Shown here piece by piece: positions 1 to 64,000 of a stretch of DNA of 64,000 nt (position 1 is the stretch's first letter; each line of letters opens with the position of its first letter). This stretch comes from Bolinopsis microptera (Eukaryota > Ctenophora > Tentaculata > Lobata > Bolinopsidae): NCBI RefSeq assembly GCF_026151205.1, contig NC_087077.1, positions 17,778,475 through 17,842,474 of the forward strand, in the 5' to 3' direction. A program made the translations under genes and the position numbers. Below the pieces are notes generated by a model, which saw only the letters and a program-made list of their open reading frames with translations, made no database searches and had not been told where the DNA came from.

Positions 1-564
1 TTAGTTAGTCCGAATGCTGACACTCTAAAATTAAAGGCTTTAGTGGGTGGTTTTTACTTCTTCTGAATGGTCTTAACTTAACCCACCCCAACATGTACCT
101 CATTTTCATACCAAAACAACTCGGCGATTGGTTGCTAGGCCGGTTGCTAAGGTCGAGCAAAATATATGTAGAAAGTTTCGTCGCGTTCCCTGCCTAGCTT
201 GTTATGCCGCGCAACATGCGCGCAATCATTCGAACGATCGATCGCCTTGCCACTTGCATTGAGCACTTAACAAACGAGCAATAATCTTATCTATCTGAAT
301 TCTGGTTCTAACTAGTAACAGGTAACTTCTATACTTATTTATAACTGTTCACTGTGAGTTATACCATTCTGTTACCGTTATTCTGCCACAGAAAGTTGTT
401 TCCCAGACCATAGCTATAGTGCACCATTAGGGTTAGGGTCCCTAACTTAGGGTTAAAGGTAGGGTTAAGCTATTAGATCATAAGGGCAAGATTTTCTGGG
501 GCAGCACGACTTGACTCACATCATTCCTATCTGATCTGGAGACTGAACGTGCCTTATCTTTCAG
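1..564. other. Upstream of the DNAL4-like exon; no coding exon seen
   Basis: I see no convincing exon here. A strong acceptor (TATCTTTCAG) ends at 564, so at least one earlier DNAL4-like exon lies here as non-coding leader or outside the window. Two direct copies of GTTGCTA at 131 and 143 resemble half-sites of the RFX X-box found upstream of many cilium genes, but they do not form a complete inverted X-box. A few TTAGGG-like words at about 428-470 are too short to call a telomeric array. Confidence 0.4.
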
Positions 565-965
565 CATTCCGACATGGCAGAGGAAATGAGAACAGAAGCC
601 ATGGAATTGTGCGTGACTGCGTGTGAGAAGTTCGCTTCTAGCAACGAGGTTGGTTGCAACAAATTTGTATTACCTAATATTACATTCCCAGAGCGACAAT
701 GAGGCTATTTGTAATATCAATTTGGCCGCCTCAGTGAACTCCCAATTAAGGAGGTATGTTCTGACACTGTACTTACTAAATTTAATTCTCTTCATTTTAG
801 GCAGCCTCGAAGATGATAAAGGAAAACATGGATAAGAAGTTTGGAAGCAGCTGGCATGTCGTCGTCGGTGAGGGATTCGGGTTCGAGCTGACCTACGAGA
901 CCAAGAATTTATTGTATATGTTCTTTGGAGGTAGCCTGGCTATAGCTGTCTGGAAATGCTCGTGA
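565..965 (+). CDS. DNAL4: Dynein axonemal light chain 4-like, 3' two exons
   Basis: The product is an LC8-fold light chain of axonemal (outer-arm type) dynein, acting as a small dimeric subunit in cilia. Exon 565-648 and exon 801-965 join in phase 0 (donor GAG|GTTGG, acceptor TTTTAG|GCA). Conserved blocks include MELCVTACEKF, KMIKENMDKKFGSSWHVVVG, GEGFGFEL and a C-terminus ending FGGSLAIAVWKCS, all very close to animal DNAL4. The first in-frame ATG is at 574, giving 79 residues. Animal DNAL4 is about 105 residues, and the codons before this ATG (HSD) also fit the family, so translation probably starts in an upstream exon I cannot find. The stop is TGA at 963-965. The gene is convergent with the acyl-CoA synthetase gene ending at 2472. 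Confidence 0.93.
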
Positions 966-2399
966 GGGCTGAACGGGAACCGATACTAGTACTGTTAATA
1001 TGATGACCGGCAAATTTTATGTTTTTGTTTAGACCTGCCCCTTGTAAAGTTTTACTGTATATAGTCATATCCTCGTACCAGACACTTAATGTATGTGTAT
1101 TGTAAATTATGCTTCATGGAAATGCTGCAAACTATTTGCAGCAATAATGTTTTTCAGATTTTACATTCTAGTTATGACTACGGTAAAATGTTGGACTACT
1201 TTTTCCACATGTTAAATGGTGGTTTTATCCTACTGACCTTAAATTCTTCAGCATATCCGACCAATTTTTGACTATGACTTGACCTATAATATAGAAGATG
1301 TAATTTTGTAATTATTTTTGTTATCCTAATGACCTCAAATTATTTGGCATTTTCAATCAATTTTTGATAATGACTTGACCTATAATAAGATAGCATTTTT
1401 GTAATCATTCCGATACGAAACAAAACAATTTCAATACCTATTGTTAAAATGTAGTTTTTTTTTTGTATCTGCCCAAAATATAATACTTTCAATTAACTAT
1501 AACTCTATAATTATAATGATTAAACTTTTTTCTAACAATATCTCTAAAAATGTTTATAACAATGGCTGAATTCTAAAAATTTCTCTGAATTCTGAAAATG
1601 TTTCTAAAATGTATTACTGATAAAAATATCACGCACGAAAGTTATAGTTAAGTGGGCGACCATAAATGACGTCACATCTTCAGGGGTCGTATGTAGCAGC
1701 TGCTAAATGTTCTAATCATATGATTATTTGGGGAAAATAATAGAAAGACTATTGACGAAGATTTCAGCGGATGAGGTCTGAAAATACAGTAAAGAGGGGA
1801 CGTCATCTGTTAAATTGCCTCAAACAATACAAAGCATTTTAATCGTAACTTGTAAGAAAAGGGTTTAACACAAACCACAATGAGTGCAAATATAAACGAA
1901 ATAACTGTAAAATTCTTCTGTAAGTTTATCTGGAAACGATTTAAATCTGAGATTAAAACATACCTAACACTAAAAAGTACAACCAGAAAAGTGGCCTGTT
2001 ATAGGACCGGACAGAGAAACTGTTGTCATGATAAATTGTAATTTAATAACACCACTAATAAGATAAAACTTTAGTTTTATATAAGTTGTATATAAGTATA
2101 TATACTCATCATTATTTAATCTAATCAACTTAAAAATCAGGTTAAGAACTGGCAAGTAGAACTATCGATATTTTTAGTTTCTCAAGCTCGTGTAAGGACA
2201 CCTAATTTACTATTAAATTATATTACTTAACAAAAATATTTAAATCTGATAAAATTGACTTTCATATTCCCACTATCTTAATCTCATACTGAATCAGTTA
2301 AAGTAATAAATGTTAAAATACATTGTGCAATGGAGTGATTCTTCATTGTGCTTCTGAAAACAGGGCACTCCCGTCTTATCTTATCTGCACACTAATTAG
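966..2399. other. Intergenic, AT-rich, nothing recognised
   Basis: This lies between the DNAL4-like stop and the 3' end of the convergent acyl-CoA synthetase gene. It is AT-rich with only short open frames lacking codon structure. It presumably holds both 3' UTRs. I see no repeat or RNA gene. Confidence 0.5.
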
Positions 2400-2539
2400 T
2401 AATTACTGACCCCTTCCCTCCAAGATTCAACACACTCTACAATCTCACCAACAACAGTCGGATCATGCACACTAATTACTGAGCCCTTCCCTCCAAGATT
2501 CAACACACTCTACAATCTCACCAACAACAGTCGGATCAT
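2400..2539. repeat. Tandem duplication of the last ACSS coding segment
   Basis: A 67-bp block at 2400-2466 recurs at 2473-2539 (offset 73 bp, one visible mismatch). On the minus strand the 2473-2539 copy is the final coding stretch of the acyl-CoA synthetase and includes its stop codon at 2472-2474. The second copy lies just downstream in the 3' UTR, so the reading frame is unaffected. Confidence 0.9.
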
Positions 2540-5500
2540 CAATAGTAGGGGAAACTTTGTAAGGCTTGTTGTTCACTATCGCTACCATCATATTACGTAG
2601 GATCTTCTGTGAGATTGTCTTCGGTAATCGTTCAACCTGTGGGTGCATGATAATATATTAAATTGGAGGGAGGATGAAAAAACATTTGTGTCCCTCACAT
2701 CTGATAAAAATGTTCGGGAAACCGTAAAATCATGAACAAGAGAAAAATGCATTCTGAATACCGGTCGCAGTCACTCCGAGCGATTATCTTTAAGATAGGG
2801 TTGCATCGGGTAGCTATTATTAATTCACTTATTCTTTGATGTACAAAAACGTCGTCTCACTACAACGGGGCAAGATAATTTACCTGCAATAATTCCTGCA
2901 GACCAGTATGCGGGCCGATGTGATCCCTGACAAGTTTTATTACCTCCTTTGTTATCTCTGAAGTAAGCTCTGAACCTGACATGAGACGGTGTCAGCTGAA
3001 TTGAAATGTTGTACAAAGAAACTTGTAATAAATGCTACTGAAATTACAAGGTTGAAGGACATGAACCAGCTAAAAAGAGCATTGACCCAGTAACAGAGAT
3101 TGTGAAATTTTGAAAATCAGATTAAATAATAAGTTTTTCTCTACTTCATACTAACCAGGTGTCATGACAACAAAACCAAGAGGCCTCTCCCCCATAAGGG
3201 GGTCGTCTTGTCCGACCACCGCACATTCTGATATCAGCTCGTGGTGCGCAATTGCCTGGGGGAGGTAGAGTTAGTTGTGTCAGATAGCATATACCTTGAT
3301 ATCAAGGATTTGAGCTCTATGTTAGATTAGTTAGATTTACCAAAAGGTATCTTTGAACAGTGTCAATTTCAGTGTAGTGTCAGAGACCCTGTTTTAGAGA
3401 AGTTGACCGCCAGTATGATGATATTCACAGCTAGCAGAATCTTGGATATCTTAATCCTCTACTACCACAACTGGTCAAACAGACTAAGAGAGAACTACTA
3501 CAAACTGGAAAATGAGTTTAAAACTGCTGTGCCAATGAACCATTTTGAGAGAGGTATGGCTACTGTTCAACACAAGATCCGCCAACAGAAACTGGAATGT
3601 GAGAAAACACACGATTCTAAGTTAAATAGAGACAAAGTGAATGGAACAGAGGTATACATCAAAAACAGCTATACTTCATTACCAGAACAACCAGAAGTAC
3701 CCAGGATATCTCTAACCAAAACAAGAACTCGTAGGCGCAAGGAGAAAAAATCAAAAGTCACTAAACCTAGAAAAAGGAAATCTGTCCATAAACACAGGAG
3801 GGATGGGATAAAATCAAGACCACTTAACAGAAACAATGTCAGCCAAGCTGCATTAGACAAAACTGTCATTAATCTCTCGTCCAAAACAGTTACAAATGCT
3901 CATAAGTTTGTCTTCCACCTTGGAGAATCATTTGCAGTTACTCCTTCTAAAACGAACAGAGATAAACTGGTAGAAGATGTAAACTCCTGGGCAAACTCAC
4001 TTAGAATGAGTTTCGTCCTCAGTAGAGTTGTAATCCCCACCCAAAATGTAGAAGAACATGAGAAAACCCTTGACCAGAAGGTAAAGCAAATGGAGAAAGT
4101 TCTAGGAATAAAAACCTCAAAGAAGAAGAATTTTAATTTAACAGTGGTAATCATGCATTAGAACTGTTTATCAGCAATGTCAAGAAACAGATATCTAACC
4201 ACCCTAGAAAACCAAAGCCAGCTCCTAGGAATGTAGACAAGGAGACTACAAAAGCAGTTCCCAAGAGCTCAAAAGCTGGGATGATGCTGTAATTCGATTA
4301 TTTGATAAAGGGACTGGGTTCTTTGTGTTAGACAAATCAGACTACATCAATATAGTAGATCCTGCTCTAAAAGATCAGAGCACTTTCAAACAAGTATCGG
4401 ATCAACAACAACAGATCCACACAACCATCATCACCATTAAAGAGTGGGTTCGGAAATACTCAGCAGATGCTGACTGCCCTGGCATGACCCTAAACTTTAT
4501 GGAATGGGTAACACCTAGTGAAGAGGAAAATGAACCTGGAGTAAACTACATGAACCTGAAAGCTCACAAACCAGAGAAAAACTACCCTGGGAGACTTATC
4601 AGCACTGGATGTAACTCTTACATCAAGAACCTCTCAATATTCACAGCAGAAGAACTAAAGAAGGTAACCCTGCCCCACTGCCTCATGGATTCTAATGATC
4701 TACTTATGAAGATGAAAGAACTCAATGAGTCAAGTAGATTGACTGGGAAGACCATCTACCACGTTACATTTGATATTGTAAACATGTTCCCCAGCATTTC
4801 AAAGGAGATTGGACTACCAGCTTGTAGAACCTTACTAGACCAAAGAAGTACTAAACTTTTCTCCACAGACTGCATTATGGAAGCTTTGGAGATAACCCTG
4901 GATAACAACATCACTGTTTTCAATGGCAACATGTATGTACAGACAGTGGAACTGCGATGGGTCCAAATAATGCTTGCCAGTATGCAGACTCAGCTCTCAG
5001 CCCCTTGGACAGTAAGATCGTGGAGTGCCAAGAAATCACAACCCCCGAGTTCTATGGCAGATACCGTGACGACATATACATCACTTGGACTGAGTCACTG
5101 GAGAAGCTAGACCAGTTCCTACTTTGGCTCAACCAATACCATCCAAACCTCAAGTTTACAATGTCGACACCTTCTACAGAGGGGACTGAATTTCTAGACC
5201 TGTTTATTTACTCGAAAAATTGCAAGCTAGAAACTAGGACGTACTGCAAACCTAGTGATGCCCATAGCTATTTACTCCCACAATCCTGCCACCCTACACA
5301 CACAGCAGAGAATATTCCATATGGAGTAGCACATCGAGTGTTCAAAAACTGTTCAGAGGAAGAAGAGTATTTGAAATGTAAAATTGAATTCAGTGAATAT
5401 CTAGAAGATCTAATAATAAAGATCTTATCCATAAATCCTTTGAGAAAGTTGAGTTACTTAAACGGGATGATCTGATTTCAAAAACCTTACAAGCTCTAAT

Positions 5501-8500
5501 AGTAAGAATAGTGAAGGATGTTTTCCTTTAGTTTGTGATTTTGACCCTAACTTACCTCCAATTGGTAAAATAGTTAACAAGAATAAATTTATCCTTGGCC
5601 TAGACCCCCTTTTAAAGTCTGTGATCCAGCCTAGTAAAGTACTTGTTTCATATCGTGGTAATAAAACTATCAAAGAAACTTTAGTTCCGAGTAAACTTTC
5701 AGAAGATCGTAAGTATCATGAAGATAGTAATGTTATGGCTTTAAACTCTAACACTGAAAATGTGGCTCTGCCTACTAGTATAGAAGAGGGGGGATGTTAT
5801 CATTGTAACTCCAGATGTAAAGCCTGTAGAATGTATATTTGTGAATCAAAAACAGCTCAGAGCTACCACTCGGGGTACACTGTTAACATCATTGGACAAC
5901 TAGACTGCAACACAGTAGGGGTGTGCTATCTAGTAAGGGATTAAGTCTGCAGACGTGCTTCAGTAGGAAGCACAGTTAACAATTTTAAGACCAGATGGCA
6001 GAACCACAAATCACATATTAGGAAAGCGGTTAGGAGTTGTGAAATTTCTTGTCATTTTAACGATAACCAGTTTCATAATCTTACCAAAGAGCCCTTAAAA
6101 ACGTTTGATAATGAGTTATCCGGTCAGATAGAGGTTATTATTTTTGAAAAGCTAGATTTTATAAAATGTTTAACCTTAGAAGATAGAAGTAGGGTTGCTA
6201 AAGAAAGAGAATCATTTTGGCAAAACCAGCTTATGACCCTCAGTGATTTTGGAGGACTTAATAAACGTAGTGCTCTTAATGAAATAAAAAATTGACCTTT
6301 ATATGATATGTTTTAATATTTAATCTTTCCACAGACACTTGCATTTTGTTGTTTACTTTCACCTCTGCATCTTTTATTTATATCTTATGATTGAATGAGA
6401 CTTACCCACAAATTTCCCATCTCAGTATTGATCTATTTTTGTCATGTTTTTAATTTACTTCATAGAACAGTTATTTTAATAAACTTGCTTTCAGAATTTC
6501 GTGTTTTACTGTTTCACTGAATGTCTCAAATATATACAGGGTGGGCCAAAAGTCAGTACCCATACGTTAGCCTTTATAGCTCAGTCACTGAGTGCCCAAT
6601 TTAAATACTTCTTTCTGGTATGACTTAGTAGGGTTAGTACCACCACTGGTTCGAGGAATTTGTCAACTCGAAAAATATTCGCGTTCATTTTTTTCAAACG
6701 GAGGTTCATTTTCACATTTATTTGATAGTTTAGATAGTCGGATCAAGCTAAATGTTATTGAATTGTGTTTGGCCATTCGAATTACGTTTGTCCTGAAAGA
6801 ATTAGAACTGTAGCTTCTCAGATGACCGAGATATTAAGCATAACGAGTTTATTCATTACGTGTGATCAGGTGATTGGTTTACCTAATCACGTGATAAGGT
6901 CCCCCGTTAACTACCCCGTTAAACATTATGGGAATTGTTAAGGGTGCCCAATTAAGGTGTCGTGTCACACAATCACCCAGTCAATTTTGTTAACGAGATA
7001 CAGAAAATGCTTGATAACTTCGTCATTTCTAATCCGTTTTGCCTCATATTTTCAGATCATATATGCAACATTTGATAATCTACCGTCTCTGAAAAAATTA
7101 GGCGTTCAGCATGTTCAGAGAAAACAATATAGGTGTTTTAATATTGAATGGGCGTGGTCTAAAATATTCGAATTTTCAAATTTTGACGACGGAATCCTCG
7201 AACCAGTAAATACAGTATGCCATCTGCAAAGCAACAGCTCTCAAATATAAAACACGGCGGAGCTATTAAGGCCAACGTATGGGTACTGACTTTTGGCCCA
7301 CCCTGTATATATATCAATGGGAACAATGGGATCAATGGTAAACGTGTGAGCTCATATTAACGTGGAAGTAAATAGCACCTCTTCAACAGCTCCCGTTGAT
7401 AACCTGACTGCTCCAACATTGATAATATCATCAGTGCGAGCCATGACGAACACGTTGCCCTCACTGTCCCTGTATCCCGCGTCAAATGTGTTGTAGTAGC
7501 CCTGTAAATTTCACTCTCAGGTATTGTCAACAAATTCAGATGTCATATAAAACAGATATTACTATATTTTGCTTTATATACAAGACCAAATGTGAAGAAA
7601 TATGATCAGAGCCCAAAGAAGGCACAGATAAACTTTTCAAACGAACCGGAAAGTCGGTAAAGTACTTCTCAGCATAAGCAGAGTCGTTCTGAAAGAGGGT
7701 AGGGAAGAAGCCCGGTCTGAGGGGAAGCCTGGAGGAATTTATGTAGTGAGAATAGGATGACAGATCAAACAGCAATTCCAATCAATAAGGTGCAATTAGC
7801 AACTCAATTAAAGTATGGTTATTTTTCCACTATTTTAAATATAACTAACTTGGCGACTATTTGTCCAAACTCCCCATCAGGGAGCACGTTTCCCTGATCA
7901 TCTACAATAAGAATGTTGTTTCCAACTGAGGATTTACCAGCGGACCCGTTACAGTCCACCTTCTCTCCCAGCGCGACAGGTGGCATTAGAATAGGGGTAC
8001 CGGACTCTGCGGGGGACATTTGTGTAAATACTTGTTTAAAGAGGGACAGTTGGTAGTACATTAATTACATTAATTAGTACATTAATTACATTAATTACAA
8101 TCGGTGCACAGCGTACGTGGGATGTTTGGCATTTGTATAATGTAGAAATACTTTGAAGCCTCTTTCATTCAGCCATTACACATTTGAACGATAAATCGAG
8201 GTGATAAAAAGTTTGGTTTTATTAGAATTTTATTTGTGTTTTACTGTAAAACGCAAACTTTATTACAGAGAATAAGATATTTACTTTATGTTACTTTTAG
8301 CTTTTTCAGATACATCTTTTATTTACTCAAATCCTTGCTTTGTTGTGGAGGAAAACTTTGATCATTATCAGGCCGAGTAAGGCAATAAAGTAACAACAAA
8401 TAATTTATGGTAGTTGATTTCGATTGTATACTAATAAAAGATGATAAATCCCAAAGATTCAGATCTAACAAAGTCATTTGTCACGGCTGATGTGGGCCAG

Positions 8501-11500
8501 TTGAATTTTCTGGGAGCAACCAAGCAGACCCGATCTGCTTCTCAGATATTTCCTAAAAGGTAATACAATGTATTCCGTTACCCCCGGAAATTTTCAGAGC
8601 AGTTTTCACGCTCAAAACGTCACTAAGATGTTCACTAGGAGACGAAGAGTCCGGTCTAAATTTCATTATAGCCCGATATAATTGTAAAACTCGGCTAAAT
8701 TACAAGCGGCTATGGGACTAGGCCCCCTGCCAAGCACTCGAATTATCCGTCACGTGACTGTGATCGGACGACTCGATTGGTGGACCCAGAAAAATACCGG
8801 TTTATAAGTAGGGGAGGAGTTTTACCAATCACTGCGGGGGGTAAAAATGGAGCTGCTGACAGATGGTATTTGATAATTGAAAAGACTTTTCACAGCGTGA
8901 TCGATCACTCCGGCAGGACGATTGACACTTTGACACCTTTCTAATCAATTCCATCAGATCGGGGGAGGGCCTCTGCTTTTCATGAAAATCAGATGATGAT
9001 TTGCAATAACCGCCACCACCTTGCGTAATTAGTCTCGGGTCTCCTCTTCTAAGGGAAATTTGTGAACACGTTTGACGTTTAGACCTCATTTCGCGTTGCC
9101 AGCAGTCGTCAACGACGGATATATTATCGTGCTGTGCTTCTAAACAGTTTCCGCTGTGTGCTGCAAGATGTCTCATTCAAATCGTGAGGGAGAAATTAAA
9201 GAGGTGGGGAAGAATGTTGATCATCCCTTCAGCATAAACTCTCTTCTCGTCAATGATAAAGGTTTGTGCGTGTATTTAGTGGTTGTGTGATATATTTCAT
9301 ACTTGGCAACTATTGTTTGTCGTTTGTCCATTTGGCTCTCTTTGCACAATTAAGGCAACTGGATCTTGTCCACAATAGAACCCTAATGATAGTCGGCATT
9401 CATTTATGAATGCCTATCAGTTTAAATCGCTCTCCATCATTGATATTTATTCTACGCCATCCAAATTTGATGTTATTTTCTCTCAGTACGAAATTTCTTA
9501 GATAAAAACAGCTCATTCTGTCGATCATGATAATGTACCCGAACAATTGTGATGAAGGAGGCCGGCCATGCAAGCCGGATCGTTCGATCATTAATCGAAG
9601 TGGAGTAATAGTTCGTTCGCGCGCGCGTAATAAATGTAGGTGACGCGTTAAGCACAACATGAAGTATTTATCGCGGGTTACATAGCTATGTCCGAGTAGA
9701 CCTTTTAGAAGAAATGTCACGATTATTGTGATATGAAGTTTGCCACAGAGAATTTGAGATGCAAAATTAAACCCTTTTTTATTCAGTATTTATAGTGTCA
9801 CAACTAACTTTTGTACAAGTTTAAATCTCGTGTTTTTCAATCGATAATTTCCTGATTATAATAACAACCGGTTAAATACCTTGAAATCAAGATCCGTGAA
9901 ATGAACATTGTTTGTAATTTCGTAGAATCAGTTACAAGTGTCCTACTCATATACAGAAATGATATTTTATGTGTGCTACCATCGCCGAAAATAAACTATG
10001 TGTGCCATAAAGTATCTTATAATATCTCTTACGATTTTGTAAATACACATCATTACTTTTTAGCTGGCGTTGCCTTTGGCTTTTCACCAGAAGATGAAAT
10101 TTAAACCCTAATGCTGTTTCAAATTGATAACATTTCACATTAATATGCTCACGTATTGCAGCTGGTAAATACATAAATCAGACTGTTTCGTCGGAAGAAG
10201 AGTGCAGTAAGCAGACCACATCAGCCGCTGTGAGTAACTGGCTCGATCAATAAAAACATGACGTGGACAAATTTTAAACATTTGCCTAAGCGGCATACAA
10301 ATAAAGCGTTATTATTATAAAGGGTCTCAATAAGAGGTCTCGACTGGGGGGGGGGGGGGGGGCCAATGGCATAAATGGAGAAAATGGAGAATTACTCATG
10401 GGTTTTTCCATTTTCTCCATAGAAATAGTCTCCATTTTATGCCATTTTATGCCATTTTATGCCATGGAAAACCTGAAAAATTTAGAATTTCGAGAAAAAT
10501 TATTTTAAAAAAAGATATTTTCGGCCAATAATGAACAGAGTATCATGAAACATGGAGAAAAGTGGTTTTCAGAAAAACTTTGAAAAATGTTGACTTAGAA
10601 AATGTTCGATCCGAGTCATTTACGAAACGTACCTCCCGTATCGAGAGCTCCCGATTCCGAGCTCGTGTTGCAAAGGGGAGGCCTGCCTTCCGAGATCGCA
10701 TTACCTCGAGTCCAAAATTGTGTATCGAGGCCAGGGGAAGGTGTGGACTTCGAAAAACCGAAAAAATATTTTCGGCCGATAATGAACAGAGTATCATGAA
10801 ACATGGAGAAAAGTGGTTTTCAGAAAAACTTTGAAAAATGTTGACTCAGAAAATGTTCGGTCCGAGTCATTTTCGATACGTACCTCCCGTATCGAGAGCT
10901 CCCGATTCCGAGCTCGTGTTGCAAAGGGGAGGCCTGCCTTCCGAGATCACATTACTTCGAGTCCAAAATTGTGTATCGAGGGGAAGGTGTGGACTTCGAA
11001 AAACCGAAAAAATATGTTTGGCCAATAATGAACAGAGTATCATGAAACATGGAGAAAAGTGGTTTTCAGAAAAACTTTGAAAAATGTTGACTCAGAAAAT
11101 GTTCGGTCCGAGTCATTTTCGATACGTACCTCCCGTATCGAGAGCTCCCGATTCCGAGCTCGTGTTGCAAAGGGGAGGCCTGCCTTCCGAGATCGCATTA
11201 CTTCTAGTCCAAAATTGTGTATCGAGGGGAAGGTGTGGACTTCGAAAAACCGAAAAAATATTTTCGGCAAATAATGAACAGAGTAGCATGAAACGTGGAG
11301 AAAAGCGGTTTTCAGAAAAAATTTGAAAAATTTTGACCGAAAAAATATTTTCGGCTTAAAATGAACAAGGTAGCATGAAACGTGGAGAAAAGTGTTTTTC
11401 AGAAAAACTTTGAAAAATTTTGACTTAGAAAATTACCCCTCGCTCGGTACACAATTTTGGACTCGAGGTTTCCCCCTGGTAATGCGATCTCGGAAGGCAG

Positions 11501-14500
11501 GCCTCCCCTTTGCAACACGAGCTCGGAATCGGGAGCTCTCGATACGAGAGGTACGTATCGAGAATGACTCGGGCCGAAAATTTTCTAAGTCAAAATTTTT
11601 CAAAGTTTTTCTAAAAACCACTTTTCTCCACGTTTCATGCTACCCTCTTCATTATAAGCCGAAAATATTTTTTTGGTTTTTCGGTTTATCGAAGTCTGCA
11701 CCTACCCCTCGATACACAAATTTGGACTCGAGGCTTCCCCCTGGTAATGCGATCTCGGAAGGCAGGGCTCCCCTTTGCAGTGCGAGCTTGTTTCGACTGT
11801 CGAGGATGTAGGTCTCACTTCTCAGTGCCTATTACTCTCCCCTATTACTCACTCCTGCTGTAGCCTGTAGAAATAACTTTACACTAGGCTTGAGTAATTA
11901 TGAGTTTGCCTGAAGTGTGCCTCTACTAACCTAGTATAAGCATCTAGTAGCCTACTATGAGCTTTCATAAGCTTGTTACGCCCCTAGTAAGCGTAAATAA
12001 ACATGTAAGGATGTCCAATTTAGGTGTTAAATGGTGTTAAAGATGAAATTTCGAAGACAAAATTCATGGCATAAAATGGAGAAAATGGAGAATTACTCAT
12101 GGGTTTTTCCATTTTCTCCATAGAAAAAGTCTCCATTTTATGCCATTTTATGCCATTTTATGCCATTGGCCCCCCCCCCCTCTCGACTGCCTAGGCGTCA
12201 AACCTTGGCAGTCGGTAGTTTTCCTCTGGCCCGGGGTTATTATTATTATTATTATATACAGCAGTTGTTTTTTATCAAACTTATGTTTGAAGAAACACCA
12301 ATCTAACATTGTGATATCCACAGTACACGAATATGTACAAGATGAAGATGCAGACACGGCCAATCAATCTAATCAGTCAGCTAAGTACGCAACTTATTTA
12401 CATTTCAGGAATCAAATTTCATTTAGTTCAGGATTCAGATTTCAATTTATAAAATCTTATTAATTATTTGTTGTATCAAATATCTACTATCTAGTACTGT
12501 TGGGTCTTTTGAAACGCTGAGATACCAATTACGAATCCAGTCGCATTAAATAACAAATCAGTCAAATGTACGTGAGTCACATGATAAAACATTTTATTCC
12601 AGCCACTTTTCGCCATGTTTTTTAATTTTATACTTTTCAAACTTTACAGAGTACAGAAATTATAACATATTATCTCTTCTATAATTCAGAAAATTCTTTC
12701 TGTTGTATGTGCGACCGCCCACGTGCAAATCAGACGAGAAATAGGAAGTTGCGTAGTTACCATGGTAACGAGGATTGTTACACGCACGTGCACGTGCAAT
12801 GATTGTTTTAACGTCATTTCGATCGGTTTTGTTGATATTACGCTGTGTTTAGTACGAGCAACATTTTAATCGGCTGTATCTTCAGTTGTGTACTTGTGTA
12901 GGATATTATTGACACGATTTAAACTTACTAACAAAAATACTATTAGAGTATTAGTTTCCTCCCTTACCACGGGTTTTCTAGTCTCTACTATAATTCAAAG
13001 AATTATTTATGTAGAATGTATATGTATGTACGACCGCCCACGTGCAAAACAAACGAAAAATATGAACTTGCGTAGTAACCATGGTAACGAGGGTTGTTAC
13101 ACGCACGTGCACGTGCAAAGATTGTTAAAACGGCATTTTTTATCGGTTTTGTTGATATTACGTTGTGTTTAGTGCGAGCAACATTTTAATCGGCTGTATC
13201 TTCGGTTTGTTTAGGATATTTTTTGACGCGATTTAAACTTATTAACAAAAAATACTATTAGCTTCCAACCTGTGACCACGGGTTTTCTAGTCTCTATTAT
13301 AATTCAAAGAATTATTTTTGTTGTATGTATGTACGACCGCCCACGTGCAAATCAGACGAGAAATAGGAATTTAGGTAACAACTAAAAGGTTCCATAGCAA
13401 CGGTGTTTTAATGCACACATGCACGTGCAAAGATTGTTTTAACATCATTTTGATCGGTTTTGTGGTAATTACGTTGTGTTTAAAGTGTTTTCTATTTAAA
13501 TCGGCTGTATCTTCGGTTGAGATGGATATTTTTTGATGCGATTAAAACTTTCTTTCAAAGAATACTACTAGCTTCGTCCCTGTTACCACGGGCTTTCTAG
13601 TCTCTACTATAATTCAAAGAATTATTTTTGTTGTCTGTCTGTACGACCGCCCACGTGCAAATTAGATGAAAAATAGGAATTTAGGTAACAACCAAAAGGT
13701 TCTATAGCAACGGTGTTTTAATGCACACATGCTGGTGCAAAGATTGTTTTAACGTCATTTTGATCGGTTTTGTGATAATTACGTTGTGTTTAAAGTGTTT
13801 TATATTTAAATCGGCTGTATCTTTGGTTGGGATGGATATTTTTTGATGCGATTAAAACGTTCTTTCAAAGAATACTACTAGCTTCGTCCCTGTTACCACG
13901 GGCTTTCTAGTTATCATATAATTCAGAGAATTATTTTTGTTTGTACGACCGCCCACGTGCAAATAGATGAGAAATATGTAGTTGCAAAGTAACCATGGTT
14001 ACGAGGGTTGTTACACGCACACGCACGTGCAAGGATTTGAGAGGGGCATTTTTATCGGTTTTGTTGATATTACGTTGTGTTTAGTGCGAGCAACATTTTA
14101 ATCGGCTGTATCTTCGGTTTGTTTAGGATATTTTTTGACGCGATTTAAACTTATTAACAAAAAATACTATTAGCTTCCAACCTGTGACCACGGGTTTTCT
14201 AGTCTCTATTATAATTCAAAGAATTATTTTTGTTGTATGTATGTACGACCGCCCACGTGCAAATCAGACGAGAAATAGGAATTTAGGTAACAACTAAAAG
14301 GTTCCATAGCAACGGTGTTTTAATGCACACATGCACGTGCAAAGATTGTTTTAACATCATTTTGATCGGTTTTGTGGTAATTACGTTGTGTTTAAAGTGT
14401 TTTCTATTTAAATCGGCTGTATCTTCGGTTGAGATGGATATTTTTTGATGCGATTAAAACTTTCTTTCAAAGAATACTACTAGCTTCGTCCCTGTTACCA

Positions 14501-17500
14501 CGGGCTTTCTAGTCTCTACTATAATTCAAAGAATTATTTTTGTTGTCTGTCTGTACGACCGCCCACGTGCAAATTAGATGAAAAATAGGAATTTAGGTAA
14601 CAACCAAAAGGTTCTATAGCAACGGTGTTTTAATGCACACATGCTGGTGCAAAGATTGTTTTAACGTCATTTTGATCGGTTTTGTGATAATTACGTTGTG
14701 TTTAAAGTGTTTTATATTTAAATCGGCTGTATCTTTGGTTGGGATGGATATTTTTTGATGCGATTAAAACGTTCTTTCAAAGAATACTACTAGCTTCGTC
14801 CCTGTTACCACGGGCTTTCTAGTTATCATATAATTCAGAGAATTATTTTTGTTTGTACGACCGCCCACGTGCAAATAGATGAGAAATATGTAGTTGCAAA
14901 GTAACCATGGTTACGAGGGTTGTTACACGCACACGCACGTGCAAGGATTTGAGAGGGGCATTTTAATCGGTTTTTTGGTTATTACGTGGTGTTCAGTGCG
15001 AGCTATATTTAATTGGCTGTATCTTCGGTTGTGGTGGATATTTGTTGATGCTATAAAAACTGACTGCCAAAGAAATAGAAAACTACTAGATTCATCTCTG
15101 TTACCACGGGCTTTCTAGTAACATATAAAATAAACTCGAATAAATTATTGCCCCAGTCTGTAAAATCTGACGGGAAACCAAACCACAATTACCTGGCCCC
15201 GATATGATAACAAAAATGTGAAACAAAAGTGTGAAAAAATAAATGTGTGGCGAAGAATGTGAAACGGTTTTGTCTTAAATAATGCCTTATAAATTATTTT
15301 ATATTCATGTTTCAATCCTAAAATATGTTAATTGATCAGTAGAATCTATATAGTTTATGTTTTGTTTATTGTAAGATTGTATATCATCACCATTAGTCTG
15401 CTCACTCCTAAACTCACTTCATTTTCATGTCACATGACCATTTCCTCACAAGTTTTAGATTCACGAGACACGATATAGTTTTGGAGATTAGTTCTGTGGA
15501 TTACCATTTTAATACGTTTTTATATTTCATCTTCTTCCGCAAAACCCCAAATTTAACGTCTTTCATTTTGTAAAACCTACCACTAAGTCGAGCAACTAGG
15601 TACACTTAGTGTGTTACAGCTGCATCGTGTACATTCCAATGTACAGTTCTTGTATACAGGCTACACAACGATCACACTAAAAGACGAGCACTTCTTCAAC
15701 AGCTGATAACAGAGCTGCTAATTGCTACCAAATGTAACACGACTACACACAAAATTTAACATTCTATACTTTTATCAGGACCACTATCGCAATGGGACGG
15801 GCAGAAAACGAAAGAGTCGAGGAAAGAGAGACGGCCCCGGACAGTTTTCACTGGCTCACAGCTCCTTGCACTGGAGAGTGTGTATCAGAGTCAGAGGCTG
15901 CTGTGTAGGTGCGAGCGGGCGCGGCTTGCGGGCGCACTGGCGCTCACTCCAGCACAAGTCAAGGTAATGTTGTGTTGTTGCTGCAGTTAGTAAAATCCAT
16001 GAGCTGTTAGAGAACTTAGATAAGTGATTATATTTTTAATTGGCAATGCTGAAAATGAAGCACACAAGAGCAAAGATGTGAAAAGAATCATAGAGCGACA
16101 CTAGATCAAATAGCTAACAATACAGTATGTTATAAACTGCTTTAGAAATTCAGCAGTGATTATTCAACATAAACACATGTTTTATAATTCAGGTCTGGTT
16201 TCAAAATCGCAGGACAAAATCTCGCCGAGACATTTCGTCGCAAACCTCTGTCAAAGGAAATGGATGAGAAGATCGGAGGAGGAACTCAAAAGGAGACAGG
16301 AACCAAAATTCGTGAATACCAAAACAGCCACAAATTTGAAAATACTCGCCAGCACCACCGAGTGAAAAACAGATGGTGATCGAAACAAAATTGATGATTT
16401 TGAATGAAGAAATAATGAATTTTGACCAAAAAAACAAGTCTGATATTGTTAACTGTATTTGCAATTTGCTGTTAAAGAAATTTTTAAAGATATGATAATT
16501 AAGTCATTCTGATTAATGAGTAACCATTAACCTGTTTGCCAGTAACCAATTACCTGTTTGCCCTGGTAACTAATTACCTGTTTGCCAGTGACTAATTACC
16601 TGTTTGCCAGTAACTAATTACCTGTTTGCCAGTGACTAATTACCTGTTTGCCAGTGACCAATTACCTGTTTGCCAGTAACTAATTACCTGTTTGCCAGTG
16701 ACTAATTACCTGTTTGCCCTGGTAACCAATTACCTGTTTGCCCTGGTAACTAATTACCTGTTTGCCAGTAACCAATTACCTGTTTGCCAGTAACTAATTA
16801 CATGTTTGCCAGTAACTAATTACCTGTTTGCCAGTGACTAATTACCTGTTTGCCACTGACTAATTACCTGTTTGCCAGTGACCAATTACCTGTTTGCCCT
16901 GGTAACTAATTACCTGTTTGCCAGTGACTAATTACCTGTTTGCCAGTAACTAATTACCTGTTTGCCAGTGACTAATTACCTGTTTGCCAGTGACCAATTA
17001 CCTGTTTGCCAGTAACTAATTACCTGTTTGCCAGTGACTAATTACCTGTTTGCCCTGGTAACCAATTACCTGTTTGCCCTGGTAACTAATTACCTGTTTG
17101 CCAGTAACCAATTACCTGTTTGCCAGTAACTAATTACATGTTTGCCAGTAACTAATTACCTGTTTGCCAGTGACTAATTACCTGTTTGCCAGTGACTAAT
17201 TACCTGTTTGCCAGTGACTAATTACCTGTTTGCCAGTGACCAATTACCTGTTTGCCCTGGTAACTAATTACCTGTTTGCCAGTAACCAATTACCTGTTTG
17301 CCAGTGACTAATTACCTGTTTGCCAGTGACTAATTACCTGTTTGCCAGTAACTAATTACCTGTTTGCCAGTGACTAATTACCTGTTTGCCAGTAACTAAT
17401 TACCTGTTTGCCAGTAACCAATTACCTGTTTGCCCTGGTAACTAATTACCTGTTTGCCCTGGTAACTAATTACCTGTTTGCCCTGGTAACTAATTACCTG

Positions 17501-20500
17501 TTTGCCCTGGTAACTAATTACCTGTTTGCCAGTAACTAATTACCTGTTTGCCAGTAACCAATTACCTGTTTGCCCTGGTAACTAATTACCTGTTTGCCAG
17601 TGACTAATTACCTGTTTGCCAGTAACTAATTACCTGTTTGCCAGTAACCAATTACCTGTTTGCCCTGGTAACTAATTACCTGTTTGCCCTGGTAACTAAT
17701 TATCTGTTTGCCCTGGTAACTAATTACCTGTTTGCCCTGGTAACTAATTACCTGTTTGCCAGTAACTAATTACCTGTTTGCCAGTAACCAATTACCTGTT
17801 TGCCCTGGTAACTAATTACCTGTTTGCCAGTGACTAATTACCTGTTTGCCAGTAACCAATTACCTGTTTGCCCTGGTAACTAATTACCTGTTTGCCAGTG
17901 ACTAATTACCTGTTTGCCAGTAACTAATTACCTGTTTGCCAGTGACTAATTACCTGTTTGCCAGTGACCAATTACCTGTTTGCCAGTAACTAATTACCTG
18001 TTTGCCAGTGACTAATTACCTGTTTGCCCTGGTAACCAATTACCTGTTTGCCCTGGTAACTAATTACCTGTTTGCCAGTAACCAATTACCTGTTTGCCAG
18101 TAACTAATTACATGTTTGCCAGTAACTAATTACCTGTTTGCCAGTGACTAATTACCTGTTTGCCAGTGACTAATTACCTGTTTGCCAGTGACCAATTACC
18201 TGTTTGCCCTGGTAACTAATTACCTGTTTGCCAGTGACTAATTACCTGTTTGCCAGTAACTAATTACCTGTTTGCCAGTGACTAATTACCTGTTTGCCAG
18301 TGACCAATTACCTGTTTGCCAGTAACTAATTACCTGTTTGCCAGTGACTAATTACCTGTTTGCCCTGGTAACCAATTACCTGTTTGCCCTGGTAACTAAT
18401 TACCTGTTTGCCAGTAACCAATTACCTGTTTGCCAGTAACTAATTACATGTTTGCCAGTAACTAATTACCTGTTTGCCAGTGACTAATTACCTGTTTGCC
18501 AGTGACTAATTACCTGTTTGCCAGTGACTAATTACCTGTTTGCCAGTGACCAATTACCTGTTTGCCCTGGTAACTAATTACCTGTTTGCCAGTAACCAAT
18601 TACCTGTTTGCCAGTGACTAATTACCTGTTTGCCAGTGACTAATTACCTGTTTGCCAGTAACTAATTACCTGTTTGCCAGTGACTAATTACCTGTTTGCC
18701 AGTAACTAATTACCTGTTTGCCAGTAACCAATTACCTGTTTGCCCTGGTAACTAATTACCTGTTTGCCCTGGTAACTAATTACCTGTTTGCCCTGGTAAC
18801 TAATTACCTGTTTGCCCTGGTAACTAATTACCTGTTTGCCAGTAACTAATTACCTGTTTGCCAGTAACCAATTACCTGTTTGCCCTGGTAACTAATTACC
18901 TGTTTGCCAGTGACTAATTACCTGTTTGCCAGTAACTAATTACCTGTTTGCCCTGGTAACCAATTACCTGTTTGCCAGTAACTAATTACCTGTTTGCCAG
19001 TAACTAATTACCTGTTTGCCAGTAGTGATCTACAGGGTTGAGTTTCAGAGTGTCTCTAACCCAGAGTAACGTTCCAATATCACACCTCTCCCCCGCCAGA
19101 AACATTGTACCAAAACTGAAAAATGTGTCGAACGTTGGAAAAATAGAATAATAATAATTGTAGTAATGCGGAAGACAGTTCGTTAATTGTGAGAAACTCT
19201 CTGCGAGAAAGAATTTGTAAGTGCACAAACTACAATTCCCATGAAAATTGAAGAGACGATAAAACAACCGAATTTAAAATCCTGAAAAACATTCTTAATG
19301 ACATTTAAAATCTGCTCACTTAGGTCTAGGGTAGGCATCTCCAGCTGTTCCCTCTGGTTCCTCTCTACACAGTATCCTCATGATTGATGGAGACGCAAAC
19401 GCACTTCGCACGTCATGCTCTGATAGTATCCTGTGTATGGTGGAAGCGTCTGGCGTTCCCACTGTAGCAAGATAACGTGTGTCAATGCTACATTGTATGA
19501 TCATTGATAACGCTTTATAATCGTTTATAAATAAGTGAATCATTGGACGTTGATACTAATCCAAGACTTAATCGACAGTCGATTGCGACGCTTTCTTGAT
19601 GCTCATGAGAGTGATAAAGTTTGCTTTTATTGTATAATAATCTAAGTTAACTACTACTACACGTGTACATCTATAATCATGATAATCCCTAGTCTCACCT
19701 GGTTTTCCCTCGAATATAATAGAAGGGTTGCGGGAGAGCAGAGGAGCGTAAACGCAGTAAGAGTGGCCTACCACCCACCCATAGTCAGTAGCAGAGAACC
19801 ACACCTGTATAATTTATATATCAACTTCTGAATGTCTTATTAGTCTATAATAAACCAGGGTGTTCAAAAAATTAAAGAGAAACACTTTTTTGATATGACA
19901 ACTTTTGAAATTTATTATTTCTTGCATTGTTGTACCTCATCAGGGTTCAAATCGAATTCGTTCTTCATTGTGTAGAGTAGAACAGTTGCGTAGTCCGCCG
20001 CGTTTCTCTGCACTGCCTGGTAGTTGGTTATTGTAAAAGCATCAGTCTCCATTATTATAGATTGAGCGCTAGATAAACTCTTTATATGGTCCTCAGTTTG
20101 TTGGCTTGTAAACAGGGATTTACCACGATCAAACTGTAAAACCAAACAAACGAACCAACATCCAAATAAAACATTTTCTAAACAAAGAACAAACAGTCGG
20201 GGACACCAACTCACCTTGGGAGTGCCCGTAGTGCCGGAGGTGTAGAGCAGATAAAGGGGGTGATCAGCAGGAAGTGAGACACAGTCATGACCTGTACTGA
20301 CACTATCCAGTAACTCATCAAAATCTAGCACTGTTTTACCGTTCACAACTGCACTGGTCTGGAGATAAAATGTTATGTCACATTTTGTTTATCATGTGAC
20401 AATTTATATACTCAGATTATAATTTAATTCCACAAATAAATGTAGTTTTTATCAACAAATTCTATATCAAATCAGGCCATAGATCTCTGAGTATTATTAT

Positions 20501-23500
20501 TAATCAACTATATACAGCAAACACAAGAAAATAGGAAATAAATCATAAAATCGAGTGGCCGAGTAGTCTCGACTCACCCATAGCTTCTCCATAAACGTCT
20601 ATCATGAGCTTTGTACACACTTATATATTAGTTTTATTAAACTTAAAATATTTATCATCTCACCTCAATCGACCTGTTCTTGTAAATGGTGTACTGAGGT
20701 TTGAAAGTTGACATCTCCATTGCTTTATCGATGATTGGTTGGAACTGCACAGTTTTGCCGGGCATCACCCCATTACTTCCTGCTATTATTACGCGGGGTT
20801 TGGAGGCATCAATACGGACGGAGAGCTCTTTTGAGGCAAACCCGCCAAACACAACGTTATGTATCGCGCCGATACGTGCACACGCCAACATTGCTACCGC
20901 GCCCTGAGATAACATGCGTAGCTTAATTGTCTAGATAAAATGTAATCGAAGATTAACTATTATGTCTATTATATGCTATTTGATATTCAACACAGAACTG
21001 AACATCCGGCAACGAAAATGCCAAATGGGACACAAAAACAATAAGGAGTCATAATAAGGAGTCACAATAAGGAGTCACAATAAGGAGTCACAATAAGGAG
21101 TCACAATAAGGAGTCATAATAAGGAGTCATAATAAGGAGTCACAATAAGGAGTCACAATAAAGAGTCACAATAAGGAGGCACACCAGTGATAAACATGTT
21201 ATCTCACCTCCAGAATCATGGGCATGTAGATAAGAACTCTGTCACCAGGCTCCACACCCATCTTAACCAAGCACCGAGCTAACTTGCTCACCTGGAATTA
21301 CAGTTTCAATATCTGCCTAGTGCCTACCTATGTTCATGATTCTTATCTAACCCCATAAGTCATAACCCATTGCACGTTACATGGATTAATAATTCAATTT
21401 ATTTCAAGTTTTAACTCTGACCTTATCTTGAAGTTCGTTATAAGACATGTGGCGAATAGGTGAGTTAGTAACGGGTGAGTCCCAGATAAGAGCACTCTTC
21501 TCACCATTACCAGAGTCCACGTGCCGGTCAACACAGTTGTAGCACATGTTCATCCACCCTCCGCTAAACCTGATATTATTACAAACATGTAATGGAGCTA
21601 TTACCTGGTATTACTATCTTATATTATTAAAATGGTACGTAAACAGACAAACAGACTCATGGTAGCCGTGAGGTTGGGTCCAATGAACTGATCATGTTAT
21701 TTTCTGAGTTAATACTAGTCTAAGCTTCACACTTCCCAGAGAAATGTAATGAAATGGGATAGAAATATTTAAAACAAGTCGAACCATTTAGTAAAAGGAG
21801 GATTGGAAGTGTCCACGACTTTGTCCCACTTTTTGTCCCACACTAAATTCTCAGCATGTTTGCCCCAGAATCCAGTCGGGTTTGAGAGTGCTTCCTTTTG
21901 GTACTGGTCGTAAAGTGAACTCAAGCACCGCTGAGGACTTGAGTTAAAAGAAGGCTTTATTAATTTAATGTGATTTAGTCTGCTAGGAGACCATTTAGAT
22001 ATGTCATTTTGGTCTAAGATGGAACATTATGTAATCACATGATATGTATTGTGTTCCATGCAGACAGTTTCATATTCTCGGGATGGTTTTATGTATTCAA
22101 TTCACTTTCATATGATATTTATGATATTAATGCTTTTCATGCAAACAAGTGAAAACGAATCTTTTATGTCATGTATCCTGGGTTTGGACAGGATATGCCT
22201 GTTGATATTGAATTAGTATTTAGCAAAAATTCATGCAGTTTTAGTGTGGTCTGGAAGAATTCCCATACAACTCTCGACCAAATGAGAGCAAATATGTGCT
22301 AACCTTTCCTAGCAAGCCCGATCTTTTTCCCAAAATGTTAGATACTTGCATTTCTTATTGCACCACTCGTTTCTCACTTACTTCAACTCGTATAATCTAT
22401 TTTCTTTATCATTATAGATGGAACTTTTATTAGTTATATAGTAACTGTTTGAAAACTAAGCAAGCTAAAATGTTTTTATTTTTTGTTTCACTGATAAGGT
22501 CACTTCAAGAGATAATTGAAAATGCTGTCTAATGAAAATCCAAAAACACGGTTGTATTGATGAAAGAATTAATACATTTAAATTCAAATTTTATGCGCCA
22601 AAACCAACACAAGATGTCGATATTAATAATAATCAGAATGTTTCATTTCAAATGTCCCTTAAAACATCAAAAACACGTACTTAGATTTTAGCAAGAAGTA
22701 ACCAATTAATCAATAGTAAACAAAAAGTACAGAAAATAGTAAATTTTCAAATATGTGGACACAAATTATGACGTAATATTGAATTAAAATATTGCTGAAT
22801 TTGTTGAATAGGCCCATTCCTTATTATATTTAAATTCTAAGTGGTAGAAAAGTATGTTGGGGTCCTCTCGCACTGCAGAAAGTTTAGGGATCGGTCACAT
22901 ATTACATAAGAAAGCCAAGGGTGAGGGGGTTTGAAAAGCTTACGCTAATGTAATTTCTAAACAGTAGCCATGGGGGGAGGCTACAATGGTCCAAATCTGG
23001 CTAACTTAATATGTGAACGACCTTTTAGCAAACAAATTAAAAAATTTGAGTCGCACAAAAACTGGTTAAAATATAATTTTATGGAAACAGTGTTAAACAC
23101 CCAAAAATCAAACATAATTTACAATTTTATAATTATTCCTTAGTTTTTAAATTTTTATTGTTGATTTATACACGAAAGTCGCAATGAGAGTCTCCTTATA
23201 AATTTGAAACCAAAATGTAAATACATATTGAGTTGATAGATAAACTTGGAAAGTAAAGGAACTCATATGAAGTTGATATATTATACAAGTAGTGCATAGC
23301 AAGTAGTGTATAGCAAGTAGTGTGTTGTTGTTGTGTGTAATAGTGACATTTGCACGCTATTGTTATGATAAGGAAGTAGGTCTGATTGAGAATTAGTTTA
23401 GACCTTCTGTTGAATCACATGATTTTCTTAAACCTATTTAATACGCTTGCTTTGCACATCAGTAATTATTTGTTAACACAAATTAGTTAGTTAAATGTTT

Positions 23501-24408
23501 ATTTTAACTATTGTGTGTTGCAGAATGCAGCTATGTAAAGTGTAACAAAGGCATGTATCCGAAATGTCAACAATACAATATGATGTATTCTGTTTTAATT
23601 TTGAACTGAGTGGAGACTCTCATTTCCTCTTCAGTTTATAAATAATGATCAATCCAATTAACCAATTAAGAGAGCAAAAACTGGCAAATAAAAAGTTACA
23701 ATTATTGTTAATATTGCATAAATACGGTTAATTTTATACTCACTATCATTGAATGAAAATTTATACTTTTCCCTCAAAATTAATGATGGTTCCATTCATA
23801 GTCTACAAAATACATGTATATTTAAGGAGTAAAACATAGTGTGCTAATTATCAATGGATAATCAAGTGGTCTTTAATATGGGTCACGTGTTCTAACCGTC
23901 ACTATTAACTATTCGAAGAGTTTATACAGTGAAGCTACAAAACGAGGCTACAAAATTAAACGAGACCCCAAACAATTTTCTGTGAATCAATGTGAAACAT
24001 AACGATTAGAAAAAGACATAAAAACAAATATTGAGTGATCAAAAATCAACCCAAAGTGTACGAAAATTAAAACTGATTGAGATTATACAAATCAAAAACT
24101 GGAAATGTCCACATAATGTCGAATTCAAGTGCCCCATTAAAACTTGAAGGCCATTTTGTGTTTAATACACGTCATGTAACATTAATTACATTCAGAACAG
24201 AGAAAACGGTTATTTGCATTCAAAAGACAGAGGGGATCGGGACATTTAACCCACCTAAAACCCGCTGTAATCACAGCCACTGATTTGATTGTATTAGAGC
24301 CTAATATAAATAACCGAGTCAAATTACTTCAAAATCCTCCCAATTTAACAGCAAGTTCACTCTTCAGCCCATTTTCCAATATAATATTTAAAATCGCACA
24401 AACTTACC
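2472..24408 (-). CDS. ACSS3: ACSS3-like short-chain acyl-CoA (propionyl-CoA) synthetase, 16 exons
   Basis: This ANL-superfamily AMP-forming ligase would activate a short-chain acid such as propionate with ATP and CoA; animal ACSS3 is mitochondrial. Exons, 5' to 3': ATG ending 24408, 21930-21785, 21569-21422, 21291-21208, 20903-20664, 20358-20215, 20016-19936, 19804-19699, 19461-19320, 19115-19012, 8006-7850, 7728-7647, 7501-7379, 3255-3156, 2975-2884, 2636-2472. All joins are GT-AG and in phase, giving 638 aa. The ATP loop YTSGTTGTPK is at 246-255, GWVVGHSY near 290, and YWQTES near 400. Two usually strict motifs are altered: the A8 loop reads RTDDIINVGAVR (family NVAGHR), and the A10 motif PKTRSGK reads PKTISQK, keeping the catalytic Lys595. 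No long mitochondrial presequence is evident. Exon 1 is the least certain: its ATG is the last codon before a GTAAGT donor, with an in-frame stop just upstream. Confidence 0.93.
3403..6293 (+). mobile_element. Degenerate Penelope-like retroelement (RT + GIY-YIG)
   Basis: This lies antisense in the ACSS intron between exons 7501-7379 and 3255-3156. Reading through several frames gives one element. 3403-4161 is a basic N-terminal region with a Lys/Arg-rich stretch. 4325-4950 is the front of a reverse transcriptase with an FDIVNMFPSI block (motif A type). 4957-5475 carries RYRDDIYITW, the Y-x-D-D catalytic block. 5621-5944 has a CYHCNSRCKAC cysteine cluster. From about 5918 there is a GIY-YIG-like stretch continuing past a stop as FKTRWQNHKSHIRK, with the last open codons near 6293. 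An RT followed by a C-terminal GIY-YIG nuclease is diagnostic of endonuclease-bearing Penelope-like elements. At least three frame breaks and one internal stop make this copy inactive. The exact ends are not defined. Confidence 0.88.
6537..7305. mobile_element. Mariner-type non-autonomous DNA transposon (MITE)
   Basis: The 769-bp element has terminal inverted repeats of about 44 bp with only two mismatches, each starting CAGGGTGGGCCAAAAGTCAG and facing inward. It is flanked by TA on both sides (6535-6536 and 7306-7307), the Tc1/mariner target duplication. I see no transposase; the short frames inside (6592-6813, 6957-7250) have no recognisable motif. It sits in the same ACSS intron as the Penelope-like element. 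Confidence 0.9.
8752..8830 (+). promoter_or_regulatory. Likely core promoter of the nested homeobox gene
   Basis: In order on the plus strand are an E-box CACGTG (about 8753), a reverse CCAAT box (GATTGG), a TATA-like GGTTTATAAGTA (about 8800) and a further CCAAT (ACCAATCAC). They lie about 340 bp before the ATG at 9168. The layout is promoter-like, but the transcription start is not shown by the sequence. Confidence 0.5.
9168..16267 (+). CDS. ANTP-class-like homeobox gene nested antisense in the ACSS intron
   Basis: This would be a DNA-binding transcription factor, probably a repressor. Exon 1 (9168-9261) starts at ATG and carries HPFSINSLL at residues 19-27, an eh1-type Groucho-binding motif. 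Exon 15779-15963 and exon 16193-16267 encode the homeodomain with R5, L16, E17, W48, F49, Q50, N51 and R53. It opens RRPRTVFTGSQLLALE and ends QVKVWFQNRRTKSRR, and the last intron falls between homeodomain residues 46 and 47. The stop is TGA at 16265. Phases match directly (1 to 1). A possible middle exon, 10162-10229, has good splice sites; it keeps the frame only if the next exon starts at 15805 instead. Few residues follow the homeodomain. NK-, Emx- or Not-like families are nearest by eye, but position 25 is Leu rather than the common Tyr, and I do not assign an orthologue. The exons are GC-richer than their surroundings. Confidence 0.88.
10347..12180. mobile_element. Hairpin-ended non-autonomous DNA transposon with G-run termini
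   Basis: The element is flanked by a 9-bp target duplication, TCTCGACTG, at 10338-10346 and 12181-12189. It begins with a run of about 16-17 G followed by GGCCAATGGCATAA and ends with the inverse plus about 11 C. Each end carries a ~105-bp palindromic module (TGGAGAAAATGGA ... TCCATTTTCTCC ... TTTTATGCCATTTTATGCC). The interior has ~246-bp tandem units followed by inverted copies of the same sequence. The small frames inside are by-products of these repeats. A 9-bp duplication with G-starting termini would suit Merlin- or Mutator-like families, but no transposase is present. It sits in intron 1 of the homeobox gene. Confidence 0.8.
10518..11340. repeat. ~246-bp tandem units inside the G-run transposon
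   Basis: Units begin near 10518, 10766, 11012 and 11258, each opening with an ATATTTTCGGCCAATAATGA-like sequence. They share long identical stretches such as TCCCGTATCGAGAGCTCCCG and GGGGAGGCCTGCCTTCCGAG. Reverse-complement copies of the same blocks follow at about 11430-11640 and 11690-11790, so the interior can fold back on itself. Confidence 0.85.
12640..15118. repeat. ~300-bp satellite with 912-bp higher-order repeat
   Basis: Eight units are anchored on CGACCGCCCACGTGCAA at 12712, 13031, 13334, 13644, 13946, 14246, 14556 and 14858. Spacings 303-310-302 then 300-310-302 show that a three-unit block of 912 bp was duplicated almost perfectly (13334 to 14246, 13644 to 14556, 13946 to 14858). 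Units contain CACGTG E-boxes, and four contain GTTACCATGGTAAC or a near match. The array lies in intron 1 of the homeobox gene and in the ACSS intron. Confidence 0.92.
16520..19022. repeat. 22/24-bp minisatellite made of an exon-intron junction
   Basis: There are roughly 110 tandem copies of CCAGTAACTAATTACCTGTT-TG (22 bp), with a 24-bp CCCTGGTAAC variant. On the minus strand the unit reads TACTGGCAAACAG|GTAATTAGT. That is the last 13 coding bases (YWQT codons) and the 5' splice site of ACSS exon 19115-19012, and the array abuts and includes that functional junction at 19012. The order of variants is itself repeated, at a 336-bp and a 1310-bp period. Confidence 0.95.
21037..21180. repeat. 13-bp minisatellite, about 11 copies
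   Basis: The unit ATAAGGAGTCACA, with T/C variation at one site, is repeated about 11 times. It lies in the ACSS intron between exons 21291-21208 and 20903-20664. Confidence 0.9.
21931..24407 (-). other. ACSS intron 1, AT-rich, one small MITE
   Basis: This is a 2.5-kb AT-rich interval between the putative first exon and the first long coding exon. The only structure I see is the inverted-repeat element at 22893-23022. No coding exon is apparent, but an alternative first exon encoding a mitochondrial presequence could be hidden here. Confidence 0.45.
22893..23022. mobile_element. Small inverted-repeat element (MITE), copy 1
   Basis: The ends are GGTCACATATTA and TAATATGTGAACGACC, an imperfect inverted pair. 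The interior has GAGGGGGTTTGAAAAGC and ATGGTCCAAATCTGGCTAAC. A second member at 46933-47052 shares the end sequence and the ATGG-CCAAA-TCTG-CTAAC-TT block, which supports a family rather than a chance hairpin. Confidence 0.55.
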
Positions 24409-24667
24409 ATCCAAACAATCGCAATATGCTATAATATACACTCTCTGACTCAGGTGTAGTCGCCCCGGAGCTCTGTGTCCAATCTGAGATCTAACCCTAT
24501 CTTTAACCCCGATAATTAATGTTTATTAACTTAGACTCATCCAACCATAACTCCATAACGAGAAATCTGGAATCGGGAGGCATTAAGAACACAAAGTGCT
24601 GCCGGCAAAAAGTTTTGAGGTAGAAAATTCATCACACAATTGTTAATGCTGACAGAACTATCCTCGT

Positions 24668-26713
24668 TCACACTGTTTGTCGGGCAGGATCACGTGACAC
24701 TATCACCTGAGGTCCCCCGTTAAGGGTGTCACGTGACGTCCCTGCGCGCGCGGATCCAGCACGTGATCCAGATCCAGCACGTGACCCGTACCCAGTATCA
24801 CGTGATATGGGGCATGCTGGCGTGATATCGCTGTCGTTAATGGAGTGTCGGGAGGACCTCCAGGATTGGTGAGTTCCCTCCACTAAGCTCTCTTCGAACG
24901 TGTTAGACGGGATCTCCTCGTATTCATACACCCCACTGGCAATTGGAGTAGAAAGTTAGTTAATGAAGGCTAGGTAGCTACGTGAATTAATAGAATATGA
25001 AAGTAGATAAAATATCTCTCGATACGTTGAAGGTCACCACAATTTTCGCCACTAAATTTACTCAAATTGATTTCCACTATACTGCTATGTATGATACAGA
25101 TGTGAGATGTTAAAAGTAAGGTACCTGAACTGAAGATAAGTCATGATACAGATGTAAATAGTAAGAGCACTAAGCAGCAGAACCATACTGGTTATTAAGG
25201 GTACATCCGTTGCGTCTCGTATCTGAAAGGAACAGTGTTCTAAGAAGATTTTACTTTCTAAGACCTAGATTGTGGATTATGTGTACTAACACATCAAATT
25301 CTCGATCTTTTGAGAATACAATTTTGCTTATTTTTGAAACCTTATGATTTATTCATGCGGAAAAATTTCAATCGAGGCATTTTCATTACTCACCAAATTA
25401 TTGAAGAACTTCTGGCAGCCTATTTTAAAGGCGTTTTGTGCGGTACAGGTAATATTCCTGTCCAGACAGCAAGAGGGTGGAATGTGCTGGCGAACATCCC
25501 AGTCATATTTGTTATAATAACCACAACACTGTCCCCCTGTCTGGGTGTTGTCAATGTAGACTTTTGTACTGCAGGGAAAAGAGGGCAAGTTTAGTAAGTT
25601 TAGCAATAAAAAAGTAAGTCTTTCTATATTATTAAATCATGAGTTATTGATGATCGTAATTTGAAGTTTAGATGGTTAAAATTTGAACAATTAATATACG
25701 TTGAACAGGTAATATTTAAACTAGATAAGTAATAGTAATGGTATCGAGTAATCTATTTACTAAGGGCTTTAATATTTAATAAGGACTTCCTAGAAATCTC
25801 AGAATAATTCTGCCTTTTTTTAAAAATGTTCGAGTTAAATTTACCTGTCTGCTGTACTATAATAATTCTTCATAGCTGACTTGAACTTGTTCTCGTTCAG
25901 TTTTGTAAGTCTGTATTTAGCAAACATCAGTCCCATTATCTGTCCAAATATAACAAATAATGTTGCAGCCAGAAACCTGGAATTGTTATTTAGTCATCAA
26001 ACTTAACCAAAATCGAATTTGAAATCATAAATTAATGGGATTTTAAACCCCAGAATGGCTATTTGCAGCTTCGTCGAAAGAGTGAAAACTCAAAAGAACT
26101 CCTGATATTAACACAAAGAATTATAAAGATGCACAATTGCAAATGTACAGTTATTGTTTTAGCAACACATTTCATTATAATAATAATATACTGGCTCTAA
26201 CACTTATTAACAATGACCTCATGTTTTTGTTGAGCCCGTTCCAATGCTCTCTGTGTTTATTGTAAACTATGTAGAAGTTTAGCACCGCTATACACGTAAA
26301 CACGGCACTACACCAGATCGAGCACAACAACAGTATCAGTGAACAGTCCTCCTGGTAAAAAGTAATGTAATAAAATTAAAATGAAATGTAATAAATTATT
26401 ATGTAACAAAACAAAGTGTAATATAGAAGTTAATATAGAACTATAAAAGTTCTTCAAAAAAAGTACAGGTATTTTAGATAGTGATGCATCGTAAATCATG
26501 AAAACGGTATTACGAGAATGTACGCCGTACGCCTGAGAAACAAATGTGAAAACCGAAAAAATCATCACATGATGTAGTTAAAGTTTTAAGATGCTGGCTA
26601 ACCTGCCACTGAAGTATAATGGTGATGTAGAACAGCTGGAACGGTGCCATGACAAGACAAATCACTACGTTTAGGAGACACAGCGCGTAAATGATTTTCT
26701 CAAACTGCCCCAT
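24668..26713 (-). CDS. Tetraspanin, six exons, 305 aa
   Basis: This is a four-pass membrane organiser. Exons 26713-26603, 26351-26218, 25976-25845, 25568-25394, 25222-25125 and 24935-24668 join in phase. TM1 is about residues 8-34, TM2 41-63 and TM3 83-101. The large extracellular loop follows, with the hallmark CCG at 140-142, PSCC at 157-160 and further Cys at 166 and 176 (six in all). TM4 is about 192-215. The cytoplasmic tail is long for the family (about 88 residues), with repeated SRAGSGSRAGSARAG-like Ser/Arg/Gly sequence. The start ATG at 26713 opens the first membrane segment, as is usual. The stop is TGA at 24668-24670. The 5' end of the acyl-CoA synthetase gene begins only about 260 bp downstream on the same strand. 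I cannot assign a specific tetraspanin subfamily. Confidence 0.93.
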
Positions 26714-27886
26714 TACTGTTGATATCTTTTAGTAATCTTGTTGATAACTCCCTCTTTCTCTTTTGATTTTAGTTCCACCTTTCTAATCTGATAACTGCAG
26801 ATTCACGGATGTGTCTGTAGAAGTTTACTGCTTGTTGCTCAAGTGATAAAAGCTGTTTTTACGGTCCACTATTTCGTTGTGTCCCAGAGATCAACAGTTG
26901 ATACAAAATTTTGAATCCATGTGTTATATTGTCATAGAGTATCTAACTGGGACAGTGTTAAATATTATGATGTTTATAGAAGTGTGGAAAAGGTTATGAA
27001 ATTCAGAATACATTTAAATAAAGAATACGATAAGGTTAACGGTTTATGAAAAAGTAGCAATCACTGTTATTATTTACATCTATTGTGCAACTTAAGTAAA
27101 ACAACAGCTCTGTAAAATCAAAATTATAATAAATAAAATAGAAATATTAAAGCATAACTTTTAAAATAAATTTTAAAGAGTTTTCTTCATTAAAACCTAA
27201 ACATACTGGTCTGATAACTTAATAAAACCACACAAAGCCCGGCACGGGACGAGTTTCAACAGTTAGCAGTGCAGTGTTAACTTAGCACATTTAATTGAGC
27301 ACAGTTATCACTGAAAATTTCCTCTCATCTCGATCAAGTGCTGGATATTGTAACTTTAATTCTGTACGACTTAGATTTCCAGTGACACAGACAATCCGTC
27401 ATGTTCCTGCCCGTAGGGACTGCAGCATGAACTCGCCGAATCTGAAAAGAGTCTCAAAGTTACAAAGGGATAGATTAACAAGCAAAAAAAACATAAAGCA
27501 AATCACGTTAGATAACAAACCAAAGCATTCCTCACAAACGAACAAGCAAAATGCGGATGTGAAATGTAGGGTAACAGTCAATATTACACTCCAAACCATG
27601 AAACACTATATCTGCATACTCAAAGTCTACAATCACTGACGTTGGAAGCTAAATCTATAATCGGAACAGAACACCCCTCGGCCTCAACCGGATATAATAT
27701 AATAATCTGAACATCGTGGGAAGCAGTGAACTTTTTATCACTGTCTGTATGCAACAACAATTTTTACAAATGACATTATACCATACTGTCCAGTAGTGGT
27801 GTACAATGAAGCATGAGGTGCTGAGGTGGGGTCTTGTGACTTGTAATATGATAAAGTGAACTGTCGGGCAAGTAGAGAAGCAAAAC
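26714..27886. other. Between the tetraspanin start and the next gene; nothing firm
   Basis: AT-rich sequence with short frames only. It should contain the tetraspanin promoter. If the INTS15-like gene continues past a GA|GTAAGT donor at 27891, its last exon would be here, but I could not recognise one. Confidence 0.4.
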
Positions 27887-33333
<5,447 letters not shown>

Positions 33334-33782
33334 GCTAATAGAGTTTAACTAGTCAATATGAGACATTTAGTAATGGATAGACATGATACAATAAGATGAA
33401 TCACGCATATGCTACAGGTACTGAGGTGCTGCAAAATGTGTTTCAATTGTTGTAATTTAGGTTTTATCAATGTTTTACAATCCGTTTCATGCCCGAAGTA
33501 TTCAGTTTCAGCAGCATTTCAACCCCATTCAAATGCCTTCATTTCAATTGTACTGGAAAGTCTGGGATCGGAGAGAATATTTTATATGTAACCGAAAATT
33601 AAACTCTCCGTTGAAATTTGGTGGGCTATTAAGTTAAATGAAATATCTCGATTACAGTACCTTAAATTATACTATAAAATGTTTAAATATTCAATATTCA
33701 TACGTCATTCTCCATGCAGCAAAACATAATGAACCTAAATAAGTTTAAGTTGACATTGGGAGGAAATCAAAATTTATTAGGA

Positions 33783-36189
33783 TTACATGGAATAATTAAA
33801 TTGCTGATCAAAAGCATTTTTATTTCTTGCGTTGGCCACTTTGTCAGCACTCTTGCTAACTGCTTTGAGGGCCCTGGGGTTCATTATTTTCTTTTCTATC
33901 CTGTTTCGTGCGGTAACGGGAGCAGTCTTCGTAAGGCTCACTAAATTTGTAGGCTTCACCTCTCTCTTTTTCTTTATTTTGGAGTAATTCAGTTTTTCCC
34001 CAGTAAGTTTCTCGATCTCTTTTTCTACCTCCTCCCAAGATTCCCCATTTGACTTTTTAGTAGAAAGGAGTTCTGACTTGGAGAAGAGATCACTAGATTT
34101 CCCGTTAGGTTTGCCTACCTTGTCACGTGGTATAACTTTACCATGAAGAGGACACTTGTGCCGATCCATTCTAGGACATGTCTTCCCTGACTTCATAGGA
34201 GCCCTACATGACCAGACCACTGCTTCGAACTTACCGGGAACGTTGCAGTATTTTGGGTTCAATGCTCGCACAGTGTCGATATCCATTGGTTCTGGCTCAA
34301 TGTCTTTTTGTGCCCAGAATCTATGCAGTGATTCAAAACTTGCTACAGCATACTGTTGAAGTGCAAAATCACTTTCGTCATCTTCAGCATCACTTTTCAT
34401 AACGTCCTTCATTTTGTTTGCAGCCTTGATATGTGATTGAGGTGAATTATTTTGAGGGAAGGAAGATGCTTTGTCCAGACAAGAGGTCGAAGAGCAAGGC
34501 TGCTCATCGTCTGCAACAAACGTTTTGAGAGCTGAAGAGATTTCGTTTGTTTTAGTTGCTTTTAAAGGTTTGCTCATGGCCATAGCCAGCTTAAGTTTCT
34601 TTTCTTCAGGAATTGTCTCTAACACATTATCGTCATCCACTTCTTCGAAATCGGAATCATCACTTTCATTCACCTCCTTTTGAACGATTCTTCTTTTTCT
34701 TTTGGAAGTCCTCTTGAATACCAAATTTTTGTGCTTGTTGCAAATTATATTTAATCTTTCCTTCATTTTGATCAAAGGTAGCACCTCTTTTTGTTCACCA
34801 TCGTTTTTAATAAGCTCTTCGATCCAAGCATCCAGCCGAGGAATGAATGATTTTCTCGCCTGATAAATGCGGTCATCTAAAACTTGTATAACCGAATTAT
34901 TGTCTGATGTCTCCTTAATTACCAATTTTTGTGAGTGGTCTACAGTAATCGAGAAATTAGGAGTTGTTTCTTTCTTGCTGTTTGTTTTGTTGTCTATGAT
35001 TGCCTCAGGTATTTCAGAGTTATCTGATATATGAGTTTCAGGAGCCCCCATAGGAATCAATAAATCGAAACAAGTATTTGCTTCGAAAATGCAATCTTTG
35101 AAAGAATCACTCTGCATTTCGAAATTTGATAAAGTTTTCGAAACAGTGTAATCAGCGACACGTTTCTCTTGTTGCTGTCTTTTTTCTTCTTGCTTTTGCT
35201 CAAAGTTAGTTCTTGCGATGAGTTTCTTGAAGTCAACATTCTTCTTGCTTCTCAGGAAGTTATAGGATATTCTCAATTTATTGTAGTGTGCTCCAAACTT
35301 TTCGTTCCATGTATCTATTGCTTTTATCGCTGTTTGCTGAAAAAAATTATCATATAATCAAGGTTATTATAGAATACCCACCGATGATCTATATTCCAAT
35401 AAACTTTTACTCATTTTCAAATAAATTAACTGTTAATTTAGATCATCCCAGTACAGTCATCTACAAAGTATATAAACGTTAACGATTATTAAAGTTAAAA
35501 TCTATTTTCAGTCATGTAAACAGTAGAGCAGTAGAATACCTTCAAAATACTCTGAAACTTGCGAGGTGGAGGAAGATCGTCTGATAATTCAAGAGCTAAT
35601 GTCAAAGAAACTATTGTCTTCAGTCTCTCGAGGGTAAGCTCCCGGATAGCATGACTTCTATGAAAGAGTTCATCTAATATCTGGGAAATTTGCTTGTTAA
35701 TTCTAGACGACAATCATTAAACCAACATTACCTCGGATAATATTAAGCTTTTTATTAAGAATCAACTAAGGAAAGCTCCTCATCTGATAAAATAGATTAC
35801 GAGATTACTGTTATAGTCTTACCTGAAAAGAGGATATCCTGACTTGACAGTGCTCTGTTTGAAGATGATTGATTACCAGACCAAACACGTCCGGCATGGG
35901 CACAAGACCCTTCTTGCATAGGGACTTCAACTCTTTTAAATCAGTCGGATTCAATTCCGCATCACCTGATGGAATAACTCATCAAGATGTACATATATCA
36001 GTAATAGAACATTAAAGATTGTAGTCTTCTTATTTTAGTTGAGACAGTAGAACAATAAATTTTGAAGTTTTTTTGCTAAGAAACATCTGACAACAGAATA
36101 TAAGGTTTTCACTAAGAAATCTTATTTTTACCTGTTTTCACTACTTTTAACACAATTCTCTGAAACTCATTCCATTTCTCTAAATTCAT
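33783..36189 (-). CDS. UVSSA: UV-stimulated scaffold protein A
   Basis: UVSSA recruits repair factors to RNA polymerase II stalled at DNA damage in transcription-coupled repair. Exons 36189-36132 (ATG, MNLEKWNEF), 35965-35823, 35680-35540 and 35336-33783 join in phase, giving 631 aa; human UVSSA is about 709. The N-terminal VHS-like helical domain covers roughly residues 1-150, including SSFQILDELFHRSH and AIDTWNEKFG. The middle is acidic and low-complexity (ESDDSDFEEVDDD). The C-terminal DUF2043 zinc motif is Cys491-x9-Cys501-x7-Cys509-x2-His512, within CRAPMKSGKTC and KCPLHGKVIPRD. The protein ends QFNYSM, like the FNYALN end of vertebrate UVSSA. All family landmarks are intact. MRPL11 lies 518 bp upstream on the same strand. 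Confidence 0.96.
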
Positions 36190-36706
36190 TTTACAGCATT
36201 TCTGATCTAACTGTACTTAGCAAGAAGAAATAACCACCTCCATCCATCTATAACTTCAGTAGTAGACATTCCAATGTATTGCTTTAATTTGTGACATGCT
36301 AGCACTATGAAAAAATGATTTAATTATTAACATCTTTTCCTAACACTGATTGAATAATGGCGATTACTACCTTGGTAATCAAGTAAGAAAATATTGTATT
36401 CAATTAATATAGAACACATTAATTTTTGTGTTGATTGTTTCATTTAGAGAATAAATCTAATTTTATAAAACTATATTAAATATTTACCGATTTAAGTTTT
36501 AGTAAAACATTTTTGAACATTTTATCAATTTGATCTAATAACAATGGTTAAATAGTTTCCTAAGAAGTAAGAAATATCCTCTTTAACTAGGTGTAAAATA
36601 AAAACTTCAGCCTTGACTTGCCGCAATTCTGCTTTTGCTTTATATAATAAATTAATGAACAAATATTATCTCACATTAAGTTCGAGAATTGAACTAGGTC
36701 ATATAC

Positions 36707-37500
36707 TCAGTCTCTTACAACAGCGATACACATTTTCTCTGCTTGTCTTATCACATTTCTGCACATTTGATCGAGTGGCACATATTTCACTCGTGAATCA
36801 TTTTCTACTTTATTCTTTGCGATGTGATATACCTGAGAAATATATGCCTCTTACTCGAAACTTATAATCATAATAATTTTAATAATATGATTCATTTTAT
36901 TACAATTATAACCACACATTTAAACAAGGATTGTGAGCACTATTGTGTGGAACACACTTCTATAACTTTACCTGTTTCATGTTGATAGCACCGACCCACT
37001 CAAAGCCAGAATATTGTCCACCCTTTGTAACTCCAGCAGCCTGTTTTATCATGTAAGCAGTAGCAGGCCAGTACATATCAAACTTGTATGACCTGAAACT
37101 CAATTAATATCAGTATAAATTTATTTCATTGTCAACTATACAGACTTAAAACCAGACTGATTCAATCATTCAAATAGATTGGATATACTTAAAATTGCAG
37201 TTCATTTATAGATCACAGTTACGCCCTATTAATGGGAGGATACCATACAAATTCGTACCTATCATCATACACATATAAGTCAATGGGCAATGGGTACCCT
37301 TCCTTGAAGTGTTTTGTCCTTTCATTGAATTCCTTACAAAACTTAGCAGAGTTGATTCCTTTTGATCCAAGCTGTGGTCCGAGAGGAGGGCTAGGGAAAG
37401 CTTGGCGAGTTGGGATCTGCATTCGGAATTTTAGGCTTTTTGATGCATCTCTGGGGTACAAAGTTTTCGACTTGGCCACTGCTTTTCCAACCTTCGACAT
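36707..37500 (-). CDS. MRPL11: Mitochondrial ribosomal protein L11 (uL11m)
   Basis: This is a component of the large mitoribosomal subunit at the GTPase-associated centre. Exons 37500-37259 ([15 protein letters not shown]), 37092-36972 and 36832-36707 join in phase, giving 162 aa; the human protein is 192. Landmarks are [37 protein letters not shown] and, in exon 2, [12 protein letters not shown]. Exon 3 is the helix VYHIAKNK and a C-terminus [14 protein letters not shown]. The stop is TGA at 36707-36709. The bacterial-type L11 core is complete. An upstream in-frame ATG at 37560 exists, but the MSK start matches animal MRPL11. Confidence 0.95.
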
Positions 37501-38250
37501 TTCAAGCTGAATGTGGGATAAGATAAGGTGTTTCAGAGTTTTTAAAGATTTTATACACAAAACAGTGGTATCTAGTCACATCAAATTTTATGATAAATTG
37601 AAGCAAATACATGTTACGTATTTATTTGTTAATAACTTGACAGATATTTATTTTAATGTAATAAAATGTCAATTGTCGAATCTTTCAAATGTTTGAGACA
37701 TATTATCGAGAGTTTTAATCAAAATATTATGGCCAAAGGCAAAAATTGCTAGAACTTCTGTACAAGATTATTGCATATCAGGTCTGCTAGAAACACTAAG
37801 AAAACACTAGGTATACATATATTATCATAGCTGTCCAGTCGAATGAACAGATTCTTATTTTTAGAAACAGACAACAATGTTTGTATATTTAAGGAAAAGT
37901 AGATGCTCTAAAAAGCATGCACCAATTAAAAACAAAAAATGTCGTTAGAAAAATCTCAAAGTTCGAGTGTAAAGTGATTTTTGGATTTAGCTAGAAAGTA
38001 TAGATCAGAAAATATACATTAGTATTGCAATTGAGAATGTTAAATTAAAAAATTTCGGGCATGCTAAATTTAGCATATGTATATTTTCTGATCTTTCTTT
38101 TCTGATACACGTTGTATAATAATTAAAAGGCGTGCAGGGAATAATGCTGATCCTTGAGATCACGTAGCAGTGTTAAAATTACAAGTTTTATTTAAATTAT
38201 ATATTATTAATTTTAACAACTTTACTTCGTAATACTTCATAATCGTCGCC
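37501..38250. other. Short intergenic stretch, nothing recognised
   Basis: AT-rich spacer between the MRPL11 start and the stop of the Cys-rich gene. It must hold the MRPL11 promoter and the neighbour's 3' UTR. No repeat or RNA gene was recognised. Confidence 0.5.
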
Positions 38251-41200
38251 TTAAAAGCTACCGGTTAGACCCACAGACTGCCTGTTATCAAATACTAAGT
38301 AAAGCTTATTCCCGACTTTAAGCCTAGTTAATCCAGGTAGAGCTTCTTTAACCATTTCAGCAAACTTTGTGACGTGATTTGAGATCAGTCCTGAAGGATC
38401 TAAAGGATCAAGTAAAGCGGCACGCACGCTGTCATTGTACATAGTCTCCAGTTCAGCAACCAAGTACAGTCCAGGAGATACTTCCTCTTGGTTCAAAATA
38501 TAGTCTGTGACAGTGTGAAGAGCAGATGTCTTTATAATAGATTCCTCTGTGTTGTCGTGAGCAGAAGAATGCCTCTGGCGTTTTAGAGCTTTAGAGGGAG
38601 GTTGCTCAGGGTTGAACAGTTTTTGTTTGAGATTCTCTATTCTGTTGTTATTGTAACGAGTTTTGCACGATTTATGAAACTTCGCGTTGTTCGAAATAAA
38701 AGCATGTGCCAAATTAGCATCTTTGATGACCTCAGTTCCATAATGATGCAGTGGCTCATCCCCCTGATACAAATCAAAGCGGTTCGTACTCATCCAGATC
38801 ATATTCTTAGCTAGCATTTCAAATGTTGGATCTGTCCCGCAAACAAGTTTTACGGACTTGCCTTCACCCTCCTGTAAAGTTTAATTTTGAACCACCAAAA
38901 TCAATATAATGGTTATGTATTATATGTAAACTGTTGGAGATAAATATTCAACATAACTGTCAGTCGCTTTTAAAAATAGCAGATAATGAAAGTTAAAGTC
39001 TAGATAAGGAATATAATGATACCTTGTCATCTTGACATATGAAACAGCGACTCCAATCGACAACAAAAGCGTCTGTCTGACTAGACTGACTCGAACCAAA
39101 AGATTGTGATTTCCAAAGCTTTAGGGATCTACTCGATTCAATACTCGTAGTTGAGAATGTTGGTCTCTCACAAATTTCGTGCTCAGAAGGTTGTTCTGCT
39201 TTCATCCACAAACTTTTTTCCAATTGAGACAAAGATGTAGTGATCTGTTTAAAATATAATGTTGGAATCCAAATTTCACGTCAGAAATACAAGTGTTAAT
39301 CTAGCGTTACACAAATGTATTGAACTCAATGTAGCGTATACTCATTACATTAGGAAACTAGGTAATTTTTCGGTGGACAGTTAGGCGACACTTACGGCAA
39401 GGTTAAGGCACAGTTAAGGCACTTAAGAGTTAAATGTGGCTTTAGTGTCCACCGATGACCGATAGATTACCTTACATTATTACATATTATATCGAAAATA
39501 CGGCTGTAGTACAATATATTATGTATCATACCTAAAATGGAATAGAAATCTTTGTTTCATGATTATATGAGGACGATCACCAAGATCTGTGATGAAGCTA
39601 AGCTTTTAAGAGCAAATGTGCACTACCATAGGCCATCCAACCAGTGCAGTATTAGTACCTGCTGATATTTCTGCTTTATAGTACCAAGGCATTCTAGACA
39701 GATGCATACAGTCCGCTTTGGGAGATTAAGCTGGGGTCTAATTGACCTCAGCATTTCCAAATAAGTTTTAGCTGAAGTGCACAATCTCTCATCTTCAGTG
39801 TGGAAATAAACAATATCTCCGCGACCATTCGCTATTTGTAACTTGTCACAGATGCAACATTCTGAAACAAAAGATACTGTTACGATTTTGGTTATTCAAA
39901 CAAAATGAAAAGATGGGGGCACTTCTTTTGTATTGACGGGACTGTTACAAATATGTTAATTTTGGCAAGAGTTGCCATGTTTGAACAATAATTGGAACAT
40001 TCGAGAGCAAAGTCTTTAAGAATCTCATTTTAAAGTTCATGCAGTGTTTATGAAAGATAATATACGATAAGATACACCTGTGAAAAAATAATCTTAACAA
40101 GCAACTACTATGTGCTGACTTTGCTTTCCTAAATATCAACCCGGTAAATCATTAATACAAACTTTTATTTTTAATTTAATTTCGATGCTTATTGTCTATA
40201 ATAGTAATACAGACTATAGCCATTAAAATAACAGTCCGAAAATTTACTCACTTGTTTTCTCCAATAGAGTATTAAAGTAGACAGACAAGATATTCGTAAC
40301 TTCAGATGGACTTCGATTCACTAGATCTGAAAATTGAAATGGTATTGCAATATTCTTTGTGGTCTATAAAATAAGTCTTTGTCCTGAGCTGTGGGCAAGT
40401 TTATTTGATATGATATCATGAATAGGTCATTTTTCACAGCAAAGACCAACAATAATACGGTTGGCAAAATCAAAAGTTGCTACCTTTATGTCCAGAAGAC
40501 TCCATGTCTCGATCCAATATTTTCCTCTCTTCTTTTGTCAAATTGCTCATCATCCATGGTACCAACTTTTTCCCCTTTCTCTTGGCATGTGCGACCTTGA
40601 CAATCATGCCCTGCACGTCACCAAAACCTGCATAAATAATAAAGACATTATGCTTGACAAAAATTCGACAAATCAATATTGATTACATAATTCATTATCA
40701 CTGATTTTATTAAGTTCATTATTTGGAGTTGACTGCGAGAATTAGAACATTAGCATTAGATATTTTGAAATAAAATCGGCCTATATAACAGTGCTTATCT
40801 CAGGAAGATTTACCCATTACATAATAATTACATAAAATAACATTTTAACATAATTACATGATCATCTGTACTCTATATCTGATAAATGATCAAATTTGAA
40901 CTGTTATTAAAATTTTTATTTCATTTCCAAATTCCTAATATTCTAATTCTTACGTTCGACTCCAGAAAAAAAACTTGGTAAAATTAAAATGAGTTTAACA
41001 TACGACTGTCCATGTCCCTTATTCCTTTTAGATCATCATGAAAAATATTAAAATTATCAATTTTATTCAAACCTAAACTCAAATCTAATTTCGATATTTT
41101 TGTAGAGATTCTGTTTTTACAATCACTTTACTTTGAATTTGTATGAATATTATGAAAACCTGCAAATTTCACAAGTTGTACAATGTGATGTCTGTAAGAT

Positions 41201-41589
41201 GCCATCTTCTCATCGTTATTCATTTCTGTCCAAGCTGATGATTAGTTCATATTATAATACAGTACATTATAGTAGTCTAATTGTCATTGGAAAAGTGAAT
41301 CTCAAGTAAACTCGTTGATCGCAAAATGATGGATGATTTTCTTGATAAAATATAAGGTCAAATAATTCCTTTTATCAACTCATAGAAACAGAAAAATGGA
41401 TAACTACCCTTGTTCGTCACTGTGTTCTGAAGTTGCTGTCGATTCAAACTATCGTTTATTTCAAAAGCAACACTCGAATCAAATAGAGACAGAATTTCAT
41501 CGTAACTTTTTGCTTTTACCATACTTTTACGCTCCCTTGCATATGTTTCTAGTACCTTTTTGGCAAGATCCGAATTCATCTCGGTCACT
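38251..41589 (-). CDS. Unrecognised Cys-rich protein, six exons seen, 5' end uncertain
   Basis: Exons 41589-41408, 40627-40484, 40326-40252, 39861-39659, 39244-39023 and 38871-38251 keep frame at every join and end at TAA (38251-38253). If the ATG at 41579 is used the product is about 479 aa; an earlier exon may exist, because an acceptor precedes 41589. Exon 39861-39659 encodes a ZAD-like cluster: CCICDKLQ at its start and CICLECLGTI at its end, two paired-cysteine knuckles about 50 residues apart. A later CFICQDD and a FISNNAKFHKSCKTRYNN stretch follow. The pairing of C-x2-C, a region of charged helices and a KFHKSC-type motif recalls poorly characterised, lineage-expanded invertebrate proteins often linked to mobile elements. 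I do not recognise a named family and assign no function. Zinc binding is inferred only from cysteine spacing. Confidence 0.72.
39360..39472. repeat. Foldback element (MITE-like) in an intron
   Basis: AGGTAATTTTTCGGTGGACA at the left pairs with the reverse complement of TGTCCACCGATGACCGATAG at the right, followed by ATTACCT. The interior has tandem GTTAAGGCAC-like words. It lies between exons 39861-39659 and 39244-39023 of the Cys-rich gene. No clear target duplication. Confidence 0.5.
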
Positions 41590-42840
41590 CTGGAAGATTA
41601 GAACATCATATTATCTGATATAGTCAAGCCTGGCTCTATAACATGAAGACTTTGTTGTAACTTGCATTAAAAGCATTAATATAAATATATTATGTCACAC
41701 CACACAATACATTATAATAAAGTCCCAACATACAAAATATCGACTGTATATTAATAATACAGATCTAATACATTACACCATACTTTTATTTATTATACAA
41801 CAAAAAATAACCCAAAAATTAGAAAATCAAATCTGGAAGTAGAAATCTTCCAGTATAAGCAACCATACAAAATAAATAGGAAATCTCAACAAGAACAGAC
41901 ACCAAACAATATAATTAACAACTATCTCAATGCCATACAAAACTGAAGGAGCAGTAATCCCATGGCAACAATAATAGTCAGGACACTATCAACTACAAGT
42001 TGATGAAGCACACCACATCACAAGCAACATGTTATCATTGAGGGCACATAAGAACCAATGTAACAAGAATTCCTTAAATCTAGAAGACATGGCCTGATTT
42101 AATGTGTAATCAGTAACGGCCTACACCTATATTAGGTTCTTCCAGGCGAAAGCTTTACTGTAATCAATGACATTGCATGCAGTAAGTACCTAGCTTAGCT
42201 TTTACTTATCTAAAAATGGCTTGACTGTAAATACACTCAAAGAGGCATTCGAACCTCTGTATCTACAATTCTCAAAAACAAGGGATTGCCCAGACCAATA
42301 TGACCTGAGTCTACGTCTGCAGCCCCCCTTCTATGATTATTAATGGTCATACCATCCAGGCTTGACAGAAGAAGCTTCTTAATCTAATTAAATGGATTTT
42401 ACACTCGCTGCTTCCGATTCGACTTCTACTGAGCGGGATCTCATCGGCCAGGGGTTTGAAAAACAAATATCGCAGCAGAGGTCGCACCATACATTTTACA
42501 CATTTTAAACAAACCATGTACATATTTCAGTTTCTCTAATTCCGTCACATCTTACTATACATTTATAACAGTGTAATCGTAAAGGATCAATTAAACCAAT
42601 TTAGTATCAACAAACCACGATAAACTATGTAGAAGATAAGAAGTATGTCACAAATAGAGCCGACTTTAGAGGATAAAGCATATGATAAAAACGATAGGAA
42701 ATAGTATGAATGGGTACTCCACATCAATGAGAATGCATGTAAACATAGTTAATATTCAAATTACACATCAAAAAGATAACCAAATAGAGTGAAAATGAGT
42801 TTTGAAATAAAACAATAACATTAAAAACTACTAATGTATT
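41590..42840. other. Upstream of the Cys-rich gene; nothing recognised
   Basis: AT-rich sequence without a convincing exon, tandem repeat or RNA gene. It may contain the missing 5' exon or promoter of the Cys-rich gene. Confidence 0.4.
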
Positions 42841-44150
42841 CGTGTGAAAATATTACAGTATTTGCTTTCGCGCTCGATTTTAATACTACGGTGTAAATTT
42901 TCGAAAAAATTTGCGGCGCTCCTAAAATGTTGTCATACGTTGTATGACCCACCGCGCACGAAGTGCGCGGCTCCCCTCGTATCGTCAGGACTAAAATGTT
43001 GGTTCCATTTAAAATTAATTTGTTGGTCAGAATTATAAATAATATATTTAAATTAGTTGTTATTACAAGACATATTGTAGTGCGATAAGTTACTTTGACC
43101 ATTGTTAATGATCTGGCCCGGCGCGCGCTACTTAGCTTCGTAGCTCGTGCCGTCGGGCGAGAAGAAAGCGTTGACAAAGCGTTGACATACGTTGCATGCC
43201 ACTTTTCTTCGCGAAACATGTATCAAAGAAAGCGGCGCGCGCTACTTCGAAGAAATTTAGACGAGTAACATCCGTCAATGCGTTACTGTGCCGCGCCGCG
43301 CACTCAATGAGGCGACAAATCGGCGAAATGCGGTATTGTGCTGCGCCGAGCTGAGATGAATTAACATCGTCAATTAAAATAGACATATGGAACAAATTCA
43401 AAATATAGCACCTACGTACTTCACATAGCCATGTGCCTACGCGTACTGCGTGACGCGCTTCGGCGGTCGCGCGCTATTGCAAGTGAGAGGGCTCTGGTTA
43501 GAGCAACCTAAGTACCAAAAATACAGTGCGCGCAAAGAGCCTAAATTTTGACAATCTTTTTGAATTTTTACCCGAAAAAAAGTTTTGGGATTTGTTTTAT
43601 TTTTATATTATCTTGTGCGGTTGTGTTTCAGTTATCTTCTGCATGCAACTTTTTCTGACATGCTAACAAAGTTAACTTGCTCAAAATATCAAAAAACATG
43701 GTTTTTGGCCTATTTTTGGCTCCAAAATCAGTGTATCGGTGTGCTGGTTCACATAGCCATGTTTGATTCACGGTGTCAATCCACAATCCTTCGCATCTCG
43801 CCAATTTGCATAAAATCGCCGATACCTGGTTGCGAGAAGCATTATTTGATATGCGCGCGCGGCCCAGTAGTGCATCGCGCAGGGAGGTAGGAGGCGAGGA
43901 TGTTTTGCGATACAAGACTTATAATTTCGGCGGAAAATGTATGAAGTTTTACCAAGCACCAAGAGGCCGAGACGCGCGCAGGGTTGAAACTCGAGTCGAC
44001 GGTGCATGCTCACGGTCTTGGAACAAATATTTTCACCCGTTAAGACGCGCGCAGATTGCGACTCTTCAACAGTCTTGTTTGGAACAAATATTTTACGAGT
44101 CACAGTATCACCCGTTAAGCAAAATTAGTATATACATGAATATATGAGCC
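42841..44150. other. CpG-rich block of unknown nature
   Basis: This ~1.3-kb block is much richer in CG than its surroundings (many CGCGC words, GGCGCGCGCTACTT twice near 43120 and 43235, and the palindromic CCGCGCACGAAGTGCGCGG near 42950). Open frames up to 132 codons occur on both strands, but they overlap each other and show no recognisable motif. It could be a CpG island, an undescribed repeat or a recently inserted segment. Confidence 0.4.
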
Positions 44151-45286
44151 ATAAATTAGTTTCAGCACTCAACTCAGACAATTTCTTGATACACGTTCGT
44201 CCTCTGCGCGCGAAAAAGAAGTATACAATGTGTAATTGTATCAACCATGAACCAATTTCCATAGAAGTATATACTTCATGTTTACCAGTACCACTACCAG
44301 CAAGCTCCTGCTGATCGATCCACGGGCGTCTGTAGTCTGAGCTGCAAATTATAAACCAACAAGGAACAATTTATGGCAGATTTATAATCCATGACCATTA
44401 TTTGTTATTTAGCTTCTAGTTCTACACCAGTGATCAGAAACGGCTTCCAATTTTTTAATTTAAGTATTCGTTTCTGACGTAAAATCCACTTCAAAGTGCC
44501 AATGCAACCACATTTAAGAAGGAAACTTATGACTTAGTATTTATAGTTTTAAGTGCCTCGTGATCGTGGAGATATGATTCAAACACTCATGAATAGTGTA
44601 GTCAACCTGATAGCTCAATAGCTAGCAGCTAGCTATCCAGTGGATTGTAGACTTTTATTAGTCTCAGTGAAAGATCAAAACGAGAAACGTTATTAAGGGC
44701 GAATTTTCAAGTGCATGACAACAGCAGCAAACAAGGTGATAACTTGTAGCATTTAACACCGTAAACCATTAATTATACATAAACAAAAAGAGTATATAAA
44801 TTTATCAAATCTTAAAATCAGAATTATCATATGAAATAAATTATGAAACGGAAAGTGAACTAAAATACTGATAGCACGATTTTTAAGCTTTAGTGAACTG
44901 AAATACTTAAACCAGTATTTCCATTTTTAAGCTTTAGATACAGTGCTTACGAGCAAACGCAAAGCTATTAAAACTTAAACGTCGATGTTTTAGAAAAGAG
45001 AAAAGCACGACCATTCGTTTTCCTACCAATGGGCTGATTTTATAATAAAGCAACGCCCGCCTAGCAACACCCGCCAAAATAGTCTAAATCTAGCCGCTCC
45101 AAAAATCAACAACAATACTGTTCAAACATTCTATAGAATTACAAATCGTTTTTAACACATTAAAATCTATCAAAAATCATTAGCCTGCAACTAAATTGTT
45201 CACAGTTATATCAATGAGTTGAACCATGTTTGTATCCTTTGAGCTCTGTACACCTGACATTAGCTGTGGCTAATATCTGTGATCAC

Positions 45287-45314
45287 TTTCACTTTCGGTT
45301 TCACTTTCGTTTTC
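45287..45314 (-). promoter_or_regulatory. Five-fold GAAANN array (IRF/ISRE-like)
   Basis: TTTC occurs at 45287, 45293, 45299, 45305 and 45311, that is, GAAA with an exact 6-bp period five times on the minus strand. Interferon-regulatory-factor sites are GAAANNGAAA; five in register would be a strong composite site. It lies just past the 3' end of the G-alpha gene and upstream of the Cys-rich gene. Its function is inferred from the motif only. Confidence 0.45.
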
Positions 45315-45559
45315 ACAAGTGTCCTATATAACGATTGTCCTACTTTGATACACGAGGAGACTATATCGAATATAATGAATGGCCCCTGTTTTAGTTAAAA
45401 ACAAGAGTACGCCGTACGAAGTAGCAACAAACCAGCGAACAAACTGCACCAGCGATACAACATCATGATCATATCTCTCTTGCAAACGGCTATATTTCAT
45501 CATCAACTATCATCCATTGAATTCCTTCTTCGGTAAATGAAAAATTACATTTAAATAAT

Positions 45560-48500
45560 CTACTGCAACATGAGTTGTCGTAGATTGTTCTGTAATATGG
45601 TATCCTTGACAGCTGCGAAAACGTATTTTATATTTTCTGTGTCTGTGGCCGTCGTGAAATGGTGAAAGAGCGCTCGGTCGCGGTTTCGGCGCACGTTGTC
45701 GAACATGTCGAGCAGGAAACATTGAACGTCCTTGATGTCCATAGGGTCCCCGCCAAAGTGAGGAAAATACCGCTTAAAGTCAGAATGTGGCAACTTTTCC
45801 CTCAACAGATCAGTTTTGTTAAGAAAGAGAATGATTGAAACGTCTTTGAAGCATTTGTTGTTTACGATGGTGTCGAAGATATTGCAGCTTTCCTCCAAGC
45901 GGGGCGTTCTCTTGTCCTCAACTATTACCTGAACAAAGACAGCTCGGTGAAAAGGCAGTGAGATTATACTGATTTTTGATATGCAGTCCAGTTAAAAAAA
46001 ATAAGACATCATACTTGCATTTATTGTACTCAGAACTTTTGAAGTAGAGCATACAATTATCTTTACTATATTTCAGATAAGCCTAATTTTGACAGACCTG
46101 ATCGTAGGCAGATGATGCTACGAGAAATAATACTGAAGTTACACTCTGGTCGAAACATTTGAACCATTTGTGTCGCTGTAGTCGCTGTCCTCCGACGTCC
46201 ACCATATGAAACGGCACGCCTGGTAAACAGATCATGTAATCACCAAATTTTCAATAGAATTTATTAAAGTTAAAATGAACGATAAAATAAACCTAACATA
46301 AACCTGTTAAAATTTTGATTCTCATACAACCGGGCGCTTTATTTTTTAAATAGCAGAGTAATGAACAGGTATAACTCTTCCGTTTTCTGACAAAAATGCT
46401 TAAAGACCACTCATAAATTTGAGGTTTTCAAGCACTTTGACACATTTAAGGCAACAAGTGTGGTATTTTAAGCCGTTTCAAAAGGGGGTTTCTGAGAGCC
46501 TGCGATCTAATCGTTTCTGAAGAATTCGGAATTTCACAAATGGTCTTGAAGCAAATTTGTCAGAAAACGGCAGAATTGTTGTTCAGATTTAAACGCAGTA
46601 GATAAATTAAATTGAATACGAGATTTCCGGGTTTTGTCGCTACTTGGCAAGAAGGATAAGATTTCAAGTCAAGCACGAATTAGAAAATATAACTGCAGTG
46701 TAACTTTAAGTCAAAGTGAATCGTTTTTTCAAAGAAATACCGAATATAAGTTAAGACGATTTTATTTTTTAACACACCTTTGATTTCGTACACCTCCTCC
46801 CTTATTCCGGTCGTTTTCTTTCTCAATCGTAACAAATCTTGTTGATTAGGTTGCTTCGTCTGAAACAAATTTGGTTAATTCAGTGTCGGTTATGAGGAAG
46901 ACTCACATCAAGAACACTCCTTATCTGTAACGAGGCTCACATATCACTAAGTTAGTGTAAAAGTGATTACGGAGGGCGAGGGGGAGCTGGAGAGAGAATG
47001 GCGAGGGGTATATAATGGCCAAAATCTGTCTAACTTTATATGTGAATCATCCCAAAAAACATAATAACTGATGACAATTGAGACACTAACTCAATTAGGA
47101 AGAACACATTATATTGAGCATTTGTATATTACTGACAGTTATACATACATTAACTTTTAGTACGCGTTGACAATCAGGCCTTCGTAATGAGTTGGCACAA
47201 AATGTAGAGGGGAACGGAAAACTTGGACAGGATCCAATTGGATAACAACTAAACAGAAAACTATATATATGGCCGTGTTTCTTGAAATAGAAGCTAATGA
47301 CATTAATGTTTGTGACAGGATAGTACATTAAACTACTGTGTACAGGTAGCGTGACGGTTACCGAATCTAATCCTTCTCGCAAGACGAAATCCGATCTTAT
47401 TACGAATTACTCTCTGCTCCGTGCAGATCCAAATTAACGAAGTGATGATAAAGGGATACAGCATGACAATAAGTTGAGTGATGGTAGACGAAAGCTCAAA
47501 TAATGATCACCAATAATTAACTTTCTCAGCTCTAACATTTAGGAGACATGACAAAATAAATCCCGCCTGTTGAACCATTAATAATTATCAATAATAATGA
47601 TCAACAGAGGACATAATCCAAGTGACTTAGCAGATATACCTTTATAAAATCGTTCCCAAATGTTGAATTAATATCAAAGCGACCAAGTCACTGTTGACAT
47701 AATAATCAAAAGAATCTATCATCATCTATGAACACAAATAAATGCTTGCAATCCTTGGGAAAAACTGTAACATCAGATATATTGGAGATCACCAGATCGA
47801 TGGCGCGCGCAATCCACTAAAAACTAACAGCAAAAACTCGCAACGAGAACGTAGCAAAATTTTGCTAGTCGCGAAGTAGTCATTGCGGAAATGTCCCACA
47901 GTGAAAGCGACCGGATATGCCTCCTGGATCACTGCGTATTGTATTGTTAAGGTACGCCACTCATTTGTAATGAATGGAAATTATATATCGCTTAGCATCA
48001 CAACAAAGGATAGTTGCAAATTTCATGTTGGCGCTGGTACAAAACTAGCACTTCCGTCTTCCACGCCTGACCAGAAAATAACTCTGCTAACCTTTATTAT
48101 GTTTTTATAAGTTCGTAATCACTGCTGGAAGTTGGAACTATGCCAGATTTTATTGAGTCACGGAATCCTCAATTAGAACTACATAGGTCAGATTTCAGGA
48201 ATCACAACAAACACGGAGTGCTGTGTCTGGAAACCTAAGTGTGGCCTCAATTATCACCAACTCATCGCCCTTTACACAACTCAAGTCTAGCAAGATTAAT
48301 CCAAGTAAAGTTAAAGTAGATAACTTACTCAGATTAGATAACTTACTTAAAAGCATACGTATTTCTGTTTTTAAGCGCATTAATCTTCACTCAATCAGTC
48401 AGTAAACTGTACACTTGATATCCTGTACACTGTACAGTGAAGTAGCACTCACTAGTACATACCAAAGAATGTGCTGTAATAGACGCTAATGGACAGCATT

Positions 48501-51500
48501 TTTTCTTTACTGCAGAAGAAAGTACTGCTTAACTCTCAAGATATTTAAATATTTTATATTGGAAGCACATGGATTTTGAGGGGGCGGCAGCATGTGCAAT
48601 TAACCACTGCAACATATTGTGACGTAGTCATTTTAAAGCAGAATCGTTTAAATATAGTCAATTGTTTCAATGAGTCACGTCTTAAACGAAATAGATTTGC
48701 AGATCTGCTGCTTAAACGAAAAGGGTGGTAATGAATTTTTTGTAATTTGTCCATGAAAGACCGAAAGAGCTAAATTAACTAAAATTCTCGACGTCACCAG
48801 CAAGTCAAAGAAAAGATATTTTAACACCCCTGCTACTGTATAATAATATCCATGGCATCCATGTTTAGAGAGAGAGAGAAATTCTCATACAATGAATGTG
48901 TTTGTGAATAACGAAACCTAACATGTTGTCATATACTACTTACCTATTTTAAACATACGGGGTTTACGAAAATACTGGCTTCCAGTTTTCGGTACATTGT
49001 GAGATAATGGAAACCCGATACTTGTAAATTTAAACGTACACAATACAGTAAATGTAAATCTGTCTTTGAATATCTTACTTTTGAGATTTGAATGTCGTAT
49101 TTTTGATAAGGGATTTCCTTATCAACAGATTATAAATAAACAATTATTACCTTACTTTTTACAAGTTATTAACAATCTATGGGGGTGGGGGTGCAGGAGG
49201 GTATAGTGGGGTGTAGAAGGGGGAAAGAGGGGTGGGGAGAGAGGGGTGGGGAGAGAGGGGTGGGGAGAGAGGGGTGGGAGAGAGGGGGTGGGGAGAGAGG
49301 GGGTGTGGAGAGAGGGGTGGGGAGAGGGCCGGGGTGGGGAGAGAGGGGTGGGAGAGAGGGGTGGGAGAGAGGGGTGTGGAGAGAGGGAGTGTGGGGAGAG
49401 GGGTGGGGAGAGGGGGGGTGGAGAGAGGGGTGGGGAGAAGGCCGAGGGGTGGGGAGAGAGGGGTGGGAGGAGAGGGGTGGGGAGAGAGGGGCGGGCAGAG
49501 GGGCGGGCAGAGAGGGGTGGGAGAGAGAGGGGTGGGGAGAGAGGGGTGGGGAGAGAGGGGCGGGCAGAGGGGCGGGCAGAGAGGGGTGGGAGAGAGAGGG
49601 GTGGGGAGAGAGGGGTGGGAGAGAGAGGGGTGGGGAGAGAGGGGTGGGGAGAGAGGGGGTGGGGAGAGAGGGGTGGGAGAGAGGGGTGGGGACTGGGGAG
49701 AGAGGGGTGGGGAGAGGGCCATGGGGTTGGGGGGTTCAACACCATTGGCGGGTAGCTCCAGTGTGTGAAAGAATCGAACAGGTATGACACATATTGGAGC
49801 CAACTGAGAGTTGATTGTGCTGTACATTATTACATGTGACAACTTATAAAGCAAGCGTACAAGATAACAGGCTCACTTTGATGTATGAGATACAATAGAA
49901 ATCATTGTAATGTAGTTAAAAGAGCCATCTCCAGATGATTATGATAATTTTTATACCCTTTGAGTAACCTAAAAACAGAAAAATAGCATTATTTGAATAC
50001 TGACATAGGACATTATAGGACAAGCGCTCATGAACTGCCCCGATATCTTTACTGAAGCCTATTTTGATATCATTTAATCCTCCAAATACCGTGTTTATTT
50101 TAAGAATGTTATTAATTTTCGGTTAAGGGAGACTTGCCACGTGGGCAAAAGTTCATACTTTTGAGTTTCATTAAATTTTGTATTAACTTTATTGACAGTT
50201 TACTTCAACAGGATCAGGAGGATAATTTAAATGAAAACACTCATTAAGTTCACAAGAGCAATTTACATCTAAATATTTTGTTTGTAAAATTGGGTAAATT
50301 TTTGGGCCTTGGTTGATTAGAATTTCAAACTTTCAACTGACTCATCCTCTGCTTTCCCCATATCTACACATTTTTTAATGATATCATATAATTGAGGCAT
50401 CGAACAACTGAGGTGACTCCAATTAAAATATCGTTGAACGGCTCGAGCTATAAAGAACTATTAATAAACCCACCAAATTATCCCTTATAACGCAGAAAGG
50501 TTAATATTGCCCCGCAATACCGTTGGAAGCACTACAGTATTTAATAGATACTGCTACTGCCATATAAACTGTAGCTTGATGGAGCTGATTGCTACTGCTA
50601 TATAAACTGTAGCTTGATGGAGCTGATTGCTACTGCCATATAAACTGTAGCTTGATGGAGCTGATTGCTACTGCAATATAAACTGTAGCTTGATGGAACT
50701 GATTGCTACTGCCATATAAACTGTAGCTTGATGGAGCTGATTGCTACTGCCATATAAACTGTAGCTTGATGGAGCTGATTGCTACTGCCATATAAACTGT
50801 AGCTTGATGGAGCTGATTGCTACTGCAATATAAACTGTAGCTTGATGGAGCTGATTGCTACTGCTATATAAACTGTAGCTTGATGGAGCTGATTGCTACT
50901 GCTATATAAACTGTAGCTTGATGGAGCTGATTGCTACTGCCATATAAACTGTAGCTTGATGGAGCTGATTGCTACTGCCATATAAACTGTAGCTTGATGG
51001 AGCTGATTGCTACTGCCATATAAACTGTAGCTTGATGGAGCTGATTGCTACTGCCATATAAACTGTAGCTTGATGAAGCTGATTGCTACTGCCATATAAA
51101 CTGTAGCTTGATAAAGCTGATTGCTACTGCAATATAAACTGTAGCTTGATGGAGCTGATTGCTACTGCTATATAAACTGTAGCTTGATGGAGCTGATTGC
51201 TACTGCCATATAAACTGTAGCTTGATGAAGCTGATTGCTACTGCAATATAAACTGTAGCTTGATGGAGCTGATTGCTACTGCTATATAAACTGTAGCTTG
51301 ATGGAGCTGATTGCTACTGCAATATAAACTGTAGCTTGATGGAGCTGATTGCTACTGCCATATAAACTGTAGCTTGATGGAGCTGATTGCTACTGCCATA
51401 TAAACTGTAGCTTGATGGAGCTGATTGCTACTGCAATATAAACTGTAGCTTGATGGAGCTAATTGATACTGCCATATAAACTGTAGCTTGATGGAGCTGA

Positions 51501-54500
51501 TTGCTACTGCAATATAAACTGTAGCTTGATGGAGCTGATTGCTACTGCCATATAAACTGTAGCTTGATGGAGCTGATTGCTACTGCTATATAAACTGTAG
51601 CTTGATGGAGCTGATTGCTACTGCCATATAAACTGTAGCTTGATGGAGCTGATTGCTACTGCAATATAAACTGTAGCTTGATGGAGCTGATTGCTACTGC
51701 CATATAAACTGTAGCTTGATGGAGCTGATTGCTACTGCCATATAAACTGTAGCTTGATGGAGCTGATTGCTACTGCAATATAAACTGTAGCTTGATGGAG
51801 CTAATTGATACTGCCATATAAACTGTAGCTTGATGGAGCTGATTGCTACTGCAATATAAACTGTAGCTTGATGGAGCTGATTGCTACTGCCATATAAACT
51901 GTAGCTTGATGGAGCTGATTGCTACTGCTATATAAACTGTAGCTTGATGGAGCTGATTGCTACTGCCATATAAACTGTAGCTTGATGGAGCTGATTGCTA
52001 CTGCCATATAAACTGTAGCTTGATGGAGCTGATTGCTACTGCTATATAAACTGTAGCTTGATGGAGCTGATTGCTACTGCCATATAAACTGTAGCTTGAT
52101 GGAGCTGATTGCTACTGCAATATAAACTGTAGCTTGATGGAGCTGATTGCTACTGCCATATAAACTGTAGCTTGATGGAGCTGATTGCTAAGTCCCGTAA
52201 CAATGATTTATTATGTAACTCAGCTGCTAAGTCTGCGTATGATAAATCACAAAACATCTCTTCCAGTTACACACATGAGATTTTAAGTAGTGGTATCAGC
52301 GGATTTATTTTTATAAAATCACTCAAATTTAAATTTATGTGACGGATAAAAAACATTTCTGTTCACAGCTGTAAATTACGCATATAATAATAATATGTGT
52401 TTACGCAGGACCGCGGTTAAAAACACGCCACTCCCATTTTCCAAGCAGCATTTTTTAGCATTATTTAAGTTAAATGCCGCTACTATATATGTAGTAACAA
52501 TAAATGTATATTAGATTTACTAGTGTTGATATAATATTACAGTGTACAACTACCCAAGTCTGCTTAATGATTTTAGTGGACCAGGATACTACTGGGTGGC
52601 CGTCAGATTCTTGGGAAAATGCAGCCTAGTTTACACACTTCATGACATATTATGATATGCACATGTTTAATGCTTATCAAAAAGTAAAACATAGTATGCA
52701 AAATTAGCTAAGTATCATCACACCATCGGTACCTTCGTTGATTTGCTCACATTATTCACACAACAAAGCCTACCGCTTTTGGTTACAAAGAAGGATGAAC
52801 AAATTTCTGGGGAACACATTTCGTTACTAAAGAATGTACAGGCTGGCGTTAGAGTGGTTATGTATAAACAGGTACCTATGTTATATTTTGACAACACTAA
52901 AAGTACAACACCCAAAACATTACACTTGTTATTACACTAGATCTGTGACACGTCTACTGTTTTTCTCGCCCCTCAAAAGGAATCCAGCCGAAACATTGGT
53001 CTAAAATGAGCACGGTATTAATGAACACTCAGAACAGTGTAACAGTACACCTACCTTACTAACACTCATAATTGGGAATGTTATTATATAAACTTATCAG
53101 CAGTAAAAGAAAAACTAGGTCCTGCACTGTTACTGGAAGATAGAAATATGCGGCTATATGCGGATATGTATTTTGAAGATAATGTGTACTCAGTTATGAA
53201 TATTTCATGAAAGTAGTTATAATGTTATTAGTGTTTCTTGAAAGTTTGTGAGTACATCAGCTTCTATTCAGGAAGTTTACATTATCACTACTTCAACAAC
53301 TCCACTTCAACTCCTACTTAGAAAGTTTTACAAAGTGTCAAAATATCCAACTAAAAGACTGCTACCTAGAATGGAGAATGTAGAATGTAGAATGTGGGCC
53401 TACATGAGAAACAAGTGGTCCATGTCCCGATAATGTCAACAAATGTTCCTGGAACTTTTAAAAAGATTCCACAGAACAGCTGAACAGGCGGGGGCCGGGG
53501 TACCTAGTACCCATGACGTATGTTTTATTTATCTGTATGTAATCTGATAGCTGTGGAACAGTCTAGAACTCCCTCTCCGTTACTCGGTGTGTTTCAATAA
53601 AAGAAGTGTTAAAAACGGCACAAGGTACACTTTTATTTAAACATCTTGTTTCTTTCTCAGTAAAACTGCTCGTTTACATATTATATTAGTTTTTACGTAA
53701 TATAGTGTATGAGGGGAGACGGCTTGAAAAAGCTTACAATAATAATGTTACAATAGCTATAGTGGCTCACGGAGAAAGGGAGTCCAAATTACCGAAAAAT
53801 GGTTTTACGATTCCTAAAGTGGAAATTAAATACAAGCAGGGACTCGAAATAGTTCTCCAGAAATCGACAGGTTAATTAGCTGTAAGCCTGAAAGCCTTAA
53901 AAACGTTGGATAAATCCAATAGCAGAACCTGACTTTTAAACAGGAATGCTTTTAAAGTTTTAAAAGGTTTTTTAAGAGGTAAAATTATGTCAATTTGAAT
54001 TATTTCTAAGTACTGTACTCCGTTACTCCAGACATCTACATTTATGTCGAAGGAGTATAATCAATGCACTAAGTTTTAGTTCGGTTTTAAAGCTTACAAA
54101 TATATTAGCGGGCGAATGTGCACGAAATTCAAATATTTATGTTGTTTCAAAGCATGGAATAACATATTGAATATTAATTAGAAGCGTAAGTTAAGAGTTC
54201 GTTTTGTATAAATATATCGGGTGCAAAGATCAGTGAGAAGAATTATCTGTGATGTTTTTACTATTGAGAACACGAGATCGATGTCACTGCCGGGCTTCCG
54301 AGGTTGTACTGATGTAATAAAACTGAAAATACAGACATATCACCCTTATAAGCTAAGCTTTAAACCTTCTAATTATATTCGAATCGACGTGCCCCACATT
54401 TCTGGCATTCCATAATTGTCCAGAAACTACTGAACAGTGAACACTATACCAACGTCAGCACAAAATACCGCTGCTTTACCATTTGGTTGATTTCATTGGG

Positions 54501-55713
54501 CTTGAAATTAGTTTAGTTAACTACACTGCCGACTAACTCATTGGAAGCAACCCCCAATTGCATGCTAGGAAAACATGTTGGAAAATACTTTTTATCTAAA
54601 CGAAGGTTGTTGTAATTTTTGTAAAGTGGAACACCTTGACTGTATAACAGGCTGGATGGTACGTGTTAAATATTGTAAACTTGACCGCCTCATAGCTATC
54701 CATTGAATTGAGACCAGATATTTAAGAAGTGACATCCTCAGCTCTTTAAGGAGTGACATCCTCCTGCGTCACGAATGAAAGCTTGCGATCAATTTGTCAC
54801 AAAACGTTTTAAAAGCCTTATCGTAATATCTATTTACGTTTACCAATGGTGTTGCCCAGAAATAATTTGATTTCCAATTCTTTGCCCTAAAACAGACTGC
54901 GTTGTTACCTATAATCAATATACCAAAGATTGTCTAAGTGCTAATTGCTCAAGCAGTAACAAAGAACTTGAATCCTATTCTTGTAAGGAATATTCATTTA
55001 CTTTACAAACTGGAGAGAGAGACTGCAGCACCTTTACGTGGCATGTATTATGAGGGGTGCGGTTTGTACTTAATGTCTGGAATCTAACTATTGTTCTGAG
55101 GAGGATAATGAATATTGGTCACTACTGGGTACCCAAAGGCGTGGAGCGCAACTGTCATGTAAGAAGCCAATTTTCAAGTATTGCCTCTTTAGTAAAGTTG
55201 CGTAATTTTTCAGGGGTGATATTCTAGAGTTCATTCTTCAGTATATTCATATGATGTGTTTTTTTCACCTTTTGATCAAAAAATATCTTAAGTCTATTAT
55301 CCACATTTAACTATATAATGGACTAACCAACGAAAAGCAGGTATGTAGTAATAAAGATAGAAGTGTACTAGTAGAAACAAGTACAGAAAATCGTGCACAA
55401 CAACAACTTAATTCACAGTTCACTTCACGTGTACAACCGCTCGAATTACAACATGTAACAACGACTTTGTAACTTTATATAAACATTGGACTGTGATAAG
55501 CTGTGAGATGGGGCGTGGTTTTCACAATGATAGTTTCTGTACTTTTCAGTAGAAATACAATCATAATGAAAACCCTGCATACCTTTTAAAACTCTGCCCA
55601 CCGTTTTAATATACTTACTTAACTTAGTAAAGTAAGTACAAGTTTTAAAATATAGTACTTACTTGATCCGAGAGGCGATCCAAATTATCGAAGAAGTATT
55701 CAGCGTTATCGTT
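45560..55713 (-). CDS. GNA13: Heterotrimeric G-protein alpha subunit, G12/13 class (3' four exons)
   Basis: This GTPase subunit couples receptors to RhoGEFs. Exons seen are 55713-55663, 46859-46778, 46219-46098 and 45928-45560, all in phase, giving the last 207 residues of about 360. The first reads [11 protein letters not shown]. The second holds switch I LRKKTTGI, with the catalytic Arg six residues before Ile. The third holds [11 protein letters not shown], the switch II DVGGQ. The last has the base-recognition NKTD in [10 protein letters not shown], then [13 protein letters not shown] and the C-terminus LRQLMLQ, which is diagnostic of the G12/13 class. The stop is TAG at 45560-45562. The P-loop (GAGESGKS) exons were not found up to 64000, so the gene probably extends beyond the window. 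The intron 46860-55662 carries two large minisatellites. Confidence 0.94.
46933..47052. mobile_element. Small inverted-repeat element (MITE), copy 2
   Basis: The ends GGCTCACATATCACTAAGTT and CTAACTTTATATGTGAATCA face each other, with a GA-rich interior including GCGAGGGGTATATAATGG. It shares ends and the ATGG-CCAAA-TCTG block with the copy at 22893-23022. It lies in the G-alpha intron. Confidence 0.5.
49180..49730. repeat. G-rich GGGGAGAGAGGGGTG minisatellite
   Basis: About 550 bp of GGGGAGAGA/GGGGTGGGGAGAGA units on the plus strand, with GGGGCGGGCAGA variants. Long overlapping frames on both strands (Pro/Leu/Ser-rich one way, Gly/Glu/Arg-rich the other) are artefacts. Runs of four G every few bases make G-quadruplex formation likely on the plus strand, the template strand of the G-alpha gene. 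Confidence 0.95.
50552..52190. repeat. 38-bp minisatellite, about 43 copies
   Basis: The unit TGCTACTGCCATATAAACTG followed by TAGCTTGATGGAGCTGAT is repeated about 43 times with high identity. One site cycles among C, T and A (GCCATA, GCTATA, GCAATA). Rarer changes are GATGAAGCT and AATTGATACT. Blocks of variants recur in order (for example the AATTGATACT unit near 51461 and 51803), suggesting segmental amplification. It lies in the G-alpha intron. A 38-bp unit cannot keep a reading frame. Confidence 0.96.
52191..55662 (-). other. Remainder of the G-alpha intron; no gene recognised
   Basis: AT-rich intron sequence. Short frames at 52718-52940, 53248-53433 and 54221-54415 have no motif or splice context that I can support. 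Near 53710-53760 a GAGGGGAGACGGCTTGAAAA-like stretch weakly resembles the interior of the 22893 MITE. Confidence 0.4.
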
Positions 55714-57066
55714 CTGAAATAAGAGTCAAATAAATAACGTCAATAAGTTTTTAAGAAGTATCATTACAAAGTATAGGGATTTGAAAGTAAGATAAAAAAC
55801 AAGCCAACAACGCATCGAATCGAATTAGCAGCAATTAACTAATAAGCTGAAGAGTAAAGGATTGGCTTTAATTGAGATACTTTCTAATATAACGTAACAT
55901 GACTTAGTGGCTAGTGCTTCAACATTTACTATGTATTGCGAGGTGAACATTAATTCCTAAGTTACTAGATATTCGTCTGATTCAGTTTTCGAGTTTAACA
56001 TTATATTATACATAAAATATTTTCAAATTCGGAGTTTATTTTGACAGTTTATCCGAATCACCTGATTACTTGATAGTTCAACCGAATCAGCTGATTACTT
56101 GATAGTTCAACCACATACAGCAATAGCAGCAAATCTGGGGAAACTTGGTGGACATTGACTTTTTTCACACAATTTGAGTATGTTGACTTCAACATTATGT
56201 TGCAGCTCATTGTGGTTAATCTCAATGTTGGAGTGATGTTTTTCTGGTGCACAAAACACTGCAGTACGGTTATGTTGAATAATTGTGGTTAATGGGTCAT
56301 CTATGTGGCCACTATGGTGGTTAAAATACCAGTTTTAGGGTTAACCACCATTTTGAGATGTGATATTATGAACTGAGTAGTCATTATATTGAGATCATAT
56401 CATGGTGCAACTATCACAAAAGTTTTCAAACCTCATGGGGGGCATTTTGTGGTCCTAATGGTGGTTAAATTGAAGATGAACGGTGAGCTATAAATATTGC
56501 TCGGATTATAGATGTATAGTGGTGGTTGTTCATTTGTGCATGGATGATAATTTTTTATCACAAATGTGCAATTTAATAGTATGGTTGATTTGAGGTGGTT
56601 AATATTCGTAAAAAGTGCTAAAAAGATGGTTAAAATGTCAAAATTTGTTGTTAACCACCAATCAAAACATTATTAATGATTTTAGTCAACATTTTATGGT
56701 CAACAAAGGACATTTGAAGGGTCTTGATAAAAGTTATCAAGAAATGTTGTCATAAAAGTGGCTAAAAGGGCTATATTACTTGCTAGGCTGTTGAACAAGG
56801 CATCTATTAAAGTGAAAATTAACCACAATATGAACTTCAGATAATGGTTTGCTATCCAAATGAGTGTATATTTGTTTGCAAATCCATAATTGACCCCAAG
56901 TTCATGCATTATGATCAATGTGCAGCTATGGTGGTTAAAATGTCTCGAAAATACCCTATATTTGCACTAATTAACCATTTTTAGAGCACATATTAGCTTT
57001 ATCACTTCGAGATGGCCAGGCCTACTCTCATGCTGTCTATATGTGATGATTAACTCTGAAAAACTA

Positions 57067-57138
57067 GGGACAACTGGGGAATGATCCCAGAACCTCGAGA
57101 TTTCGCGTCTCTTGCTCTACCAATTGAGCTACTGACCC
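57067..57138 (-). pseudogene. tRNA-like sequence (tRNA pseudogene or SINE head)
   Basis: On the minus strand 72 nt fold as a cloverleaf: acceptor GGGTCAG/TTGTCCC (one mismatch), D-arm TAGCTCAATTGGTAGAGC (good A box), anticodon stem GAGA/TCTC and T-stem CTGGG/CCCAG. The anticodon loop CGCGAAA lacks the near-universal U33, and the T-loop is ATCATTC rather than TTCRANY, so it is probably not a working tRNA. It lies inside the 56118-58302 element. Confidence 0.6.
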
Positions 57139-57206
57139 TGATTCTCAGAGCGAGATCACCACTCATATACAGCACAATTTCATGCTTTGTGTGGAATATC
57201 ATTTAT

Positions 57207-57251
57207 CAGTTATTTAGAATATATAATATATATATATTCTAAATAACTGAC
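57207..57251. repeat. Long AT-rich palindrome
   Basis: TCAGTTATTTAGAATATATA is mirrored by TATATATTCTAAATAACTGA with a few bases between, a near-perfect ~20-bp-arm hairpin inside the 56118-58302 element. Confidence 0.9.
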
Positions 57252-58302
57252 ATATTAGCTTTGTAAAGCTATAGCTGGCCATGCTACATTATCTAGATAT
57301 AACTACCTGCTCATTTATATGACCAGAAACATTGCTGAGTCCTATGTTGCGTCCATCATGGTTAATAAAGGTCTAAAATTGACCAAAATCAGTGTTTTTG
57401 GTCGTTTTAACCACCATACGGCCACACATTTTGTTGCATTATCTTTAAAATCACTTATTATCCTCCAGCTATCTCTCATAATCAAATATCAAAACAAAAT
57501 AAGGCACTAAAAGTTCGGAGGTTGCTGAATAATGGTTAATTTGTGATGGCTTCTGTTGACCGAAAGTCCAAAATAAACATGTTTTAACCACATTGAGGCC
57601 ACATCTAAGGTTTTATGGTATTGGGACCATAGTCAAAAGTTTTGGGCACCTGGATGGTCTCTTCTGCTTTTGGAATTATGGTGATAACTCAATGCTGTGC
57701 CATACCAGGTGGTTAAGTACGCGCTAGCGCGCGCGCACGCGTACAAACATGGTTTTTTTGATATACCACAGTTGGTGGTTAACTGTTCTACATCAAACCT
57801 TCACTAAAAGTATTGGGCACCATAGTGGTGACATAATATATAAAGAATTTAAGCCTAGACTAAATATGTTGGCCTACAGATGGTTAAGTACGCGCTAGCG
57901 CGCGCACGCGTACACTATAACATAAACAAATAAACCACTCCACAGACCACATTTATTAATTTTTTTAATTTCCTTCTTCAACTATGTGTCAATGAACCAT
58001 TTTTGTTCAATAATGACCATCAATATTAACTGTAGTACTTATATCTTCACTGTAGTAAGGGTTTGGGTGTTAGAGGTATAAAAAATGTCCACTAACAAAT
58101 CAGTCATTTTTCGACTACTTAACCACCTAACTCAGCACCAAAATGTTCTGAGATTTTTTTCGTTGCACTATCATGAAGCTATGACATTTTTGGACCTATG
58201 TAAATAATCAGATTACTAAAATTCATAATCTTTGATTTTTAAGGGGGGGTTAAATGCTTCAAATTGGTGTATTTCAAAGTTTCCCCAGATTTGCTGCTAT
58301 TG

Positions 58303-60965
58303 CTGCATATTATTGCATAATTCGGCATAATCCGAACTTCACGCTGAACAGCACTTTGAACTCCCCAAAGTAGAGGATATTAATAGAATATTACAACATT
58401 GTAGTTGAGACTTAAGTGGGTTTTAAGGTTGGGCAATGGGCAAGGTGGGCGAGGTTCGATTAGAAGTACGAACCTTTTAAAACTACACCTTAACATAAAA
58501 CTTGAATAATTTAAAAATAACTACATAAACACTTAACTAAAACACGATCTCTGATAGAAATCTGGTAAATTCTAAAGCTTAGATTTGGGATAACTCTAGT
58601 ACTATGATTCATACACAATTCACATTCCAATTACTGAGAGATATTGGTAAACCCTGGTATTAATCACTTAAATTATCTCATAATCATCCCAACCTTGACG
58701 CCAGGACTCAGGTAATAATGGTGGTCCGAAATTAACAAAATGTCCACATTTGAGAACTATCTGCAGAGTGCATACCTCTATAAGAACTTGTGGCAACTTT
58801 GTAATCCGTTGATGGTCACTCAAATGTCACTTAATGGTCAGTTAAGGGTTATTTAAGACATAATGGTCAGTTAAGCGACCCTTAAGCGACGATCGACGGA
58901 TACCCAACTTCCCGAACTTCTTGTATGTATATTTTATTTTCATTGACTTCGTTTTACGCACTTTTCATCATCCCAACTTGCCATCATTGATAACTCTTCA
59001 TTACAATTATACACCTCTCATTGATTGCGGTCTACTGTTCGTTAAGATCTGGATCTAAGATCAGGCCACATATATAAAATCCACAGAGCACGACTGGTTT
59101 CTTGCGGTTTTACAGTGAGGACTTAGTATTACCTGACTTATATGATGTCTTGAAGCCAGAATATTGCACGAATGACCAAACAATATGATTAAACAATGTC
59201 ACAATGTGAAGCAAGTGAAATCTCCCTGTAGTTATGTACTAGCAAAGTGAAATATCTCTTGGAATGTTTCAGTAATTTCAACAAAATTTTAGAAGCAATA
59301 AAAGAAGCGAACAGCAAGTGAAATACACTCAGTTTTTTATCACACGAATAATTCCTGATTTAGCACATAGAAAATATTTGATTTTGTACACAGGTTTCTT
59401 AAAGCGAGTTTCACATTTTAAAAACTGAGTGTATTACATTCCCCTCAGAATTGAGATTATATCTAGAACTATCTAAACAATTATAACGTGATAAAATGTA
59501 TATAACATGAGCATGATACACGTGTACGACGTTCTAAATATATAATAATAACATGAGGTCATGATACAGATACAAGTACACACATGTACTACGCTGGTTG
59601 ATCTAGATACATATCTAGGGTATATCTATACAGTATACAAGGGTTGGTACACACACATGTGTTTCAGATAGTGGGTAGTGTAAAGGCGTTACCAGGGAGA
59701 TCTATCTGCTAGGAGCTTATCATTACTGTTTACTCGCACACAACATGTCTCTACTTACTATCAATATCAGGGAACACCCATTTGTGTGATCATATTAGTA
59801 GTTTGGGGCGGTTGGGAACGCAGCCTTTTTCATCAGTGCCTTTTTTTTCGGAATTTCTCGGAAATGGAGAAAATTTGGAAAATAATGTCATATTTGCTCC
59901 TTTCTCAATTTTTGCTATCTAGCAAAACTACGTACCTGACATGTCTCCTTCCTCTCCCCAAGGCCCAATGTTTTGAAAATGGTCAAGACCCCAATTTAAA
60001 CTGAAAGTTATCAATGATCTGGTGACAATGATGGATCTAGAGACCTGATACATAACTTAACTGAAGTTGCACAGGTCGAGTAGTTTGTACCGTAATTACA
60101 CTGTCAGATGGATTCTCTCCGCGTTATATTAGGAGAGCTTTAGTCGTTACAGTAGATCTTCTAGTGTTAATTGTATCAGAGATACATCAACATATCAATA
60201 TCGCAAAATGTTGTTATATGTGTGGGTATATACTACATAATATATGAGCAGGAATGTTAATCTGGAATTCGAATCATGGTGTGTACGCCTTTATATAATA
60301 TTTGGATACCAACTTATTTAGTGAATTGTACAAAGAATTTTTAAGGAGTGTTGAATTTAAATAATCTGACTCTACAACATTTACAACATTTTGGCAGCTC
60401 TGCGTTGCCAATATGTTATGGGGACCAGAGCTGAATATCATTTGGCACAACGAATTATGATATTTAAACACAAAAACCGCCGACTTCAATTTCATTAAAA
60501 TCATGATTGAGAACGTTGATATTTAAAATATAAAATATTTTAAGAACAGAGAACAAGCGTAAAGTAGCGTAATATTTTATGCTGGGCCTGTAAGAATTTC
60601 CCAAATTAAAACAGCAGTTTGAAGCGGAAGACTAAAGAGCTGTTACCCGATAGTCGAAGGTGAGTGGGCCTGTAAACAGTCGTTATTTAAAGAGGTTATT
60701 CACCAATTGATAAATTAATTTATTAAATTAATTTTTGACTTAATGGATTTGAGGAGTTATTAAACAGTAAAATAAAATAACAGTATAAACATTTAAACAG
60801 TAAAATGGAATTTTACTGCTTGAATGAGTCTTTTATAAATGAGTCTTTTATAATTATAATACGGAATGTGTTTCAATATAATTTGATATAGTTAATTAAA
60901 TCTAAGAGAAGTACGAAGACGAAGTTCCAGACTAGATGATGACTTTTATTTGTTGAAAATTCCTT
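58303..60965. other. AT-rich region, no gene recognised
   Basis: No convincing exon; upstream exons of the G-alpha gene could be here but were not recognised. Near 58800-58920 there is a run of GGTCAGTTAAG/TTAAGCGACC words suggestive of a decayed repeat. The frame at 59786-60004 has no recognisable feature. Confidence 0.4.
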
Positions 60966-61109
60966 ACCACTAACGTCAGACGAACAGATGCTACATTTAT
61001 GTTTTGTGGACCAAAAATTTGGAATGAACTACTCTACTCAGTGAGATCATTATCATCTGTAGAATGTTTTAAAAATGCCCTAGACATTTTATTTCCACCT
61101 AGCTTTTGA
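60966..61109 (+). mobile_element. LINE reverse-transcriptase C-terminal remnant
   Basis: The frame from about 60975 reads VRRTDATFMFCGPKIWNELL, then SVRSL and a CFKNALDILF segment, and stops at TGA 61107-61109. The G-P-x-x-W-N ... I/VR-S ... FK-x-x-L pattern is the typical extreme C-terminus of non-LTR retrotransposon polymerases of the CR1/L2 type. Only the tail is present, consistent with 5' truncation. About 200 bp of 3' UTR follow, up to the SINE at 61318. Confidence 0.8.
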
Positions 61110-61317
61110 TGATATTCCTAATGTTTGTCTATAATGTCTGAGCTGATATGAAAGTGCATAATTTTGGTAACTTCATACAGATAATTTTCCATAAAATCTG
61201 AACTGATAAAGAATTCCAAAATCTTGATATTTCAACACTAAGTCTCGCTTGAATGACTTAAATGTACATCTTTGTTGGGTTATATTTTAATGTCGAAGCG
61301 TGTAATAAATGTTAGAA

Positions 61318-61696
61318 TTTATTTATTTATTTATTTTTTAAATCTCAACACTTATTTTACTTCGGACATTCCAACAGCCACATTGTAGCACAAGTGTAAC
61401 CAGCCAATTACAGGAAGCCGAAGGATTCAATTATACATTAGACCTGTGACGGTTAAGGTAGTGTGTACCATACTTTCTTCGCCCGAGACTTTGCTGCAAT
61501 GGGCAGCTCCTCATTTAATCCTGACACCCAATTTCTCGAGTATTCGGTTGAGTGGACCGGGGGGCTGCATAGACAACTTAGGATCCTTAGCTGAGCGTCG
61601 ACAACGCTCAATCCACGGCTAGTGACAGAGTCGGGAATCGAACCTGGTACCTCGAGAAATGCGAGGCCGATTTACCAACTGAGCCACTAAGCCGTT
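61318..61696 (-). mobile_element. tRNA-derived SINE, 379 bp
   Basis: Reading on the minus strand, the 5' head is tRNA-like with A box TGGCTCAGTTGG and B box GGTTCGATTCC. A unique body follows (AGCTGCCCATTGCAGC and others), then a tail of AAATA repeats. An 11-bp target duplication, AAATGTTAGAA at 61307-61317 and AAATGGTAGAA at 61697-61707 (one mismatch), brackets it. The element looks complete. Confidence 0.9.
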
Positions 61697-61707
61697 AAAT
61701 GGTAGAA

Positions 61708-64000
61708 GTTCGAAAATCTGGTTGGGTAAAAGCCAAAAGGTGATTGAAAATATAGCATTATAGCATTCCTGACATATTATATCATGTTGGAAATTGGAAA
61801 ATACCAGCCTGTCTCTGAAACTGAGCTCCAGTTGCTCGGCAGTTAAGAAGTTAAACTAGTGGTTTTAGTGTCTCAACTACTTCTACAATTATAATTCTTT
61901 CCAGGAATTATATCCCCGAAAATTCGTGAACACTGGTAACCGATAATTTCCCGCAAGGGTCGTGCGTTTTGTATCCTAAGAAACAGCGCAAAATTCTCAG
62001 TCGAGAGTCTACATACAATCACGTGATATCACCGAGACGTGTCAAAATGTAGCTCTCGTCAATTTCGACCAATTAGCACTCACCTGTCACACAGAATGTT
62101 ATACTTGATAATTTGTACAGTATTACAATTAGTATTCTTTGGTATTCCAAAGAGCATATAATTTAATAGTATTTCTACATAGCGTCAGGTAATATGCATG
62201 ATTTTAGGAAGACATAGAGGGTTCTCATGTAACTTTTACCCTGGTTAAAACTAAGGAAGCCACTGAAGCGAAGGCCTGGTGAACAGCAGAGAAGTGTATA
62301 AAATTTCTGTAAAATTGCCAGGAAAAGAGTGTAATGAGTTTCGTTTGTACATTGAAAGATCAAAGCCGTGTTCGACACCGCATCGTGTTCAATTTGAACC
62401 CTGAGTAGAGGGGGTTCTCTGTTCTATTAGCTGCTCGCCCAACTAGTCAGTAGTGGCACATAGTAGCAGTTTAAAATTCTTAGTTTAAAAATGATAGACT
62501 GAGCAGCCCTGAAGCGATTTTCTTGTCAAGTGGGCAATTCCACGGTAAGGTTCCACTTGGTGAAAATGAAAAATGTTAAGATAGGCACCTAATTTTGGTT
62601 AAAATATGTTCATTAGACTCTTAACCTTACAGGTCAACAAAAGTTTTTTGTTTCATATTGCATTAACTTTTGATTTTTCTCATTCAAAGGAACACTACTC
62701 GGAAATGAAAAAAATCATTCAAATTTTCAAAGGGCCATAGTTTGGGTATGCAGGAATATTTCTCTATGAAATTCCATACACTTAAGCATAGGCATAAGAA
62801 TGAGAGCCATGCAAAGTTTCAAAACCGTTACTCAAATAATTTTTCTAAAAAATTTCCACAAAGATGGTGTCGCATCCGTCACAAAATTAAGCAAAAAAGT
62901 TTTTTCAGAGCCACATAGTGCTATTTATATTCAAAAAACTACTGTAACCTATCTCTTCTGAAGGTAAGGGAGTACCGTAGAAATTATCAGGCTTGTATCT
63001 TTGAAGAAAAAATTTTTGGAAGGGGGGTCCCAACTTGTCGCGTCTGTCACATTTTTTTGAAAATGCTCCAAAAAATCTTTTAACAGACTTTAAATGCATT
63101 TTTGTTAAAGCTGAGACCGTTCTTAACAAAACGATGTTGTCAAATCGAAAAGTGGACAGAAAATGACTGAGTTATGTATAATTTTGTATATGCCCATATA
63201 TGGGCGTACGGCTCACTTTTAGCCATTTTTATCCATATTTCCATTATTTTGACTAAAACCAAGACAAATTGAAGTCAAATAAGGTTTGACTATGTTGACT
63301 AGACTATCAAATAACATCATATGCAATTCAATAATTAAATTTACTGAGTTTTGCCATTTTATTTGCCTTAACCTTTTTCAGGGGTAAAAGGCACAAAAAA
63401 TGGACTTTACCCTATTTTCGCATATTTTTGAAGTAAAAATTCAATATCTTCCACATTTTAAACACTAAAGTAATGAAACTTTTGGGAGATGGTCTCAACA
63501 GTGTGATGTGTTGAACAGAGATGAATGTTTTACCAGAGTTATAAATTTGTTCAAGTAGAGAAATAATTGCTGCCCCTAGATTTATCCCCTTGCGTATGCC
63601 CAAAATGGACGATTTTGGCTATTGCAGACCTCGTGGAAGTACTAGCGGCCTAAAAATTGGCATAAATATAGAATGAAGGTCACTGAACAAGATAAAAGTG
63701 TCAAATAGAAGATTTGGAGAAATTGAAAAAAAACGTGTGTCCGTCACAGTCACGTCCGTCACAATTTGAAAATGGCGCCACGCAAACAAAAACTGAGCAA
63801 TCTCCAAAAAAATGGTATCTCAGAAATCCCTAAACCTTTTTCTATCACTGCATGTCCAAATTAGAGATAATAGATAACGTTTTGAGATAGATTTGGGTAC
63901 CTTCTGAGTAGACACCCAAAAAAGTGTCATATTTAAGTCGCGTCCGTCACAGGGGTGCTATCTCAGAAAGTAATAATGGTAGGGGTCTGAAATTTTCACA
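61708..64000. other. Unassigned region with a recurring GTCGCGTCCGTCACA word
   Basis: No gene recognised. The word GTCGCRTCYGTCACA appears at 62869, 63037 and 63937, with partial copies at 63738 and 63751. Conceptual translation on the minus strand gives recurring VTDAT or CDRRD words in differing frames, without a continuous reading frame. The region continues out of the window. Confidence 0.4.

Follow-up and report, generated by a model that had tools for sequence, protein, structure and literature searches.

A minisatellite in an intron of an ACSS3-like gene of the ctenophore Bolinopsis microptera consists of copies of the gene's own exon-intron junction. It was very probably born by tandem duplication across the 3' end of an exon and its 5' splice site, was later enlarged, and is tolerated through use of the exon-proximal donor, as one case of a recurrent process. 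Judged by its sequence, the array appears to match a little-known kind of repeat, the "mirages" of amphioxus; it is real, and not unprecedented. Features of the window, the whole stretch of 64,000 nucleotides that was analysed, are collected in Table 1.

Table 1. Features of the ACSS3-like gene and its splice-donor array (positions in the window).
Feature	Position	Strand	Remarks
ACSS3-like gene, N-terminal-type to C-terminal-type exon	2475..22026	-	extent approximate; the two end exons are presumed to be of these types
Following ACSS3-like exon (ESGTPILMPPVALGEKVDCNGSAGKSSVGNNILIVDDQGNVLPDGEFGQIVAK)	7850..8006	-	3' end taken from frame
Array-bearing intron, 11,005 nt	8007..19011	-	
ACSS3-like coding exon (FGTMFLAGERCDIGTLLWVRDTLKLNPVDHYWQT)	19012..19115	-	acceptor CAG|TTTTGG, donor CAG|GTAATT
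Splice-donor minisatellite, 111 units of 22/24 bp	16519..19024	-	unit 1 is the exon's own copy
Founding unit TACTGGCAAACAG|GTAATTAGT, 13 exon and 9 intron bases	19003..19024	-	presumed productive donor at 19012|19011
Degenerate distal array end (GGTTAATGGTTAC)	16519..16542	-	limits approximate

On the minus strand the exon ends as TACTGGCAAACAG|GTAATTAGT, with the junction at 19012|19011. TRF reports an array at 16519-19024 with a period of 22 and 111.2 copies, a length taken from one assembly. Split into units, it has 80 that measure 22 bp, 30 that measure 24 bp through a 2-bp insert, and a terminal one that is degenerate. The exon end and the next copy are identical at all 13 exon-side nucleotides, with zero mismatches, so the earlier note was right that the unit comprises the exon's last 13 coding bases and the 5' splice site.

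CAG|GTAATT is kept in 105 of the 110 full units, while four carry CATGTAATT and one carries CAGATAATT. The over 100 decoy donors claimed in the same note correspond to 104 intact AGGTAAT cores downstream of the real donor. With so many cores intact, there is no sign that decoys have been selected away; the few unit variants fall within the donor core as well as beyond it. The earliest in-frame stop, TAG, begins 5 nt beyond the donor and the second donor lies at +22, so that using a downstream donor here would indeed add the stop. When the array is compared with itself at a shift of 1,310 bp, 1146 of 1196 positions match (95.8% identical). The array may thus also have been enlarged by block duplication, and the block repeat suggests an earlier expansion.

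The junction belongs to a conserved coding exon. Its 3' end reads TAC TGG CAA ACA G|GT, and the exon at 8006 begins at the bar in CCCGCAG|AG TCC GGT, which completes the frame to WQT-E-SGT. Across the junction this aligns with WQTETG in a bacterial protein (5gxd) and YWQTESG in a yeast protein (1ry2); conservation of YWQT|E thus reaches yeast and bacteria. The proposal that the array grew from a functional exon-intron junction is upheld. The opposite order, in which the array is the ancestor of the exon, was rejected because the exon encodes conserved residues. No array-free second copy of the junction was found with a 450-base two-exon query, which matched one place in the genome only. An ACSS paralogue on contig C7 was considered as a bare junction and rejected, as WWQTETG is read through at that position without an intron.

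The exact 22-base unit has 28 copies in the genome (264.65 Mb, full listing), and all 28 lie inside the array. An 18-base core, searched genome-wide with up to two mismatches, gave 136 matches, against 3 for the reversed pattern. Among the matches listed, 59 were exact and all of these were inside the array; every listed match elsewhere had one or two mismatches. The match between array and junction is not due to chance. The earlier note had reasoned that the match would be secondary if the same satellite occurred at many unrelated loci; for the exact unit, a dispersed satellite was rejected on the 28 of 28 copies. Thus the array derives from the exon, because the exon side is identical at 13 of 13 positions, the exon is conserved and coding, and exact units are found only here.

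Similar arrays can be found at other genes. Among 20 tandem arrays chosen by donor-like motifs on contig C1, nine are independent exon-donor arrays, in genes for CDK1, dynein heavy chain, ADP-glucokinase, USP, a TIL domain and others. They share the anatomy of the ACSS3-like array, and their units are unrelated to it. The anatomy is therefore not special to this gene. In CDK1, the donor array shows a 40-base exon-side match and the PSTAIRE exon comes after it; a mirror-image array lies at an acceptor, where the last of seven copies joins the remainder of the exon. For 4 of 10 donor arrays, reading on from the donor meets the following intact core before any in-frame stop, so the rule that only the first donor is productive is not general.

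Exon calls at the junction arrays are based on open frames and splice signals, with Pfam support in five of the nine. Weaker calls are L061 (Sushi, E 0.024, below its cut-off), L062 (Hydrolase_4, E 0.2, with no match in a PDB search), L072 (no Pfam family match) and L067 (no family match within a run-together peptide, the exon being too short alone). L070 was not counted as a junction array. Two extra arrays outside the 20 (L076 and L077), chosen from repeats in a motif listing of the + strand, showed no junction anatomy: one is intronic, about 230 bp beyond an exon, and the other is without an exon. One other motif listing was likewise of the + strand.

A model for the array can be outlined as follows. 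The stretch over the exon's 3' end and 5' splice site would have been tandemly duplicated, and the array would then have grown by slippage or unequal exchange, including the duplication of a 1.3-kb block. It would persist because splicing presumably takes place at the exon-proximal donor, with exon definition from the acceptor 104 nt upstream setting the exon. Transcripts using later donors would carry the in-frame TAG and be lost, and the array itself may be neutral. The same process would have acted repeatedly in the genome, giving many genes unrelated arrays at their donors and, in at least one case, at an acceptor. When equal donors compete, the intron-proximal one can win. Much wrong splicing would then be predicted, which counts against this explanation. 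The array is more probably something that splicing tolerates than a purpose-built switch.

Other explanations of the array can be weighed against its birth from the junction. A mobile or dispersed satellite that already existed could have taken in the exon end, and a (CCAGGTAA)n-type repeat is indeed dispersed in the genome, on either strand relative to the flanking frames. However, the exact array unit has zero copies elsewhere, the YWQT codons are under protein-coding constraint, and other junction arrays carry exon sequence of their own genes, which makes capture hardly credible. It is very improbable that a noisy long-read assembly inflated the length or existence of the array. Excerpts of the assembly's publication do describe PacBio reads and wtdbg (PMC10232365), and the identity at the 1,310-bp shift could be read in this way, but many unit variants follow an ordered pattern, the exon edge is clean, and many independent loci have like anatomy. 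The annotation of that assembly is said to have drawn on RNA-seq as well as Iso-Seq (PMC10232365).

A gene-specific regulatory device is also improbable. In such a device the 104 decoys would tune ACSS3 output, either by holding U1 snRNP or by redirecting splicing, upon a change in U1 or splicing factors, towards products that contain a stop. The mostly intact cores and the TAG brought in by downstream donors are compatible with such a role, as are the U1 genes, whose canonical 5' end ATACTTACCTG (present in all six copies examined of 10 matches) can pair with CAGGTAA. Against this, matching anatomy with unrelated units occurs on the donors of unrelated genes, and the few variants inside and outside the core give no evidence of selection on it. 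Amphioxus mirages are moreover reported, in excerpts of the original papers, not to disturb splicing (PMC3087553, PMC3902484). The earlier note's suggestion of a possible U1 sink, or of a switch on the splicing of the ACSS gene, is thus weakened by the recurrence in unrelated genes.

A separate question, compatible with birth from the junction, is why arrays sit on junctions at all. Splice junctions may, tentatively, be true hot spots where the minisatellites of this genome are born. A DNA-level process linked to transcription or splicing, involving for instance R-loops or the nucleosome edges found where exons end, would repeatedly duplicate the AG|GT region, and donor and acceptor arrays would number in the hundreds; this is a serious possibility, if somewhat short of an even chance. 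Alternatively, and this is unlikely, a minisatellite-rich genome would place some arrays on donors by chance, without preference for junctions. Against chance, triples of CAGGTAAK have 1729 matches against 48 for the reversed motif, whereas single sites number 21,212 against 11,897. On C1 such triples form 7 arrays in 6.66 Mb, and a GT-destroyed motif forms 3 in 26.2 Mb (9.2-fold, p 0.0009), assuming listings complete up to the last place given; arrays were counted by eye in listed order because match counts overstate array numbers. Three of seven arrays chosen by the GT-destroyed motif also begin at donors, where a rough guess gives 2-4% by chance. That motif consequently failed as a control for location and was kept for motif counts.

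Other numbers favour chance overlap. By match counts the GT-destroyed motif is not rare, at 700 (125 for its own reversed form), although long arrays dominate this count, and AGGTGAG shows only a 1.9-fold excess over its reversed control. Uniform placement would come close to the observed 9 of 20 if about half of all occurrences of the motif were at donors, which is a guess. The window has eight arrays with a period of at least 12 and at least three copies, and one was seen on a donor (the flanks of four others were read, and two more were judged from the gene model alone).

As described in excerpts of two papers, the mirages of amphioxus (Adh3, globins, TnC, PGBD5) are minisatellite-like tandem duplications over an exon-intron boundary, either 5' or 3', many with AG/GT signals, in which the interior is homogenised and the edge is not; this precedent, which includes RT-PCR, counts in favour of a tolerated array (PMC3087553, PMC3902484). 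The ACSS3-like units likewise contain exon and intron sequence of the adjoining junction and repeat its AG/GT. Differences lie in copy number, with 111 copies here against six and three in two haplotypes of one amphioxus globin gene in the excerpted account, and in the host, a ctenophore and not a cephalochordate, which is no structural criterion. The ctenophore arrays occur in many genes of one genome and are known from DNA alone, whereas the excerpts report RT-PCR tests in amphioxus. A literature search found tandem duplication across splice junctions as mirages in print only for amphioxus.

Human IFI6 (6-16) reportedly contains a minisatellite with multiple splice donors (Turri, 1995). As in the ACSS3-like array, the repeat is at an exon end, and in the partial account two downstream units are said to serve as donors, giving three mRNA species. 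Such use for a coding product is unlikely in the ACSS3-like gene, because of the TAG past the first donor. An excerpt on intron gain through tandem duplication of AGGT segments (PMC4974935) describes the same starting event, duplication across AG|GT. There new introns are made, whereas here copies accumulate within an existing one.

With up to about 100 nearly identical donors behind a single exon end, these natural genes allow the spliceosome's choice of the right donor to be tested directly. The arrays suggest that mutation by tandem duplication across splice junctions is widespread in an animal very distant from amphioxus, with consequences for intron gain and genome annotation. If junctions are true hot spots, the process would be convergent with the amphioxus one and would continually supply decoy splice sites and new introns.

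Directly after the exon at 19115-19012 of an ACSS3-like gene, a 22-base unit, TACTGGCAAACAG/GTAATTAGT, is tandemly repeated. TRF gives 111.2 copies. Divided unit by unit, the array consists of 80 repeats of 22 bp, 30 of 24 bp and a degenerate last one. The series opens with the exon's own copy; the next unit is of the same type, and the distal end is degenerate. CAG/GTAATT is kept in 105 of the 110 full units. Variants among units are few and shared, and a self-shift of 1,310 bp leaves 1146 of 1196 positions identical; the array thus grew stepwise, including by block duplication. Judging from this anatomy, it would have begun as a tandem duplication whose breakpoints lay 13 bases into the exon and 9 into the intron, and expanded afterwards.

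The gene's concatenated exons match the AMP-binding family (7.6e-40, family search) and, in a PDB search, bacterial AMP-dependent synthetase 5gxd (1.9e-109) and yeast acetyl-CoA synthetase. The exon terminates in conserved YWQT, and the exon at 8006 gives the remainder of a split Glu codon, then SGT. Protein conservation across this join fixes the donor at 19012/19011. The two-exon stretch adjoining the array is single copy in the genome. The array in the earlier note is real, and the note described it well.

Other features share this gene. A homeobox gene (homeodomain E 4.1e-21, two joined exons) lies on the opposite strand within the ACSS3-like intron that holds the array. Neither AATAAA nor ATTAAA lies between its stop, about 250 bp ahead of the array, and the array (there is one AATAAT, at 16411), so its transcript might extend into the antisense of the array. 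An 11-copy array of 13 bp begins about 20-25 nt past a different donor of this gene. Retroelement-like frames with a weak GIY-YIG match (E 0.0038, below cut-off) are presumably of reverse transcriptase type and Penelope-like.

Positions and particulars of the features read
Feature	Class	Position	Particulars
ACSS3-like gene	acyl-CoA synthetase	window ~22026 to 2475 (minus)	introns GT...AG where read
ACSS3-like array	donor array	window 16519-19024 (minus)	
Homeobox gene	nested gene	window 15760-16268 (+)	
13-bp array		window 21038-21183	
Retroelement-like frames		window 3331-6292 (+)	
L025	donor array	C1	dynein heavy chain; AAA_7 E 9e-11 across junction
L061	donor array	C1	Sushi-like, below cut-off
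L062	donor array	C1	sense orientation
L064	donor array	C1	ADP-dependent glucokinase, 2.7e-9
L066	donor array	C1	ubiquitin protease, 2.1e-18
L067	donor array	C1	2-base exon-side identity to next copy
L068	donor array	C1	CDK1, kinase 1.8e-21
L069	donor array	C1	TIL, 5.5e-8
L072	donor array	C1	sense orientation
CDK1 acceptor array	acceptor array	L074 780-1500, C1 ~215.1-215.8 kb	seven copies of 3' splice site + ~46 nt exon
L029	apparent acceptor-abutting array	C1	exon = open frame only
L063	apparent acceptor-abutting array, antisense	C1	exon = open frame only
L071	apparent acceptor-abutting array, antisense	C1	exon = open frame only
L029-L050	array at intron 3' end	C1 ~1.100 Mb	
L077	long array	C1:761700-762300	minus strand
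L084	donor array, CAGGATAK set		WD40 exon; 20 exon bases in unit
L085	donor array, CAGGATAK set		COMM-domain exon (E 1.4e-4, 0.1 bit below cut-off); 6 exon bases in unit
L080	donor array, CAGGATAK set		15 exon bases with 2 mismatches; no family match for exon
L082, L083	CAGGATAK set		near-identical regions; arrays end near acceptor
L079	CAGGATAK set		past stop codon of roadblock-domain gene
L081	donor-like 35-bp array	375-751, C1 ~25.8137 Mb	

The window's own genome (264,652,675 bases, 232 contigs; the window is C6:17778475-17842474) was searched for the unit. The earlier note had counted the same satellite at many unrelated loci as speaking against its reading; the exact 22-mer occurs 28 times genome-wide, and all 28 are inside the array. 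An 18-base core with up to two mismatches gives 136 matches against 3 for the reversed pattern; among the matches listed, 59 are exact and all in the array, and those outside carry one or two mismatches.

The exact unit is local, but the kind of array is not special to its gene, although the earlier note's hypothesis treats it as such. Arrays on contig C1 were taken in listed order: seven of CAGGTAA (plus strand only), seven of AGGTGAG and seven of CAGGTAAK, one shared with the CAGGTAA set, giving 20 distinct arrays with flanks read, among the matches listed. Nine of them lie on exon donors, in sense orientation. Among donor arrays, the exon bases identical to the following copy number from 2 (L067) to 40 (CDK1); in L025 a later unit agrees with the last 40 exon positions at 35. 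Of the rest, L059 shows a duplicated exon tail and donor, one to each side of an antisense array, three arrays apparently abut acceptors, L021 and L058 are apparently intronic, shortly upstream of an acceptor, and L070 is unclassified. No exon was seen in the flanks of four (L057, L060, L065, L073). In L029-L050, longer units repeat AATTAACT, a pyrimidine tract and CAG, apparently a whole acceptor, then GTAA.

The clearest further example is CDK1. Its exon ...VALKKIR terminates AAAATCAG/GTAATAAACC, after which come 43-bp units carrying the exon's own codons; the subsequent exon (29-residue stretch read) begins after TTTCCTAG, and the protein joined across the two matches CDK1 of solved structure (1.8e-43). 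At the 3' end of the following intron read, the acceptor and the start of its exon stand in seven copies of 109 bp; the last alone runs on into the real exon. This acceptor array is the mirror image of the donor arrays.

Genome-wide, triple CAGGTAA with 5-35-base gaps gives 10,982 matches against 209 for the reversed motif, part of them stemming from a dispersed (CCAGGTAA)n repeat. This repeat, to which the L021 array is related, at times sits within an intron close to an acceptor and runs antisense to its gene (L058). CAGGTAAK triples number 1,729 against 48 reversed, although single sites number 21,212 against 11,897; the excess of AGGTGAG is weaker (3,028 against 1,569). At 5 donor arrays in 12.06 Mb and 3 in 6.66 Mb, among the matches listed, each of the two motif classes would by extrapolation comprise donor arrays of the order of a hundred, with wide error.

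Splice junctions are a possible, unproven hot spot of array birth, the 2-4% expected on donors by chance being a rough figure guessed from assumed numbers of introns. The GT-destroyed control CAGGATAK gives 700 matches, exceeded only 2.5-fold by CAGGTAAK because long arrays yield many matches; one C1 array makes up most of the CAGGATAK matches listed. By arrays on C1, among the matches listed, there are 7 CAGGTAAK in 6.66 Mb against 3 CAGGATAK in 26.2 Mb (ratio 9.2, p 0.0009), a ratio that assumes completeness up to the last place listed and is slightly biased towards an effect, since the 6.66-Mb stretch ends at the last CAGGTAAK place listed.

Arrays picked without a donor motif also favour a hot spot: three of the seven CAGGATAK arrays read, among the matches listed, are on donors (L084, L085, L080), while nothing was seen in the flanks of L078. 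Against it, only one of the window's eight arrays of period at least 12 with at least three copies is seen on a donor, and two additional C1 arrays, L076 and L077, lie away from junctions. L077 repeats GAG/GTAAGT, with no exon seen. Near a CAGGATAK array, L081 repeats CACCAGA/GTAAGTC beside an open frame that has no family match.

U1 genes have the standard 5' end in 6 of 6 copies fetched, of 10 genome matches, so every intact array unit is a plausible donor. The exon's own donor alone avoids an in-frame TAG at +5 past the 19012 donor. That only the first donor is productive, as the earlier note had it, would hold for the ACSS3-like array but fails as a general rule: in six of ten donor arrays (the window's and the nine on C1) a stop lies ahead of the next intact core, and in four none does. 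The donor closest to the exon's own acceptor would win through exon definition.

Tandem duplications across exon-intron boundaries are known in amphioxus as mirages. The likeness is close (PMC3087553, PMC3902484): units span boundaries, both 5' and 3', and AG/GT is repeated. In the former, Adh3 data and globin RT-PCR reportedly point to undisturbed regular splicing, a precedent supporting the view that decoy donors are probably tolerated here. Human IFI6 is reportedly a second precedent for a donor minisatellite. In the literature searched, no report of mirage-type or intron minisatellites in ctenophores was found, the mirage papers being on amphioxus. The array is ordinary in that this named class already exists. 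Its interest lies more in belonging to what appears to be a large class in a ctenophore than in any part as a single-gene switch.
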